Positions 1 through 64,000 of a stretch of 64,000 nt of DNA are shown here, one piece after another. The notes under the pieces are model-generated. The model was given only the letters and a program-made list of their open reading frames with translations, did not search any database and was not told the origin of the DNA. A program made the translations under genes and the position numbers. The first letter of the stretch is position 1; every line of letters begins with the position of its first letter. This stretch comes from Anaerolinea sp. GTDB taxonomy: Bacteria; Chloroflexota; Anaerolineae; Anaerolineales; Anaerolineaceae. The stretch covers positions 310,001-374,000 of the forward strand of contig DYEC01000012.1 in the NCBI GenBank assembly GCA_020725865.1, written 5' to 3'.

Positions 1-2465
1 TTAACTTCATCGGGTACGTCTTCCAAATCTAGCTCGTTTTGCTTGGGCAAAATGACCGTTTTAAGTTCGGAGCGATGTGCTGCAAGCACTTTTTCTTTAA
101 TACCACCCACTGGTAAAACTTGTCCGCTCAGTGTAATTTCTCCTGTCATCCCAACATCACAGCGCACAGGTTTTCTTAATAGAAGCGATGCCAGGGCTAC
201 AGTAATTGTTACACCAGCTGATGGGCCATCCTTTGGTTGGGATCCAGCGGGAATATGGAGATGTAAGTCGGTTTTTTGGAAGAAGTCAGGGTCTATTCCA
301 AGTTTTTCTGCGTTTGTCCTAATGTAAGATAGAGCAGCCTGGGCTGATTCTTGCATTACTTTCCCGACCGAACCGGTTATTTGAAAACCCTTTGAGCCTG
401 GCATGGCAGTCGCTTCAATAAATAATACATCTCCTCCGAAGGGTGTCCAGGCTAAGCCGATGGCTACTCCTGGTGAAGCTGTTCTTCGCGCAATTTCTTC
501 GCTCCACAAATACTTTGGTCGTCCCAGGAATTCTTCTACGATTTCTTTTGTAATTTCTCGCGGGGGCGTTTTACCTTCAGCTAGAGTGGTTACGATTTTC
601 CTGCAAACACTTCCAATCTCTCGTTCCAGGTTTCGAACCCCTGCTTCGCGAGTATAGTAACGAACAATGGTCTTAAGAGAGTCTTCAGTAAAATTGATTT
701 CTTCTAGCCGAAGGCCATTTTCTTTTAGTTGGCGTGGAACCAAATACTGACTTGCAATGGCAATTTTTTCCTTTTCAGTGTAACCGGAGATATGAATGAC
801 TTCCATGCGATCCAGTAGAGGTGCGGGTATCGTTTCTAGCTGGTTAGCTGTGGTAATAAACATGACTTGTGACAAATCAAATGGAACTTCAAGATAGTGG
901 TCAACAAACTCTCTATTTTGTTCGGGGTCAAGTACCTCTAGCAGGGCGGAAGCCGGATCTCCATGAAAGTCAAAACTTAACTTATCAATTTCGTCCATCA
1001 TGAAAACTGGATTACGGCTTTCAACGCGACGCAAAGTTTGCAGAATGCGCCCTGGCATCGCACCAATGTAGGTGCGTCGGTGACCGCGTATTTCAGCTTC
1101 ATCACGGAGTCCGCCGAGAGATATTCGGATAAACTTTCTACCTAGCGCAAAAGCAATCGATTGCCCCAGCGAGGTTTTACCAACACCAGGCGGACCAACG
1201 AAACAAAGAATTACACTTTCTCGTTCTTTTCGTATTTGATCGGCGTACTCGCCAGAAAGCTCATCCTTACGCTCAAGCCGCAGTTTGCGAACTGCAAGGA
1301 ATTCTAATATTCTCTCTTTTACATCTTTTAATCCATAATGATCCCTATCAAGAATTTGTCGGGCATGAGCAATATCTAAATTATCCTCAGTCATCTGAGA
1401 CCATGGAAGGGATAACAACCAGTCCAAATAAGTTCGGATAACACCATACTCCGCAGCTGCTGTCGGCAATTTTGATAGACGGTCTAGTTCACGTCGGGCT
1501 TGCTTTTCTGCCTCTTTTGAAAGCCCGGAGGCTTCAATTCGCTTTTTAAATTCCTCTATTTCGGCCGCCTGCTCGTCGCCTTCTCCCAGCTCTCTTTGGG
1601 CAGCTTTAATTTGTTCTCTAAGAAAATATTCACGTTGAACTTTTTCAATTTCTGACCGAGCTTCGTTTTGTATCTTCTGTCCCAATTCAAGGACCTCGAT
1701 TTCCCGGGCCAATATATTGACAAGCTTGCGGAGTTTTTGACTTACTGTGTCATACTCAAGAATTAGTTGGGCATCTTCCAGACTCATTCGTTGGAAACTT
1801 CCAATCGTATAAACAGTTTGTAATGGGTTCTCCAACATGTTGACGGAAGCAACCAATTCTCTGGGAATGGAAGGAATCATATCTGCAATATGCGTAAATT
1901 GCTCACGGACGTTGCGAGCAAGTGCCTCGACTTCAATGCCGCTTTCTTCAGTCTCAGGAATGTATTCAACGGACGCCTTGAGGTAAGGTTCAAGGGCTGT
2001 AAACTCTACAATCTTAAATCGTGCTAGTCCTTGTACCAGTAACCGAATTGTTCCATCTGGTGCCCGAAATAATCGATGAATAATTCCGACGGTGCCAATT
2101 TGGTACAAATCAGTTGGGCCTGGACTTTCTATCTGTGGGTTTTTAGATGCCACCAGGCCAATTAATCTTTCCCCACTAACCACATCATCAACAAGCTTAA
2201 TGGATCGAGGTTGTCCGACAGTTAACGGTACCGCCGTTTGGGGATAGACCACCACTCCCCGTAGGGGGAGGATAGGCAACTCCTTGGGAAATTCATTTGC
2301 TTGAGAGTTCGGAGCTAATTCATTACTTGAAGACTGGTTTTCAAGTAGATTGGAGTTACCAATTGGGGTATTGGTAAACCATTGTTCGTATTCAAATTCA
2401 GAATCCTCTGGGCTTATCCATTCTAGGATTTCGCTTAGTAGCATATTCCATCTCGAGGCTGGCAT
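1..2465 (-). CDS. lon: ATP-dependent protease Lon (3' end cut by window edge)
   Basis: Lon is a cytoplasmic AAA+ serine protease that degrades misfolded and regulatory proteins. The reverse strand reads without a frameshift from an ATG at 2465 to the window edge, about 821 codons, so only the last few dozen residues are missing. In order I see an N-terminal substrate-binding domain (from about residue 60), a coiled-coil middle, a Walker A motif GPPGVGKTS, a Walker B motif ending in MDEIDK, and the protease domain with the Ser/Lys dyad: Ser749 in GPSAG and Lys792 in GIKEK. The first ~60 residues are acidic and polar and unlike canonical Lon. An in-frame ATG at 2444 is an alternative start; neither has a clear ribosome site. 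The gene begins 11 bases after hsp20, which suggests joint transcription of two protein-quality-control genes. Confidence 0.96.
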
Positions 2466-2476
2466 AGACGCACGCG

Positions 2477-2911
2477 TTAATCTTTTTTGTTGATGTGAAT
2501 TTGTCTGGGAGTTGCTTTGGGTAAAAACACCCATAGAAAGCCATTCTCATATACTGCTTCAATTTTATTTTTGTCGATCGGGATGGGGATTTCAATTGCG
2601 GTGGAGAATTCGCCAAAATGTATTTCCATCTGATGATACGCTTTCCGCTCTGGGGATTCATTGCGCACGCCAGAAATAGTTAGAGTGTTTTGGTCAAAGA
2701 TAATGACAAAGTCGTTATCGTTTACTCCAGCGATTTCAACGCGCACAACAATTTTGTCGTCGGTCTCGTAAAGGTCTGTTGGAGGGTGGAATGTATTAGG
2801 GCGAACTCCAATACGCCAGTTCAGGATGCTGGTTAATACATAAGCAGAGCGTTCTGTTGAAGAATTTTCAAACTGCTGTTCATCAGCGGGTTTAAATCTT
2901 ACGGTAATCAT
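2477..2911 (-). CDS. Small heat-shock protein, Hsp20/alpha-crystallin family
   Basis: ATP-independent holdase chaperone that binds unfolding proteins. At 144 residues it has the usual size. The alpha-crystallin domain runs from about residue 40 to the end, with the typical beta-strand pattern: a run ending in VRVEIAGV, the NTLTISG strand, and a C-terminal [11 protein letters not shown] segment matching the family G-x-L-x-I/V motif. I chose the ATG at 2911 because AGGAAG lies 6 bases upstream; a longer reading from 2941 would run towards the tRNA gene. It lies between tRNA-Arg and lon on the same strand. I saw no CIRCE-type inverted repeat in the short space before it, so it may be read from the tRNA promoter or from an unrecognised heat-shock promoter. 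Confidence 0.93.
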
Positions 2912-2964
2912 CTGACACTTCCTGTTTGTGCCCCAAAACAATTAATTATCCAAGGTTGCCCAGG

Positions 2965-3037
2965 CGCCCCTGGTGGGAGTCGAACCCACAGCCATCGGAT
3001 TAGAAGTCCGGTGCTCTATCCATTGAGCTACAGGGGC
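2965..3037 (-). tRNA. tRNA-Arg (anticodon TCT)
   Basis: The reverse strand folds as a 73-nt cloverleaf. The acceptor stem GCCCCTG pairs with CAGGGGC, the D stem GCTC with GAGC, the anticodon loop is CTTCTAA with anticodon TCT, and the T arm is GTGGG-TTCGACT-CCCAC. The discriminator base is G. The first anticodon-stem pair (27-43) looks like a C/A mismatch. The 3' CCA is not encoded; the next bases read CCT, so it would be added enzymatically. The tRNA reads AGA and AGG arginine codons. Confidence 0.97.
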
Positions 3038-3043
3038 AAAATG

Positions 3044-3049
3044 ATTATA
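3044..3049 (-). promoter_or_regulatory. Probable -10 box of the tRNA-Arg promoter
   Basis: A perfect TATAAT on the reverse strand ends 7 bases before the 5' end of tRNA-Arg, the expected distance to a transcription start. No convincing -35 hexamer sits at 17 bp, so only the -10 box is claimed. It lies just after the stop of the gene at 3054-3488. Confidence 0.5.
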
Positions 3050-3053
3050 CATA

Positions 3054-3488
3054 TTATTCATGAAAAGGACGAATTCCTTTGTATACAGTCGGTCCAGATA
3101 ATGTCCTTAGAATTGTCTCCGCAGGTTTTCCTGTTTGCTGAGCTAATTGTATGGGACTCAAGGGCGTATTTCCGTTTGCAAGAAAGACTCTAAAAACAGC
3201 ATCCACAAGGGTGGTATTGCTTGTTACAAATCCTGGTTGTTTTGCACAATGATTGACCAATATGTTCTGTAAGCCGTCGATGGGTTTGACTTCTGCAGTT
3301 TGTGGATCAACCCAATCTATAAAGCTGTTTTGATTTATGTCTGAAAACGCTGCCTGATGTTCTTCGCACAAACAGCTATGCAGGTAAATCCGCCAGTTAT
3401 TGTCATGTTGTCGCCACCATTCAAAGTCAATATGAAATGGCGTGGATAAATTGGGTTTTACGATACTGAAGTGTTTTATATCAGGCAT
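3054..3488 (-). CDS. Uncharacterised protein with C-terminal winged-helix-like segment
   Basis: I do not recognise a named family. The 144-residue product starts MPDIKHF; this ATG at 3488 overlaps the stop of the upstream gene by 8 bases, indicating translational coupling. The N-terminal half is rich in Trp and His (FHIDFEWW) and has a possible metal site, Cys-Leu-Cys-Glu-Glu-His, near residues 45-50. The C-terminal third (about residues 95-140, from TLVDAVFRVF to TILRTLSG) looks like a winged-helix fold with a recognition-helix pattern (QLAQQTGKPAETILRTL). The pair with the next gene may form a functional unit; function unknown. Confidence 0.75.
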   Translation of the reverse strand: MPDIKHFSIVKPNLSTPFHIDFEWWRQHDNNWRIYLHSCLCEEHQAAFSDINQNSFIDWVDPQTAEVKPIDGLQNILVNHCAKQPGFVTSNTTLVDAVFRVFLANGNTPLSPIQLAQQTGKPAETILRTLSGPTVYKGIRPFHE

Positions 3489-5088
3489 GTTCCTTTTCCT
3501 CCGGAAGAGTTTCATTGAGCCTGAAATAAAGATCGCCAAGATAGTTCGCGCGGTTATCCTCAAGCAATAAACTTAACATTGGACTTGGCGGACATCGCCT
3601 AATTGTATTTACGGCTGCATATAACTCTTGAGCATGGACATTACCTTGAGGTGTTAATTTTGCCAGTTCACGCATGACAGAAAGAATGGTCTTCTCGAGT
3701 GGCACTCGCTGTTTAAGGGTGTTTTCCCATACCTGATCCAGAGCATTGACATCTGGAACGGCTATTGCCATACGTTCGTCATAAACAGCGGTAACTACCT
3801 GTTTAAGTAATGCAAAAACTACACCACCATCTGTGCCAACCAGCGCAGTTCGGATCCACTCGCGTGTGGAGCGGCGTTTTTCAACGCGGATGACAACTTC
3901 GCCAGAAGTTTTCCCGGGTTGAATAAAGATAAGACTGCCCGGTATAAGCCCTAAAGATGTAAACCATTCTTTTAATCCAAAAACATAACGCTTTTCGCGC
4001 ACAACCCATCCTGGAAATTTGCGTTGGGTTTCTCCATCAACAAACGTAAAGCGAATTCTTGGGGATTCAATCGCTGTGGGAAAAATTCCTTTGACTTGAT
4101 TAGATAAGGGCAGGGTACCTGCGCGCCAGTGAGGATAACTAAGGCTGATCGCCACTTCGCGCTGAGAGGTTGTTGTTTCACTTGTGTCATCTACTTCAAG
4201 CTCATCGGCAATTTTATCCATAAGCGTTTTTCTTATGGCTTCAATTCTCTCCGCGTCAAAGTTGATTGGAGAATACTTCAGCCATAACGGTGTGTTTTTT
4301 ACATCATCTGGCTCGAGACGTCGTAAGAACCATAGCACTTCGCCCGAGGGACCAACCTCATCAAATCTGCCGTCTTCTTGGAGAGCAAAGTTCAATGAGA
4401 ATTCTGTCAATTTCAAGTTGACGTCGGATGGTAATTCGATTTGCCGGAGAATGGCTTGTGTTGGCAGGGGTCCTCCTCCTTCCATATCGAGGAGCGCCTC
4501 AGCCATGTTAAGGTAACCCATATTAACGTCAACTAACAGAGCACGGGCGAACCATCGACCCGCAATGCGTACCAAGTCTGGTTTGGTTTCCAATTCGCTA
4601 GTAAGTGTCTTAAGTAACTTGTTACCATACTTTTTAAAGACATAATCGGCGTTTAGATTCGACACTCCATTTTGTTCAACTTTGATTGGTTGGTTTAGTA
4701 TATGGTCTTCTAATCCTGATGCAAATGATCGCTTTGAGCCATCCTCAAATAACACTTCAATGACGGAGAAAGGAGGAAGTTCCGGGTTATTACCTATCCT
4801 GATGCTTACAACTTGTCCTTTTTGCCAGTTAAGTGCGGGAAATATTAATTTCTGACCAACGATGTAATCGTCTTTGGGACGATAAATTTTCCCTTCTTTT
4901 TCCCGGCTTTGCCTAGCCTTATCGCTTTCAACTCGAATCCTTTCCCTAATAAGAGCGCACAACAACTCTTCTGTTGTTTGCGGGGTTTCAACTTCAAGCA
5001 AATAATTATATAGAAATTCAATATCGGTTTCCGAAAGATGAAAATCTTCCCAATAACCTGAGTTTGTGGAATCCATACTAGTTATCAT
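3481..5088 (-). CDS. Uncharacterised 535-residue protein, coupled to downstream winged-helix gene
   Basis: A long, clearly coding gene without a family I can name. There are no signal peptide or membrane segments, so it is probably cytoplasmic. The first ~100 residues are helical and charged. Around residues 80-130 there is a small beta-rich module (DDYIVGQKLIFPALNWQKG...) that resembles an SH3-like barrel, as seen in CarD-like or KOW proteins, but this is only a resemblance. A second beta-rich stretch (about 330-420) ends in VVIRVEKRRS. The start could also be the ATG at 5076; neither has a strong ribosome site. Its stop overlaps the next start by 8 bases. DNA- or RNA-related work is a guess from the coupled winged-helix protein. 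Confidence 0.8.
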   Translation of the reverse strand: MITSMDSTNSGYWEDFHLSETDIEFLYNYLLEVETPQTTEELLCALIRERIRVESDKARQSREKEGKIYRPKDDYIVGQKLIFPALNWQKGQVVSIRIGNNPELPPFSVIEVLFEDGSKRSFASGLEDHILNQPIKVEQNGVSNLNADYVFKKYGNKLLKTLTSELETKPDLVRIAGRWFARALLVDVNMGYLNMAEALLDMEGGGPLPTQAILRQIELPSDVNLKLTEFSLNFALQEDGRFDEVGPSGEVLWFLRRLEPDDVKNTPLWLKYSPINFDAERIEAIRKTLMDKIADELEVDDTSETTTSQREVAISLSYPHWRAGTLPLSNQVKGIFPTAIESPRIRFTFVDGETQRKFPGWVVREKRYVFGLKEWFTSLGLIPGSLIFIQPGKTSGEVVIRVEKRRSTREWIRTALVGTDGGVVFALLKQVVTAVYDERMAIAVPDVNALDQVWENTLKQRVPLEKTILSVMRELAKLTPQGNVHAQELYAAVNTIRRCPPSPMLSLLLEDNRANYLGDLYFRLNETLPEEKEHA

Positions 5089-5196
5089 GATAGCTACCCG
5101 TGATTGGCGTGCAATGTGTATAAATATATCCTAATAAAAATTATACCTCAAAGGGCGATCATATTCACTAAGCAATGAACGACAATAACGGATTTT

Positions 5197-6627
5197 CTAC
5201 GGGAAGCTATTTTCCACCCAATCAATTGGATTAACAGGTGTTCCGTTTATCCATAGCTCCCAATGAAGGTGCGGGCCCACTGAACGTCCGGTGTTTCCAA
5301 TTGTTCCAATGAGCTGGCCAGTCTCGACAGTATCGCCAACTTTTACGAACACCTCAGACTGATGCGCATAACCTGTATACACCCCCCAGCCGTGGTCAAT
5401 AACTGTAAAATTCCCCTTAACGGGCAATTGACCGGTGAAAACGATAGTTCCTGGCGCAGCGGCATAGATATTGAGATTATTGGCACAAACACTGAAATCC
5501 ACCCCAGTGTGGAAATAATTGAAAGCGCCATTGTTATAGGAACGTCTATTGCCAAACCGCGATCCAAGACAGGGTTCATCTACCGGGTATTTAAATGCAC
5601 CTTGCCATTTACGCTCAGTGGTAAGGTGCACGATTTTTTCGAGTATTTGATTTTCCTGGTCAATGATGTTCGGGTCAATTGTGGTAGCATCAACCCCTTC
5701 AATTGTTTCTTCGATAAACTCCCCAGCTTTTAACAATACTTGCTGGTCAATAGTGTAGACTTGTGTAGGGTTATCAACCGAAGTAGCAGTTACAACCAGT
5801 CTTTGCAACCCGGGAGTTTCCATCGCATCTATACCAATCAGCGCTATGTAGTTGTTTTCCCGTTCTGAAAAAAAGTTCAGGTGCTGATTAGCTAAAACTC
5901 CACTAAGTTCAACTGGTGACCAGGTTGATATGTTGAGAATCGCGGTTTTACCTTGTATTAGAGGTAAGGGGGAGAGATTTATGTCATTCAGTAATTTTGC
6001 TACCACAACCGCTGTCGGTTGCTCGCGACTGGACAAAATTACATCTCCAGAAATTGTTTGCCAGCTATTTGTAAGATTATTAGTCATCAACAAGACCCAG
6101 GGATTTTCCTGCTCAAGAATTGCGCTTTCTAAAAGTGAAGTATGAGGTAACACTAAATTGGTATTGAATTTGTGGTTATCTGATTGGTTTGATTGTGTAA
6201 CAATTAAAGTGTTGCCCGCAAACATTTCGGCAGGGCTGGTTATTCGATTAAGCTGAATTAATTTATCTACAGGAGTTTGATTTATTAAGCTGAAGGTTGA
6301 TAAATCTTCTCCGAGACGAACAACTTTTGTGGTTAAGAAGCCGCTTATTTGTAAACCTGGTATCTTCAGCTGGCTTCCAACCGAAATCGTGTTCGGATCT
6401 TGAATGTTATTCAAACTAATAATGTCCTGAATTGAAACCCCAAACTTCTGTGCAATAGCGCTCAATGTGTCACCGCTTTGAACAATATAGATTGGATATT
6501 CGGGTTCTTGCTGCTGGGCATGAACAAGAATATCAGTACACAGCAACAAAAGCGCAATTGTCAAATAGGTAATAATACTTTTATAAATTTTCAATTTTGA
6601 TTTGATCACCAACACTAAAATCTGCAT
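5197..6627 (-). CDS. Exported LysM - M23 metallopeptidase (peptidoglycan hydrolase)
   Basis: Cell-wall endopeptidase of the M23 (LytM/NlpD) type. With the ATG at 6627 the product has 476 residues. A hydrophobic signal segment (about 17-36, ending VHAQ) is followed by one LysM domain (about 47-91, [19 protein letters not shown]), a long linker with beta-rich stretches, and a C-terminal M23 domain (about 350-470). The zinc-site motifs HTGVDF and HLHWEL are both present, so it is probably active. The start is uncertain: the open frame reaches 6717, and any signal-containing start overlaps the end of the DUF192 gene. No Shine-Dalgarno sequence marks a start. Confidence 0.9.
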
Positions 6628-6952
6628 ATCTGTTTGCGTGAGTTTCGAGTATGTATTTTGCAGGTGCACCCGGTATATAAAAGGGTTTCCATCGTTTGGC
6701 AATACGCTTATCAACAACCCGAGCTGAGGAATTTATCCAAATAACGCAAATATCAAAACGCATAAACATCATGTGAATGGCGGCACCACTTTTGCTATCT
6801 TTTTTTTCTGCCAATAGAATTCCTTCAAACTCCCCAATGGACTTTCTAAACATCAAACCCAAAAACTTACACAGAAAACTATCGCAATAATCAGCCTTAA
6901 TAGGTGAGTTTGCCGGGTGAGACAGGTTATGAATCAATAAATTTGCATTCAC
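6581..6952 (-). CDS. DUF192 family protein
   Basis: A 123-residue single-domain protein of the DUF192 family. Visible signatures are [12 protein letters not shown] near the start, the [22 protein letters not shown] core strand region, and the closing APAKYILE...FSVGDQIKI. Many family members are exported; this one has no signal peptide. Function in the family is unclear. It starts 9 bases after the receiver-domain gene and its 3' end overlaps the LysM-M23 gene, so the three are probably one transcript. Confidence 0.85.
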
Positions 6953-6961
6953 AAATAAGAA

Positions 6962-7345
6962 CTATTGGTTAAGCACTTGTTCGATGCACTCAATTAATTC
7001 CTGGGGACGAAAAGGCTTGCTAATGTAAGCATCAACTTTCGCGATACTCAATCCAAGCACCCGATCTATTGGCTGCGCTTTAGCAGTGATCACAATAATT
7101 GGGATGGATCGAGTTGCCTCATTGGTTTTTAGCTGCTGGTACACATCCCAGCCGTCCACATCTGGCATCATGAGATCAAGCAGAATAAGGTCTGGCGGTT
7201 CTTTTTGCACAAGGTCCAACCCCGCCTTGCCACCATGAGCCCCCTTTACGATGAAGTTCCGGCGGTTTAGAATTAGAGCAACAAGATCAATCATCTCTGG
7301 GTCGTCTTCTATGTAAACAACGGTTCGCGTGGTCTCGTTTGCCAT
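6962..7345 (-). CDS. Single-domain response regulator (CheY-like receiver)
   Basis: A 127-residue receiver domain without an output domain. The acidic pocket Asp14-Asp15, phospho-acceptor Asp57 (LILLDLMMPD), Thr87 and Lys110 (ISKPF) are all present, so it should be phosphorylatable. Without an effector domain it must act by protein contact. No kinase is adjacent. The start ATG at 7345 has a strong AGGAGG ribosome site 7 bases upstream. Confidence 0.95.
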   Translation of the reverse strand: MANETTRTVVYIEDDPEMIDLVALILNRRNFIVKGAHGGKAGLDLVQKEPPDLILLDLMMPDVDGWDVYQQLKTNEATRSIPIIVITAKAQPIDRVLGLSIAKVDAYISKPFRPQELIECIEQVLNQ

Positions 7346-7407
7346 GAGTTCGCCTCCTGTGTTTTGTTAAAGTTTACCATAGGCTTTGGGAAAACGGGCT
7401 TCCAATT

Positions 7408-8172
7408 ATGAAAATTACAACCTGGAATGTAAATGGAATTCGCGCTGCACTAAAAAAAGGATTAACTAATTGGGTAGAGGCAACTCAACCTGATGTTATC
7501 TGTTTTCAAGAGATTAAGGCTAGAGTTAATCAGGTAGATGAAAAACAACGAGAGTTTCCCGGTTATTCAACAATATGGTATTCTGCGGCTCGATCGGGGT
7601 ACAGTGGTGTCGCTATGTATTATCATACACCACCATTAGAAATACAATGTGGGCTTGGAATTGAGCGATTTGATGTAGAGGGGCGGGTGATTCGCGTTCG
7701 CTATCCCGGCTTTTACTTATTCAATGTGTATTTTCCTAACGGACAACGCGGACCAGATCGAGTGCAATACAAATTGGATTTTTACGAAGCCTTACTTAAA
7801 CAGTGTGACGCTTTGCATTCTGAGGGAGAGGCAATTATTATTGCTGGCGATTTTAATACGGCTCACAATGAAATTGATCTTGCAAATCCTCAGGATAATC
7901 AGGATACATCGGGTTTTCTCCCAGAAGAACGTGTGTGGATTGATATATATCTGCGAAGTGGTTTCGTTGATATTTACCGAGAATTATATCCCCATAAAGT
8001 GGAATACACTTGGTGGCCTTATTATTATGGAGCACGTCGTCGTAGTTTTGGTTGGCGCATTGATTATTTTCTGATTTCAAAACAACTGGCGGCAAATGTT
8101 GAAGATGTGGTTATTCATAGCGAGGTGACAGGGTCTGACCATTGCCCTGTGACATTATTAATAGGGGTATGA
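7408..8172 (+). CDS. xth: Exodeoxyribonuclease III (AP endonuclease)
   Basis: Class II AP endonuclease and 3'-5' exonuclease of the Xth/ExoA family used in base excision repair. The 254-residue length is standard. Active-site residues are visible: Asn7/Asn9 (TWNVNG), Glu35 (CFQEIKA), the GDFNTAH motif (about 147-153), the RIDYFLIS strand and the terminal GSDHCPV with the catalytic His. It is divergently oriented to the receiver gene; only 62 bases separate the two starts. No good ribosome site precedes the ATG. Confidence 0.97.
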   Translation: MKITTWNVNGIRAALKKGLTNWVEATQPDVICFQEIKARVNQVDEKQREFPGYSTIWYSAARSGYSGVAMYYHTPPLEIQCGLGIERFDVEGRVIRVRYPGFYLFNVYFPNGQRGPDRVQYKLDFYEALLKQCDALHSEGEAIIIAGDFNTAHNEIDLANPQDNQDTSGFLPEERVWIDIYLRSGFVDIYRELYPHKVEYTWWPYYYGARRRSFGWRIDYFLISKQLAANVEDVVIHSEVTGSDHCPVTLLIGV

Positions 8173-8245
8173 TTCTACAGTGATCAATGATTTTCTGGTA
8201 TTACTTTATTGGTGATTGTATAATTCAGACAGGAGATATTTATTA

Positions 8246-8899
8246 ATGACAAAACATCGAATTCTTCTCGTAGATGATCACGAAGTCGTAAGATTGGGCT
8301 TACGGGCGTTGTTGGAACACCATACTCAATTTGAAGTGGTGGGTGAGGCGGGAACAGCTAGAGAAGCTATTGAATTGGCGGAGCGCTATCATCCTAACAT
8401 TGTCTTAATGGATATCCGGCTGCCGGGGGCATCGGGAATTGAAGCTTGTGAGGAAATTACTCGTTTGTATCCTGAAACAAAAGTTGTGATGCTCACTTCG
8501 TATGCTGAGGATGAAATGCTTTTTTCTGCTATCAGGGCTGGAGCTTCTGGTTACGTTCTAAAACAAATCGGCGGAGAAGACCTGATTCGTGCAATTGAAG
8601 CTGTTGGCAGGGGTGAGGCGCTGTTAGACCCGGCCGTGACTCAACGTGTGTTTCAGGAAGTAAGGAGGGCGGTAAAAGAAGAAGAAGCATCTGCTTTTGC
8701 AAACCTCAGCCAGCAGGAAAAACACGTTTTGCTATTGGTTTCTGAAGGGAAAACAAATCGAGAAATTGCCAAGATACTCTTTTTGGGGGAAGGAACAGTT
8801 CGCAATTATGTGAGCAGCATTCTGTCTAAGCTTGGAGTAAGTAATCGTGCTGAGGCAGCTGCTTATGCTGTTGAACACAACCTAAAAGAGTATTTGTGA
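8246..8899 (+). CDS. NarL/FixJ-family response regulator
   Basis: DNA-binding response regulator of 217 residues. The receiver domain (1-120) has Asp10/Asp11 and phospho-acceptor Asp56 ([11 protein letters not shown]). The LuxR-type helix-turn-helix (about 150-215) carries the usual [22 protein letters not shown] pattern in shorter form ([26 protein letters not shown]). The ATG at 8246 is preceded by AGGAG at 8231. A perfect TATAAT lies at 8219-8224, 21 bases before the start, without a good -35 box. No cognate kinase is adjacent. The gene ends head-on against the endonuclease IV-like gene. Confidence 0.94.
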
Positions 8900-8913
8900 C
8901 TTAGGTTGCAAGG

Positions 8914-9756
8914 CTATTGGATTTCTAACCACGCTTGTTTTAGATATAGTGCATCGGTTTCTAGTGTGGGGCTTTCGCATAAAATACGTCCGGCACAGTT
9001 ACGATGGCGCAATGCCTTTAGTAGAGCAATTAAGTTCAAGTCCGATTCAGGGATTGTAAGGTGTTTTTGTTCGCCCTTGGAATTATATGCAATTCCGGAA
9101 AGATGGATATGTAGCTTCGACAAAGAGTCTTCTCCCAATAATTTCGCATAGCCATTTAATAAACCAAGCCACTCATCAAACGTATTCATCGAACCATCAC
9201 CAACCCTGGCATGCAAATGAGCAAAATCCAGACATGGCAACACACCTGGTACAGAGCGACTCATTTCTATAACATCCTCAAACGATCCCAAAAGGGCAGG
9301 TTTACCCATTGTCTCTGGCCTCAAGATAACTGGATTACCGTTTGCACGTAGCTCACTGACACACTCCTGAAGCCGCCTAATAACCAAAGGAAGAACCAGT
9401 TCCGACGATTTACCGAAATAAGACCCAGGATGGAAAACAATATCCGTAGCTCCGGCTAGGTAACCATAATAAGCTGCATCCATAAGACGCTTACGGGATT
9501 TAGGCCATTCACCTTCATCCGCATTGAGGTTGATAAAATAGGGGGCATGAACACTGATGCTTATGAGATGTTCTTGCGCTGCTTTTCGAATCGCCAAACA
9601 GGTCTCTTCAGATACTCTTACAGCTTGCACCCATCCTAACTCAAGAGCTTCTAAGCCTAGTTCTGCTATCCGCAAAACCGCACTAACACTTCCACCCGGC
9701 TTTGCAGGCGTGGAAATTGGTGAGCCAACTGTACCGAAAAGAAAAGAGTCAGACAT
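8914..9756 (-). CDS. Endonuclease IV-like TIM-barrel protein (AP endonuclease 2 superfamily)
   Basis: TIM-barrel metalloprotein of the Nfo/xylose-isomerase-like superfamily, 280 residues. Metal-site motifs of endonuclease IV are present in order: SVHAPYFINL, FHPGSY, LRPETMGK, CLDFAHLHARVGDG, KLHIHLSG and ILCESPTLE. These match the deoxyribonuclease IV pattern well, so a role in cutting abasic sites is likely, though sugar isomerase relatives share the fold. I chose ATG 9756 because GGAG lies 6 bases upstream. It is the last gene of the operon that starts at 16092. Confidence 0.85.
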   Translation of the reverse strand: MSDSFLFGTVGSPISTPAKPGGSVSAVLRIAELGLEALELGWVQAVRVSEETCLAIRKAAQEHLISISVHAPYFINLNADEGEWPKSRKRLMDAAYYGYLAGATDIVFHPGSYFGKSSELVLPLVIRRLQECVSELRANGNPVILRPETMGKPALLGSFEDVIEMSRSVPGVLPCLDFAHLHARVGDGSMNTFDEWLGLLNGYAKLLGEDSLSKLHIHLSGIAYNSKGEQKHLTIPESDLNLIALLKALRHRNCAGRILCESPTLETDALYLKQAWLEIQ

Positions 9757-9777
9757 CACTTTCTCCATTTTAAAAAA

Positions 9778-10167
9778 TCATCTTGATACAGCCAACGTTG
9801 AGAGCTTTTGAATCAAGGGAATCCCCAGAACCAAAACTCCAACAATAACTGAAAAAATAGCCGCTATTAATACTGCTCCCGCACTAACATCCTTGCCAAT
9901 TTTTGCCGCCGGATGATACTGTGGACTTAGCAAATCAATCAGGGTTTCAATGGAAGTATTAATCATTTCGGCAACCCAAACTATTGATATTGTCAGGATC
10001 AATATTGCCCAATGAGTAGTGGGCAGTTTGAGCCAAAATGATGTAACAAGAACAAAAATGGTTACCGCTGTATGTATCCAGCTATTTTTTTGAGTTCGTA
10101 AAACATAACCTATCCCCGCAAATGCATTTCGGAACGAGATCAATCTGGATTTATAGTAAACTAGCAT
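9778..10167 (-). CDS. dgkA: Diacylglycerol / undecaprenol kinase, DgkA family
   Basis: Small integral membrane lipid kinase, 129 residues, with three predicted membrane helices (about 34-50, 54-72 and 97-120). The family signature is complete: the Glu-x-x-Asn-Thr motif in AEMINTSIE, followed by PAAKIGKDVSAGAVLIAA. In Gram-positive-type bacteria this family phosphorylates undecaprenol or diacylglycerol for lipid recycling. It follows ybeY by 12 bases, the same order as the Firmicutes pgpH-ybeY-dgkA string. Confidence 0.95.
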   Translation of the reverse strand: MLVYYKSRLISFRNAFAGIGYVLRTQKNSWIHTAVTIFVLVTSFWLKLPTTHWAILILTISIVWVAEMINTSIETLIDLLSPQYHPAAKIGKDVSAGAVLIAAIFSVIVGVLVLGIPLIQKLSTLAVSR

Positions 10168-10179
10168 TTTTCACACCTG

Positions 10180-10638
10180 TCAGACTTGTATTTTTATGGC
10201 TCCTAAACCCAAGTCGCAGAGAAGCTTGTGTTGAAGTGACCACATATGTTTTCTGTCGTTTTCCGAAACGTGGTCATATCCAGCCAGATGTAAGATGCCA
10301 TGAATAAGTAACAGAATGAGTTCATTCATTATCGAATGGCCAGCAACCCGTGCTTGTTCACTGGCGCGCGGAAACGAAATTACAATGTCCCCAAGATAAG
10401 TGATCCCGGTTTCTGGGTCTTTTTCGTTCAGCTCAAATGACAGTACATCTGTAGGTTTATTAATGCCGGCGTACTGTGCATTGAGTTTTTGAAGTGTTGT
10501 ATCGTCATCAATCACAATCGTTATAGAAAATGCATTTGGAGAATAACCTATATTGACAAGGGCTGTTTTGGCAGCCTTTTCAAGAACATCAATGTTAACC
10601 AAATTTTTATACTTATCGGAAACAAATACATCTATCAT
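10180..10638 (-). CDS. ybeY: Endoribonuclease YbeY (16S rRNA maturation)
   Basis: Single-strand endoribonuclease needed for 16S rRNA 3'-end maturation and ribosome quality control. The 152-residue product carries the diagnostic zinc motif HGILHLAGYDH near residues 113-123 and the upstream NKPTDVLSFEL segment. ATG 10638 is chosen: an AGGAAA sequence lies upstream and it begins 7 bases after the pgpH stop. A longer open frame to 10761 would overlap pgpH and is not needed. Confidence 0.96.
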   Translation of the reverse strand: MIDVFVSDKYKNLVNIDVLEKAAKTALVNIGYSPNAFSITIVIDDDTTLQKLNAQYAGINKPTDVLSFELNEKDPETGITYLGDIVISFPRASEQARVAGHSIMNELILLLIHGILHLAGYDHVSENDRKHMWSLQHKLLCDLGLGAIKIQV

Positions 10639-10645
10639 ACTGTTG

Positions 10646-12787
10646 CTATTTCCTGGACTGAGAAGAAGGTATTGTCGCTTCTGAGTTGTTTGGTATAGCA
10701 GATAAGTAATTATTACGCTGTTTCTTAATGTCGGGATATTGTATTCTGGGGTGATAGACATTGCGCATAGTGCTGAGAAACGAATATTTAATTTTACTTA
10801 GATCTAGCAGTGTTAGTGGGGTTTGATCAAGCTGGCCTTCCTGAATACAATATTCAAAGACTTTGTCAATCAACAATCGCAACTCGTCTTCATTTTTGGG
10901 TAACTCAGCCCTTGCGCGCGCCTCACAGCCATCTGCGAGCATAAGCAAAGCGGTTTCTTTTGACCGGGGAATTGGACCAGGGTATCGGAATTTGTTCTCA
11001 TCAATATCATAATCCATTATCTGAATTGCTCTGGCATATTGATAGCGCGTCAATAGTGTACCGTGATGTTCGGTTATGAAATCCACTACACGAGGTGGGA
11101 GACGAAACTTGCGGGCAAGTTGAACGCCATCCGAAACGTGGCGAATAATTGTTTCAGCACTAATTACAGGGTCAAGATCATCATGCGGGTTAATGTTACC
11201 AGGAATCTGATTTTCAATAAAAAATAGTGGATTGGCCGCCTTTCCCACATCATGATATATAGCACCTGCCCTAACCAGAAGACTGTCGGCTCCGATTGTT
11301 TCTGCAGCTTGTTCTGCCAGATTGGCAACCTGAAGGCTGTGTTGATAACTTCCAGGAGCATTTTGAAGCATGAATTTTAATAATGGGTGGTCCGGGCGTA
11401 ACGTTTCGAGCAATTGCAACGCTGTAGTTAGGCCCAAAAATTGAGAAATCAAATATTGGAGCAACAGTGTCAAACTGGCGCTTGCTAAACCATTCAAAAA
11501 TGCAGCAACTACCAGAGTGGCAACTCCAATCCAATCAGTGTACGGATTGGGTAATCGGTAAACCAGAATGACAACCGAACCAGTAATACTGATTGCTAAG
11601 CCTGCCCAAATGAAGTTGGCAAAGCGTCGTCCCTTATTAAGGGCTAAAACCCCCAATAAAACCGACAGTTGATAAAAAAGAATTAACTCTAGTTCATTAG
11701 TTAATCCATATGCTGCCAAAGGGATTAATACAAATGCCAGAATCAAGCCAACTTCTGTTGAGAATAAGCATGAGATGGTCAAGCCAAATGTTGCTAGAGG
11801 ATAAAAATATGGGACGATCGCTCGGTTGGGTGTTAAAACACGAGCCCCGTACAAAAATACCAGAAACATGATTGCGATTATTAATAATGCGCGAGGATTT
11901 TGAAGTAGCGGTAAGTTTCTTTGACGGAAATAAAACCCTACCAAAAAGCTAAGGGTTATGATTAGTAACGTTGTAGAAAATGTATTTTTAATATTTTGTC
12001 CTGAACGAATTAAGCCAAACTGCTGCAATGCCTCCCAGTCTTCGGGTTTAATAATTTGACCGCGAGACACAATCATTTCACCGGTGATATAAATCTTTTG
12101 AACCGGTAGTATAGAATCTCTGGCAGCTTGTCGAGCCTGCTCCGTCAGTTCTTCGCTGTACAGACTGTTCGGCACCACGAAAGGGCTGACTAAAGAAACA
12201 ACAAGGCTTACCTGTTCTTGAGATAGAGAGAAGCTAACGAGTGGCGGCAAGTTCCTTCGAGCTTCGGCAACCTCATCCTCAAGGATTGTTTTACGCATTG
12301 CCTGTTCAAGCACACTAAGTGTCTCTTTCTGAATAGCATCCCAACGCGCCTCGGGTAAATTCAAAATGAGCTTCAACTTTTCAGGCTCGAGTTTTACATC
12401 TGATAGTGATCGCAAATCTGAAAGCTTTTGATCAAGTGTTGCATACTTATCCATGCGCACCGCAGCAATGAAATTAAGCACGCTACGCAAGCGCTCGATT
12501 TGGGTGCGAGCTATCGTTGGATCTGTTGGCAGGTAAATCTTACTCACCGCCGCTGCGGCTTCCTGACGGGCTCTCTCGGTCAACACTTCACTAGTATAAG
12601 AGAGAGAGCGAGGAGCCCGGATATCCTCAGGGGCCACATCACCTATGCTGAGTGAGTACGATGATGGCCGAATGGCAATTGGTAATATTATTGCTAATAA
12701 TGCTAAGCCACTGGCTGCAACCAAAATTAACAGAGCAATAACGGCATAGGGAATTTTTATACTAAAAAGTCTGGAAAGCTTACCCAT
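10646..12787 (-). CDS. pgpH: 7TM-HD phosphohydrolase, PgpH family (c-di-AMP phosphodiesterase type)
   Basis: Membrane-bound HD-domain hydrolase, 713 residues. An N-terminal membrane anchor (about 15-37) is followed by an extracytoplasmic 7TMR-HDED domain (about 50-265), a bundle of about seven membrane helices (275-465) and a cytoplasmic HD domain (about 475-640). The HD pair is His512-Asp513 (AIYHDVGKA), with a preceding GSYQHSLQVA and a downstream TEHHGTLLTRY motif. Characterised relatives hydrolyse cyclic di-AMP; that activity is inferred here. The start overlaps the yqeY stop by 8 bases. Confidence 0.94.
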   Translation of the reverse strand: MGKLSRLFSIKIPYAVIALLILVAASGLALLAIILPIAIRPSSYSLSIGDVAPEDIRAPRSLSYTSEVLTERARQEAAAAVSKIYLPTDPTIARTQIERLRSVLNFIAAVRMDKYATLDQKLSDLRSLSDVKLEPEKLKLILNLPEARWDAIQKETLSVLEQAMRKTILEDEVAEARRNLPPLVSFSLSQEQVSLVVSLVSPFVVPNSLYSEELTEQARQAARDSILPVQKIYITGEMIVSRGQIIKPEDWEALQQFGLIRSGQNIKNTFSTTLLIITLSFLVGFYFRQRNLPLLQNPRALLIIAIMFLVFLYGARVLTPNRAIVPYFYPLATFGLTISCLFSTEVGLILAFVLIPLAAYGLTNELELILFYQLSVLLGVLALNKGRRFANFIWAGLAISITGSVVILVYRLPNPYTDWIGVATLVVAAFLNGLASASLTLLLQYLISQFLGLTTALQLLETLRPDHPLLKFMLQNAPGSYQHSLQVANLAEQAAETIGADSLLVRAGAIYHDVGKAANPLFFIENQIPGNINPHDDLDPVISAETIIRHVSDGVQLARKFRLPPRVVDFITEHHGTLLTRYQYARAIQIMDYDIDENKFRYPGPIPRSKETALLMLADGCEARARAELPKNEDELRLLIDKVFEYCIQEGQLDQTPLTLLDLSKIKYSFLSTMRNVYHPRIQYPDIKKQRNNYLSAIPNNSEATIPSSQSRK

Positions 12788-13226
12788 TTAAAAGTTGTCT
12801 TACAATTTTGCTGACCAGTTCATTAGGTGCCTGGCCCTTGATTTGTGGAAGCAATACCTTCATAACTTTACCCATATCTGCTAGACTGCTAGCGCCAACT
12901 TGATTGATGACCGCTTTTGCCATAGCAATTAATTCATCTTCGGTGAGTTGTTTGGGCAAGAACTCTTCGAGCACCTTAATTTCAGCTTGATTGGCTTCAA
13001 CCAGATCGGGGCGATTGCCTTTCTCAGCATCCTGAATAGCTTCTTTTCGAATTTTTATTTCTTTCTGTAGAATTGCTGCTAGCTCGGGTTCCGACAGGGT
13101 TGTTCCTTTTTCAACTTCAACAAGTTTAATGCTTGCAAGTACCATGCGGATTGTTCTTTTACGTACTTCATCCCCACTTTTCATCGCATTCCGTAGTGCA
13201 ATTTCCAATTCCTGTTTAGTTATCAT
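12780..13226 (-). CDS. yqeY: YqeY/GatB-tail domain protein
   Basis: A 148-residue protein of the YqeY family, related to the C-terminal tail of the GatB amidotransferase subunit. Recognisable parts are the N-terminal helix pair with MKSGDEVRKRTIRMVLASI, EIKVLEEFLPKQLTEDEL, and the C-terminal DMGKVMKVLLPQIKGQA. Role in the family is uncertain; some members may be linked to aminoacyl-tRNA metabolism. It overlaps pgpH by 8 bases. Confidence 0.93.
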   Translation of the reverse strand: MITKQELEIALRNAMKSGDEVRKRTIRMVLASIKLVEVEKGTTLSEPELAAILQKEIKIRKEAIQDAEKGNRPDLVEANQAEIKVLEEFLPKQLTEDELIAMAKAVINQVGASSLADMGKVMKVLLPQIKGQAPNELVSKIVRQLLNG

Positions 13227-13265
13227 TGCATAGTTCCTTCGCTCATATACAGATTCGAGAAATGG

Positions 13266-13817
13266 TTACTGAACTGAAATCAGTTCACGGATTTGATTTA
13301 ACGTATCTGGTCCAATACCCGGCACATTTAGCAACTCGTCTATAGACTTATAGTAGCCATGGGTTTCTCGGTAACTAATAATTTCAAGCGCCTTTGTCGG
13401 ACCAATTCCGGGAAGATTTTCCAACTGCTTTTGTGTTGCAAGGTTAATATTGAGGGGATATTGTAGTGATGAAAATTCTGAGTTTATAAAATTGTCTGAC
13501 GGATTTACGGATGGTATGACAACTTTCTGTCCATCAAACAATGTGGCTGCTTGGTTAACCGCATCTGCATCAGCTTTAGCCAGCAGCCCTCCAGCCGCTT
13601 CGATCAGGTCAACAACCCTGCTCCCCGGAGGAAGGGAGTACACACCAGGGTGAAGCACTGCACCCGAAATATGGACAATAACTGGCATTGGTGTAGGAGG
13701 CGGTAGCAACACCACAGGAGTTCCTCGGGGGGGCAAAGCGATAAACAGGATAAGCCCTGACGCTGTCAGCCCTATGAAACAACCTAAAACCACTGCTTGC
13801 CAGGTTTTCATTTTCAC
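13266..13817 (-). CDS. comEA: ComEA-family DNA-binding protein (SLBB + helix-hairpin-helix)
   Basis: Membrane-anchored DNA receptor type protein, 183 residues. One N-terminal membrane anchor (about 8-28) is followed by a proline-rich linker, an SLBB domain (about 45-100, VHISGAVLHPGVY...RVVDLIEAAGG) and two C-terminal HhH motifs (NLPGIGPTKALEII and NVPGIGPDTLNQI). ComEA binds incoming double-stranded DNA in natural transformation; no other competence genes lie here except a prepilin peptidase at 32736. The start is a GTG overlapping the previous stop by 4 bases; an ATG at 13811 is an alternative. Confidence 0.92.
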   Translation of the reverse strand: MKMKTWQAVVLGCFIGLTASGLILFIALPPRGTPVVLLPPPTPMPVIVHISGAVLHPGVYSLPPGSRVVDLIEAAGGLLAKADADAVNQAATLFDGQKVVIPSVNPSDNFINSEFSSLQYPLNINLATQKQLENLPGIGPTKALEIISYRETHGYYKSIDELLNVPGIGPDTLNQIRELISVQ

Positions 13818-14713
13818 ATTGTTTGCAACTTATTTTTGAGTTCTATCTCTTGTTTGAGCATGAGTTTGAATGCGGCAATAGATACTTCTAACATACCCAA
13901 TGTCGGTTCGCGCGTTGTTAGAGATTGTAACCAAAGGTTGGGCTTGATTAGAATACGAATCCACGGAGACGAGAGATGATTGGCTGTCCAACGAATATAT
14001 TCATACGCAATACCTGCCATCAATGGTATAAGTATCACCCGACTTACCAATCTGATTAAGAATGGCAACGGACCTAAAAGCGTGAATATTAAAATTGACA
14101 AAACAATGAGCGTGACAAAAAATGAAGTGCCACAACGAGGATGTTCTAGAGGATATTTCGCAACTTCTTCGGGAACCAGGTCAGCACCAGCTTCATAAGC
14201 ATTAATTGTCTTGTGTTCAGCACCATGATAGGCAAACACACGGTTTATATCCGGTGCCTTTCCTATACCCCATAGGTACAAAATTACAACAAAAAGCCGC
14301 AACAATCCTTCAATGAGGATTCCTGTATGATCACTCAAACCAAATCCCTTGGCGACTAAATTTCCCAGCTCGGAAGGTCCCCAAAAAAATAACAAAACCA
14401 TAAAAACAAATGATAGTAAAAGGGTCAGTGCCAGCTCACGTTTCTCAAGCTTCTGTTCTTCTCCGGTTTGCACGTTTGCAGATAAAACAAGAAATCGCAT
14501 TCCTAACCCGAGGGCATCCCACAGCACTATCAGGCCGCGTATAAAGGGGATGGTCTTTAACTTGCTTTGGTATATTTTGTCTAATTCTTCTGTGTGTAAA
14601 ACAATTGTACCATCGGGGGCGCGCATGGCGGCTGCCACTGCGAATTCACCACGCATGACAACCCCTTCAATAAGTGCTTGACCTCCATAGGAAGGTAATT
14701 TATCAGCATTCAT
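13814..14713 (-). CDS. DUF1385 family membrane protein
   Basis: A 299-residue integral membrane protein of the DUF1385 family (YqhQ-like). Signature segments: YGGQALIEGVVMRG at the start, AYHGAEHKTINAYEAG in the middle, HPRCGTSFFV and the membrane helices around 85-105, 125-150 and 195-235. Function of the family is not established; it contains conserved His/Cys residues that may bind metal. It overlaps the M20 gene upstream (ATGA) and comEA downstream. Confidence 0.92.
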   Translation of the reverse strand: MNADKLPSYGGQALIEGVVMRGEFAVAAAMRAPDGTIVLHTEELDKIYQSKLKTIPFIRGLIVLWDALGLGMRFLVLSANVQTGEEQKLEKRELALTLLLSFVFMVLLFFWGPSELGNLVAKGFGLSDHTGILIEGLLRLFVVILYLWGIGKAPDINRVFAYHGAEHKTINAYEAGADLVPEEVAKYPLEHPRCGTSFFVTLIVLSILIFTLLGPLPFLIRLVSRVILIPLMAGIAYEYIRWTANHLSSPWIRILIKPNLWLQSLTTREPTLGMLEVSIAAFKLMLKQEIELKNKLQTM

Positions 14714-16092
14714 ACCGCTTTCTCAACCAGATTATAGAAAAAGTGAACCAGGGCATCAATACCTCGGCCCCAAGTTGGCAAATGAATTTTTTCATTTGGC
14801 GCATGGATATTATCCTCCGGCAGACTAAAGCCTGTCATAACAGACTCTATTCCCAGATATTTTTTTATCATACCAACGATCGGAATGCTGCTGCCCTCCC
14901 TTTCAAAAACTGGGGCAGTATACCAGACTGTCTCCAGAGCCTGAGCTAGAGACTGTATGACAGGCGACCAGCGTTCCACCACGCTGGGCGGATGTCCTGC
15001 CATCTGCTCTAACTCCCAACGGATTGTCTCAGGAGCTTGTTGTTCTAGATATGCAATCAGTTGACGCTTGATATCTTCAGGATCCTGATCTGGAACCAAG
15101 CGCATGGATATCTTAGCCATAGCGCATGCTGGTATAACCGTTTTCATGCCATTACCGGTATAACCAGATAGCAAGCCATTGACCTCCAGGGTTGGCCTTA
15201 CTCTGACTCTTTCTGCCGCGGAAAATCCACGCTCACCCCAAAGTTGCTTGACCCCAGTTTGTGCTTTGTAACCGTTGTCATCTTGTGGCAATTCGGACCA
15301 TATTTTACGTTCATCTTCTGAGATCGGCAGGACCCTATCGTAGAAACCAGGTAAAGTAATTCTTCCTTCACTATCGTGCATGCCGGCAATCAACTCACAG
15401 AGCGCCTGTGCGGGGTTGTGAACAACACCGCCATATTGACCGGAATGCAAATCGCTCTTTGGACCAAAAACACGCAGTTCGAAACAACATAACCCCCTTA
15501 AACCATACGTTATTGTTGGCGTGTCCTTAGCAATCATTCCTGTGTCGGGCACTAAAGCAAAATCACAACCCAAAAGATTTCTTTGTTCTTGAAGGAAACG
15601 GGGCAGGTTTGGGGAGCCAATTTCCTCTTCACCTTCAAAGAGAAACTTAAATGCGATTGGCAAGTTTGATTGAGACAAAATTGCTTCCACTGCCCCAATG
15701 CTTGCAATAATTTGCCCTTTCATGTCGGATGCTCCACGCCCAAACAGCTCCTCGCCTTTTATGTGAGGTTCAAATGGAGGAGATACCCATTCGACAAGCG
15801 GGTCTATAGGTTGAACATCGTAATGCCCATAGAGAAGAACTGTGCAAATCGGAGATTGAACCGGTTGGTATTCGCCATAAACAATGGGGGGACCGTCCGT
15901 TTGAAAAATTTGCGTCTTTTGAATCCCAGCCGCTTTCAATCTTTGCAAGATCCAACTGGCTGCATTTTCCAAAGTATTCCAATCGGGATCTGCAGAAACA
16001 GAGGGTATTCTAATAAATTCGAATAAGTCGTGAATGAGACGGCCTCGGTTGTCTCGGGCATAGGTCAAAGCCATTTCTCGTTTACTTGCCAT
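14710..16092 (-). CDS. M20-family metallopeptidase (dipeptidase-like)
   Basis: Zinc-dependent peptidase of 460 residues, similar to the CNDP/DapE-like dipeptidases. Metal-binding motifs are visible: LLYGHYDVQP, GRGASDMKGQ, the catalytic LFEGEEEIGS, and a C-terminal SLPEDNIHAPNE. The central part (about 190-340) is the dimerisation lid typical of M20. The ATG at 16092 has AGGAG 4 bases upstream. It opens the operon running to 8914 and overlaps the DUF1385 gene by 4 bases (ATGA). Substrate not predictable. Confidence 0.93.
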   Translation of the reverse strand: MASKREMALTYARDNRGRLIHDLFEFIRIPSVSADPDWNTLENAASWILQRLKAAGIQKTQIFQTDGPPIVYGEYQPVQSPICTVLLYGHYDVQPIDPLVEWVSPPFEPHIKGEELFGRGASDMKGQIIASIGAVEAILSQSNLPIAFKFLFEGEEEIGSPNLPRFLQEQRNLLGCDFALVPDTGMIAKDTPTITYGLRGLCCFELRVFGPKSDLHSGQYGGVVHNPAQALCELIAGMHDSEGRITLPGFYDRVLPISEDERKIWSELPQDDNGYKAQTGVKQLWGERGFSAAERVRVRPTLEVNGLLSGYTGNGMKTVIPACAMAKISMRLVPDQDPEDIKRQLIAYLEQQAPETIRWELEQMAGHPPSVVERWSPVIQSLAQALETVWYTAPVFEREGSSIPIVGMIKKYLGIESVMTGFSLPEDNIHAPNEKIHLPTWGRGIDALVHFFYNLVEKAV

Positions 16093-16157
16093 AGTACTCC
16101 TATAAAGCCAGATTATGGTGATTATATGATAAATTTGTAAAATGTGTCTTGCTAGTA
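16093..16157. other. Divergent intergenic start region
   Basis: First part of the only gene-free stretch over 300 bases (16093-16447), between the divergent M20 and ssnA genes. It holds the ribosome site of the M20 gene at 16097-16101 and AT-rich sequence. I see no confident promoter for the minus-strand operon. The remainder of the gap is described in the next two entries. Confidence 0.5.
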
Positions 16158-16186
16158 TTGTTTTATTTTTGCCCAAATGTTAAAAT
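16158..16186 (+). promoter_or_regulatory. Sigma70-type promoter of the F420/Mo-hydroxylase operon
   Basis: TTGTTT at 16158-16163 and TAAAAT at 16181-16186 are separated by exactly 17 bp. This predicts a transcript start near 16193, about 255 nt before the ssnA start codon, so the operon should have a long 5' leader. Confidence 0.55.
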
Positions 16187-16192
16187 TGTAAG

Positions 16193-16447
16193 TATGAAGG
16201 CTCGGTGGTCGGTTTATGATTTTCTAAGCCGGCGTCGGGTAATTTCAGCGCCCGTCGAAAAGTGCCGCCATTTGAATATCCACCGACCCTATGATCCCCT
16301 GGAATAAAACATATTTTCCTACTAAATATTTTCGCTTGCGGTGTAACGGGGAAAACAGTTCCGTTATCATCAAAACCACACTTGTATTTGCCCCATGAAT
16401 TAAACTACGTAGCGTTCGAATCTTTTTTGTAGAAAGGAGTAATTAAC
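16193..16447 (+). ncRNA. Candidate structured leader RNA (riboswitch-like) of the ssnA-cof-xdh operon
   Basis: The predicted leader contains nested complementary segments. A closing helix pairs GGTCGGT (16207-16213) with ACCGACC (16282-16288). Inside it CGGC (16230-16233) can pair with GCCG (16264-16267), and CGGG (16236-16239) with CCCG (16251-16254), the latter extendable past a T/T mismatch. A separate hairpin pairs TAACGG (16344-16349) with CCGTTA (16361-16366). The ribosome site AAAGGAG (16433-16439) follows. I compared it by memory with FMN, Moco, purine, SAM and c-di-GMP switches and it matches none. A regulatory role is inference. Confidence 0.4.
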
Positions 16448-17791
16448 ATGCTGATCACCAATGGTACAGTAGTGACTTGGGAAAATCCAAATCGCATCTT
16501 AACTGGTCACGCTGTGTATATTGAAAATGGGCTTATTGCCGATATTGGGCCCACAAATGAGTTGGTACAGAAATATTCACATTCAGAAAGAATTGACGCC
16601 CGTGGGCAATTTGTAATGCCTGGTAATATTTGTGCACACACACACTTTTACGGTGCTTATGCACGCGGTATGGCTATTCATGGCTCTGCGCCAAAAGATT
16701 TTCCGGAAATTTTGGAGAAACTGTGGTGGCCACTCGATCAATCATTAACTCCAGAGGCGGTACGTTACTCTGCTTTGGTTTGTCTGATTGATGCCATCAA
16801 ACATGGTACAACCACCTTAATCGATCATCACGCCTCACCCAATACCATACAAGGCTCTTTGGATGAAATTGCCGCTGCGGTAGAACTAACTGGAGTTCGA
16901 GCCTCTTTATGTTATGAAGTTACTGATCGCGGCGGCGAGAATAAAGCACTGGCAGGTATAGCAGAAAACGTACGCTTTATAGAACGGTGTAAGCAAAATA
17001 ATTTAGGGGGGCGACTGGCAGCAAGTTTTGGTCTTCACGCAAGCCTTACACTCTCAGAGAAAACTTTAAGCGCCTGTCGTAACGCTGTACCGGATGACAT
17101 AGGTTTTCACATTCATGTAGCGGAACATCCTGTAGATGAGTATGACAGCGTTGCTAAAACAGGATTGAGAGTGGTTGACCGCCTTCACAAGCATGGCATT
17201 TTGGGACCAAAAACCATAGTCGTTCACGCGGTACATATAGACGCAAAAGAAATAGCTTTACTGGCTGAGACCAACACATGGGTTACCCATCAACCTCGCT
17301 CAAACATGAATAACGCAGTGGGTATGTCAGAAGTTGAATCGATGCTTCGCGCCGGGATCAAAGTCTGTGTTGGGAATGATGGATTTTCAAACACTATGTG
17401 GGAGGAATGGAAATTCATCTACTTGGGACACAAATTGTGGCATCTAGATCCCCGCCGCATGTCCGGAACAGATGTTGTAAAAATGGCTGTATATAATAAC
17501 GCTGAACTAGCCAGCAAGCATTTTGTAACCTCTCCAATTGGCGTCATCCAAAAAGGGGCCGTTGCTGATATTATTTTTGTGGATTATCATCCATACACGC
17601 CAGTCACTGTGGATAACCTGCCATGGCATATCATCTTTGGTTTTCACGAAAGTATGGTCACTATGACAATGGTTGCCGGGAAAATTTTAATGAAAGATCG
17701 GCAAATTCTAACAATCGATGAAGACAAAGTCACGTGGGAAGCACAACAAATCGCCCCGGTAGTTTGGGAACGATATCAACAACAATTTTAA
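16448..17791 (+). CDS. ssnA: SsnA-type amidohydrolase
   Basis: Metal-dependent hydrolase of the cytosine/guanine deaminase-chlorohydrolase superfamily, 447 residues, closest in layout to SsnA, which accompanies selenium-dependent molybdenum hydroxylases in E. coli and clostridia. Visible motifs: VMPGNICAHTHFYGAYARG (metal-binding His-x-His), FHIHVAEH, VVHAVHID and CVGNDGFSNTMW. Substrate unknown; a deaminated purine-like ring would fit the context. A strong AAAGGAG site lies 8 bases before the ATG. First gene of the long plus-strand operon. Confidence 0.88.
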   Translation: MLITNGTVVTWENPNRILTGHAVYIENGLIADIGPTNELVQKYSHSERIDARGQFVMPGNICAHTHFYGAYARGMAIHGSAPKDFPEILEKLWWPLDQSLTPEAVRYSALVCLIDAIKHGTTTLIDHHASPNTIQGSLDEIAAAVELTGVRASLCYEVTDRGGENKALAGIAENVRFIERCKQNNLGGRLAASFGLHASLTLSEKTLSACRNAVPDDIGFHIHVAEHPVDEYDSVAKTGLRVVDRLHKHGILGPKTIVVHAVHIDAKEIALLAETNTWVTHQPRSNMNNAVGMSEVESMLRAGIKVCVGNDGFSNTMWEEWKFIYLGHKLWHLDPRRMSGTDVVKMAVYNNAELASKHFVTSPIGVIQKGAVADIIFVDYHPYTPVTVDNLPWHIIFGFHESMVTMTMVAGKILMKDRQILTIDEDKVTWEAQQIAPVVWERYQQQF

Positions 17792-17820
17792 GCACGATCT
17801 ACTAATAAGGAGCAAAGCAG

Positions 17821-18507
17821 ATGTCGGAAACACCAATATCACCAATTAAGGTTATTGCAATTCTTGGAGGAACGGGAAAAGAGGGCAAGGGGCTGGCTTA
17901 TCGTTGGGCACAAGCTGGTTATGAAATTGTAATTGGTTCTCGCCAGCTTGAAAAAGCACAGGCAGCAGCAAGAGATATTATTAGCTTACTAAAGATGCCC
18001 GCCAAAGTAACCGGGATGACTAACCCAGAGGCTGCAGAACGCGGTGACCTTATTGTTTTAACGGTCCCATACGAAGTACATAAAGATATGTTACAGTTGA
18101 TTAAGCCATTTGTCAGAGGCAAGATATTAATTGATGTTACTGTCCCACTGGTTCCACCAAAAGTGACAAAGGTCCAAATGCCACCCGCAGGAAGTGCACT
18201 TCAGGAAGCCCAACAGATTTTAGGGCCTGAAACAGAAGTTGTCTCAGCATTCCAAAATATATCTTATGAACATCTCCTGGCCGACGAGGAACTCGATTGT
18301 GATGTGTTGGTCTGTGGGAGCAGCAAGCAAGCGCGTTCACAAGTCTTGGAACTTGTAAAAGCCGCAGGTATGGTAGGATGGGATGCCGGGCCTGTTGAGA
18401 ATTCAGTGGTTTCTGAAGGTTTGACCTCGATATTGATTGGGATTAACAAACAATTTGGCACTCAATCAGCCGGTATCAAAATTACTGGGGTACCACGGCC
18501 AAAATAA
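17821..18507 (+). CDS. npdG: NADPH-dependent F420 reductase
   Basis: Rossmann-fold enzyme that transfers hydride between NADPH and coenzyme F420, linking the two carrier pools. The 228-residue product shows the dinucleotide motif GGTGKEGKGLAYRWAQAG at about 15-32 and IGSRQLEKA, where the Ser-Arg pair suits the NADPH 2'-phosphate. Further family segments are TVPYEVHKDML and VVSAFQNISYEHL. AAGGAG precedes the ATG. It sits directly before cofE, cofD and cofC, which supports the F420 assignment. Confidence 0.92.
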   Translation: MSETPISPIKVIAILGGTGKEGKGLAYRWAQAGYEIVIGSRQLEKAQAAARDIISLLKMPAKVTGMTNPEAAERGDLIVLTVPYEVHKDMLQLIKPFVRGKILIDVTVPLVPPKVTKVQMPPAGSALQEAQQILGPETEVVSAFQNISYEHLLADEELDCDVLVCGSSKQARSQVLELVKAAGMVGWDAGPVENSVVSEGLTSILIGINKQFGTQSAGIKITGVPRPK

Positions 18508-18515
18508 GGTACCCT

Positions 18516-19283
18516 ATGAAACTTGTTTTACGCACTCTTAAAGGAGTACCATTAATAAAGCCAGGCGATCCTCTGGATGACATTATCCTGTCTACCCTAC
18601 GAAAAAACCGGATTAAGCTGCGGGTAAACGACATCCTCGTTTTGGCTCAAAAAATTGTTTCAAAGGCAGAAGGTCGCCTGGTTAACTTAACTGAAATTGT
18701 TCCGAGCCGTGAAGCAGTTGAAATTGCACAACAAAGTGGGAAAGACGCTAGATTTGTGGAATTGGTTTTGCGTGAAAGCAAAGCGATTCTGCGAGTTCGG
18801 CCGGGATTAATTATTGTAGAACACAGATGTGGTTTTATATGTGCTAATGCCGGTGTTGATCACTCGAATGTACAAGGAGATTGGGGAAATCCGGAAGATT
18901 GGGTCTTACTGCTTCCCGAGGACGCTGATCGGTCGGCAAAGAAACTACAAGAAAAACTCGAACAAAAATGTGGGGTGAGATTAGGTGTCATGATTATTGA
19001 CTCGCATGGACGTGCCTGGCGTATGGGAACAGCCGGCGTTGCTATTGGGTTAGCCGGCGTTCCCGGTTTGGTTGACCTGCGAGGCCAACCAGATCTTTTT
19101 GGCTACCATTTACGCGTGACACAAGTGGCTGCTGCCGACGAATTGGCAGCAGCCGCGTCTCTCATCATGGGACAGGCCGCAGAAGGCTCACCGATAATCC
19201 ACGTGCGCGGTTTTCCTTATGCTTTGCGAGAATCAAACATAACCGAATTATTACGGCCGAAAGAGAATGACTTGTTCAGGTGA
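18516..19283 (+). CDS. cofE: F420-0:gamma-glutamyl ligase CofE
   Basis: GTP-dependent ligase that adds gamma-linked glutamates to F420-0, the last step of F420 formation. The product has 255 residues, so it is the stand-alone archaeal-type CofE without the FbiB C-terminal domain. Motifs: LAQKIVSKAEGR, ICANAGVDHSNV, IIDSHGRAWRMGTAGVAIG and VTQVAAADELAAAASLIMGQ. It overlaps the cofD start by 17 bases. Confidence 0.96.
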   Translation: MKLVLRTLKGVPLIKPGDPLDDIILSTLRKNRIKLRVNDILVLAQKIVSKAEGRLVNLTEIVPSREAVEIAQQSGKDARFVELVLRESKAILRVRPGLIIVEHRCGFICANAGVDHSNVQGDWGNPEDWVLLLPEDADRSAKKLQEKLEQKCGVRLGVMIIDSHGRAWRMGTAGVAIGLAGVPGLVDLRGQPDLFGYHLRVTQVAAADELAAAASLIMGQAAEGSPIIHVRGFPYALRESNITELLRPKENDLFR

Positions 19284-20238
19284 AAAGCACTCTATCAATG
19301 TTGTAGCCCTGGCCGGTGGTGTGGGCGGCGCCAAAATGGTGGACGGGCTGGCTCAGGTTCTTGATCCAGACTGTTTAACCGTTGTTGTTAACACTGGCGA
19401 TGATTTTGAACATTTTGGTTTATATATCTGTCCCGATATTGACACAATATGTTATACACTGGCTGGGATAGCGAATGTTTCAACCGGCTGGGGCCGCTCC
19501 TCAGAAACCTGGAACGCAATGGATACAATTAAAACGTTGAGCGGAGAGACTTGGTTCAAGTTGGGCGACCGAGACTTAGGGACTCATTTGGTAAGGACAG
19601 AATGGCGCAAAGCTGGAAAATCGCTTAGCCAGATCACCCACGACTTTTGTAACGCTTGGGGAATTCGGGTTTCTGTCTTGCCTATGAGTGACGAGGTTGT
19701 CAGAACGATAGTCGTCACGCGAGACGGAAGGGCATTGCCATTTCAGGAATACTTTGTTAAGTATCAATGCCAGCCTGAAGTTAGCAGTTTTATTTTTGAA
19801 GGGATTGAACAAGCCAGACCTGCGCCTGGTGTCTTAAGTGCCCTTGAAAAAGCTGATTTGATTATCATTTGCCCCTCGAATCCTTGGGTCAGTATTGATC
19901 CAATTTTATCCGTCAGTGGAATTCGGCAGGCAATTTCCAACAAAATTGTTATTGCCATTTCTCCGATTATCCAGGGTAGGACGGTTAAGGGTCCTGCGGC
20001 AAAAATGTTTTCCGAGCTGGATATTCAACCATCCGCCTCAGCCGTAGCCTTACATTACAAGGAATTTTTATCGGGTTATGTCTTGGACAAAACAGACTAT
20101 AAGGAGAGTAGACTGATAACTCAATGGGGTATAATTCCATATGAAACAAACATCTTAATCCCGACTGCAGAAGATCGAGCTCGGCTTGCATGCGAAGTGC
20201 TGGCTTTTTATCTCAAGCTGAGAAGGTCATCGCTATGA
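19267..20238 (+). CDS. cofD: 2-phospho-L-lactate transferase CofD
   Basis: Transfers the phospholactyl (or related phosphoenolpyruvyl) group from its GDP-activated form onto FO, giving F420-0. At 323 residues it has the normal length. The signature GGVGGAKMVDGLAQ near residue 18, VNTGDDFEHFGLYICPDIDT and LGDRDLGTHLVRT are present, as is ICPSNPWVSIDPIL. The FO acceptor must be made by FO synthase genes outside this window. The cofC start overlaps its stop in an ATGA. Confidence 0.97.
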   Translation: MTCSGEKHSINVVALAGGVGGAKMVDGLAQVLDPDCLTVVVNTGDDFEHFGLYICPDIDTICYTLAGIANVSTGWGRSSETWNAMDTIKTLSGETWFKLGDRDLGTHLVRTEWRKAGKSLSQITHDFCNAWGIRVSVLPMSDEVVRTIVVTRDGRALPFQEYFVKYQCQPEVSSFIFEGIEQARPAPGVLSALEKADLIIICPSNPWVSIDPILSVSGIRQAISNKIVIAISPIIQGRTVKGPAAKMFSELDIQPSASAVALHYKEFLSGYVLDKTDYKESRLITQWGIIPYETNILIPTAEDRARLACEVLAFYLKLRRSSL

Positions 20239-20864
20239 AACTATGGGCAATTGTTCCCATTAAGTCCATAAAGCAAGGCAAATCTCGCCTCTCTGACGCG
20301 CTTTCGGATAGCGAACGCATGGAATTAAACTATGAATTGGTTAGAAAAACTCTGGGAACATTAAATGAGGTATCCCAAATTGAGCGGATTCTAGTTGTCA
20401 GCAAAGACCATGAGGTGTTAAGCCTGGCAGACGAATATGGGACAATGACAGTTTGGGAAAAGGGAAAAAAACCGAACCTTAACCACGCGCTGCAACAGGC
20501 GACGTCCATTGCAGCCAGCTATGGCGCTCAAGCAGTCTTGGTCCTTCCAACGGACCTTCCCCTGATTAGTAGCGATGAAATAAGAAAGCTTATTACGTAT
20601 ACTGGATGCCCTCCAGAGATGATCATTGCTCCGGATCGTAAAAATGAAGGCACGAACGCGCTTATCTTAAATCCCCACGATACTGTGAAATATGAATTTG
20701 GGCAAAACTCTTTTTATTCCCATCTTTCCCAAGCTCAAAGAAAAGGAGTAAGAGTTTCAATATACACATCGCCTGCCTTTCAATTAGATCTTGATTTACC
20801 TGAGGACTTGACTTTGTTGCAGTCTTCAGGGTTACCTTTGCCATTTATGCGTCTCTGTTATTGA
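20235..20864 (+). CDS. cofC: 2-phospholactate/phosphoenolpyruvate guanylyltransferase CofC
   Basis: Nucleotidyltransferase that activates 2-phospho-L-lactate or phosphoenolpyruvate with GTP, releasing pyrophosphate, for CofD. The 209-residue product begins [21 protein letters not shown], which includes the nucleotide-binding lysine pattern, and contains [12 protein letters not shown] with the metal-binding Asp. The ATG at 20235 overlaps the cofD stop (ATGA), which fixes the start; an earlier frame from 20190 is not needed. Confidence 0.95.
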
Positions 20865-20901
20865 CAGACGAAAAATAAAATTACACGATTTGGAGGAAAA
20901 A

Positions 20902-21897
20902 ATGGAACGAGTTGCGCTCTATCTTCAAGATGCTCATGATTTACGAGACGGTTTAGAGTATGTCCGTTACGCAGAAAAACGCGGCTTTGAAGCCGTCTGG
21001 CAAGCTGAAAGCCGATTGGTTCGGGATGCTATTGTTCCAATGGCGGCTTATGCTGCCGTGACAGAACGTATAAAAGTGGCATCTGGGGTCATCAATAATT
21101 GGACGCGTAACATTGGATTATTAGCTGCTACATTCCTGACATTGGATGATCTGGCACCAAATCGAATCATTTGTGGAATCGGTGCTTGGTGGGATCCTCT
21201 GGCAAAAAATGTGGGAATCGAGCGAAAAAAGCCATTAACGGCAATGCGAGAGACTGTAACCGTACTGAGGCGCTTGCTCAACATGGAGCGAGTCACTTTT
21301 CACGGTGAATTTGTTCATGTGGATGGAATCGAGCTGGATGTAGTTCATGGAAGGCGAGAGCCTCGTAATGTTCCGATTATGATTGGTGCTACTGGCGATC
21401 AAATGATGGAGATGACGGGTGAACTTTGTGATGGAGTAGTATTGAACTATTGTGTTCCGCCTGAATACAATTTGCGCGCACTAGAACTTTTGGACAAAGG
21501 TGCAAAGAAAACAGGGCGGCGTGTGGATGATATTGATCGTCCGCAGCTTATTGTTTGCTCTGTAGATTACGATCACGATAGAGCAATTGATACCTCTCGT
21601 GAACTTCTGACCCAGTATCTAGCACAACAGCCGCATATCGCTAAAGCGTCGGGTGTGTCAAATGATGTTGTGGCTCAAATCCAATCAATTCTAGGATGGC
21701 CTGCAACACACGAACAAATTCAGAAAGCGAAGCATTTTGTCCCGGAAGAACTCGTGTTGCGGATTACAGCCTCTGGTACTCCAGAAGAAGCGCGTAAAAA
21801 GGTTGAGGAGTATAAAAAGAACGGCTGCACCTGCCCAATTCTCTATTCGGTAGGTGGTGATGTAAAATTACTGATAGACACCTTTGCCCAAGCATGA
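20902..21897 (+). CDS. F420-dependent LLM-class oxidoreductase (methylene-H4MPT reductase-like)
   Basis: Luciferase-like TIM-barrel flavin/F420 oxidoreductase, 331 residues. Family features: the [15 protein letters not shown] start of the barrel, [33 protein letters not shown], and [28 protein letters not shown]. Sequence layout and the flanking cof genes favour F420 over FMN as cofactor. Substrate unknown. The ATG at 20902 follows GGAGG by 5 bases. Whether it consumes F420H2 for the neighbouring hydroxylase system or acts independently cannot be told. Confidence 0.88.
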
Positions 21898-21915
21898 ACG
21901 TTCTCTGAGGAAGGC

Positions 21916-23262
21916 ATGCCTTCAGCCGTCTATGTGATTGGTCATGTAAATCCAGATACAGACTCGATTGCATCTGCTCTGGGATATGCTTGGTTACTGC
22001 GCGAGCGGGATGGTTTAGATGCTGTTCCTGCTCGCGCAGGAGCAATAAATCCCCAAACATCATGGGTATTGAAACGGCTGGGGCTGGATGCTCCAATATT
22101 GCTGACCGATGCATCGCCAAAATTTGAAACGGTCATGCGAAGATTGGACACCACAACAGTGGACAGACCTCTTAGTGAAGCATGGGCGATCGCCAGCCGT
22201 ACAGGCGGAATTGCTCCCGTGTTAAACAAAGACGGCTCTCCCTACGGGCTGGTAACCGGCAGGAGCCTTTTCAGCTTTTTAAGTCAGCTCGTTGGACCTC
22301 ATCCAGGACGACAAGAGATAACGATCAACCAAATTCTTGAATTTCCTTGTGAGAGAGCAGCCGATACCAATATTGCCAGGTTCCAAGCATCGGCACGTAT
22401 TCGCGACGCATTACATCGTATTCTCCGCGAAGAAGGGGATGAATTTTGGGTGTTAGATGAGGCTGGGCGCTATGTGGGAATTTGCCGACAAAGAGATCTT
22501 TTGAATCCCCCCCGGTTAAAACTCATCCTGGTGGATCATAACGAAGCTCATCAGGCGATTTCATCACTTGAAGAAGCAGAGTTAATAGAAATTCTTGACC
22601 ATCACCGTCTTGGTAATCCCTCAACCCACACACCGATTCGCTTTACCGTGGATGTTGTCGGGAGCACCAGTACCTTGATATCTGAACGGATAGAAGATGC
22701 TGGTTTAAGCGCACCGCCTGCGCTGGCTGGCATTATGCTGGCCGGCTTACTTTCCGATACACTCATTCTCTCTTCGCCAACGACAACTGAACGTGATCGG
22801 CGGGCGGCAAACCGTTTAGCGCGCTGGGCATTTGCTCCAGGAAGCATCTTGGAAACTGAAACTATTCGATCATTTGGGGAGAAAGTTCTTTCAGCTGGGG
22901 CGGGTTTAGGCGCTCGATCACCCAGTGAAGTCGTCACAAGTGACATGAAGATTTACTCTGCTGGCCCTTACCAGTTTGCAATTTCTCAGGCTGAAGTGAG
23001 TGATCTTTATGAGCTAACGGAACATATTGATGCACTTCAAGCTGCATTGGAAAAATTTCGAGAAAGCAGAGGTCTTGACTTTGCAGTTTTAATGGTCACA
23101 GATGTTGTAAGCAGCTCTAGCCGCTTATTACTCAACAATGCCCCAATGGTTCTGGACGAATTGCCTTATCCTCGGCAACCGGATGGCACACTTCTCGCAG
23201 AGGGAGTTGTATCAAGAAAAAAGCAATTATTACCGGTAGTATTAGGCTTATTGGAGGTATAA
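21916..23262 (+). CDS. ppaC: Family II inorganic pyrophosphatase with CBS domains
   Basis: Manganese/cobalt-dependent soluble pyrophosphatase of the DHH superfamily, 448 residues. Metal motifs: GHVNPDTDSIAS (His10, Asp14, Asp16), VDHNE (207-210) and DHH (228-230). A CBS pair occupies about residues 70-200, between the first two motifs, as in regulatory CBS-PPases; no DRTGG insert is evident. The C-terminal DHHA2 domain ends with the SRKKQLLP substrate motif. In this operon it could remove pyrophosphate released by CofC and by the MocA-type enzymes. Start ATG has GAGGAAGG just upstream. Confidence 0.93.
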   Translation: MPSAVYVIGHVNPDTDSIASALGYAWLLRERDGLDAVPARAGAINPQTSWVLKRLGLDAPILLTDASPKFETVMRRLDTTTVDRPLSEAWAIASRTGGIAPVLNKDGSPYGLVTGRSLFSFLSQLVGPHPGRQEITINQILEFPCERAADTNIARFQASARIRDALHRILREEGDEFWVLDEAGRYVGICRQRDLLNPPRLKLILVDHNEAHQAISSLEEAELIEILDHHRLGNPSTHTPIRFTVDVVGSTSTLISERIEDAGLSAPPALAGIMLAGLLSDTLILSSPTTTERDRRAANRLARWAFAPGSILETETIRSFGEKVLSAGAGLGARSPSEVVTSDMKIYSAGPYQFAISQAEVSDLYELTEHIDALQAALEKFRESRGLDFAVLMVTDVVSSSSRLLLNNAPMVLDELPYPRQPDGTLLAEGVVSRKKQLLPVVLGLLEV

Positions 23263-23264
23263 CC

Positions 23265-24056
23265 GTGGACACTATTTACAAAGAAATTTTGCGACTACAT
23301 GAGACTGGACAAACTGGTGCGTTATGTACAATTGTTCATAGTCAGGGTTCTGCGCCGAGACATACGGGGAGCAAAATGCTGGTATACCCAGATGGGCGTA
23401 TAACCGGCTCGGTAGGCGGTGGAGAGATCGAAAGTCGTGTTATTCAGGAGGCATTGCAAGCGATTTCGGATGGTAAAACCCGAATGCTAAAGTATAGTTT
23501 GGTTGATCCCAAACGTGGTGATGTTGGGATATGTGGAGGTCAGGTAGAGGTTTTTGTAGAGCCTATTACTCCTCGTCCGTTATTAGTGGTTGTTGGGGGT
23601 GGGCATGTGGGCAAGGCAGTGGCGCATCTTGCGAAATGGTTGGGGTTTCGCGTGGCGGTTTCGGATGACCGGGCAGAATTCTGCAATTCTGAGGCTGTAC
23701 CCGATGCAGACGAATTTTATAATGTCCCTCTCGAAGAACTGCCCAAACATATCAATATTACGCCCAACACCTATCTTGTGCTAACCACGCGCGGCCTGAT
23801 GGTTGATGTTCCAGGGTTGCCGGCACTGCTTGACACGCCCGCGGCATACATTGGGGTTATCGGCTCTAAGCGGCGGTGGATATTTGCACGTAAAAAAATA
23901 ATTGAATCTGGGATTCCAGAAGAAAAACTGGCTAAAGTATATTCGCCAATCGGCTTGGATATAAATGCCGAAACGCCAGAAGAAATTGCCGTGAGTATTA
24001 TGGCGGAAGTTATCATGCGGAGAAATGGGGGAACCGGAAAGAGCTTGAAAATGTAA
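23265..24056 (+). CDS. XdhC family molybdenum-hydroxylase maturation factor
   Basis: XdhC/CoxI-type protein of 263 residues that binds molybdenum cofactor and helps its sulfuration and insertion into xanthine-dehydrogenase-type enzymes. N-terminal XdhC part: HSQGSAPRHTGSKMLVYPDG and GSVGGGEIES; C-terminal Rossmann part: LLVVVGGGHVGKAVAHLAKWLGF, IGVIGSKRRW and SPIGLDINAETPEEIAVSIMAE. The start is GTG with GGAGG 8 bases upstream. The gene begins 2 bases after the pyrophosphatase gene. Confidence 0.95.
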   Translation: MDTIYKEILRLHETGQTGALCTIVHSQGSAPRHTGSKMLVYPDGRITGSVGGGEIESRVIQEALQAISDGKTRMLKYSLVDPKRGDVGICGGQVEVFVEPITPRPLLVVVGGGHVGKAVAHLAKWLGFRVAVSDDRAEFCNSEAVPDADEFYNVPLEELPKHINITPNTYLVLTTRGLMVDVPGLPALLDTPAAYIGVIGSKRRWIFARKKIIESGIPEEKLAKVYSPIGLDINAETPEEIAVSIMAEVIMRRNGGTGKSLKM

Positions 24057-24076
24057 CATTTACCTGGAGGATTTCT

Positions 24077-25489
24077 ATGTGGCTAAAATACTATACAGCA
24101 GCAAACTTAACCGATGCTCTACAACTTCTAAGCCAGTATGGCGAAAAAGCCCGAATAGTTGCTGGAGCAACTGATTTAATGCTGGAATTAGAACGGGGTC
24201 AACGTAAAGGTGTTGACACGCTAATTGACATCACACGAATCTCCGATCTTGACCAGATCACATTGAGTGAAGATGGCATGATCCATCTTGGCCCTCTGGT
24301 TACCCATAATCAATGTGTTGCTTCAAGGTTAATTTGGGAATTTGCCTACCCATTGGCTCAAGCTGCTTGGGAAGTAGGTTCACCTCAAATTCGTAATAGA
24401 GGTACAGTTGCCGGGAACCTCATCACTGCATCGCCAGCCAATGATACGATTACACCACTAATGGCACTCAAAGCACAAGTCACTCTTCAGTCATTGCGCG
24501 GGAAAAGAGTTGTGCCCTTGAGAGAGTTTTACACAGGTGTGAGAAATACTGTCATGACAGCTGATGAGATGCTAACAGGTATCACATTCCCGTCAATGAC
24601 CCCTCAACAACGTGGGTTTTTCATCAAGTTTGCATTACGTCGTGCACAAGCTATCTCACTGGTCAACGTTGCAGTTGTTGTGAAGCTGGAAAACGAGATG
24701 ATTACGGATGCGCAAGTTACTTTGGGAGCCGTAGCACCTACAATTGTCAATGCCTTTGACTCGGAAAAATTTTTAATTGGTAAACGATTGTCAGATGAAG
24801 TCATTGAAGAAGCGGCAGAGCTGGCTTTAAGAGCTATTCGACCTATCAATGATGTCAGGGCTTCGGCTTCTTATCGGCGTGTTATGAGTCGTGTTATTAC
24901 CCGGCGGGCACTTCAGGCAATTGCAACACAATCCAGCCATATACCCCCTGAAACACCTGTTCTGTTAGCAGAAAAGCAGTCGAAAGTAAATCCTCTGACC
25001 ACAACAATGTTTTATGATCATTCTACTCCGATTGTTGCTCAGCTAAATGGGAAACAAGTCGTATTTCACTCTGGCCAAAATAAGTCTCTTTTGAGGTTAT
25101 TACGTGAGGATGGTTTATTGATTGGTACAAAAGAAGGCTGTGCAGAAGGAGAATGTGGCGCATGTACAGTGTTCCTAGACGGCAAAGCAGTTATGAGTTG
25201 CCTTGTTCCGGCTCCGCGCGCAGATGGTGCAAATGTTATCACGATTGAGGGAATACCCCAAGAAGGTAAGATGAATGCAGTGCAACAGGCTTTTGTTGAA
25301 AATGGAGCTGTCCAGTGTGGTTACTGTATTCCGGGCTTTATAATGTCTGCTACAATGCTGCTAAAAGAAAAACCTACACCATCTCAGGAAGAAATCAAGC
25401 AGGCGATAACCGGGAACCTTTGCCGCTGCACCGGCTATTATAAAATTGTAGAGGCAATTGAAAATGCGGCGAGAGAGAGCTCAACATGA
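24077..25489 (+). CDS. Molybdenum hydroxylase FAD subunit fused to 2Fe-2S subunit
   Basis: A natural fusion of the medium (CoxM/XdhB-like) and small (CoxS/XdhC-like) subunits, 470 residues. Residues 1-285 form the FAD-binding part with VAGATDLMLELERG and IRNRGTVAGNLITASPAND. Residues about 310-470 form the iron-sulfur part with a plant-type [2Fe-2S] set (C-x4-C-x2-C, 11 residues, C) and the second cluster (CGYC...CRC). Electrons from the Mo site would pass through both clusters to FAD. Good ribosome site TGGAGG; the stop overlaps the next gene (ATGA). Confidence 0.95.
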   Translation: MWLKYYTAANLTDALQLLSQYGEKARIVAGATDLMLELERGQRKGVDTLIDITRISDLDQITLSEDGMIHLGPLVTHNQCVASRLIWEFAYPLAQAAWEVGSPQIRNRGTVAGNLITASPANDTITPLMALKAQVTLQSLRGKRVVPLREFYTGVRNTVMTADEMLTGITFPSMTPQQRGFFIKFALRRAQAISLVNVAVVVKLENEMITDAQVTLGAVAPTIVNAFDSEKFLIGKRLSDEVIEEAAELALRAIRPINDVRASASYRRVMSRVITRRALQAIATQSSHIPPETPVLLAEKQSKVNPLTTTMFYDHSTPIVAQLNGKQVVFHSGQNKSLLRLLREDGLLIGTKEGCAEGECGACTVFLDGKAVMSCLVPAPRADGANVITIEGIPQEGKMNAVQQAFVENGAVQCGYCIPGFIMSATMLLKEKPTPSQEEIKQAITGNLCRCTGYYKIVEAIENAARESST

Positions 25490-25851
25490 AGTACAGTCAA
25501 TATTCACGGGATAAAGGTCCTAAAATCAGAGAGATACACCCAATCTGGCGTGGAGTTGGTTGCATTCTGATGGTACTAACACCCATCCTGTCTTATGCTG
25601 CGGCCACATTGCTCCTTCAACAAAATAGGATTCATGGTTGGGTGGCTATTCCACCGGAGCTTTTGGTCAAGCAATTTGCTATTGATCCGCTCATCGCAGT
25701 CAGAATTGTACTGACACTTGTCTTGATTGTTCTCATCGGGGCTTTCTTTACAATGATAACTTTTATCTTATACAGCGCTTTTGGTCCTTCGCGTTATGGG
25801 CCGTTTGATGTACCCCCAGTTACATATCGCGGAAAAAGGTATCGCAGATAG
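25486..25851 (+). CDS. Small two-helix membrane protein inside the Mo-hydroxylase operon
   Basis: I do not recognise a family. The 121-residue product has a charged N-terminus, two clear hydrophobic segments (about residues 24-46 and 69-95) and a basic C-terminal tail ending YRGKRYRR. The ATG overlaps the stop of the FAD/FeS gene (ATGA), and the Mo-subunit gene starts 49 bases after its stop, so it is co-translated with the enzyme. It could anchor the hydroxylase to the membrane or help pass electrons to a membrane acceptor; this is inference. No haem-binding His pair or Cys motif is seen. Confidence 0.85.
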   Translation: MKYSQYSRDKGPKIREIHPIWRGVGCILMVLTPILSYAAATLLLQQNRIHGWVAIPPELLVKQFAIDPLIAVRIVLTLVLIVLIGAFFTMITFILYSAFGPSRYGPFDVPPVTYRGKRYRR

Positions 25852-25900
25852 CCATCAACTAGCAAAGAGAACACGTATGCATATTATCAGGGAGCGAACT

Positions 25901-28129
25901 ATGTCCTACGTTGGAAAATCCATAACCAGAATAGATGCTGAAGCGAAAGTCAAGGGCGAGGCTCTATATCCAGGGGATTTCAATTTACCAAACCAGGCGT
26001 ACATGAAAATTTTATTTGCCAATCGTCCGCATGCTATTGTCAAGCGAATTGACACCGCACGCGCCAAGGCTCTGCCAGGAGTTCTCGCAATATTTACGGC
26101 AAAGGATGTGCCGGTTAATGAATATGGACTTATTATGCCTGACCAGCCGGTTTTATGCGGCCCCGGTTCAAGCAAACCTTATGCTGATAGAGTTCGTTTC
26201 ATAGGTGACCAGGTTGCCTTGGTTATTGCAGAAAACGAGGAAATAGCCGCTCAAGCTCGAGATTTGATCGAAGTTGAGTATGAGGATTTGCCTGTTTTGA
26301 CAGACGTTCATCAGGCGATGGAATCAACCGAAAATCTATTGCACCCAGATCGTGGCTCAAATGTCTTTTGCCATTACCGAATTCGCAAAGGGGATACCGA
26401 GGCAGCTTTTTCACAAGCTGATGTCATTGTTGAGGGGGAGTATCATACACCCGTTCAGGAGCATGCTTATTTACAACCGGAAGCCGGTATTGGATATATT
26501 GATGAAGAAGGTAGAGTAACTATTGTTGTTGCCGGACAGTGGACTCATGAGGATCGGAAACAGATTGCCCATGCGTTAAATCTCCCCGAGGAACAAGTAC
26601 GCGTAATCTACCCTGCTATTGGAGGAGCTTTTGGGGGGCGAGAAGATATGTCCATCCAAATTGTGCTTGCGCTTGCTACCTGGCGCTTGAGCCAGCAGGG
26701 AATTAACCGCCCAGTTAAGATTATCTGGAGCCGGGAAGAATCTATTATTGGGCATCATAAACGACATCCATATCATATTTATGCCCGGTGGGGAGCCACA
26801 AAGGAAGGAAAGGTCATTGCGGCGGAAGTCAAGCTTATTGCAGATGGTGGGGCTTATGCTTATACATCCACAAAAGTGTTGGGCAACGCCACATTGATGT
26901 GCACCGGACCTTATGAAATTCCCAATGTTAAAGTGGATTCATATGCAGTATATACAAATTCGATCCCGAATGGAGCGTTCAGAGGATTTGGTGGTCCACA
27001 AGGAGCATTTGCAGCAGAAATGCAAATGAATAAGCTTGCAGAACGATTGGGAATGGATCCCGTTGAGCTTCGTCTTCGCAATGTTTTACGTGAAGGATCA
27101 CTGTTGTCGGTTGGAACACCATTGCCGAAAGGCGTAAGCATTGCGCAGGTTGTTGAAAACTGCGCTAAAAGGGCGGGGTGGAAACAAACCTCCAACGGTT
27201 GGGAGTTTGATCGAGAGAAACATCCCTCCTTAAAATTACAAAAATCAAACTTGCGCCGCGGCATTGGATTCGCCTGCTCGTTTAAGAATGTGGGATTCTC
27301 CTTTGGTGCTCCAGAACAGTGCCAGGCAACTATTGAGTTGCGTGGAAAAGGTGAAATTGAAGAGGCGGTTTTATATCACGCTGGTGCCGAAGTAGGGCAG
27401 GGGGTACATACAGTGTTGATTCAAATGGCTGCAGAAGCATTAGGAGTGCCCATTGAGAAAGTAAGGTTGATTGCTTCGGATACTGCTACTTCTGGGGATT
27501 CGGGAAGTGTTTCAGCTTCCAGGATGACTTTTATGGCAGGTAATGCAATCAGGGGAGCCGCTAAACTGGCGCTCGAAAGATGGCGCAATGAGGAAAGGCC
27601 AGCCGTTGGTCATTATCAATATCGTCCGCCTCGAACGACACCTTATGATCCTGAAACAGGGAAGTCAGAACCCAATTTTGCTTACGGCTACGTGGCCGAA
27701 GCAGTTGAGTTGGAAGTTGATATTGAGACTGGCCAGATCAGACTTCTTAACGTGATTTGTGCTGATGATGTGGGGCAGGCCGTAAATCCTCAACTGGTAC
27801 AAGGCCAGATTGAAGGCGCAGTTGTACAAGCAGCGGGTTACGCCATTCTTGAAAACTTTGTTCAACAGAATGGTGAGGTGTTGACGCGCGGTTTATCCAC
27901 TTATCTTATCCCTACGGTTTTAGATATTCCTGATCGTGTTGAATCATTGATTTTGGAATATCCTGATCCGATCGGACCCTTTGGCGCGCGCGGAATGGGA
28001 GAAATGCCATACCTTCCTCTGGTACCTGCTGTTGCCTCCGCCCTTCATGATGCCACAGGTGTATGGTTTAACGAATTTCCACTTACCCCAGAGAGGGTAT
28101 TGTTTGGACTGACAAAAAGCGAAGAGTAA
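25901..28129 (+). CDS. Molybdenum hydroxylase large (Mo-binding) subunit
   Basis: Xanthine dehydrogenase/CO dehydrogenase-type large subunit, 742 residues. Pterin- and Mo-site motifs are present: IGGAFGGREDMSIQ, NGAFRGFGGPQ, GAEVGQGVHTVL, and the C-terminal GARGMGE containing the catalytic Glu. There is no CODH-type Cys loop evident. Neighbouring yqeB/yqeC suggest the selenium-dependent class in which labile selenium replaces the sulfido ligand. Substrate unknown; purines or other N-heterocycles would fit with SsnA. I chose ATG 25901 (AGGGAG upstream) over an open frame from 25781 that overlaps the membrane-protein gene. Confidence 0.95.
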   Translation: MSYVGKSITRIDAEAKVKGEALYPGDFNLPNQAYMKILFANRPHAIVKRIDTARAKALPGVLAIFTAKDVPVNEYGLIMPDQPVLCGPGSSKPYADRVRFIGDQVALVIAENEEIAAQARDLIEVEYEDLPVLTDVHQAMESTENLLHPDRGSNVFCHYRIRKGDTEAAFSQADVIVEGEYHTPVQEHAYLQPEAGIGYIDEEGRVTIVVAGQWTHEDRKQIAHALNLPEEQVRVIYPAIGGAFGGREDMSIQIVLALATWRLSQQGINRPVKIIWSREESIIGHHKRHPYHIYARWGATKEGKVIAAEVKLIADGGAYAYTSTKVLGNATLMCTGPYEIPNVKVDSYAVYTNSIPNGAFRGFGGPQGAFAAEMQMNKLAERLGMDPVELRLRNVLREGSLLSVGTPLPKGVSIAQVVENCAKRAGWKQTSNGWEFDREKHPSLKLQKSNLRRGIGFACSFKNVGFSFGAPEQCQATIELRGKGEIEEAVLYHAGAEVGQGVHTVLIQMAAEALGVPIEKVRLIASDTATSGDSGSVSASRMTFMAGNAIRGAAKLALERWRNEERPAVGHYQYRPPRTTPYDPETGKSEPNFAYGYVAEAVELEVDIETGQIRLLNVICADDVGQAVNPQLVQGQIEGAVVQAAGYAILENFVQQNGEVLTRGLSTYLIPTVLDIPDRVESLILEYPDPIGPFGARGMGEMPYLPLVPAVASALHDATGVWFNEFPLTPERVLFGLTKSEE

Positions 28130-28162
28130 TTTGAGTAATTTTGTAGCTAGGGAGAGTTCTTA

Positions 28163-28978
28163 ATGCCGATTGTTTATTTACGAGGTGGCGGTGAATTAGC
28201 CAGTGGAATAGCTTTGCGATTGTGGCGGTGCGGCTTTAAAGTTGTTGTAACGGAACTACCGCAACCGCTGGCAGTACGCAGATTAGTATCCTTTGCACAG
28301 GCTGTTTTTACTGGTGAGGTCATTATTGAGGGAGTAAAAGGTCAACTGGCTGATGGTCCTGAAGAAGCTCTTCGTTTCCTGCATCAAGGAGTAGTTCCCG
28401 TCCTGGTTGATCCTGACGCAAAGTTGCTCGAAGCATTTAATCCTCAGGTGATGGTAGATGCTCGGATGACTAAACAAACGCCCGACAAAGGGGTAGATAG
28501 TGCTTCTCTGGTTATTGGCGCGGGACCTGGCTTTATTGTTGGTAAAAATTGCCACGCTGTTGTAGAGACAAAACGAGGACATTTTTTAGGTCACGTATAT
28601 TGGAGTGGAAGCGCAGAACCTGATACTGGGTTACCAGAACCTGTTTCCAACTATGGTGAAGAGCGTGTTTTGAGGGCTCCTGCAGATGGTGTTATGCGCA
28701 ATTATGTTGAACTGGGTGCCAAAGTTCAAGAAGGAACAATAATCGCTGAGGTTAACGGAAAACCAATTAAAGCGAAGTTTTCTGGCATTTTGAGAGGATT
28801 GTTGCATGAAGGGATTTATGTTAAGACCGGTTTGAAAGTTGGCGATGTTGATCCCCGGATGGATGAACGGCATTGTTACTATGTCTCCGACAAAGCTCTA
28901 GCGATTGGTGGTGGTGTTTTGGAGGCAATTCTATCGAAGCCCGAGTTTCGAAGACTAATCTGTAATGGTCGCTCATGA
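28163..28978 (+). CDS. yqeB: YqeB family selenium-dependent Mo-hydroxylase accessory protein
   Basis: A 271-residue protein of the EF2563/YqeB family, a genomic marker of selenium-dependent molybdenum hydroxylase systems together with YqeC and SelD. Rossmann-like N-terminus VYLRGGGELASGIALRLWRCGF; middle VDARMTKQTPDKG and VIGAGPGFIVGKNCHAVVET; C-terminal biotinyl-like segment (VLRAPADGVMRNYVELG, IIAEVNGKPI). Its exact reaction is unknown. Strong ribosome site; overlaps the next gene in an ATGA. Confidence 0.93.
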   Translation: MPIVYLRGGGELASGIALRLWRCGFKVVVTELPQPLAVRRLVSFAQAVFTGEVIIEGVKGQLADGPEEALRFLHQGVVPVLVDPDAKLLEAFNPQVMVDARMTKQTPDKGVDSASLVIGAGPGFIVGKNCHAVVETKRGHFLGHVYWSGSAEPDTGLPEPVSNYGEERVLRAPADGVMRNYVELGAKVQEGTIIAEVNGKPIKAKFSGILRGLLHEGIYVKTGLKVGDVDPRMDERHCYYVSDKALAIGGGVLEAILSKPEFRRLICNGRS

Positions 28979-30291
28979 AACTTGTCAATGCGCTGAGAGC
29001 TGACGCAAAAATACGGTTGGCGATTAGTGGTGCTGGCGGAAAGACAACTGCGCTATTTCAACTGGCGCGTCAACTTACTCCGCCTGTATTGGTATCAGCC
29101 AGTACCCATTTATCACTTGCACAAGTCCTGAACTCGGATTATCACGTGTTTTGGTCGGGTGATCGCAATATTGACTTTAATCATTTGACGGGGGTCTCTT
29201 TGATTATGGGAGAGCCCATCAGCGATGATCGGGTAAACGGCTTATCGCTTCAAAAACTTGAACAACTGCGATTGTTTGCAGATCAAATGGGTTATCCCTT
29301 GCTGATTGAAGCTGATGGTTCTCGAATGCGTCCACTCAAAGCTCCCGCTGACCATGAACCGCCTATTCCCGAATGGGTTAATACATCGCTTGTAGTTGCC
29401 GGGCTCTCGGGAGTTGGTCATCCACTTAGCGAAAAGACTGTACATCGTCCAGAAGTGTTCTCGGATTTATCCGGCGTATCAATTGGTAAACCCATTACAA
29501 TAGATGGGATACTGAAGGTCCTTTGTGACGCACGGGGTGGATTAAAAAATATTCCCCCCCAAGCCAAGCGCGTTGCCTTGCTCAACCAGGCAGATAACCA
29601 CGAATTACGATCGCTCGCACAAGAAATTGTTCCAGGATTACAACAGTTTTACCATGCAGTATTAATTTCCTCGCTTGGCACTTCTGGAGAAGTTTTTTCG
29701 GTTCACGAGAAAACCGCGGCTATCATTTTGGCAGCCGGCGCTTCCACAAGATTAGGACGACCTAAAGCATTGCTTGAATGGCAGGGAAAACCGCTGATAC
29801 AAATCATTGCTAGTGTTGCTATTCGAGCAGGTTTATCCCCAGTGATTGTGGTGATTGGGGCTGTGCGTGAGCCTATTCTTGAAGCTTTGAAGGGATTGTC
29901 AGTCGAATTTGTAATCAACGAAAACTGGGAACTTGGGCAAAGCAGTTCGATAAAAGCTGGACTGGCGGCTCTTCCTCCTCATACTGGCTCGGCAGTTTTT
30001 CTGCTCGCCGACCAACCAAGGATAACGATTGATTTGTTGTTAACTCTGGTCAGAACCCATGCGACAACGTTGGATCCGATCATGGCACCGTTTGTCGGCG
30101 GTCGAAGAAGTAATCCGGTTCTTTTTGACGCGATCACCTTTTGTGACCTGGAACGATTAGAGGGAGATATAGGAGGCAGAGCTATTTTTGAGAAATATCC
30201 AGTAACTCCTATTTATTGGAATGATCCCAGGTTGTTGCTGGATATTGACACAGAAGAAGATTACAAGAAACTGACAGAAGATGCAGTGTGA
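28975..30291 (+). CDS. Fusion of YqeC accessory protein and MocA-type cytidylyltransferase
   Basis: 438 residues. Residues 1-235 are YqeC-like, a putative selenium-dependent hydroxylase accessory protein with a nucleotide-binding loop RLAISGAGGKTTALFQLA and IEADGSRMRPLKAPADHEPPIP. Residues about 243-438 are a MobA/MocA-like nucleotidyltransferase: AIILAAGASTRLGRPKALL, ELGQSSSIKAGLAAL and VFLLADQPRI. MocA converts molybdopterin cofactor to its cytosine dinucleotide form. The fusion joins two maturation steps that are separate proteins elsewhere. Overlaps yqeB upstream and the second MocA gene downstream. Confidence 0.93.
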   Translation: MKLVNALRADAKIRLAISGAGGKTTALFQLARQLTPPVLVSASTHLSLAQVLNSDYHVFWSGDRNIDFNHLTGVSLIMGEPISDDRVNGLSLQKLEQLRLFADQMGYPLLIEADGSRMRPLKAPADHEPPIPEWVNTSLVVAGLSGVGHPLSEKTVHRPEVFSDLSGVSIGKPITIDGILKVLCDARGGLKNIPPQAKRVALLNQADNHELRSLAQEIVPGLQQFYHAVLISSLGTSGEVFSVHEKTAAIILAAGASTRLGRPKALLEWQGKPLIQIIASVAIRAGLSPVIVVIGAVREPILEALKGLSVEFVINENWELGQSSSIKAGLAALPPHTGSAVFLLADQPRITIDLLLTLVRTHATTLDPIMAPFVGGRRSNPVLFDAITFCDLERLEGDIGGRAIFEKYPVTPIYWNDPRLLLDIDTEEDYKKLTEDAV

Positions 30292-30892
30292 GATGAATGT
30301 GGGTGAAGTCGGCGCGGTTGTGTTGGCTGCAGGATTGTCCACCCGAATGGGGCAACCAAAGATGGTTTTGCCCTGGGGCAAAGTAACAATAATTGAAAAA
30401 GTGGTTACCACGCTACGTGAAGCGGGGATTGAAAAGATTGTTGTAATAACGGGCGGGGCGCATCAAGAAGTTCTTAAAGCTCTGAATGGATACTATGTCA
30501 CTATCATTTTTAATCCTCAATACCATAATGGAGAAATGCTAAATTCCCTGCAGGCGGGTTTGCGAGCTCTTCCACCCGATGTTAGGGGTGCTTTGATTGT
30601 CTTGGGGGATCAGCCATTTATACAAAAAGAAACGATTGAAACGGTCGTTCGAGCTTTTTTAGAAACAAGTTCTCAATTGGTTATCCCGAGTTTCCAAATG
30701 CGGCGCGGTCATCCATGGTTGATCGCTCGCCAACTCTGGCAGGAAGTATTGGAAATCAAACCGCCCGAAACATTGAGAAGTTTTTTACAAGCCAATCACG
30801 AAAAAATCACCTATGTTGTGGTGGATACCCCAACAATTATTTGGGACATTGACACACCCGAAGATTACGAAAAGCGAAAGCCAAGGAACTGA
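30281..30892 (+). CDS. Second MocA-type nucleotidyltransferase
   Basis: 203-residue NTP-transferase of the MobA/MocA family, paralogous to the C-terminal half of the preceding fusion. Motifs: VLAAGLSTRMGQPKMVLPWG, NGEMLNSLQAGLRAL, VLGDQPFI and the terminal DIDTPEDYE. In E. coli a similar orphan (YgfJ) sits in the selenium-hydroxylase cluster. It might act on a different cofactor form or on another nucleotide. Start could be ATG 30281 (inside the previous gene) or ATG 30293 just after its stop; neither has a strong ribosome site. Confidence 0.9.
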   Translation: MQCEMNVGEVGAVVLAAGLSTRMGQPKMVLPWGKVTIIEKVVTTLREAGIEKIVVITGGAHQEVLKALNGYYVTIIFNPQYHNGEMLNSLQAGLRALPPDVRGALIVLGDQPFIQKETIETVVRAFLETSSQLVIPSFQMRRGHPWLIARQLWQEVLEIKPPETLRSFLQANHEKITYVVVDTPTIIWDIDTPEDYEKRKPRN

Positions 30893-30894
30893 AC

Positions 30895-31749
30895 ATGACG
30901 GCTAACAACATTGCTGCTTGGTGGGTCAAAATCAAAGACTCAACCTTAACAATTCAAGACATTAAGCTTAGCAGAAAAGCCAACTCTTTAGACTCGGTAT
31001 CAGAGGCTTATTCAAGTGGGGTTTATACGACTTTTCGCACCTATCAGCATGACCATGTATTGTTACTTGAAAGTCATTTCAATCGTCTGGAGGAATCAGC
31101 AGGGATTATAAATGGAAATATTCAGGTACCAAGAGGCCAATTGCGCCTGGCATTGCGTAAAATCCTGAGCGATTTTTACCCCGATAAAGATATCAGGATA
31201 CGCATCGCCCTTAATTTGGAAGATCAATCGTATATAATCTCAGCTGAGCCATTGAAACCACCGCCAGCGAGTGCATACCAGAAAGGTGTTTCTGTCATTA
31301 CTTGCCGATTGGAAAGGAAAAATCCACACGCGAAGACCACCGATTTTATTGCTACGGCGGCTCGTATCAGGAGTACTTTGCCTCCCAAAATACAAGAGGC
31401 TATCATGGTAGATGAGAATGGTTACCTGTTAGAAGGGCTGAGTAGCAACTTTTGGGGTGTGGTCAATGGTGTAGTGCGCACTGAAAAAGAGAAGGTATTG
31501 GGAGGAATTACGCGTTCAGTCATTTTGGAACTTTGTGAAAAGGAAGGGATTCCCTTGCTGTTTGAAAGTATTCATATTCGGGAGTTAACAAGTCTCCATG
31601 AAGCCTTTATAACCAGTACCAGTCGTGCAGTACTCCCTGTTACTTGCATTGACCATCACATAGTAGGTGAAGGAAAACCGGGCAAGATTACCCAATTATT
31701 GGCGCGGTGCTATCAGGAATATGTGACTCGTCAGATTGAAAAAATTTAA
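30895..31749 (+). CDS. Class IV PLP-dependent aminotransferase / lyase
   Basis: PLP enzyme of fold type IV (branched-chain aminotransferase, D-amino-acid aminotransferase, 4-amino-4-deoxychorismate lyase), 284 residues. The PLP lysine lies in HAKTTDF and phosphate-binding residues in LLEGLSSNFWGV and FITSTSRAVLPV. The subtype cannot be decided from sequence reading alone. It starts 2 bases after the MocA gene and ends tail-to-tail, with a 4-base overlap, against the DUF2007 gene; it is the last gene of the plus-strand operon. Confidence 0.88.
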   Translation: MTANNIAAWWVKIKDSTLTIQDIKLSRKANSLDSVSEAYSSGVYTTFRTYQHDHVLLLESHFNRLEESAGIINGNIQVPRGQLRLALRKILSDFYPDKDIRIRIALNLEDQSYIISAEPLKPPPASAYQKGVSVITCRLERKNPHAKTTDFIATAARIRSTLPPKIQEAIMVDENGYLLEGLSSNFWGVVNGVVRTEKEKVLGGITRSVILELCEKEGIPLLFESIHIRELTSLHEAFITSTSRAVLPVTCIDHHIVGEGKPGKITQLLARCYQEYVTRQIEKI

Positions 31750-32045
31750 GTCTCGGATGCTTGATCCATGTCAGCAAGACTGTCATCTGAGGTATCGTTG
31801 TAGTCAAATTCTCCCCTTTCCATTCGTTCCAGTAAATTGACTGCCTGTTCTATTTGTTCTGTTGGGACCACAACTTTTGCTTCGCCTAAAGGACCTATGG
31901 TCAACCCATATGTATTTCCCACACCTTCTTGGAAAATGAATGCTTTAATATCGTGCGCTTCTAGGAATAAACGAATTGTTTCAGCCTCCAACTGACCGTT
32001 TGCAACATAAACAACACCATACTTTTCTGAGTCACTGTTTTTCAT
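31746..32045 (-). CDS. DUF2007-like small protein (putative signal-transducing)
   Basis: A 99-residue protein resembling the DUF2007 group: GVVYVANGQLEAETIRLFLEAHDIKAFI followed by a strand ending AKVVVPTEQIEQAVNLLE. The fold is a small ferredoxin-like domain often of unknown function. I prefer ATG 32045; a GTG at 32057 is an alternative, but its AAGG would abut the codon. The acidic C-terminus is low in complexity. Confidence 0.75.
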   Translation of the reverse strand: MKNSDSEKYGVVYVANGQLEAETIRLFLEAHDIKAFIFQEGVGNTYGLTIGPLGEAKVVVPTEQIEQAVNLLERMERGEFDYNDTSDDSLADMDQASET

Positions 32046-32063
32046 CGTCTTGGTCACCCTTTC

Positions 32064-32648
32064 TTATCTAGGTAGTCGGGCAATTAAGCTGGCAATGGAT
32101 TTTTTCTTTCCGTTATTGCCATCTACCCAGCCTTCTCGATAATATAATATCTCCCAAGCCTCGAATATTCTGGGGAGTTCACCTTCATCCAAAAGATATT
32201 CTTCAGAAATTTCTGGTTTGATGGATCGGATTGGCATTGTCAGGGTTTCAAAAAACACCAGCCCACCTGGTTTCAACAAACGAGCGAATTCGCTTATCAA
32301 GTTTCTATTAAGGTAATAAAAATTTAGAATAACACTGAAAAATTTAGTCGTGGACAAATAATACTCTGTTAAATCAGCAACAAAGACTCTTAAGTCTGGT
32401 GCATTTATTTTTGAATGAACAATAGCTTCAAATGCGACATCAATTCCAATGACTGAGAAACCTTTTTGATGAAGAAAGACGGCATTACGCCCAGCTCCCA
32501 TGGCAATATCCAATATAAACCCATCTTTGGGTAAGAGATTGATATTTTCCAGCAGCAATGAACATGGAAGTTGATGCCCCTGAATATAATAGGGCTCGTT
32601 TTTGTACCGACTGTTCCATCGAAGAGCATCTTGCTTAGACATGGACAT
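32064..32648 (-). CDS. Class I SAM-dependent methyltransferase
   Basis: 194-residue Rossmann methyltransferase with a TehB-like layout. SAM motif I is ILDIAMGAGRNAVFLHQKGF, motif II VIGIDVAFEA, an acidic VFVADLTEY, and the LLKPGGLVFFETL strand. Substrate unknown. It is divergent to the prepilin peptidase gene. Confidence 0.88.
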   Translation of the reverse strand: MSMSKQDALRWNSRYKNEPYYIQGHQLPCSLLLENINLLPKDGFILDIAMGAGRNAVFLHQKGFSVIGIDVAFEAIVHSKINAPDLRVFVADLTEYYLSTTKFFSVILNFYYLNRNLISEFARLLKPGGLVFFETLTMPIRSIKPEISEEYLLDEGELPRIFEAWEILYYREGWVDGNNGKKKSIASLIARLPR

Positions 32649-32667
32649 ACCACACTAACCAATCAGT

Positions 32668-32696
32668 TTGCTTCTACCCAAAATATTAGATATACT
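32668..32696 (+). promoter_or_regulatory. Promoter of the prepilin peptidase gene
   Basis: TTGCTT at 32668-32673 and TATACT at 32691-32696 with a 17-bp spacer, followed by a 39-base leader containing a GGGAG ribosome site before the ATG at 32736. Good sigma70-type match by eye. Confidence 0.5.
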
Positions 32697-32735
32697 GATT
32701 ATATCCTTTAGATAGATATCGATCGGGAGCTCGAG

Positions 32736-33491
32736 ATGAGCATTGTTGAAGCCATTGCAATCACCGTTTTGGGATTGATCATCGGTATGGGAGTGAATCA
32801 CCTTTCCAGTGTTTTGCCATACCTGCGCAGCGGTTCTTTGATACATCATCCGATCTGTTTATGGTGTCACAATACAATTTCATGGCGAACATTTGTCTTT
32901 CTTGCCCAATGCTCTCGGTGTCATCGGTATCCTAGATTGCGAATCTGGTTAGTTCTATTGGGGTATCCGGTCTTATTATGGGTATTGAGACTTATCCCGG
33001 CGTCACGAATCAACTGGTGGCTGGGCGTAATCACACTGGCTTACTTTGGCCTTGTTGCAGTGATGGACTTTGAACATCGTATTATCTTAAATCCGATTAG
33101 TATTACTGGGGCAATTCTGGGTTTGGGCACAGGGTGGTATCTGCATGGGTTGCCAAAAACTTTGTTGGGCGGTATTGCTGGTTATGCAACAATGTTTATC
33201 TTATACTACCTTGGTATTGCTTTTTCTCGATTAGTAACAAAGATGCGTAATCAGCCACTTGATGAGGTGGCACTTGGGTTTGGGGATGTAAACCTGGGCG
33301 GCGTGTTGGGATTGTATCTTGGCTGGCCTGGTATCACTGCAGGATTGCTGCTTGCCATCATTCTGGGAGGAAGTTTTAGTCTCTTTGTCATTCTTTATCG
33401 TCTAATTACCCATAAATACCAAATGTTCATGGCGATTCCTTACGCGCCATTCTTATTACTAGGTGCCACTCTTCTACTGTTTCGTCCTTGA
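32736..33491 (+). CDS. Prepilin peptidase (type IV leader peptidase, A24 family)
   Basis: Integral membrane aspartic protease that cleaves and often methylates type IV prepilins. 251 residues with about six to seven membrane helices. The N-terminal cytoplasmic loop has two Cys pairs (CLWC and CSRC). The catalytic aspartates lie in VMDFEHRIILN and GFGDVNLGG. No pilin or pilus-assembly genes are adjacent; it could serve a distant pilus or competence system together with comEA at 13266. Confidence 0.93.
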   Translation: MSIVEAIAITVLGLIIGMGVNHLSSVLPYLRSGSLIHHPICLWCHNTISWRTFVFLAQCSRCHRYPRLRIWLVLLGYPVLLWVLRLIPASRINWWLGVITLAYFGLVAVMDFEHRIILNPISITGAILGLGTGWYLHGLPKTLLGGIAGYATMFILYYLGIAFSRLVTKMRNQPLDEVALGFGDVNLGGVLGLYLGWPGITAGLLLAIILGGSFSLFVILYRLITHKYQMFMAIPYAPFLLLGATLLLFRP

Positions 33492-33513
33492 AATTGCTAA
33501 AAGGTCTTTGGAA

Positions 33514-35121
33514 TCAAGCATAATGAGGACCCGCCGCTACAATCTCGGCAGAAACACCCGTCCCACACTCCACGAAATTTTTTTCAAATTGTTCAATCAG
33601 GTATTTTGCCTGCCGGCTGTATGCTTTTTCATCCTGCCAAGCTGCTTGTGGCAGGAGAATTTCTGAAGGAACATCTGGGCAATACTCTGGAACCCACAAC
33701 CCAAAAAATGGCTCCTGTTGCATAGGTACATCAGCAAGTTTCCCGGAAAGTGCAGCTCGAATCATTGCGCGTGTGTAGGGGAGGGGGACTCTCTTACCGA
33801 TGCCGTATTCTCCACCTGTCCACCCAGTATTGATCAGCCAAACCTGAACATTGTGTTGTTGAATTTTCTTCCCTAAAAGTTCAACATAAATACTTGGGCT
33901 TAAAGGTAGAAAAGGGGCACCAAAGCAGGTGGAAAAAGTTGCCTGGGGTTCATTTCCAAGCCCTTTTTCAGTTCCTGCGAGCTTTGCAGTGTAGCCCGAT
34001 AAAAAGTAATACATTGCCTGTTCGGGTGTTAATCGGGAAATCGGCGGCAATACCCCAAAGGCATCTGCCGATAGGAAAAAGATATTCTTGGGATGGCCAG
34101 CGTATCCCTCAGCTACCCGGTTGGCAACATAATCAATTGGATAAGCCCCGCGTGTATTTTCCGTTCGCTCTTCACTGTCAAAATCAATCTCGCGGGTATG
34201 AGAATCATAAATCACATTTTCTAATACAGCTCCGAAACGATGTGTTGCCTCCCAAATAATTGGTTCAAGGTCAGCACGCAACCGAATGGTTTTTGCATAG
34301 CAACCACCTTCAAAGTTAAATACCCCGGTATCAGACCAGCCATGTTCGTCGTCACCAATCAACCGCCTCTCTGGGTCTGAGGATAGGGTCGTCTTACCCG
34401 TTCCTGATAACCCAAAGAAAAGTGCTACATCGTCATCTGCGCCAACATTCGCGGAGCAATGCATAGAAAGCACCCCTTTGAGCGGAAGTACATAGTTCAT
34501 AATCGTAAAGATTGATTTTTTGATTTCCCCTGCATAGCTGGTACCCCCGATTAATATAAGCCGGCTTGTAAAATTCACCATGATAAATGTCCCTGATCTT
34601 GTACCATCAGTTTCGGGATCGGCTATGAAATCCGGACAGTCTATCAGTGTGAACTCGGGTTGGTGGTATTTTTGTTCCTCTGGGGGAACGCGTATAAATA
34701 AGTCATGGGCAAATAGACTATGCCAGGCTTTTTCTGTGATGATGCGAATAGGCATCTGAAAATCGGGGTGAGCACCAACGTGCATGTCCTGAACGAATAC
34801 ATCTCTGCCTTGCAAATATCCAATAAGTTTAGCGTGTAACCGATTAAACTGTTCTTCTTTTATTGGTCGGTTTACTTTTCCCCACCATATCAAATCATCT
34901 TTTTGAGGTCCGCCTTCTACAATATACTTGTCTTTAGGAGACCGACCAGTGTGTTGTCCTGTATTGACGATTAGTGCTCCAGTTTTGCTTAGCTGTCCCT
35001 CCCCGCGGCAAATAGCCTCTTCCACGAGCGCTGGTGGTGAATAATTCCAGTAGACATTTCGAAGGTTTCGCAGTCCGTGGTTTTCAATTCCGTAAATATT
35101 AGATAATCCAAGCTGATGCAT
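33514..35121 (-). CDS. pckA: Phosphoenolpyruvate carboxykinase (ATP)
   Basis: Interconverts oxaloacetate + ATP and phosphoenolpyruvate + CO2 + ADP in gluconeogenesis. 535 residues, the normal length of the ATP-dependent enzyme. Motifs: NTGQHTGRSPKDKYIVE near residue 50, the P-loop GLSGTGKTTLSSDP near 240, GDDEHGW, and the Arg-containing ENTRGAYPIDY. ATG 35121 has AGGAG 9 bases upstream. Tail-to-tail with the prepilin peptidase gene. Confidence 0.98.
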   Translation of the reverse strand: MHQLGLSNIYGIENHGLRNLRNVYWNYSPPALVEEAICRGEGQLSKTGALIVNTGQHTGRSPKDKYIVEGGPQKDDLIWWGKVNRPIKEEQFNRLHAKLIGYLQGRDVFVQDMHVGAHPDFQMPIRIITEKAWHSLFAHDLFIRVPPEEQKYHQPEFTLIDCPDFIADPETDGTRSGTFIMVNFTSRLILIGGTSYAGEIKKSIFTIMNYVLPLKGVLSMHCSANVGADDDVALFFGLSGTGKTTLSSDPERRLIGDDEHGWSDTGVFNFEGGCYAKTIRLRADLEPIIWEATHRFGAVLENVIYDSHTREIDFDSEERTENTRGAYPIDYVANRVAEGYAGHPKNIFFLSADAFGVLPPISRLTPEQAMYYFLSGYTAKLAGTEKGLGNEPQATFSTCFGAPFLPLSPSIYVELLGKKIQQHNVQVWLINTGWTGGEYGIGKRVPLPYTRAMIRAALSGKLADVPMQQEPFFGLWVPEYCPDVPSEILLPQAAWQDEKAYSRQAKYLIEQFEKNFVECGTGVSAEIVAAGPHYA

Positions 35122-35133
35122 GCAGTATATCTC

Positions 35134-36510
35134 CTATTGTGTGGTCTTCGCTAGATCACTAATCGTGTCTTCAAAGGTTTGTGGAACAGAAGAAGGGAAA
35201 AATGAGCGGATTTCTTCTGCTAAAGGAGCTCCGGATTCAGTTTCGCACCGATCATTGTAGCAATATCGATATGATGTCTTCTCTACTAGATTAAGTGGAC
35301 TATATAGTGTGTAAGTCCAGCGGTTTTCCTCAACGCGCACCATAGGAATTGGCTCCATCCAACCAAACGGATTAAATTGGATGGAAATAACATCCTCAGA
35401 TGGTACTGGTTCCTTTGTTGTGGCTGTAAATGTAATAGTTTCAGTTCCTGGAGCCTGCCAGCTTGTTATGGTGTCGTTAACAATGGTGTCGTGATCTGGC
35501 ACAATTAACTGGCGGAGTCGAAATCTGCCAGAAGAATCTAATTCTGCATTCCAAAAACCATCGCCAAGCGTGTATTTATACCGCAAGTCCAGACCAGTCG
35601 GAAGTCTTAGCATCAGGGTATATTTACCGTCCTGACCTGATTTTTGCATTACGGGTGCTTTGTTTGCTACAACGCTCACCCCTCCGCGAAGATCCTCAAA
35701 TGTATTTCCCAAACTTATAATATTCCCCACCATTCGAATCGGCATTTGAGTTGCAAAGTTATCTGGCGTTTCTAAATTAAATTGGATATTCACGAGATTT
35801 AACGGTTTCAATCTGATTATCGCTGGTGTAAGGGATTCTTCCGCAATCAAAGCACCTTGTTGAAAAGGCAAATGATCACCGTTTTTGCTAAAAACAGATA
35901 GTGAATGCGCTCCAACAGGTAAGTTTTCAATTTCAAAAACTCCATCTTCCAAAGAAACGGTTTGAAAACCTCCAGCAACTATCATCATATTGGGGAGTGG
36001 GGAATTTGTTTGCTCATCAAAAATCTGACCTCGAAGACGACCCGTTGGCCCTTGATAGGCCATGTCTTGCCAGCCGGCAACAATATCCTTGATTTCTGCC
36101 GGCCCATCCACATAATGACTGCGGTAACGCACCTGTTGCCCTAGTGCATTGTGTTCAACAAGCGGGGGCAAACCTCCTCTTAAGTAACGGTACTTCAGAA
36201 ATGTCCCCTTTGCAACCGAAAGGTGAAGGGAATAATGAGTATCATCGTCTTGGTTAAGCTCATAACGAGTTGGATTGAGCGCAAGCCCTGTTACCTCGTC
36301 AAGTACATCAAGATATAGAATCTGTTTCTCGTTACGAAACGGCACTTCTACGCGGAATACAACCTCTGCCTCTATCCGAGGCGAGATGGAAGTTTCAGTA
36401 TACCTGTAAGACAAACTCTCAATTGGGATAAGACAGGACTGGGAAGCCAAAATCCATAATAGGAATAATAAAATTAGGAAAATATTGGTGGGTTGTTTTT
36501 TGCGAGACAC
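35134..36510 (-). CDS. Exported protein with carboxypeptidase-regulatory-like and starch-binding-like beta domains
   Basis: 458 residues, no named family recognised. The N-terminal hydrophobic segment (about 9-24) ends in LASQSC, so it may be a lipoprotein although the lipobox is imperfect. Around residues 155-235 there is a carboxypeptidase-regulatory-like fold (GRLRGQIFDEQTNSPLPNMMIVAGG...EIENLPVGAHSL). The flanking stretches (about 40-130 and 370-430) resemble CBM20/Ig-like beta sandwiches, with FLKYRYLRG and SYRYCYNDRC patterns. There is no catalytic domain, so a binding or adaptor role at the cell surface is likely. Start is a GTG. Confidence 0.75.
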   Translation of the reverse strand: MSRKKQPTNIFLILLFLLWILASQSCLIPIESLSYRYTETSISPRIEAEVVFRVEVPFRNEKQILYLDVLDEVTGLALNPTRYELNQDDDTHYSLHLSVAKGTFLKYRYLRGGLPPLVEHNALGQQVRYRSHYVDGPAEIKDIVAGWQDMAYQGPTGRLRGQIFDEQTNSPLPNMMIVAGGFQTVSLEDGVFEIENLPVGAHSLSVFSKNGDHLPFQQGALIAEESLTPAIIRLKPLNLVNIQFNLETPDNFATQMPIRMVGNIISLGNTFEDLRGGVSVVANKAPVMQKSGQDGKYTLMLRLPTGLDLRYKYTLGDGFWNAELDSSGRFRLRQLIVPDHDTIVNDTITSWQAPGTETITFTATTKEPVPSEDVISIQFNPFGWMEPIPMVRVEENRWTYTLYSPLNLVEKTSYRYCYNDRCETESGAPLAEEIRSFFPSSVPQTFEDTISDLAKTTQ

Positions 36511-36539
36511 TTCCTTACATTCCGAAATATTATGGTTTT

Positions 36540-36986
36540 TTATTTAGATGCTGCCATGCTATGCAGTGAGTGTTTGATCTCTGCCTGTCTACCAGCAAGA
36601 CTTCCTAAAACGCCATTCACAAACCGGGGAGTACTATCGGAGCCATATATTTTTGCCAGTTCAATCGCCTCATTGATGGCAACTTTGATAGGAGTACATC
36701 CTGCAACTGCAAATTCCCAAAGTGCTATTCGTATAATATTCCGATCAATGACTGCAACCTGATCCAGTGGCCACTCTGGTGCGTGTTGCGCAATAAAATC
36801 GTCTAGCTTTTTAATTATTGGCACTACGCCAAATACAATTTGTCTTGCGAATTCCACTAGGCTAATGTCCAAAGTGTTGTCTTCTGACAAGCGCTGCTCT
36901 AGAGCTGCTGCCGGGGAATGCCCAGTAATGTCTACTTCATACAAGACTTGCAAGGCAATGCTTCGTGCCTTGGTTCGAGATTTCAT
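36540..36986 (-). CDS. nusB: Transcription antitermination protein NusB
   Basis: RNA-binding antitermination factor acting on rRNA operons with NusE. The 148-residue product has the all-helical NusB layout: KARSIALQVLYEVDI at the start, VIDRNIIRIALWEF, VAINEAIELAKIYGSDSTPRFVNGVLGSL near the end. It starts 5 bases after the Asp23 gene, a pairing also known from Firmicutes. Confidence 0.96.
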   Translation of the reverse strand: MKSRTKARSIALQVLYEVDITGHSPAAALEQRLSEDNTLDISLVEFARQIVFGVVPIIKKLDDFIAQHAPEWPLDQVAVIDRNIIRIALWEFAVAGCTPIKVAINEAIELAKIYGSDSTPRFVNGVLGSLAGRQAEIKHSLHSMAASK

Positions 36987-36991
36987 AAAGC

Positions 36992-37351
36992 CTATCGCAC
37001 GACTTCTTCCGGACTATAGTCAATGTCCTCAATGTGAACATTGATTTTGCCAACTTCCATCCCAACCATTTCTGATATTGCCCTGGTTACCTTGGATTGA
37101 ATCAACCGTCCCACATCGCGCACATTGACATCCCGGCGTAATACAACATAAATATCAGCATAAACAATATTATTTTCTACTGAAATAATAACCCCTTCAC
37201 TCGCCCCGCTCTTGAGCCAACGGTCAACACTTCCCGAAACCGGTGCCATTTTGCTGACACCAGGAATGCCCAGAACAGTTAGCCGAACAATCGTTGTTAA
37301 TACATCAGGGGCAATAGTAGTTTTGCCAAGAGAACGCTGTTGATCTGTCAT
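36992..37351 (-). CDS. Asp23/Gls24 family protein (DUF322)
   Basis: 119-residue protein of the Asp23 (YqhY/YloU) family. Motifs: TTIVRLTVLGIPGVSKMAP, VYADIYVVLRRDVNVRDVGRLIQSKV and VGKINVHIEDIDY. Relatives have roles in envelope or lipid homeostasis; the specific role is unclear. The ATG at 37351 is chosen because GGAG sits 5 bases before it; an overlapping GTG at 37357 would lack a site. Confidence 0.92.
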   Translation of the reverse strand: MTDQQRSLGKTTIAPDVLTTIVRLTVLGIPGVSKMAPVSGSVDRWLKSGASEGVIISVENNIVYADIYVVLRRDVNVRDVGRLIQSKVTRAISEMVGMEVGKINVHIEDIDYSPEEVVR

Positions 37352-37440
37352 ATGCACTCCAATGTAAATATTATAACCCCAAAACTATATCTGCAGAAAT
37401 CCTCATTTGCTTGCTTGACTGCACAAAATCTTTATCGTTG

Positions 37441-38712
37441 TTATACCACATCAGGCACGGTAACCGTTGCGTATGGCATGACGGCTATTCTGAGATATGG
37501 TTGCTGTAGTGTGTGCAATGCTATATGAAAAGCATCCTGCAGGTTTCTTGCTGGAATTAACAAGAATTTTCTTACAATTTCCTCCGGCATTTGAGAGACC
37601 AGAACTACTCTTGCGCGTTTTAGGATTCTTCCAAATAAGAGCGCCTTGTGTGGACCTATTCGGAAACCTTGAGCACTAAACTTTGTAAAGATATCCTCAG
37701 TTTTTTGTATATCCATCATAAACTCTTCGTAACCAGCTGAGCCGCTCCCTTCGGGGCAAGAGGCAACGAGAATGATTGTCCCGCCATCGCGAACAAGGAG
37801 AGAGGCATTTGTAAGGGCTTTTTGTGCCTGATATAGGTTGATATCTTTAGGGTATCCACCTGCTGATGCAATCACTAAGTCATATCGTCCGGTTGTTTTG
37901 ACTTGGCACAATTGTTTCGAAGCGACAATACCAGCCTTCATAACCTCCTCAGGATCGCCGAATAAAACTTTAACAATTTGTTTCTCACTGTTTAGAATCG
38001 CATTGAGTGCAAAGTGAACACCCGCCATTTTTCCAATTTCTTCCACATCCATCCGCATCGGGTTTGTTTCGTATGTTGCAATACAGGATCGGGGATCTAA
38101 CAGCATTGAGTGGTTTTTCTCAATTGTTTCACGTCCCGCAAGTCCGATGGCAACCGTTTTGCTCCCGCCCGAAAAGCCCATAAAATGGTGAGGCTCAATG
38201 TTCCCAACAACAATTTTTATGTCTGCTTCGTAATAATGTTTGTTGATATACACTGGTGTACCTCGTGATGTGACACCAAGAAAAACCAAATTCTTCTTTT
38301 CGTCGCAATCATGGCTGTAAATTTCATACTCTTCCTCAATGGCTTGCGGGACAACTAATGAAAATTCCTGTTTTTTCATGGGGGGATGAGTGCCGGTAGA
38401 AATGACCAACTTTATTGAAGATGACGGCATTCCATTTTTTTTCAGATACTCCAATAAGGGAGGAAGAAGGTAGTGATGAGGAACTGGTCTTGTCTTGTCA
38501 TTAATAGCAATTGCCACGCTTTTTGCATGTTTGAATGCTGAGGGGGGATTACTGCCCATTGGATTGTGAATATTATCACTAATTAGCTTGGTAGGATCGG
38601 AGCAAATTTCAAGCTGAGGCAGGGTAATGATTTCAATCTCTGCGGCTATACTATGGGGAATATCCAGTGAAAGGTTGCTGTCACCATAAGGCAAACTGAT
38701 CGTTCTCAACAT
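37441..38712 (-). CDS. larA: LarA-type nickel-pincer racemase/epimerase
   Basis: Member of the LarA (DUF2088) family that uses the nickel-pincer nucleotide cofactor to racemise 2-hydroxy acids such as lactate. 423 residues. All key residues are at the expected places: DKTRP at 72-76, His109 (STGTHPP), His175 (EPHHFMG), cofactor-attaching Lys185 (SGGSKTV) and His201. These line up within one residue of the characterised Lactobacillus enzyme, so catalysis is likely, though substrate may differ. Cofactor genes larB, larC and larE are not in this window. Confidence 0.93.
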   Translation of the reverse strand: MLRTISLPYGDSNLSLDIPHSIAAEIEIITLPQLEICSDPTKLISDNIHNPMGSNPPSAFKHAKSVAIAINDKTRPVPHHYLLPPLLEYLKKNGMPSSSIKLVISTGTHPPMKKQEFSLVVPQAIEEEYEIYSHDCDEKKNLVFLGVTSRGTPVYINKHYYEADIKIVVGNIEPHHFMGFSGGSKTVAIGLAGRETIEKNHSMLLDPRSCIATYETNPMRMDVEEIGKMAGVHFALNAILNSEKQIVKVLFGDPEEVMKAGIVASKQLCQVKTTGRYDLVIASAGGYPKDINLYQAQKALTNASLLVRDGGTIILVASCPEGSGSAGYEEFMMDIQKTEDIFTKFSAQGFRIGPHKALLFGRILKRARVVLVSQMPEEIVRKFLLIPARNLQDAFHIALHTLQQPYLRIAVMPYATVTVPDVV

Positions 38713-38832
38713 GCAGATATTGTACGTCAGCTTGGTATAAAAGCAAATAGGGGAGGGGGGTCAAATAATTGTTGTTACGTTTTATTCGAATCCTCTTGTT
38801 GAAAATTCAGATTGAACAAATAGAGTTATATA

Positions 38833-38852
38833 AACTGAATTTAACTGAATTT
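38833..38852 (+). repeat. Tandem 10-bp direct repeat upstream of xer
   Basis: AACTGAATTT occurs twice back to back at 38833-38842 and 38843-38852, in the AT-rich 258-bp gap between larA and the recombinase gene, 56 bp left of the dif-like site. It might bind an accessory protein, or be chance in AT-rich DNA. Confidence 0.7.
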
Positions 38853-38908
38853 TACCGATTGAGTTTTAAAGAGGGGGCAAACGAGAGTACAAAAACAAAA
38901 AATTGCTA

Positions 38909-38940
38909 ATGTTTTTGATAAGTATCATTATCATAAACAT
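38909..38940 (+). other. dif-like recombination site
   Basis: Two inverted 13-bp arms, ATGTTTTTGATAA (38909-38921) and TTATCATAAACAT (38928-38940), with one mismatch, flank a 6-bp centre GTATCA. Arms ending ATAA/TTAT around a 6-bp centre are the layout of Xer dif sites. It lies 30 bp before the start codon of the tyrosine recombinase. It could be the chromosome-dimer resolution site, an attachment site, or an operator for the same protein. Confidence 0.65.
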
Positions 38941-38945
38941 ATAAT
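38915..38945 (+). promoter_or_regulatory. Possible promoter of the recombinase gene overlapping the dif-like site
   Basis: TTGATA at 38915-38920 lies inside the left arm and TATAAT at 38940-38945 starts at the last base of the right arm, spacer 19 bp. Transcription would start near 38952 with a short leader and no Shine-Dalgarno sequence. Recombinase binding to the arms would cover the promoter. Confidence 0.45.
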
Positions 38946-38970
38946 ACAAAAATTGTGATATTCTTTAAAC

Positions 38971-39954
38971 ATGGCTAATATAACTATTACACGTGTTGTG
39001 CATCATTATTTGGAAACAATTGGTCTGGCGCGTAGTGTTAATACCAAACGCACCTATCGTAATGGTGTTATGCAATTTTTGGAAGTGTTACGGTCAAAAA
39101 ACATTAACCCGGACAAAACCTCCATTAAAGATATATCCGAGGACTCTGTTTCATGGTTCATCTCATCATTGAAAGATTATTCACCATCTACAGAACGGTT
39201 ATACTTGACAGCTGTCATGGGCTTTTTTGAATTTGTTGTCTCGGAAAACTTGTCTGACATTAACCTGCCAAAAATTCGCCTGCTGATCAAGCATAGAGCT
39301 AGAAAACCGGGACAACGGTTACCTCAATTTCCTCAAGATGACATTGATCGCATGCTGGAGTATATTGAAACGTTGAAAACAACCCCTATAGAAACCGACG
39401 AAGAACGATTGCGGAATCTTCGAGATCGCGCTTTTTTGTTAACCCTTGCTGATACTGGGCTGCGAGTTCATGAAGCCTGTAATCTACGTCGTGGTGATTT
39501 AGACTGGAATGAGGGCCATGCACTTATTATAGGAAAAGGGAACCGCCAGGCAGTCGTTCGTTTTTCAAGGAGAGCACAACAAGCTATTAAAGATTATCTT
39601 AACGCCAGGCTTTCTCTTGATGGAGCTTCTGGACGTCCTCTGACTTCTCTTCCTGTTTTTGCTCGGCATGATAAAGGAGCAGGGAAAAGAATTACTCCAA
39701 TCACAACTGCCACGGGACGCAACATCATTAATCGAATTGTGGAAAGTGCTTTAGGTGCTAATGCAGTCGGCAAAATTACTCCCCACTCTCTGCGTCATTA
39801 CTTTGTCACCAGGGTTTTGCGCGTCTCTGGTAACTTGAAGCTTGCTCAGGAGCTGGCTCGACATCGCAATATTTCAGTAACCCAAAGGTATGCACATCTA
39901 TCCGATAACGAACTAGATCGGGGTTATTGGGAAGTGTTTGAAAATAATATCTGA
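38971..39954 (+). CDS. Tyrosine recombinase, XerC/XerD-like
   Basis: Site-specific recombinase of 327 residues. The N-terminal SAM-like core-binding domain (about 5-105) is followed by the catalytic domain with a complete set: Arg165 (TGLRVHE), Lys189 (GKGNRQ), His272-x-x-Arg275 (HSLRHYF), His298 and nucleophile Tyr307 (RYAHL). Its length is close to XerC/D. No second recombinase, phage or transposon gene is adjacent, so a chromosomal Xer role is plausible, supported by the dif-like site directly upstream. An integron- or island-type integrase remains possible. Confidence 0.92.
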   Translation: MANITITRVVHHYLETIGLARSVNTKRTYRNGVMQFLEVLRSKNINPDKTSIKDISEDSVSWFISSLKDYSPSTERLYLTAVMGFFEFVVSENLSDINLPKIRLLIKHRARKPGQRLPQFPQDDIDRMLEYIETLKTTPIETDEERLRNLRDRAFLLTLADTGLRVHEACNLRRGDLDWNEGHALIIGKGNRQAVVRFSRRAQQAIKDYLNARLSLDGASGRPLTSLPVFARHDKGAGKRITPITTATGRNIINRIVESALGANAVGKITPHSLRHYFVTRVLRVSGNLKLAQELARHRNISVTQRYAHLSDNELDRGYWEVFENNI

Positions 39955-39967
39955 TAAGGACTGCCAC

Positions 39968-41227
39968 CTATTTATTTAGTGCATTTTCATAATGGATAAT
40001 GTTCACCAACCCGCTAATATGCATTGCCAGAGCAAACAAAATCAATGTTAAAAAACCGGAAAACTGGAGGATTAATCCACTCAATCCGGTTATTATAAGG
40101 ACGATGCCCAATAATGTATTGGTGAGTCCAACATAGATTGAGCGCTCTTCTGGTGGAGCTACTTCGAGTAGCAGGCTATTACCAGAAATGCCAATAGCTG
40201 AATTGCGAATTCCCAATAGAATAAAAACGGGAATCAACCAAATCGTTGCGAGTGTACCGGTAATTTTCAGTGGATTTAATAAGATAACCAATAAAAGCAC
40301 AAAAACGACCATTGCAATACCAGCCCATGCTGAAAGTGCCATAACGCGACTATACCGAAGTTTGTTCGAAATTTTCCCCAGTGCCAGATTCGCAAACAAA
40401 CTTGTACCGGTAAGAACTGCCAGGTATATCCCAACCATTGTCTTGCTTGTTCCGGTTATCTGTTGAACGAAAAGAGCAAAGAAAGGGGTAGCAGAGTTTC
40501 CCAATAACAGACATGCATATGCAGAAAGATACTTGCGATAGATTGAATCGGTTTGCAAGATATGTTTTGATCTCGAGATTTGCTCAGCAAATGAAGTCCT
40601 TGGTAATATGTCCAGATTATTAGGTTCTTCTTCAACAAGATTAAAAATTAACAAGGATATTGAAGCTAAAATAAAAAATAGAAATGATAGGAAACCATAA
40701 TTAGACGGATATTTTAAAGAACTGTGTGATCCAAGCACATGTTGCACAACAATGCTACTAAGAATGCCCCCTAGCCCGCCTAACCCCAGCCGCCATGCAA
40801 AGAACTCACCACGTTTATTGGAGGGTATTGTTTTACCAACAACTTCTAAAAAAGGTAACCCACCAAGACCGTTAAGCAAAGAAGATATTACATATGCTAC
40901 CCAAAACGCAACCAAAAGAGTCTGTGGCTGTTGAATTAAGTTTATCACCGCTGCCAGCGAAGCCCAAGCAAAAATTCTAATCAGAGACAACTGCCGGTAT
41001 ACTGAAATCTTATGTGGTTTATTTTGCATGTAGCTTGAGAACCACAGTTGTGGCAATGCCCAAGCCGCATCCCTAATTGGAACTACTAACCCAAGTAACA
41101 GCGGCGAGTTCGTTAGATTGCTTAAAAAGGTTACTAGAACCAGCGTAGGATCCATTAGGGATTCTGCAGTGTTATACAAGACGCCGTTAGCGATTCCTAG
41201 GTAAAAGTTTTGTTTTGTGGTTTTCAT
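39968..41227 (-). CDS. Major facilitator superfamily transporter
   Basis: 419-residue integral membrane protein with about 12 hydrophobic segments in two halves of six, separated by a charged loop (about residues 195-220). The first half has GKTIPSNKRGEFFAWRLGLGGLGG, a typical MFS helix-4/5 pattern; the second half LGIRNSAIGISGNSLLLEVAPPEERS resembles the repeat of that motif. Substrate not predictable. Tail-to-tail with the recombinase gene. Confidence 0.85.
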   Translation of the reverse strand: MKTTKQNFYLGIANGVLYNTAESLMDPTLVLVTFLSNLTNSPLLLGLVVPIRDAAWALPQLWFSSYMQNKPHKISVYRQLSLIRIFAWASLAAVINLIQQPQTLLVAFWVAYVISSLLNGLGGLPFLEVVGKTIPSNKRGEFFAWRLGLGGLGGILSSIVVQHVLGSHSSLKYPSNYGFLSFLFFILASISLLIFNLVEEEPNNLDILPRTSFAEQISRSKHILQTDSIYRKYLSAYACLLLGNSATPFFALFVQQITGTSKTMVGIYLAVLTGTSLFANLALGKISNKLRYSRVMALSAWAGIAMVVFVLLLVILLNPLKITGTLATIWLIPVFILLGIRNSAIGISGNSLLLEVAPPEERSIYVGLTNTLLGIVLIITGLSGLILQFSGFLTLILFALAMHISGLVNIIHYENALNK

Positions 41228-41267
41228 TTTAGGTTTGCTTGGTGTGTTGATATGGCTATACGCAATT

Positions 41268-42116
41268 TTATTGTCTCATCCCTCTCCGAAGCAATAACAG
41301 ATAAAGGCCAAATATTATTAAGCCAATCGACCAGCTATTCCCTATGACACTTATAGCGTTATCTGGATCACCGCCAATATATAGCCCCCACCCCACCATT
41401 GCCAATACCCCACCAGGTATCAAAGGCCACCAGATAAATTTTGTGGTCACAATCCTAGAAAACAAAACGATTACCCCCCAACCCAAAGAAAACCAGATCA
41501 GCATCAACCCGGTCTGCGCCAAAGGATTTGTTGCCACCAAATCCTCCCAAGCCAGCGAAATTCCAGGACCAATACCAATAAGCAATGCTCCTGGAATAAT
41601 CAGCCCAAACATTCGCCGCCAAGCACCGGCCAACAACATTACAAATCCCAGGCCAGTCACACCGAACAAAACAAAATCCATTGGACGAAGTCTGGAGAAC
41701 AAAAAGGCCCCCCCAATACTGGCAATTACGCCACCTGGTAATAAAGCCCACCATGTTGTAGAAGACGCAAAGAACGAGTTCAAAAGGGGTATTAACATCC
41801 AGCCAATGCCAAAGCTTATTAGCGCAATGCCTATGCGAAGCTGCGGCAAAAAGCTGAATTTATCATACAAAACAAAAAAAATCCCTAAACCTATGCCAAA
41901 CAATAGATTTCCTGCAATAAGCAAACCGGTTTTCCGAAAACGAATTCCCCCCGCAATTACCACCAAAGATGTTAAAGGCATGGCCACAAGGGTGATCCAG
42001 CCAGACTGTAGATACTGATCAACAAAAACAATCATCGCAATCACAATAAATATTACACCAACCACAAAACGCAGATTGTAGTTTAATTTGGATTGAAACA
42101 AACGATTAAAGCCCAT
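41268..42116 (-). CDS. Polytopic membrane protein with internal duplication
   Basis: 282-residue membrane protein, about ten hydrophobic segments, no family recognised. Two stretches of roughly 75 residues repeat: GLLIAGNLLFGIGLGI ... WWALLPGGVIASIGGAFLF and GLIIPGALLIGIGPGI ... WWPLIPGGVLAMVGWGLY. The Trp-Trp-x-Leu-x-Pro-Gly-Gly-Val core is conserved in both. It lies directly after the response regulator of a two-component system, suggesting that the system controls or senses it. Start ATG 42116 has GGAG 9 bases upstream. Confidence 0.8.
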   Translation of the reverse strand: MGFNRLFQSKLNYNLRFVVGVIFIVIAMIVFVDQYLQSGWITLVAMPLTSLVVIAGGIRFRKTGLLIAGNLLFGIGLGIFFVLYDKFSFLPQLRIGIALISFGIGWMLIPLLNSFFASSTTWWALLPGGVIASIGGAFLFSRLRPMDFVLFGVTGLGFVMLLAGAWRRMFGLIIPGALLIGIGPGISLAWEDLVATNPLAQTGLMLIWFSLGWGVIVLFSRIVTTKFIWWPLIPGGVLAMVGWGLYIGGDPDNAISVIGNSWSIGLIIFGLYLLLLRRGMRQ

Positions 42117-42139
42117 TGCTTTTTGCTCCACCGCAGCGC

Positions 42140-42787
42140 TTATATAATGCCCAGCTCCTTTGCTTTCAGAACAGCCTGTAACCTGTCCCTTACCCCCAAT
42201 TTACTTAAAATATTGCGCATATGATTTTTTACAGTTCCTTCTGCTATTACAAGTTGATCCGCGATTTCTTTATTACTAGCGGCAGTTGCCACTAATCTCA
42301 ATATTTCGATCTCTCTTGGTGATAGAGGTTCGACTAAAGTTGCACTTTCATTCAAAACCGGTTTTGCCGTTCTTGCAATATGAGAAATGACCTTTGCAGT
42401 GATTGTCGGATGCAATACATACTCACCGCGAGAAGCGAGGCGAATCGCTTCATACAACTTTTCCGAAGTAACATCCTTTAATAAATACCCCACCGCACCG
42501 GATCGTAAAGCTTCCAAAACATCCTCATCTTCATCAAAAGTGGTTAGCACAATTACCCGGCAACTACTTAGTACAGAGTGAAGTCTCCGAGTTGCGGTTA
42601 TACCATCCATAACGGGCATCCGCAAGTCCATTAACACAACATCTGGGTGGTGCTGAACCGCCAAGCGCAATGCCTCTTCCCCGTTACAGGCTTCAGCAAT
42701 CACTTCGAAGTCATTCTGTACGGACAAAAGGGTTCGCAGCGCTTCGCGAAATAGGGATTGATCATCAGCTATCAGTATTCGTATCAT
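42140..42787 (-). CDS. NarL/LuxR-type response regulator
   Basis: 215-residue regulator paired with the kinase at 42795-43982. Receiver domain with Asp8/Asp9 and phospho-acceptor Asp54 (VVLMDLRMPVMDG), Lys in GYLLKDVTS, and a LuxR helix-turn-helix at the C-terminus (LSPREIEILRLVATAASNKEIA, TVKNHMRNILSKLGV). The ATG at 42787 lies 7 bases after the kinase stop; a TTG at 42793 is less likely. Confidence 0.95.
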   Translation of the reverse strand: MIRILIADDQSLFREALRTLLSVQNDFEVIAEACNGEEALRLAVQHHPDVVLMDLRMPVMDGITATRRLHSVLSSCRVIVLTTFDEDEDVLEALRSGAVGYLLKDVTSEKLYEAIRLASRGEYVLHPTITAKVISHIARTAKPVLNESATLVEPLSPREIEILRLVATAASNKEIADQLVIAEGTVKNHMRNILSKLGVRDRLQAVLKAKELGII

Positions 42788-42794
42788 TTCCAAC

Positions 42795-43982
42795 TCACGC
42801 CGGTAAAATCACCTCAATCATAAATCCAGCACCTTCAGCCGATGAAATTTGCAACTTTCCGTTTAGAAAATTAACCCTTTCGCGCAACCCAATAAGGCCA
42901 AAACCTGTTTCCAATTGATCACCGCCGATACCATTATCTTTAACTATTAATTTGACCTCTTGCGGTTTTTCATAATCCAAAACAACCCAGACGCGGGAAG
43001 CCTGGGCATGTTTCAGCGCATTGTTTAGGCCTTCCTGAACAACGCGGTAGATCACATGCTCCGTTTGTGGGGTTAAGTCTCGCGGAGTGCCTTTTATCTC
43101 AAACGATATTGAAAGGTTATCAGTATTGGAATTTTTCACCAATACTGATAACCTTTCTGGAATTGGCGCAATTTTCTCGCGGTTTCCTCGTAACATACCT
43201 ACGGACTGACGAACATCTGCCAGTGCTTCTCGAACAAGCTGTTGGGCTGTTTCCAATGAGACAAGCGCTTTATGAGGGTTATCACGCAACACAGCCTGCG
43301 CAGCCTGTATCTGCATATATATTGTGGTCAAATAATGACCTAATCCATCGTGGATTTCGCGCGCAATTCGATTGCGTTCTTTTGTGATAGTGAGGTCCTC
43401 TATTTGAGCAGCATATTCACGTAGCCTCTGATTGGCTTTTGCCAGTTCATTTACAAGTTTTTCCACTTCTAAACGTGCCCGCTCTTCACTGACTGCCATT
43501 TGAGTAAAGGCAACAACAAAAATCTGTCCAGCTAAAAATATAGGCAAGCCAGACCAAACTGCCTGCCAACCATTTGAAAAAGCCTCAACAGCCAAAATGT
43601 AAGCCAATAATATTGCAACATTAGTAATGTACATCCAACCTCTTGAAAGTAACATTACACTATGTCCCGCCAAAGGTAATAACAACATTGCATTAAAACC
43701 AGCTCCCCTTGCTAAATAAACGATCAAACCACCCAGAGGTATCTGCACTGCAAAATAGAATAATTGAAACCATAACTCTTGCGCACGTGCAAAATAAGCA
43801 TATCCATATATTCCAACCATCAGATACAGAATGCCCAACCCTACGATCAGGACAATTCGCGAGAGCGAAGTCTCTCTTAACCCGCTAAAAGTAACAAAGA
43901 AAGAGGCCAAAACCACTACGCCGAAAGCCAAATCGGCTACACTACCAGTCTTGATATGCGGTTGAGTTGCAGGGTTATTCAT
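42795..43982 (-). CDS. Sensor histidine kinase, HisKA_3 (NarX/DesK-like)
   Basis: 395-residue membrane kinase. About six hydrophobic segments in the first 160 residues form the sensor, followed by a coiled coil, the HisKA_3 dimerisation helix with the phospho-His in RIAREIHDGLGHYL, and an HATPase domain (VQEGLNNALKHAQA, DNGIGGDQLETGFGLIGLRERV). It should phosphorylate the adjacent regulator. The gene contains a perfect 19-bp inverted repeat (43111-43157) encoding the linker around ERLSVLVKNSNTDN between the two kinase domains. Confidence 0.95.
   Translation of the reverse strand: MNNPATQPHIKTGSVADLAFGVVVLASFFVTFSGLRETSLSRIVLIVGLGILYLMVGIYGYAYFARAQELWFQLFYFAVQIPLGGLIVYLARGAGFNAMLLLPLAGHSVMLLSRGWMYITNVAILLAYILAVEAFSNGWQAVWSGLPIFLAGQIFVVAFTQMAVSEERARLEVEKLVNELAKANQRLREYAAQIEDLTITKERNRIAREIHDGLGHYLTTIYMQIQAAQAVLRDNPHKALVSLETAQQLVREALADVRQSVGMLRGNREKIAPIPERLSVLVKNSNTDNLSISFEIKGTPRDLTPQTEHVIYRVVQEGLNNALKHAQASRVWVVLDYEKPQEVKLIVKDNGIGGDQLETGFGLIGLRERVNFLNGKLQISSAEGAGFMIEVILPA
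43111..43157. repeat. Perfect 19-bp inverted repeat inside the histidine kinase gene
   Basis: GAAAGGTTATCAGTATTGG (43111-43129) is followed, after a 9-base loop, by its exact reverse complement at 43139-43157. In the mRNA this makes a very stable hairpin in the middle of coding sequence. It encodes an interdomain linker, which tolerates insertion. Confidence 0.95.
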
Positions 43983-43991
43983 TTGCTTTTT

Positions 43992-43997
43992 ATTATA
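43992..43997 (-). promoter_or_regulatory. Probable -10 box before the kinase gene (near-leaderless)
   Basis: A perfect TATAAT on the reverse strand ends 9 bases before the kinase start codon, and no ribosome site is present. The transcript may begin within a few bases of the ATG. No good -35 hexamer was found. Confidence 0.35.
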
Positions 43998-44151
43998 GCA
44001 TTCTGAATATAACCAACCATTATCCCGGACGCTTATTTTTCATAACAGGTCACAGGTTGAGATATGACTCGATATATGTCACAAGACACATTCCGTGGAA
44101 CAAAAGACAAGGATATAAGGATAATAACTCAAAAAACAGGAGTCCCCGACA

Positions 44152-45630
44152 GTGAATGTTTTACTGATCTATCCCGAATTTCCCGATACGTTTTGGAGTT
44201 TTAAGCATGCGCTTAAATTTATTCACAAGAAAGCCTCTTCTCCCCCCCTAGGATTAGCCACAGTAGCAGCATTGCTTCCAAAAGAATGGAAGCTAAAGCT
44301 CGTGGATATGAACGTTACGCAACTATCTGAAGCAGATCTCCAATGGTCAGATTGCGCCTTTATCAGTGCAATGGTGGTGCAACGCGCTTCTGCCGAAAAA
44401 ACGATACATCTCTGCAAAACACATGGCATCAAAGTGGTTGCAGGTGGGCCCTTGTTCACTGGGGAATACCAAAAGTTTCCGGAAGTGGATCATTTTGTAC
44501 TGAATGAAGCAGAGATAACCCTTCCCGCCTTTCTCAAAGATTGGGCTGACGGCAAGCCTCAAAAAATTTATTCTACCGACGAATTCTGTGATATCACCCA
44601 AACTCCCGTGCCGCTTTGGGAACTGATCGATATGGGCAATTATGATTCAATGAGTATTCAGTACTCACGCGGCTGTCCATACAACTGTGAGTTCTGTAAT
44701 GTGACCGCGCTATTCGGTCACAAGCCCAGGACAAAAACCCCGGCTCAAATAATTGCTGAGTTAGACAAAATCTATTCCTTGGGATGGCGACGTAATATAT
44801 TTTTTGTTGACGACAACTTTATCGGCAACAAAAGAGAATTAAAGCAAAGCATTTTACCAGCGCTTATTAATTGGCGTAAGGGCAAGTCAGGATGTCGTTT
44901 TATAACAGAAGCTTCCATCAATCTTGCAGACGATGAAGAACTAATGCAGATGATGGTCGAGGCGGGTTTTTCATCCGTATTTGTTGGCATTGAAACACCT
45001 AACGAAGAAAGTCTAGCTGAATGTGGCAAGTTTCAAAACAGGAATCGCGATTTAATAAACAGTGTTAAGAAGTTACAACAGCGCGGACTCCAGGTAATGG
45101 GTGGTTTCATTGTTGGCTTTGATCACGATACTCCTTCAATATTTCAGAAACAAATCGAATTCATTCAAAATAGCGGCATTGTAACCGCTATGGTTGGCCT
45201 CTTGCAAGCACCTTATGGAACACAGTTATATAACAGACTGGAGAGAGAAAATCGCCTTACCGAAGAAATGACGGGGGATAATACAGACGGTTCAACAAAT
45301 ATTATTCCCAAAATGCAACTGGAAGAGCTGAAACGCGGTTATCAATACATTATCTCCCAGATTTATTCACCAGCTCTCTTTTATCAAAGAGTAAAAAATT
45401 TTCTGCAAGACTATCGTCCATTCGCTAATGCAGTTCGAATAGAGCTTCAAGAGTTTTTAGCCCTGTTTCGTTCAATTTATTTGATTGGAATACGCGGCAA
45501 GGAGCGAAGGCATTTTTGGGATCTATTTTTCTGGACTTTATTTCACCACCCGGAAAAATTTCCTCTGGCTATTACTTTTTCAATTTATGGGTATCACTTC
45601 CGCCAAATAAGCGAAAAGCATATCCAATAA
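44152..45630 (+). CDS. B12-binding radical SAM protein (DUF4070/HpnP-like)
   Basis: 492-residue radical SAM enzyme. N-terminal cobalamin-binding-like Rossmann domain (about 1-140, with KLKLVDMNV and VVAGGPLFTGEY), radical SAM core with the iron-sulfur motif Cys-x3-Cys-x2-Cys in RGCPYNCEFCNV, and a C-terminal DUF4070-type region. This group includes the hopanoid methylase HpnP, so a methylation of an unactivated carbon is possible, but the substrate is unknown. The start is GTG with AGGAG 9 bases upstream. Confidence 0.88.
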   Translation: MNVLLIYPEFPDTFWSFKHALKFIHKKASSPPLGLATVAALLPKEWKLKLVDMNVTQLSEADLQWSDCAFISAMVVQRASAEKTIHLCKTHGIKVVAGGPLFTGEYQKFPEVDHFVLNEAEITLPAFLKDWADGKPQKIYSTDEFCDITQTPVPLWELIDMGNYDSMSIQYSRGCPYNCEFCNVTALFGHKPRTKTPAQIIAELDKIYSLGWRRNIFFVDDNFIGNKRELKQSILPALINWRKGKSGCRFITEASINLADDEELMQMMVEAGFSSVFVGIETPNEESLAECGKFQNRNRDLINSVKKLQQRGLQVMGGFIVGFDHDTPSIFQKQIEFIQNSGIVTAMVGLLQAPYGTQLYNRLERENRLTEEMTGDNTDGSTNIIPKMQLEELKRGYQYIISQIYSPALFYQRVKNFLQDYRPFANAVRIELQEFLALFRSIYLIGIRGKERRHFWDLFFWTLFHHPEKFPLAITFSIYGYHFRQISEKHIQ

Positions 45631-45647
45631 GTCCCAAACTGGTATAA

Positions 45648-45679
45648 TACCCGGCAGTTATGAACGTTACTGCCGGGTA
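45648..45679 (+). terminator. Strong hairpin between the two radical SAM genes
   Basis: TACCCGGCAGT (45648-45658) pairs perfectly with ACTGCCGGGTA (45669-45679) around a 10-base loop and is followed by ATTTTC. It may terminate the first radical SAM transcript. It also sits only 7 bases before the next start codon. An extended -10 box TGGTATAAT (45640-45648) touches its left arm. Confidence 0.5.
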
Positions 45680-45686
45680 ATTTTCT

Positions 45687-46901
45687 ATGGTCATTTTTGG
45701 AAAAACAGACAACAAGAGCATTTCGATCAGCATTAAGCCCAACTGCCTGACTCTCAGTATTTCTAGTACAGATGATACCCAAGTATTCAGTTTTGACCAC
45801 GAAGGCAGATTGTGGGCTGCTATGATTAACGGTGTTTCTTATCGTCGTGGTTTGGATGGCAAAATTGTTGCTAAATGGATCCTCCCGAAAACTCATAACC
45901 ATTGCCGGCGATGGTTATCTCGTACAGAGGGCGAAGCAATAGAAGAAAGAGCAAATAAAATTGCAAGCTGGTTGTTACAAAAAATAATATCTGAGCAAAT
46001 TCAATTATCGGATTTACCCCAAGCTGTATTGGATACGTTAAGTCGCGTTATCGAATTTACTGTTGATCGTTACAGAAAAGATATTAACCGATACTATGAG
46101 GTGTATAAACCAATTGGAATTTTACCTCCAGACCAATACATGGCAGTATTTTTACAGGCAACAGAGGGATGTTCGTTTAACACTTGTACATTTTGCGATT
46201 TTTACAAGGATCGAACATTTCGTATTAAATCGCCAGATGAGTTTTCCAGGCACGTAAAATCGGTTCTTTCTTACCTGGGCGAAGGTATCAGTTTGAGAAG
46301 AACCATATTTCTGGGAGATGCAAATGCATTAATTGCGCCAATGCCGCTTTTACGTGAGCTTCTTAAAATAGTGCATCACTTTTTTGACGTAAGTTCACTT
46401 GGTGGAATATATGCATTTCTCGATGGCTTCAGCGGAGCTTTAAAATCATTGCCGGAATATCAGGAACTTGCGCAACTCCAAGTTAAGCGCGTTTACATTG
46501 GACTCGAAAGTGGAAATGCTGATTTACTAAAATTGCTCAAAAAACCCTCTGATCCAGAAAAAGCGATTGAAACAGTTCGAGCTATAAAAATGGCTGGGAT
46601 GTTTGTTGACATCATCATTCTGTTGGGAGCTGGCGGGCATAAATATTCTATGGCACATATCGAGGATACAGTCAAGGTACTCAACGAAATGAAGTTAAAC
46701 GCAGACGACATTATTTATTTTTCGGAACTCGTCGAATCTGAGGGGCTGGCTTATACCAGACAGGCTTATCAGGCACAATTGAAACCAATGACACCCGATG
46801 AGCGAATAAAGCAAGGTGAAGCAATCGAATATAAATTAATTTTTCCAGATGGTAGTACCCCACATATTGCCCGTTATGATATTCGCGAGTTCGTATACTG
46901 A
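45687..46901 (+). CDS. Radical SAM protein with CX4CX2C cluster motif
   Basis: 404-residue radical SAM enzyme of unknown substrate. The N-terminal ~130 residues are not a B12 domain. The cluster-binding motif reads EGCSFNTCTFCDFY, i.e. Cys-x4-Cys-x2-Cys rather than the usual x3-x2 spacing. Further SAM-barrel features: FLGDANAL, VYIGLESGNADLLKLL and MFVDIIILLGAGG. It ends with a region that refers to neither a SPASM nor a B12 domain. Followed after 18 bases by an FmdB-type zinc ribbon gene. Confidence 0.85.
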   Translation: MVIFGKTDNKSISISIKPNCLTLSISSTDDTQVFSFDHEGRLWAAMINGVSYRRGLDGKIVAKWILPKTHNHCRRWLSRTEGEAIEERANKIASWLLQKIISEQIQLSDLPQAVLDTLSRVIEFTVDRYRKDINRYYEVYKPIGILPPDQYMAVFLQATEGCSFNTCTFCDFYKDRTFRIKSPDEFSRHVKSVLSYLGEGISLRRTIFLGDANALIAPMPLLRELLKIVHHFFDVSSLGGIYAFLDGFSGALKSLPEYQELAQLQVKRVYIGLESGNADLLKLLKKPSDPEKAIETVRAIKMAGMFVDIIILLGAGGHKYSMAHIEDTVKVLNEMKLNADDIIYFSELVESEGLAYTRQAYQAQLKPMTPDERIKQGEAIEYKLIFPDGSTPHIARYDIREFVY

Positions 46902-46919
46902 ACCCCTGGAGGTTTATTT

Positions 46920-47141
46920 ATGCCATTATATGAGTATGTATGTGACGAATGTGGGTACCACTTTGACATGTTGCGGCCTATGAGTGATGCCGATAAACCT
47001 GTTGCATGTCAAAAGTGTAACAGTGCGCTGACCCACCGGGTTGTTTCGTTATTTTTCGCACAAGGTGACGGCCATTCACTTGTTAAAAACAATGGTTGCA
47101 GTGGTTGCCATAGCAGTTCTTGCGCATCTTGTCGCTCCTGA
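46920..47141 (+). CDS. FmdB-type zinc ribbon protein
   Basis: 73-residue protein starting MPLYEYVCDECGYHFDML, with a second pair CQKC, forming a four-Cys zinc ribbon. The C-terminus adds a Cys/Ser-rich tail (CSGCHSSSCASC). The FmdB family is small and often regulatory. A GGAGG sequence precedes the ATG. Confidence 0.93.
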   Translation: MPLYEYVCDECGYHFDMLRPMSDADKPVACQKCNSALTHRVVSLFFAQGDGHSLVKNNGCSGCHSSSCASCRS

Positions 47142-47158
47142 GAACTGGAAAACTTATT

Positions 47159-47992
47159 ATGAAAGACTTTAACCAAAAACTGGCTTTGGTCACTGGCGGC
47201 TCAAGTGGTATAGGGCTTGCCATCGCAAAGCAACTTGCAAGCCTTGGTGCCGACATTGCCATTATGGCACGCCGTCCAGAGCAATTACAAAATGCAAAAC
47301 AAGAAATTGAACAGGTATCCAAAGGTAAACAACCTGTCCGAATCATCAGCGCTGATGTATCGAACGAACAAGGAGTGACCACAACACTGGAACAATTCGT
47401 CAACCAAACCGGAGTCCCTGACTTATTGATTCATTCTGCTGGTGTCACACAGCCGGGACTTTTCCATGATCAAGCGACGGACATTTTCCGTTGGATCATG
47501 GACATAAATTATTACGGTTCCCTCTACGTAACAAAAGCACTAATCGAACCAATGAGAGGTAAAAAAGCGGGGCATATTGTTTTTATTTCATCCATAGCAG
47601 GGCTTGTGGGTGTTTATGGTTATACAGCATATTGCGCATCAAAATTCGCTGTTCGTGGGCTGGCGGAAGCATTACGTTCCGAGCTCAAATTTGACGGTAT
47701 CGGTGTCACTGTTGTCTATCCGCCGGACACCAAAACCCCACAACTGGAATATGAAAAGCCTTTCAAGCCACCAATCACAAGAGCACTTTCATCGCTTACT
47801 GGCGTTTTACAGCCAGAGGCTGTTGCTCGTGCAACTATCAGGGGCATTCAAAAGAACCGCTTTATTGTTACCCCAGGTTTTGAGGCAAGTTTTTGGTACG
47901 CAATTTCTACTTTCGCTGGACCCGGTTTACATAAACTCATGGATTGGCTTACGCTCTGGGCAGACCGTCAGGTAAAAGCAGGAAAATTCTGA
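47159..47992 (+). CDS. Short-chain dehydrogenase, 3-ketodihydrosphingosine-reductase-like
   Basis: 277-residue SDR. NAD(P) motif TGGSSGIGLAIA, IMARRPEQL with arginines suiting NADPH, the NAG-equivalent HSAGVTQ, catalytic Ser in FISSIAG and Tyr-x3-Lys in YTAYCASKFA. The VVYPPDTKTPQ segment is characteristic of 3-ketodihydrosphingosine reductases. A role in making a sphingoid or other long-chain amino alcohol is therefore possible but not proved. ATG 47159 chosen; it follows the fmdB-type gene by 17 bases. Confidence 0.88.
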   Translation: MKDFNQKLALVTGGSSGIGLAIAKQLASLGADIAIMARRPEQLQNAKQEIEQVSKGKQPVRIISADVSNEQGVTTTLEQFVNQTGVPDLLIHSAGVTQPGLFHDQATDIFRWIMDINYYGSLYVTKALIEPMRGKKAGHIVFISSIAGLVGVYGYTAYCASKFAVRGLAEALRSELKFDGIGVTVVYPPDTKTPQLEYEKPFKPPITRALSSLTGVLQPEAVARATIRGIQKNRFIVTPGFEASFWYAISTFAGPGLHKLMDWLTLWADRQVKAGKF

Positions 47993-48063
47993 ATCAACCG
48001 CTTTCGGTTTGATGTGTTATACTTTCAATGATATCCTAATCCCCCATATCAAAAGAGGTGCTC

Positions 48064-48990
48064 ATGAATAAACACTTCATTGCCATCTCAGATTTCACTC
48101 CACAAGAAATCTGGGAGATGTTAGATTTATCCATTCGACTGAAGAAGGAATGGAGGAGTGGCGGGAACCCGCCTTTGTTGAAAGGAAAAGTGCTTGGAAT
48201 GATTTTCCAAAAGCCCAGCCTGCGCACTCGCGTAAGTTTTGATATGGCAATGCGTCATCTAGGTGGAGATGCCTTGTATCTCTCCCCCAATGAAATTGGT
48301 CTAGGAAAGCGTGAAGCAATTTCGGATATTGCGCGTGTGCTTTCTGGCTATGTGGATGCCATTATGGCACGTGTCTTTGAACACCAACATATCCTCGAGT
48401 TAGCCAAATGGTCAAGCGTGCCTGTAATCAATGGTTTGAGTGATTATAACCACCCCTGCCAGGCAATGGCTGATGCACTTACCATCATCGAAAAATTTGG
48501 AACAATGAAGGGAATTAACATTGCCTTCATCGGCGATGGGAATAACGTAGCTGTCTCATTGATGCACATTGCAGCAAAGTTAGGTGCCAACTTTACCATT
48601 GCTAATCCTGAAGGTTATGATATTACACCTGTGGCAGTTGAAGCTGCATACAAGTTTGCCGCCGAAAGTGGAAGCAAACTCACTTTCCTGCGAGACCCGC
48701 ACGAGGCGGTCAGAAATGCTCATGTTATCTACACAGATACATGGACCAGCATGGGACAAGAAGAAGAAGCTCAGCAGAGGGAAAAGGTTTTCCCGCCCTA
48801 CCAGGTCAACGCGAAGCTGGTATCAGAAGCTGATAGGGATGTGATCGTAATGCATTGTCTGCCGGCACATCGTGGTCAAGAAATTACAGACGAAGTTGCC
48901 GATGGACCCCATTCTGCCTTATTCACTCAGGCTCATAACCGGTTACACGCCCAAAAAGGTATCCTGGTCAAGCTATTTGGAAAGGCATAG
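48064..48990 (+). CDS. argF: Ornithine carbamoyltransferase
   Basis: Forms citrulline from ornithine and carbamoyl phosphate in arginine synthesis, or the reverse in catabolism. 308 residues. Carbamoyl-phosphate motif Ser-Leu-Arg-Thr-Arg at 52-56, [11 protein letters not shown], and the ornithine-binding [13 protein letters not shown] near 260. GAGGTG lies 4 bases before the ATG at 48064. Followed after 12 bases by an ornithine aminotransferase, so this operon may handle ornithine breakdown as well as synthesis. Confidence 0.96.
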
Positions 48991-49002
48991 AAGGCGCAGA
49001 GT

Positions 49003-50205
49003 ATGAATACAGGCGAATACATAGAGCTGGAAAAAAAATATGGGGCGCATAATTACCACCCTCTGGATGTAGTCATAGAGAAAGCTCAAGGGGTTTGGGT
49101 TTATGATGTGGAAGGTAATCGTTACCTAGACTGCTTAAGCGCCTATTCAGCGCTGAATCAAGGACATGTTCATCCTCGCATCCTGCAAGCCATGATCCAG
49201 CAGGCAGAAAAGGTAACGCTAACCTCGCGCGCTTTTAGAAACGACCAGTTACCATTGCTTTACAAAGAACTATCCGAAATGACCGGATACCAAATGTCCC
49301 TTCCAATGAACAGTGGCGCTGAGGGAGTTGAAACAGCGTTGAAGCTGGCTCGAAAATGGGCTTATCGGGTCAAGAAAGTTCCCCGCTATCAGGCAGAGAT
49401 CATCGTTGCAGCGGGGAACTTTCACGGTCGAACAGTATCTATTGTATCCTTTTCAACCGAACCACTATACCGGGAGGACTTTGGCCCATTTACACCCGGG
49501 TTTGTCATAGTTCCTTACGGAGACGTAAAGGCAGTTGAAAAAGCTATTACGCCCAATACAGCTGCAGTCTTGTTAGAACCCATCCAGGGGGAAGGAGGAG
49601 TAATTATTCCACCCCAAGGTTACCTGCAACAAGTGAGTCGGATATGTCGGGAAACCAACACACTTTTTATCGCTGACGAAATCCAGACAGGGCTTGGCCG
49701 CACAGGAAAACTGTTCGCGTGCCAGCACGAGGACGTTCGGCCTGATATTGTGATCATTGGAAAAGCACTTTCTGGAGGTTTCTATCCAGTTTCCGCAATA
49801 CTGGCGGATGAACCGCTTTTGGGATTATTCCAGCCTGGTGAACACGGTTCAACCTTTGGCGGCAACCCATTGGGTGCAGCAATCGCGCGAGCCGCCCTAA
49901 AAGTGATCATCGAAGAAAATCTGATTGAGAACGCGCGCATCCAGGGCGAATATTTCTTGGAACAACTGGCGGAGATTCCAGGAAAACATATCAAAGAGAT
50001 TCGCGGCAAAGGTTTGCTGATTGGGGTTGAATTAAAACCCGAAGCTGGCGGCGCAAGAAGGTTTTGCGAAGCCTTAAAAGAAAAGGGTATCCTTGCCAAG
50101 GAAACTCATCAGCACGTAATCCGTTTTGCCCCTCCCCTCATTATTTCCAGAAGCGATGTTGATTGGGCTCTGGAACGTATAAACCAGGTGCTGACAATGC
50201 CGTAA
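49003..50205 (+). CDS. rocD: Ornithine aminotransferase (class III)
   Basis: PLP enzyme, 400 residues, converting ornithine and 2-oxoglutarate to glutamate semialdehyde and glutamate. Segments typical of RocD: KKYGAHNYHPLDVVI at the start, LDCLSAYSALNQGHVHP, MNSGAEGVETALKLARKW, IADEIQTGLGRTGK, and the PLP lysine in IIGKALSGGFYPVSA. The YGAHNYHPL pattern separates it from acetylornithine aminotransferase. Confidence 0.95.
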   Translation: MNTGEYIELEKKYGAHNYHPLDVVIEKAQGVWVYDVEGNRYLDCLSAYSALNQGHVHPRILQAMIQQAEKVTLTSRAFRNDQLPLLYKELSEMTGYQMSLPMNSGAEGVETALKLARKWAYRVKKVPRYQAEIIVAAGNFHGRTVSIVSFSTEPLYREDFGPFTPGFVIVPYGDVKAVEKAITPNTAAVLLEPIQGEGGVIIPPQGYLQQVSRICRETNTLFIADEIQTGLGRTGKLFACQHEDVRPDIVIIGKALSGGFYPVSAILADEPLLGLFQPGEHGSTFGGNPLGAAIARAALKVIIEENLIENARIQGEYFLEQLAEIPGKHIKEIRGKGLLIGVELKPEAGGARRFCEALKEKGILAKETHQHVIRFAPPLIISRSDVDWALERINQVLTMP

Positions 50206-50243
50206 ATCCCTGGGTTTTGAAAGAATAGCGGAGTACCTCTTGA

Positions 50244-50274
50244 TTTTGCCCGTCAATCAAATAGACGGGCAAAA
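50244..50274. repeat. 11-bp inverted repeat between rocD and pyk
   Basis: TTTTGCCCGTC (50244-50254) and GACGGGCAAAA (50264-50274) form a perfect stem around a 9-base loop. It may end the argF-rocD transcript, but the A/T runs lie inside the stem and no T run follows, so it is not a classical intrinsic terminator. Confidence 0.7.
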
Positions 50275-50291
50275 CTAAATTATTTCACAGT

Positions 50292-50320
50292 TTGAAAAAA
50301 TCTTCTTGTCCAAGTATGAC
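50292..50320 (+). promoter_or_regulatory. Possible promoter of pyk
   Basis: TTGAAA at 50292-50297 and TATGAC at 50315-50320 with a 17-bp spacer, ending 21 bases before the pyk start. No Shine-Dalgarno sequence precedes the ATG. Confidence 0.4.
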
Positions 50321-50341
50321 CAAATATGATATGGTTAATAT

Positions 50342-51781
50342 ATGAGTCCGCGTAGAACAAAAATTGTTGCAACCATTGGTCCTGGTAGCAGCCAGAGAAA
50401 CACCCTGAAAAATCTAATGGAAACTGGTATGGATGTTGCCAGAATCAATTTTTCTCATGGGACTTATGAGCAGCATGCCGCAGTCATTGCCATGTTGCGA
50501 GAATTATCAAGTCAACTGGATAAACCCATTTGCATACTACAAGATTTACAGGGACCTAAACTACGATTGGGCAATCTCCCCTCCGAAGGGGTTAATTTAG
50601 AAAAAGGGCAACTGGTCCGTTTGTCAAATATTCATATGTATTTGCATACGACAGGTATGCTATCACTCCCGGCCGATATACCCAACCTGGGATCGATCTC
50701 CCCGGGAAGCAGAGTACTGATAGATGATGGACGGATAGAGTTAGAAACAATTAAATCAACCGACCGGTACTTAGACGCAAAAGTAGTGGTTGGCGGAATC
50801 GTAACCTCCCACAAAGGGGTAAACTTTCCGGGAGCAAATCTTGATATTCCATGCCTGACCGAAAAAGATTTGTCCGACTTAAGGTTCGGACTAGCCCATA
50901 ACGTTGATGTAATTGCAGTTTCCTTTGTGCGAACGGCCAGCGATATTGTTAAAGTTCGGCAAATGATTTCCGATATTGAACCTCAAAAATCAAACATGCC
51001 CATAATTGCCAAGCTGGAACGCCCTGAAGCAATAGAAAACTTGAATGATATTTTAACTGTTGCGGATGGCGTCATGGTCGCCCGTGGTGATTTAGCCGTC
51101 GAAACCTCACCAGCTTCAGTGCCGGTTGTTCAAAAACAAATCATCCGAAGTGCCAACCGCCATGCAAAATATGTTATCACGGCAACACAAATGCTGGAGT
51201 CAATGGTGAATAATCCACGTCCCACCCGGGCAGAGGCTTCGGACGTAGCGAATGCCATCTTCGATGGCACGGACGCTGTTATGTTATCCGCAGAGACCGC
51301 GATTGGAAAATACCCTGTCGAAAGTATTCAGATGATGCATAGGATCATTGAGGAAGCAGAAAGCCATTTTTGCGATTGGGGCTTTTGCGACACAGAAAAG
51401 GATCAACCGGTGCAAGACGATGCAATTTCAACCACAAGAGCTGCGCGTGAACTTGCGCATGATCGAAATGTAGCAGCCATTGCGGTCTTCACCCAAACCG
51501 GAAGAACTGCTGTTTTAATGTCAAAAGCCCGCCCGGAAGTGCCAATTCTGGCTTTTACACCCGAAAAAACTACCTACCGGGTTTTGAACATGTACTGGGG
51601 TGTTACCCCCTATATGGTGCCATATGCAAACACGGTTGAAAAAATGATCCTTGAAGTTGAAAACTGCATTGCAACACAGCGCAAAATAAAAAAGGGGCAG
51701 CAAGTTGTGATTATCTCGGGTTTTCCGGTAGGCACTTTCCGCCCCCCAAATTTCGCGTTGTTGCATACAATAGGACAATAA
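50342..51781 (+). CDS. pyk: Pyruvate kinase
   Basis: Glycolytic enzyme making pyruvate and ATP from phosphoenolpyruvate. 479 residues with the A/B/C domain order. Motifs: KIVATIGPGS near the N-terminus, RINFSHG, LQDLQGPKLRLG, the active-site MVARGDLAVE and the signature region around IIAKLERPEAIEN. The C-terminal domain (about 355-479) is complete. Its stop TAA shares one base with the ATG of the next gene (TAATG). Confidence 0.97.
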   Translation: MSPRRTKIVATIGPGSSQRNTLKNLMETGMDVARINFSHGTYEQHAAVIAMLRELSSQLDKPICILQDLQGPKLRLGNLPSEGVNLEKGQLVRLSNIHMYLHTTGMLSLPADIPNLGSISPGSRVLIDDGRIELETIKSTDRYLDAKVVVGGIVTSHKGVNFPGANLDIPCLTEKDLSDLRFGLAHNVDVIAVSFVRTASDIVKVRQMISDIEPQKSNMPIIAKLERPEAIENLNDILTVADGVMVARGDLAVETSPASVPVVQKQIIRSANRHAKYVITATQMLESMVNNPRPTRAEASDVANAIFDGTDAVMLSAETAIGKYPVESIQMMHRIIEEAESHFCDWGFCDTEKDQPVQDDAISTTRAARELAHDRNVAAIAVFTQTGRTAVLMSKARPEVPILAFTPEKTTYRVLNMYWGVTPYMVPYANTVEKMILEVENCIATQRKIKKGQQVVIISGFPVGTFRPPNFALLHTIGQ

Positions 51782-54264
51782 TGAGTTCGAAAACGATCTT
51801 GTCGCTTCAAAAGGTGCGTAATCTTCTTTTGGGCAAAGGCCTCATTATCCCCATAATTCTTATCATTTCATTAGTGTTTTTGCTGGATCTTTCCCTTAGC
51901 TACCTCGAAATCGCAGAAAATCAGAATTTACAAGCCCAGACACTGGCAAACAACTTAGACAATGAAGTTACTCAGATCAATGAAATACTAACCACCATAG
52001 CTAAGATTTCTGGTATAGCCGATGAGCAAGCATTACCTGAGATAATCTCCGCGTTTGAACAATCCGAAACGCGCTTTGATAGCATTTACATAATCAACTC
52101 AAAAGGTATCATATCTTCAAATCGCCCTAATGTCTCCCCGGAATTGTTCAATATAAAACAAATTCTTGATCTTTTGTCTCAAGGAAAGACCCACTATATT
52201 CAAAGCTCCATAAAAAATGAAACCGCAATTTACTTTTTTGTACCAGCACCCCCGAATGGAGCTATCGTGGCAAAAATAAACAACAGTATTTTTGAGAAAA
52301 CTACTCGTGACGGCACTGCTTTTCAACATGATAGCATTATAAATATTGTCAATGATGGGACACCACTGGTTAGTATAGAAAATGGAAAAGTGAAATCAAA
52401 CAATGTGACTCTACGAGGAAGCACCCCTATAAGTCGTTTGACCGTAGAAACAGGGAGATTGTCTATTAAGACTGTCTCGATTTCTAGGACCACCGGGTGG
52501 CAACTCAACCTCATTACACCGGTATTGGTTTTGATACAACCACATATAATATCCGGGGGCATCATTCTAGTAATTTTTATCATCATTGCAGGACTGCTTA
52601 TCACCAGCATCCGCCATCAGGTTTCCCGGGAAATTGTTAATCCGCTTTTAGAGTTAAACACAAATATTAATGCATTGGCGCAAGGTGATTTCGGAAAAAA
52701 AGCATCGCTTCCAATAAAATCCGCCAGACTTAAAGAGATTCGGGAACTGGCCCATAGCTTTGACCAGATGCTGGATGCTCTATATGTAAGAGAAACAGCA
52801 TTGAGGGAAAATGAGGAAAAATTTCGTGCGCTCATTGAACAGTCAATAGACGCCTTCTGTCTGATAGTGGATGGAAAGCTGGAGATTGCTAATCAGTCAT
52901 TCTGTGAACTGTTTGGAGTGGACCAACAGCAAGTTATAAGCAAAAACTTTCAATTTGTTGATATTGCCTCACCATCCGATCGAGAATATGTCCAGGAACA
53001 AATGAATGTGCTGCTAAATGGTGAACATCACAACTTGCGCTATGAATTTGCCGCCTTGAATAAAAATGGTGAAGAAATAGAAGTAGATGTTTCATCCTCT
53101 GCGATAAATTATCAGGGAAGAATCGCCCTTCAAGCTATTTTGAGAGATGTTACAGAACGAAAAAGATCACAGCAAATAGAACACACTCAGCGCGTCCTGG
53201 CAGAGGCACTTTCTGAAACTGCGTCTTTACTAAACAGCACCCTTGAGTTTGATGTGGTATTAAAGCAGATTTTAGATCACGTGGGCAAGGTAGTACCTCA
53301 TGATGCTTCTCATGTGATGTTGATTGATGAAGATAAAGAAACCGTGCGTATTCTGGCAGCAAGAGGATACCAAGGACGAAATGTTCGGGAGTGGTTTGAA
53401 CATATCAGCTTGTCCATCCGAAACACACCAACCCTAAGGAAGATGTATGAGACTGCAGAGCCAATCGCAATACCTAATACAAGTGAAGACCCCAATTGGG
53501 TCATACTGCCGGAGACCGCCTGGATAAAGTCATATGCTGCAGCGCCGATAAGAGTAAAGGGCGAAGTCATTGGTTTCTTAAATCTGAACAGTCCTATACC
53601 CGGTTTCTTCAATCAAGAAATGGCTTACAGGTTGCAAGCATTTGCTGATCAAGCAGGCATAGCCTTAAATAATGCCAGATTGCTACAGGACTTAAAAACT
53701 GCCTATGAGTTAACACTGCAAGGGTGGTCTAAGGCATTGGAGCTCAGAGACTACGAAACTGAAGGTCATGCACTTCGTGTTGTGGAAACAACTATCCACC
53801 TGGCGCGCAATATGGGATTCACGGAACCAGAACTAACGTATATGAGATATGGTGCTTTACTACACGATATTGGAAAAATCGGGATACCGGACGCTATTCT
53901 GCTCAAAAATGGACCGTTAACAGACGAAGAATGGAGTATCATGCGCAAACATCCAGAGTATGCTTATGAGGTTCTGTCGCCAATCCCTTATCTGCGTCCC
54001 GCAATAGATATTCCATATTGCCACCACGAGAAATGGGATGGATCGGGTTATCCACGCGGGCTAAGGGGCAAGGAAATTCCAATAGCTGCGAGAATTTTCT
54101 CTGTCATGGATGTCTGGGATGGCTTAATATCAAACCGTCCTTATCGGGACGCCTGGCCCAGAAAGAAGGCTGCAGAATATATTGCGTCCCAATCGGCAAA
54201 GCATTTTGATCCGGACGTTGTAAAGGTTTTTCTAGAAGTTTATAAAGAAATCATCACGGGATAA
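51781..54264 (+). CDS. Membrane sensor with HAMP, PAS, GAF and HD-GYP domains (c-di-GMP phosphodiesterase type)
   Basis: 827 residues. Membrane helices at about 19-38 and 248-275 flank an extracytoplasmic Cache-like sensor. A HAMP segment (about 280-335), PAS (about 345-465), GAF (about 480-640) and HD-GYP (about 660-827) follow. The HD-GYP catalytic residues are complete: His695-Asp696 (LLHDIGKIGIP), CHHEKWDGSGYP with GYP at 756-758, and VMDVWDGL. It should hydrolyse cyclic di-GMP. Translation is coupled to pyk through a one-base overlap. Confidence 0.93.
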   Translation: MSSKTILSLQKVRNLLLGKGLIIPIILIISLVFLLDLSLSYLEIAENQNLQAQTLANNLDNEVTQINEILTTIAKISGIADEQALPEIISAFEQSETRFDSIYIINSKGIISSNRPNVSPELFNIKQILDLLSQGKTHYIQSSIKNETAIYFFVPAPPNGAIVAKINNSIFEKTTRDGTAFQHDSIINIVNDGTPLVSIENGKVKSNNVTLRGSTPISRLTVETGRLSIKTVSISRTTGWQLNLITPVLVLIQPHIISGGIILVIFIIIAGLLITSIRHQVSREIVNPLLELNTNINALAQGDFGKKASLPIKSARLKEIRELAHSFDQMLDALYVRETALRENEEKFRALIEQSIDAFCLIVDGKLEIANQSFCELFGVDQQQVISKNFQFVDIASPSDREYVQEQMNVLLNGEHHNLRYEFAALNKNGEEIEVDVSSSAINYQGRIALQAILRDVTERKRSQQIEHTQRVLAEALSETASLLNSTLEFDVVLKQILDHVGKVVPHDASHVMLIDEDKETVRILAARGYQGRNVREWFEHISLSIRNTPTLRKMYETAEPIAIPNTSEDPNWVILPETAWIKSYAAAPIRVKGEVIGFLNLNSPIPGFFNQEMAYRLQAFADQAGIALNNARLLQDLKTAYELTLQGWSKALELRDYETEGHALRVVETTIHLARNMGFTEPELTYMRYGALLHDIGKIGIPDAILLKNGPLTDEEWSIMRKHPEYAYEVLSPIPYLRPAIDIPYCHHEKWDGSGYPRGLRGKEIPIAARIFSVMDVWDGLISNRPYRDAWPRKKAAEYIASQSAKHFDPDVVKVFLEVYKEIITG

Positions 54265-54290
54265 TTCAAATAGCTGAAAGAATACTCATC

Positions 54291-55415
54291 ATGAAGATTC
54301 GAAAACTTGATACAAATAACAAGAAAGACATTGAGCAATTCATCAATTTTCCCTTCAATTTGTACAAAGACTGTCCACAATGGGTGCCTCCTCTTCGTTC
54401 AGAGATGTCACTGGTAATGAATCGAAAAAAACACCCCTTCTACCATCATTCAACAGCTGACTTCTTTGTTGTCGAAAGCGAAAGAGATACCCTGGCAAGA
54501 GTTGCGGTTCTTAACAACAATAATTACAACCAACATCACCACAGTCATACCTCCTTTTTCTATTATTTTGATACCGTCAATGATACCTCAGTCGTTCAAG
54601 TACTTTTTGAAGCCGTCTTTTCGTGGACAAAAGAACATAATCTCAATATGGTTGTAGGACCGAGAGGTTTTCTGCGCTCCAGCGGTATTGGTCTTTTGGT
54701 TGAGGGTTTTGAATTTCTGCCAGCAATGGGAATACCGTATAATTTTCCATACTATCAACCGCTTATTGAAAATGTGGGATTCGAAAAACAAACTGATTAC
54801 TTGTCTGGTTACTTGGATCGAACGCAGCAATTACCACAACGCATGTTCGAGGCGGCTGAAAGGATAAAGGAACGGGGGAACTTCTGGGTAAAAACATTTA
54901 GGAACAAAAAAGAAATGCGAGAATTCATTCCTCTTGTTAATGAGGTGCATCATAAAGCCTTTTACAAAAACCCGGGGTTCTATCCCACAACAGATGAAGA
55001 ATTCAGAATGATTGCTAGCACAATGATTCAGATTGCCGAGCCCGAATATGTGAAACTAATTATGAAGGAGGATGATGTTGTTGGTTTTGTATTAGGTTAC
55101 CCTAATATATCCCACGCTCTGCAAAAAATTAAAGGTAAATTATTGCCTTTTGGGTGGATAACAATTCTGAATGAAAAAACAAAAACTCGCCTTGGGGATT
55201 TGAATGGAGTGGGCTTATTACCCGAATATCAGGGGATGGGTGCGAATATTCTTTTGTATGTTGAACTGGAAAAGACTTTGCGGCAATCCCCCTTTGAGCA
55301 AGTGGAACTTGTTCAGGTTGATGAACGCAACTTCAAGAGTAAATCAGATATGGAAACCTTGGGGGTAAACTGGAAAAAACGTCACCGTCTTTACCAATAT
55401 TCACTTCCTCAATAG
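54291..55415 (+). CDS. GNAT-like acetyltransferase family protein (YghO-like)
   Basis: 374 residues. The N-terminus (IEQFINFPFNLYKDCPQWVPPL) and the C-terminal GNAT fold with LNGVGLLPEYQGMGANILLYVELEKTL match YghO-type proteins of unknown role. The acetyl-CoA loop here is QGMGAN, close to the Q-x-x-G-x-G/A pattern. A His-rich NNYNQHHHSH stretch lies near residue 80. It starts 26 bases after the HD-GYP gene. Confidence 0.82.
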   Translation: MKIRKLDTNNKKDIEQFINFPFNLYKDCPQWVPPLRSEMSLVMNRKKHPFYHHSTADFFVVESERDTLARVAVLNNNNYNQHHHSHTSFFYYFDTVNDTSVVQVLFEAVFSWTKEHNLNMVVGPRGFLRSSGIGLLVEGFEFLPAMGIPYNFPYYQPLIENVGFEKQTDYLSGYLDRTQQLPQRMFEAAERIKERGNFWVKTFRNKKEMREFIPLVNEVHHKAFYKNPGFYPTTDEEFRMIASTMIQIAEPEYVKLIMKEDDVVGFVLGYPNISHALQKIKGKLLPFGWITILNEKTKTRLGDLNGVGLLPEYQGMGANILLYVELEKTLRQSPFEQVELVQVDERNFKSKSDMETLGVNWKKRHRLYQYSLPQ

Positions 55416-55433
55416 ACACATCAGGAGACGCCA

Positions 55434-56885
55434 ATGTCCGAACTCAATAATATAGCCGCTCTTGAAAAACCCCTAACTAAGTGGGCCAAGATTGTTTATG
55501 GGACAGGAGATTGGGGACGCGCCAGTTATAACACTCTACGTCAAATTTTTTATGCAATCTTCTTAACCGATGTGGTCGGGTTAGATCCACGTTTGGCGTC
55601 GCTTGCTGCCCTGATCAGTATTATCTGGGATGCAATTAACGACCCATTGGTTGGTTCACTGAGTGATAATGTTCGTACTCGCTGGGGACGAAGACGTCCT
55701 TTCTTGCTACTTTTCTCCATTCCATTTGCATTGGCTTTTCTGTTGCTTTGGTGGGCGCCGCCATGGAAAACCCAATTCATGCTACTTGTTCACGTAACGT
55801 TAGCCTTTATGGTCAGTGACACGATTCAAACACTCGTAACTGTACCCTATCTGTCGCTTACGCCGGAGATTGCCCCCGGATATGATGAGAGAACCTCCCT
55901 AACTAGTTTTCGAATGTTTTTTAATTTAATTGCCTCTCTCGTGACCGCCGTATCAGCTCCAATTATCATTGATACTGTCTTGAAAGCTGGCTATACGCTC
56001 CAGCAGGGCTATCTTACCATTGCTGCGCTTTTCGGCGGATTGGCATCTATACCCTTTATTCTCATTTTTGTTTTCATCAAAGAAAGAGAGACCTCATTAG
56101 ATATCCCCAGAGAAAACTTAAGGTTTCGTCAGATTCTCGTCATGCTCTGGCAAAATGCCCCCTTTCGTTACGCAACCGGAATCTACGTCTTAAACTGGAT
56201 TTCATTTGATATTGTAGCGCTAATGTTGCCCTACTTTCTTCTCTATTGGATCGGTCAGGGAGATTTATTGGCAAAGGTAAATATTTTGGGCGGCATATCC
56301 CTAGAGGCTGTTGTTCTGGGTGTCATGATGTTAGTAGCAACACTAACCATTCCCTTCTGGAACTGGGTAGCAAGACGATACAGCAAACGCTCAGCCTATA
56401 TCATGGGAATGGTTTTTTGGGTAGTTATTCAATCTACTGTGTTGTTTATTCAGCCTGGTCAGACCAATCTGATAATTCTGATTGCACTTCTGGCGGGTAT
56501 CAGCGTATCAAACGCGCACATCATGCCAGAAGCTATGTTCCCTGATGTGATTGATTGGGATGAATTGAAAACACATGCCCGACATGAAGGCACATATTAT
56601 GGCGCCATCAATTTCATACGAAAATTAAGCAGCGCTATCGCCATATTTTTAGCTCTGCAAGCACTTGGATGGTTTGGGTATCAATCCCCACCTGAGGACA
56701 TAACGGTATATACCCAGCCAGATTCGGCACTCCTCGCAATTCGATTGCTCACAGGGCCGGCCATCATTTTACTGCTCTCATCGGCCATTCTTGTTTCAAT
56801 CAAATATCCAATCAGCCGCGAGCGACAAAAACGTATTCGAAACTCGCTTCTTCGAAGGAAGCTTCACGACCAACAACGCGTTTAA
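55434..56885 (+). CDS. GPH-family (MelB-like) sugar:cation symporter
   Basis: 483-residue transporter with about 12 membrane helices of the glycoside-pentoside-hexuronide:cation symporter family. Signature features: YGTGDWGRASYNTLRQIF at the start, ISIIWDAINDPLVGSLSDNVRTRWGRRRPFLLL (helix 2 cation-site Asp and the basic loop), and SNAHIMPEAMFPDVIDWDELKTHARHEGTYYGA in the second half. Substrate unknown. Confidence 0.92.
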   Translation: MSELNNIAALEKPLTKWAKIVYGTGDWGRASYNTLRQIFYAIFLTDVVGLDPRLASLAALISIIWDAINDPLVGSLSDNVRTRWGRRRPFLLLFSIPFALAFLLLWWAPPWKTQFMLLVHVTLAFMVSDTIQTLVTVPYLSLTPEIAPGYDERTSLTSFRMFFNLIASLVTAVSAPIIIDTVLKAGYTLQQGYLTIAALFGGLASIPFILIFVFIKERETSLDIPRENLRFRQILVMLWQNAPFRYATGIYVLNWISFDIVALMLPYFLLYWIGQGDLLAKVNILGGISLEAVVLGVMMLVATLTIPFWNWVARRYSKRSAYIMGMVFWVVIQSTVLFIQPGQTNLIILIALLAGISVSNAHIMPEAMFPDVIDWDELKTHARHEGTYYGAINFIRKLSSAIAIFLALQALGWFGYQSPPEDITVYTQPDSALLAIRLLTGPAIILLLSSAILVSIKYPISRERQKRIRNSLLRRKLHDQQRV

Positions 56886-56899
56886 TCTGAGGTACTACG

Positions 56900-57751
56900 A
56901 TGTTTACGAACTTTATCAAGACAGAACAACTTGCTCAATTTTATACTAATCCGGAATGGATAATTATTGACAGCCGCTTTGACTTACAAAAACCTGAATG
57001 GGGGTTCAAGGATTATCAACGCTCACATATTCCTGGGGCAATTTTTGTTGACCTTAATCAGGAATTGTCGGGTTCCATAACCCTTCAAAGTGGACGGCAT
57101 CCTCTACCTAATCCAGAATTTTTCGCCCAGCTCATTGCAAGATTGGGCATCACACCTGAAAAACAGGTTGTAATCTATGACACCTCAAACGGAGCGTTTG
57201 CTGCAAGATTATGGTGGATGTTACGCGCTTGCCGTTATTATCGGGCAGCAATCCTTGAGGGGGGCTTTAACAAGTGGGTAGAAGAAGGTAGACCAACGTG
57301 CAACGGAATTGAAACTGGTAAAGCTCTTTCAGAGAAACCTAGTCTCTCTTTTGACCGCTCTATGTACGTTACCACTCAACAGATGGAAGTAATATACACT
57401 AATCCGGAATATATCATTATTGATGCTCGAAGTCCGGAACGTTTCCACGGAGAACTAGAAACGATTGATCCAATTGCCGGGCATATTCCTGGTGCCCTGA
57501 ACCGTTATCACGCAGATAACTTGAATGAAGACGGCACCCTGAAGCCCCGTGAACAACTTCGCAAGGAATTTGCCGAATTATTAGTAGGAAAATCTCCTGA
57601 TAAATGTGTGGTATATTGTGGTTCGGGAGTTACTTCTTGCTTTCATTTAGCTGTAATGGATTACTGTAACCTACCAGGGGCGAAACTGTACGTCGGCTCC
57701 TGGAGTGAATGGATACGCGACCCTAGAAGACCTATTGTTACTAAAACATAA
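56900..57751 (+). CDS. Thiosulfate/3-mercaptopyruvate sulfurtransferase
   Basis: 283-residue protein with two rhodanese domains. The N-terminal domain is the inactive copy; the C-terminal one carries the persulfide Cys in VVYCGSGVTSCFHL. The loop CGSGVTS is of the mercaptopyruvate-sulfurtransferase type. Other family marks: IIDSRFDL, RSHIPGAIFVDLNQEL and IDARSPERFHGE. It overlaps the end of the convergent korB gene by 11 bases. Confidence 0.93.
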   Translation: MFTNFIKTEQLAQFYTNPEWIIIDSRFDLQKPEWGFKDYQRSHIPGAIFVDLNQELSGSITLQSGRHPLPNPEFFAQLIARLGITPEKQVVIYDTSNGAFAARLWWMLRACRYYRAAILEGGFNKWVEEGRPTCNGIETGKALSEKPSLSFDRSMYVTTQQMEVIYTNPEYIIIDARSPERFHGELETIDPIAGHIPGALNRYHADNLNEDGTLKPREQLRKEFAELLVGKSPDKCVVYCGSGVTSCFHLAVMDYCNLPGAKLYVGSWSEWIRDPRRPIVTKT

Positions 57752-58790
57752 GCGCGTTTACTTTTTCTATGCTTTGTCTAGGAGGTCGTAAACGATCTTC
57801 GGACAAGCGGTTAAGTGGTGTTTCCGGTAAGTTATAGGCGTCAAACATAGACGGACGGTCAGGGTCAATATAGATCAGTCCTGTAACCAGACGTCCACTA
57901 TTGAATTCGTCAGCAAGCATACATAATGCTTGCGACCGATTTGTAGGGTCATAGTCTCTGCTCAATTTCTTAAGGACAATCACTGAGCCATCATGAAGCC
58001 TGACCTCTCGAATCTGTCCTTCGCTAAAATTCTCCAGAACAATTTCTTCGCGCCTGGGTACAAAACTGATTTCATGTAACGGGCTTTCCGTTTCTTTCCC
58101 ACCTGTATAAGAATGGAGCGTACCTTCCCGATTGTGAAATGTCACGCATGGACTGATAATATCTATAACAGCTATACCGCGATGCATCAACCCTGCCTTT
58201 ATCAACTCCTTTACCTGCCTAGGATCACCAGCAAAAGAACGAGCTACAAAAGTGGCGTTTGAAGCTAACGCCTCCAGACAAATATCAATTGGTTCATAAG
58301 GGTTTACACCTTGTTTCTTCAAGGTTAATCCCTGCTCTGCAGTCGGCGCGAATTGACCCTTTGTTAAACCATAAACACCATTATTCTCGACGATATACAA
58401 AAATGGCAAATTTCGCCTGAGCAGGTGTTTGAATTGCCCCATACCAATACTAGCTGTATCGCCATCACCACTAACCCCCAAACCCCTTAAGTGCTTGTTG
58501 GCAAACAACGCCCCCAAAGCCAACGAAGGCATGCGCCCATGAAGGCCATTAAAACCAAATGAGCGCCCCAGAAAATAGGCTGGACTTTTGCTTGAACAAC
58601 CAATCCCGCTAAACTTAACAATTTGTTCCGGGGGAATATTCAGCTCATAGCAAGCAGAGATGATTTGATTTGCAATTGCATTATGACCACAACCCTGACA
58701 CAAGGAGCTCGGCGCTCCACGATAGTCATTTCGACTTAATCCAATCGCATTAGTACCTTGTTCTTGAATAACATTTATTGCAGAAATCAT
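57741..58790 (-). CDS. korB: 2-oxoacid:ferredoxin oxidoreductase, beta subunit
   Basis: Thiamine-diphosphate subunit of 349 residues in a two-subunit oxidoreductase that decarboxylates a 2-oxoacid (probably 2-oxoglutarate) to the acyl-CoA and reduces ferredoxin. Cluster cysteines CQGCGH and GIGCSSK, the TPP motif SGDGDTASIGMGQF with ENNGVYGLTKGQ, and a third-region Cys in SPCVTFHNREG are present. ATG 58790 has a perfect GGGGAGG site. It follows the alpha gene by one base. Confidence 0.94.
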   Translation of the reverse strand: MISAINVIQEQGTNAIGLSRNDYRGAPSSLCQGCGHNAIANQIISACYELNIPPEQIVKFSGIGCSSKSPAYFLGRSFGFNGLHGRMPSLALGALFANKHLRGLGVSGDGDTASIGMGQFKHLLRRNLPFLYIVENNGVYGLTKGQFAPTAEQGLTLKKQGVNPYEPIDICLEALASNATFVARSFAGDPRQVKELIKAGLMHRGIAVIDIISPCVTFHNREGTLHSYTGGKETESPLHEISFVPRREEIVLENFSEGQIREVRLHDGSVIVLKKLSRDYDPTNRSQALCMLADEFNSGRLVTGLIYIDPDRPSMFDAYNLPETPLNRLSEDRLRPPRQSIEKVNALMF

Positions 58791-58791
58791 C

Positions 58792-60624
58792 TTACCTCCC
58801 CTCCTCAACCAGAATTTGTTCTTTGATCCACCTTGCAGAAAGGGGAAGTCCATCTGCTCGAGAAATCTGCCGAAGATGTGTCGCAAATTCTGGCGTTTCA
58901 AGGGTCAAGAGTTGTTTTAGTTGCCCGTCCCTGTTAAGTTCAACAACGTAAATCCTTTCATGATCGCGTATAAAATCTCGCACCTCATTGCTGAAAGGGA
59001 TAGATCTTATTCGCATATAATCTGTCACAATGCCCGCCTGCTCCAATTCATACCGAGCTTCATGAATCGCAAAATCTGCAGAGCCACAGGAAATGATGCC
59101 AAATTTTGAATTCTCCTGAATATCCATGACCGGTTTAGGTAAAATGCTTCTTGCAGTTTCAAACTTTTTAGAAAGGCGCTTCATGACACGTTCCCAGACC
59201 TCCGCTTCTTCGCTATAACTCCCAAATTCATCATGCCCTGTACCGCGCGTAAAATATGCGCTTCCTGGGTATGTATTACCCGGCAGAGTGCGATATGGAA
59301 TACCATCGCCATCCAAATCCAGATAACGTCCCCAATGTAAATCTTTGTGGCTAAGTTTTTCAAGGTCGTCCTCCCAGAGGACTTTGCCACGATCCATTGG
59401 TTGATTGGGATATTCAAACGGCTCAGACATCCATTGATTCATTCCTAAATCTAGATCGCTCAATACAATTACCGGTGTCTGTAAACGCTCTGCAAAATCG
59501 AAGGCTTTCCACCCGAACTCAAAACACTCTTTTACAGAACCCGGCAAGAGAATAACGTATTGGGTATCCCCATGACTTAGAAAATACGCCTCAGTTAAGT
59601 CACCTTGCGCTGTTCGTGTTGGGAGTCCGGTGCTCGGACCCATCCTCTGAATATCCCAAACGACGACTGGGGTTTCAGCAAAATAGGCTAGTCCCAGATA
59701 CTCTGTCATCAAACTCAGTCCAGGCCCAGAGGTCGAGGTCATGGCGCGCAAACCGCCCCACCCAGCTCCAATTGCCATTCCGATTGCGGCAATTTCGTCC
59801 TCTGCTTGAACAATAGCGTAAGTTTCCTTCCCGGTTTCAACCGGATCCTGCCGTAGCAAAGGAGCATACTCATGAAGTGCCTCAGCCAGACTGGAAGCAG
59901 GTGTAATAGGATACCATGCAACAAACTGCACACCACCGTAGATTGAGCCCAAAGCAGCCGCTGTATTTCCATCGGTCATAATATGATCTTTTGTAATACT
60001 CATCGGCTCAACGTAATAAGGATCACGTTTTTCTAAATGCGCAGCAGCCCATTGAGCAGCTAACTTGATGATTGAAAAATTAAGATCAATCGCCGACGAC
60101 TTGCCCTTGAAATGAAAGTCAAGTGCTAAATAAATCTTGTCCAGCTCAATTCCTAACATCTGAGCCAAAACACCAACGTAAACCATGTTCGCCGCGTAAT
60201 CCCGTAATTTAGGCGGCACGTTGGCTTCTTGAACAATTTTCTTTACCGGCATTGGATAAACCGCTATATCAGTACGAGTTACAGGGAGTTTAATATCATC
60301 GGCATAATAAAAAGCTCCTCCCGGTAACACAAACTCTTGCTCTTTATAAAAAGTTGCAGGATTCATCGCGACAACAATATCGTCTTTTTCCAGGCGCCCC
60401 AAAAAACCATGCTTGCTGATTCGTAACGTATACCAAGTAGGCAAACCTTGAATATTGGAAGGAAAAATATTTTTACCTGAGACGGGGATCCCCATTTTAA
60501 ACAATGCTCGTAACAGGGTTACATTAGCAGTTGCACTACCCGAACCATTAATTGTGCTAAATGTAATACAAAAATTATTAACCACATCAGGTTGAATTTG
60601 TTTTATGGAATTCGGATACCCCAT
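58792..60624 (-). CDS. korA: 2-oxoacid:ferredoxin oxidoreductase, fused gamma-alpha subunit
   Basis: 610 residues. Residues about 1-180 are the gamma domain (STINGSGSATANVTLLRALFKMG) and about 200-610 the alpha domain with WYPITPASSLAEALHEYAP, VQAEDEIAAIGMAIGAGWGG and TSGPGLSLMTEYLGLAYFAETPVVV. This layout matches KorA-type two-subunit enzymes. I chose ATG 60624 because AAAGGAG lies 5 bases upstream; an ATG at 60642 overlaps the gntR stop (ATGA) and is also possible. Confidence 0.94.
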   Translation of the reverse strand: MGYPNSIKQIQPDVVNNFCITFSTINGSGSATANVTLLRALFKMGIPVSGKNIFPSNIQGLPTWYTLRISKHGFLGRLEKDDIVVAMNPATFYKEQEFVLPGGAFYYADDIKLPVTRTDIAVYPMPVKKIVQEANVPPKLRDYAANMVYVGVLAQMLGIELDKIYLALDFHFKGKSSAIDLNFSIIKLAAQWAAAHLEKRDPYYVEPMSITKDHIMTDGNTAAALGSIYGGVQFVAWYPITPASSLAEALHEYAPLLRQDPVETGKETYAIVQAEDEIAAIGMAIGAGWGGLRAMTSTSGPGLSLMTEYLGLAYFAETPVVVWDIQRMGPSTGLPTRTAQGDLTEAYFLSHGDTQYVILLPGSVKECFEFGWKAFDFAERLQTPVIVLSDLDLGMNQWMSEPFEYPNQPMDRGKVLWEDDLEKLSHKDLHWGRYLDLDGDGIPYRTLPGNTYPGSAYFTRGTGHDEFGSYSEEAEVWERVMKRLSKKFETARSILPKPVMDIQENSKFGIISCGSADFAIHEARYELEQAGIVTDYMRIRSIPFSNEVRDFIRDHERIYVVELNRDGQLKQLLTLETPEFATHLRQISRADGLPLSARWIKEQILVEEGR

Positions 60625-60638
60625 GCCCACTCCTTTAC

Positions 60639-61334
60639 TCATTCAAACCTTTGTCTGGATAATGGTTGTGATCGCTGCTGTATAAGTGTCATATGATCAA
60701 TCAAAGCCTGATGACCAGAGGTATAATCTCCATTTGCAATTGCCTCAACCATACGATCATGATATTCCCACACTCTTTGCAAATACTCAAAATCGGTATA
60801 AACATCCATTCCTATTGCTTCATAAACATCCCAATAAGCTTCCAAAAATCCAACAACAAATAAATTATTCAACCTCGAAAAAATTTTGAGATGAAGATTA
60901 CGATGCTCTAAATGAGGGATTTGAATTGGATGCTTAGATAATTTGGATTTTGCTAGCTGCACCAGTGCCCTTAGCTGCATAATATCTTCTTGGGTCAGCA
61001 ACTCAACAGCTTGAAACCAGTACGCAGACTCAATCCGGTTTCTCATGTCGGAAAAACTTTGAAAGGTCCCGGGATCAATAGATACTGCATAAGTAACACT
61101 CTGACAGATCGCAGGACGAAAGGAATACGGTAATCGCCGTATACCCGTCTTTGGCTTAGCTTCAACAAAACCAAAGGTTCTCGCAGCTTCCATCTGCTCC
61201 CGCAAACTAGCAATGCTCATTCCTGTTTTTTTACTTAATTCAGCAAGAGAAGGTAAACGGCCATCATTGGAGATTGGAGCGGTTTCTATCAAATAAAGAA
61301 TGAACTCAGATAAGTGGGAAGAGTTGCCGCGCAT
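60639..61334 (-). CDS. GntR/FadR-family transcriptional regulator of korAB
   Basis: 231 residues: an N-terminal winged helix (about 10-75, LPSLAELSKKTGMSIASLREQMEAAR) and a C-terminal all-helical FCD effector domain (about 90-225) with metal/ligand His residues (HRNLHLKIF, EYHDRMVEAI, GHQALIDHM). It is first in the operon with korA and korB, so it probably controls them and itself in response to an organic acid. AGGA lies 6 bases before the ATG, within a set of three repeats. Confidence 0.92.
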   Translation of the reverse strand: MRGNSSHLSEFILYLIETAPISNDGRLPSLAELSKKTGMSIASLREQMEAARTFGFVEAKPKTGIRRLPYSFRPAICQSVTYAVSIDPGTFQSFSDMRNRIESAYWFQAVELLTQEDIMQLRALVQLAKSKLSKHPIQIPHLEHRNLHLKIFSRLNNLFVVGFLEAYWDVYEAIGMDVYTDFEYLQRVWEYHDRMVEAIANGDYTSGHQALIDHMTLIQQRSQPLSRQRFE

Positions 61335-61335
61335 A

Positions 61336-61360
61336 ATTAATCCTATTAATCAGATTAATC
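61336..61360. repeat. Three 9-bp-spaced ATTAATC repeats in the gntR-korAB leader
   Basis: ATTAATC at 61336-61342, 61345-61351 and 61354-61360, exactly 9 bp apart, immediately upstream of the gntR start codon and overlapping its ribosome site. They lie downstream of the predicted transcription start, a place suited to repression, and could be the operator of the encoded regulator. Confidence 0.75.
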
Positions 61361-61380
61361 AGTTTATTTTTATTATTATG

Positions 61381-61409
61381 ATCATAACAGTTTTTGCGAG
61401 TAAAGTCAA
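61381..61409 (-). promoter_or_regulatory. Promoter of the gntR-korAB operon
   Basis: On the reverse strand TTGACT (61409-61404) and TATGAT (61386-61381) are separated by 17 bp, a close match to the sigma70 consensus. The start would be near 61374, giving a leader of about 40 nt that contains the three repeats. Confidence 0.65.
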
Positions 61410-61438
61410 CTGTCCTGGGATGATTATATGGGAAAAGT

Positions 61439-62326
61439 CTATGTCCTAAAAAATAAATCGGACAGTTGATCAAGTGCCTTCGCCAGACGCGTGCCAGGCC
61501 AGGTAATTAGACTTCCTTCAATCAAATAAACTCGATCATTTTGTACGGCTGGGGTATTCGGTAGTATTTCGCAAATACGGATTCGGTCTGACTCTGCAAA
61601 CGCATACGGTTCATCTGGAAGAATGATTACCTCAGGCTCAAGATCCTGAATTTCAGCAGGGGTAACACGCGGGTATCTATCGTCATGGCCTGGGGACTCT
61701 TCGGGTGTTAACATGCCAAGATCAGCAAGTAACGGAAACTTCCGCGTACGGTCTGCAAAAATATTTTTGCCACCGAGCAAATCTAGCACATCATGCACAT
61801 AGGTGTGTTTGTTAAAGGTCATCCAATAAAGCTGGCCTGTCTTTGACATCCCCTGCCATATTGGGCAAAAATATCGAACAGATTGATGGTCTTCGCGAGA
61901 CAATTGAGCCCACTCGATGCTTCTTTCAAGAATCTGCAACTTTTTCACAGCTACATCGCTGTGAAAAATCTGCGCCAATAACCACAAATCGCTCAAGCTA
62001 TCTCGGATGTTTTTGGGAAATGTTAGCCATACAGGGACACCTTTAACACGCAAATTCTCAACCAGTTTGCGAGAGTTTTCTTCCTGGTTGGCTAAAACTA
62101 AATCGGGGTTCAATCGTAGGATATGCTCAAGACGCGCAGTTTTTGTGCCACCCACTTTGGGTAAATTCTTGACCTCGTGGGCAGGATGAACACAGTAATT
62201 TGTTATTCCCACCAGCCATTGCCCCATACCCAAATCAAACATACTCTCGGTGAGAGAGGGAACAAGTGATACCACCCTTTGTGGTATGGAATCAAGCTCT
62301 AGCGAGCACCCAGCCGAATTCAACAC
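61439..62326 (-). CDS. BtuF-like helical-backbone metal receptor protein without signal peptide
   Basis: 295-residue protein of the cobalamin/iron-complex substrate-binding fold: RVVSLVPSLTESMFDLG, LVGITNYCVHPAHEV, RLNPDLVLANQEENS and LEPEVIILPDEPYAF. Unlike transporter receptors it starts (GTG 62326) directly in the domain, and an in-frame TAG at 62336-62338 rules out a longer N-terminus, so it should be cytoplasmic. No ABC permease or ATPase lies nearby. It may bind a corrinoid or related ligand inside the cell; function unknown. Confidence 0.82.
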   Translation of the reverse strand: MLNSAGCSLELDSIPQRVVSLVPSLTESMFDLGMGQWLVGITNYCVHPAHEVKNLPKVGGTKTARLEHILRLNPDLVLANQEENSRKLVENLRVKGVPVWLTFPKNIRDSLSDLWLLAQIFHSDVAVKKLQILERSIEWAQLSREDHQSVRYFCPIWQGMSKTGQLYWMTFNKHTYVHDVLDLLGGKNIFADRTRKFPLLADLGMLTPEESPGHDDRYPRVTPAEIQDLEPEVIILPDEPYAFAESDRIRICEILPNTPAVQNDRVYLIEGSLITWPGTRLAKALDQLSDLFFRT

Positions 62327-62335
62327 ATCGAATAT

Positions 62336-63514
62336 CTATATGCCCATCAACTCAAAAACTGCGCCTGTCATGATTGCAACTGCATAACCCAGCGCCTGTT
62401 CATCAAAATCAAACCTCGGGTGATGATGCCCATAGCAGAGACCCTTTTCAGGGTTAGCTGAGCCAACCATGACATAGCAACCAGGAATGTTTTCAAGGAA
62501 AAACGCCATATCCTCAGATACCATGGTGCGGAATTGCCAATCAATCCCTATTGCCGGGTATAACTTCAATGCAGCTTTTTCAACGGCTTGTGTAACTCTC
62601 GAATCGTTAACCACTGGTGGGGTTAGCCCTTGAACATCAAGTTCAATCTGACAATTGAATGATTGAGCAATCCCAGCACAAATTTGACGCATACGTCCAA
62701 CAACTAGTTCGCGTACACTTTTTTCAAACACGCGAATAGTTCCGCGTAATTCTACTTGCTGAGGAATAATGTTATAGGTATCACCCGCTTGCATACATGT
62801 TACGCTCAGTACTGCCGATTGCAACGGTGATACATTTCGAGATGTGATTGTCTGCAAAACCGTGATAAGGTGAGCGGCTACAACTATCGGATCAATCGTC
62901 TGGTCTGGTATTGCGCCATGCCCGCCCTGACCAGTAATTCGAATATTGAATATCTCAGCTCCCGCCATTATGGGGCCAGAAGTAATCCCCAACCAGCCAA
63001 CCGGTCGGCCATTCCAGAGATGAAAGGCAAGAGCATAATCTGGAGACGGACTCTCCAGAACACCTTCCTGTATCATTAATGCAGCACCGCCAAGGCCCTC
63101 CTCTGCAGGTTGAAATATGAACTTAACCCGCCCCTTCATTCGCTCTCGACATTCTGACAGAATTCTGGCAATTGTGATACCAGCCGCCATATGCCCATCA
63201 TGTCCGCAAGCGTGCATCACCCCAGCAGATTCGGAAGTATAGTCAGCACCGGTTTCTTCTGTCACTGGTAAAGCATCCATATCAAAACGCAACAGAATCG
63301 TTGGACCTGGCATCCCCCCTTCTAGCAAGCCAACGACACCCGTCTTTGCTATGCCCGTAGTAACCTCCAAACCTAATTGACCAAGTTCCCGAGCAATCAC
63401 CCCGGAGGTCCTAGTTTCCTGAAAGCCAAGCTCAGGGTGTCTGTGAAAATCTCTTCGTAAACTTTGGGTATATTCAAAATAAAATTCGGTTTTCTCAATT
63501 ATTTCGTTATTCAA
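62336..63514 (-). CDS. M20-family amidohydrolase (hippurate/N-acyl-amino-acid hydrolase type)
   Basis: 392 residues. Motifs: RRDFHRHPELGFQE, RFDMDALPVTEETG, MHACGHDGHMAAGI, IFQPAEEGLGGA and the C-terminal MVSEDMAFF, all typical of metal-dependent N-acyl-amino-acid amidohydrolases. The start appears to be TTG at 63514, overlapping the ricT stop (TTGA), with GAGGGG 6 bases upstream; no ATG is available near the N-terminus. Confidence 0.92.
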   Translation of the reverse strand: MNNEIIEKTEFYFEYTQSLRRDFHRHPELGFQETRTSGVIARELGQLGLEVTTGIAKTGVVGLLEGGMPGPTILLRFDMDALPVTEETGADYTSESAGVMHACGHDGHMAAGITIARILSECRERMKGRVKFIFQPAEEGLGGAALMIQEGVLESPSPDYALAFHLWNGRPVGWLGITSGPIMAGAEIFNIRITGQGGHGAIPDQTIDPIVVAAHLITVLQTITSRNVSPLQSAVLSVTCMQAGDTYNIIPQQVELRGTIRVFEKSVRELVVGRMRQICAGIAQSFNCQIELDVQGLTPPVVNDSRVTQAVEKAALKLYPAIGIDWQFRTMVSEDMAFFLENIPGCYVMVGSANPEKGLCYGHHHPRFDFDEQALGYAVAIMTGAVFELMGI

Positions 63515-64000
63515 ATCAACCCCTCATCATCGATGTTTTCTTCATCCGCATTAGAAACTTCAACGTTTTGGTTAGCTTCATCAGGAACAATGATATCCTC
63601 AAGTCGAAACTCACGTCTCCCAACCTCAGGTATCTCAACCATTACACAACCTCTAAGAGGGAAGCTATCCACAACTTTGCCTTCACCAGCGGGTGTGACA
63701 ACACGCTTTTTTTTCTTGGGCAGGCCTTTTCGCAATTCCAAATAAGTGTCATATTCGTAGATCAGACAACAGCGCAATCGACCACACATGCCAGTAATTT
63801 CGGAAGGCGTAAGAGATACACCCTGTTCCTTTGCCATACGGATAGATATTGAATTAAAATCACACAAAAACCTCGAACAGCATCTCATTTCCAGACCGCA
63901 AGCTCCCATTCCGCCAAGCATTTTGGCAACGTCACGCGGCCCAATCTGACGCATTTCCACTTGAACCGGGTTAAAAAGCTTTTGCATGTCCTGGCGAAGG
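63511..64000 (-). CDS. ricT: PSP1-domain protein RicT/YaaT (5' end cut by window edge)
   Basis: C-terminal 162 residues of a PSP1-domain protein. RicT (YaaT) acts with YlbF and YmcA in mRNA processing and development in Bacillus; it often sits near DNA-replication genes. Signature: LFNPVQVEMRQIGPRDVAKM, GACGLEMRCCSRFL, ITGMCGRLRCCLIYE with the conserved cysteines for iron-sulfur binding. The frame is open through 64000 (codons for Leu-Arg-Gln-Asp precede the ATG at 63987), so the true start is outside the window. The C-terminal tail is acidic. Confidence 0.94.
   Translation of the reverse strand, partial: LRQDMQKLFNPVQVEMRQIGPRDVAKMLGGMGACGLEMRCCSRFLCDFNSISIRMAKEQGVSLTPSEITGMCGRLRCCLIYEYDTYLELRKGLPKKKKRVVTPAGEGKVVDSFPLRGCVMVEIPEVGRREFRLEDIIVPDEANQNVEVSNADEENIDDEGLI

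Follow-up and report, generated by a model that had tools for sequence, protein, structure and literature searches.

Resolution of chromosome dimers by a single recombinase has been described in streptococci and lactococci, epsilonproteobacteria, archaea and Legionellales (PMC5357621; PMC2731167; PMC9765430). In the XerS/difSL system of streptococci and lactococci, XerS has 356 aa and the site is 31 bp long with an 11-bp centre (PMC5357621). The XerH proteins of Helicobacter and Campylobacter are 354–362 aa long, and the arms of difH are AGTTATGAAAA and AAAAGTTTGA (PMC5357621). One recombinase is used in each of these systems, and the site is located at the replication terminus, where it adjoins the gene in XerS/difSL and is usually near the gene in XerH/difH (PMC2731167; PMC5357621). 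The XerL/dif system was found in Legionella, in a lineage without recognisable XerCD, which has one recombinase and a dif near the GC-skew maximum (PMC9765430). Archaeal XerA is likewise a single recombinase, and it has been reported to work independently of FtsK (PMC5357621).

The stretch of Anaerolinea sp. DNA analysed here (64,000 nucleotides, hereafter the window) contains a gene for an Xer-type tyrosine recombinase preceded by a dif-like site (Table 1). The 32-bp site at 38909–38940 is composed of ATGTTTTTGATAA-GTATCA-TTATCATAAACAT (full sequence ATGTTTTTGATAAGTATCATTATCATAAACAT), with 13-bp arms that match in 12 of 13 pairs around a 6-bp centre and with inner ends ATAA and TTAT. Between the site and the start codon of the recombinase gene (ATG at 38971) there are 30 bp. 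Both the form of the site and its place upstream of the gene, as proposed by the initial annotation from the window alone, were thus confirmed. We consider it very probable that site and gene constitute a distinct, order-wide single-recombinase Xer/dif module for chromosome dimer resolution at the terminus, which replaces XerC/XerD. The best reading is that this module is analogous to XerS/difSL and XerH/difH, but is a member of neither and represents a separate lineage.

Table 1. Features of the recombinase gene and the dif-like site (positions in the window)
Feature	Position	Strand	Basis or remark
Left arm of dif-like site, ATGTTTTTGATAA	38909..38921	+	inner GATAA identical in 69/69 relatives' sites (at most 2 mismatches)
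Candidate -35 box TTGATA, inside left arm	38915..38920	+	prediction
6-bp central region GTATCA, predicted strand-exchange region	38922..38927	+	
Right arm, TTATCATAAACAT	38928..38940	+	TTATC tolerates more change than left-arm GATAA
Candidate -10 box TATAAT, 3' edge of site	38940..38945	+	prediction
Xer-type tyrosine recombinase, 327 aa	38971..39954	+	PF00589 (105 bits), PF02899; six catalytic residues
Codon of catalytic Arg I (R165)	39463..39465	+	ortholog comparison
Codon of predicted nucleophile Tyr (Y307)	39889..39891	+	ortholog comparison

The resemblance to XerS and XerH, which had been pointed out from the organisation of the locus, holds for that organisation and not for family membership. 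The module differs from XerS/difSL in the length of the protein and in its 6-bp centre, and the recombinase scored 70.5 bits with the XerS model NF003462, which has a cut-off of 267. It differs from XerH/difH in protein length and in the arm sequences, and the profile comparison with XerH (5jjv) gave 35 bits, below the XerA, XerD and XerC-like entries. The XerC/XerD-dif system is alike in protein size, fold and catalytic residues, as well as in a terminus site with ATAA-6-TTAT inner arms, but it uses two recombinases instead of one, and the site core here is GATAA/TTATC; the scores were 138 bits for XerC (TIGR02224, cut-off 335) and 126 bits for XerD (TIGR02225, cut-off 330). Archaeal XerA shares the use of one recombinase, and its entry 5hxy was the best PDB match by both fold and sequence, but the score with NF040815 was 128 bits versus a cut-off of 220, and the host is archaeal. 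The XerL/dif system, compared here through its published description, shares the single recombinase and the lack of recognisable XerCD, but Legionella belongs to a different phylum. Judged by the curated cut-offs, which it fails, the recombinase belongs to none of the XerC, XerD, XerS and archaeal XerA families. Three features that characterise single-recombinase Xer/dif systems in functional terms were found at this locus, namely a catalytic set without an XerCD pair, a single-copy palindrome at the terminus, and linkage of the site to the gene.

The recombinase has an N-terminal SAM-like domain beside the PF00589 domain. All six catalytic residues that had been recognised at the outset (R165, K189, H272, R275, H298, and Y307) are present, and they are invariant across 22 orthologs. 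The AlphaFold model was moderate (pLDDT 82, pTM 0.60), with residues 292–311, which include H298 and Y307, scoring below 50, so that the fold scores can be taken to confirm the Xer-type fold and nothing more.

No site like that at 38909–38940 appeared in 100 shuffles of the window; across the 431-kb contig there were eight 13-6-13 palindromes in which 12 or more of the arm positions pair, and bare palindromicity was dropped as evidence for dif. The site is exceptional because it is conserved and not because it is palindromic: with at most two mismatches it was found in 69 of 80 named loci versus 1 of 80 shuffled loci, the named loci being those titled Chloroflexi or Chloroflexota, Anaerolineae, Anaerolineales, Anaerolineaceae, or with genera such as Levilinea, Longilinea, Leptolinea and Pelolinea. 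All 69 sites lie upstream of the recombinase gene and in its orientation. The right arm varied (TTACC, TTAAC, and TTATA were seen), while the GATAA of the left arm was constant, and the centres GTATCA and GTATTA each occurred in 20 of 70 sites. The case for a dif-like site rests on this conservation and on the position of the site. The covariation between the arms did not exceed that of shuffles (370 of 5000 were as high), and it was therefore discarded as proof of a homomeric recombinase.

A genome-wide search was performed with the order-type pattern TTNNGATAAGTNNNATTATCNNAA, allowing at most one mismatch and using the reversed pattern as a control. The 3.1-Mb genome to which the window belongs contained one match, and the canonical dif pattern gave only three two-mismatch matches there, which is the chance level; thus, no better dif was found elsewhere in the genome. 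In a sample of 101 genomes of the same family or order, the pattern was matched in 52, as compared to two matches overall for the reversed control. An ortholog of the recombinase, defined by E at or below 1e-60, was present in 67 of these genomes, usually once per genome and at about 48–68% identity, and inspection upstream of 30 orthologs revealed this site in many of them. Of the 67 genomes that have the gene, 51 also have the site, versus 1 of the 34 that lack the gene, and in this single genome (G057) the distance from the site to a contig end is 660 bp. A small number of the matches with one mismatch look like chance (e.g., in G004, G014:C128, G051, and G082). An apparent pair of sites in G034, considered as a sign of mobile elements using the site, was one site in overlapping contig ends. 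This degree of conservation runs counter to the objection, raised in the initial annotation, that the arms might not be conserved in relatives.

Some relatives depart from this form. At locus L199 the site ATGCTTCGCTTAAGTATTATTAAGCGAAGCAT, located about 510 bp before the gene, is a perfect palindrome in which the inner arms are changed from GATAA to CTTAA on both sides; this symmetrical change suggests a shift of specificity. In family f12, three genomes (G143, G177, and G360) have shorter, divergent relatives of the recombinase (306–315 aa, 242–248 bits), and other members of the family mostly carry its normal form.

The position of the site relative to the terminus was analysed using GC skew. 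The window is G000:C10:310001-374000, and the skew was followed along all 431,439 bp of this contig. The cumulative GC skew had its maximum at 341,802 and the site begins at 348,909, a distance of 7.1 kb; in proteobacteria, for comparison, dif and the skew maximum are separated by a median of 7277 bp (PMC2731167). The skew was mostly positive before about 342 kb and negative after, with a single change point at 343.5 kb, and the AT skew also switched sign. A terminus far away, which had been named as an objection, was thus not found. In four relatives the skew was sampled in 20 stretches of 20 kb each; it flipped at the orthologous site in G071, G047 and G029, and within about 50 kb of it in G044, where it became negative in the stretch 30–50 kb before the site. 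In neither G029 nor G071 does dnaA lie opposite the site, though the skew flips at the site in both. Two genomes in which gene and site are far apart were also considered. In G020, with a distance of 68 kb, the skew maximum was 3.6 kb from the site, a weak test because the contig continues for no more than 26 kb beyond the site, and in G049, with a distance of 10 kb, the skew peaked at the gene and not at the site. Polar FtsK-guiding motifs were sought as well and set aside, as the enriched words were G/T-rich and inseparable from GC skew.

The overlap of the site with a predicted promoter bears on the question whether the palindrome is only an operator, bound by a recombinase-like protein or another regulator, and not a recombination site. 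The initial annotation had placed the promoter of the gene in the site and deduced self-regulation. In the window the two boxes are indeed in the left arm and at the edge of the site (Table 1), but the 19-bp spacer between TTGATA and TATAAT makes this candidate promoter poor by spacing, and a promoter scan with 16–18-bp spacers did not report the pair. In relatives, 68 loci offered sufficient sequence for a search for exact TTGACA: 21 had it at -32 to -34 relative to the start of the site and 6 had it at +31, versus 2 over the whole stretch in the shuffled control. These counts describe a pattern and not a probability, as the related genomes are non-independent. In the former class the -10 box is at about -10, which puts the predicted transcription start inside the left arm, and in the latter the -35 box starts on the final base of the site. 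The set offsets of TTGACA indicate that the positions of site and promoter are coupled, which speaks for an operator, and in many relatives a strong sigma-70 promoter is placed at a constant distance such that transcription would start in the site. Hence, autoregulation, as far as promoter predictions can tell, is a plausible and reasonable proposal for the order, and it is unproven for this genome, whose own promoter is weak. The distance between site and gene argues against regulation as the main role of the site. The median distance was 47 bp in the 68 measured loci, and the site was within 150 bp of the gene in 48 of them; as the other 20 loci retain it at distances of 150 bp to 4 kb, autoregulation is unlikely to be its main role. 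In G049, G012 and G020 the gap is 10 to 68 kb, and such distant sites can hardly serve as the operator of the gene. Together with the nearly single-copy occurrence of the site, its location at the GC-skew switch, and the invariance of every catalytic residue, these distances make a function as operator only very unlikely.

A tyrosine recombinase with an adjoining att-like site is typical of integrative elements, and the locus could in principle be an integrase with the attachment site of such an element. The genome has six further Phage_integrase genes, of which four are intact, integrase-like and non-orthologous, one is a dead paralog, and one is a fragment, and the tree weakly grouped the 327-aa recombinase with two of the integrase-like genes (support 82/75, long branches). 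On the other side, the recombinase is found nearly always in one copy per genome, throughout the order and at the terminus, there is no second site in the genome, and the neighbouring ORFs look by inspection like housekeeping genes (PEPCK-like, NusB-like). Scattered recombinase copies with att-flanked islands, another objection named at the outset, were looked into; none of the six other genes is an orthologous active one, and the 327-aa gene is the active one conserved across the order. The origin from a mobile element is thus largely refuted, and we regard it as extremely improbable.

The dead paralog raises the question whether the site is a real dif at which the recombinase needs a partner, either this paralog or another recombinase. 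The paralog is an Xer-like protein of 298 aa (G000:C4:34775-35668 (-), equal to L006:1450-2346 (-)), in which TGIKK replaces TGLR, SFxMCRW replaces HxxRH, and Tyr is missing from the nucleophile position. It is 43–73% identical across most of the order, is convergent with tilS in all 30 loci inspected, and had matches in 96 of the 101 genomes, a few of which are weak matches to other recombinases. This nearly order-wide presence of a protein without catalytic residues would fit a partner, as would the less strict conservation of the right arm than of the left. However, the paralog is also present where the active recombinase and the site are absent (G003, G018, G030, and G031), it is unlinked to the site, and in G099, a genome 87% complete, the recombinase is the sole PF00589 match and no match to the dead paralog was found. 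The need for a partner is hence distinctly unlikely. The view that the paralog is simply what is left of XerC or XerD gained no clear support: the sister-order XerC/XerD genes inspected had no adjoining tilS, and the tree branches are long there. No relevant publication turned up when the literature was searched for inactive Xer paralogs.

The preferred reading, in which one recombinase replaces two, was compared with the distribution of XerC and XerD. No XerD above the curated cut-off was found in any of the 101 relatives, and no XerC-family match at 1e-60 among the ten genomes of the order listed, while a strong XerC-family match was present in 148 of 199 genomes of the class, many of which had two. 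In a tree of 20 proteins from ten sister-order genomes and the recombinases of this order, the sister-order proteins formed two clades of ten, in one of which the scanned members were XerC-best and in the other XerD-best, and the Anaerolineales recombinase was set apart from both, on a long stem, as a third clade. Orthologs were found in 31 of 400 genomes drawn from the phylum; 28 of these belong to the order, and the remaining 3, of which two are weak, come from other parts of the class. The history suggested by an order without XerCD but with an unrelated recombinase is one of loss and replacement.

The 34 relatives that lack the gene also lack the site in all but one case, and some of them are 95–99% complete (G003, G010, G030, and G031), which suggests that the function is dispensable or replaced in those genomes. 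Palindromes linked to the best Xer-like genes were sought in genomes without the module, and nothing consistent was found. G003, G010, G013, G030, G031, G043, G060 and others are of good quality and have neither the recombinase, nor the site, nor an XerD over the cut-off. XerD-like proteins below the curated cut-off (285–306 bits) occur alongside the single recombinase in G063 and G076, and without it in G062, G070 and G083.

The site, the gene with its catalytic residues, their order-wide conservation and co-occurrence, the single copy, the terminus position and the absence of XerCD are established by this analysis, and terminus, copy number and conservation all agree with the initial reading of the locus as a single-recombinase Xer/dif system, which was largely right. 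In the mechanism that we propose, one recombinase would bind both 11–13-bp arms, and a homotetramer would assemble across two sites. Cuts would be made at the borders of arm and centre, and strand exchange over the 6-bp centre would turn chromosome dimers into monomers. Recombination is probably prompted by FtsK; two proteins with FtsK gamma domains are encoded in the genome (G000:C2:227624 and G000:C21:63305). Two such proteins were likewise seen in most relatives examined. Repression of the gene by its own product, once bound to the site, is also probable, or at least plausible, given that the predicted promoter overlaps or adjoins the site. A more elaborate scenario, in which XerC/XerD gave way to an unrelated single recombinase and its linked dif, the coupling of site and promoter tunes the dose of the enzyme, and the dead paralog acts as a non-catalytic partner or regulator, appears unlikely as a whole.

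No paper on such an Anaerolineales Xer/dif module was found in the literature collection searched. If the proposed reading is true, it would be a further case of dimer resolution by a single recombinase, in Chloroflexota and across an order, and it would supply a dif site for a large, mostly uncultured group. The sister orders, which keep XerC/XerD, would then offer a natural experiment on the replacement of two enzymes by one, and the linked site could mark the terminus in draft genomes.
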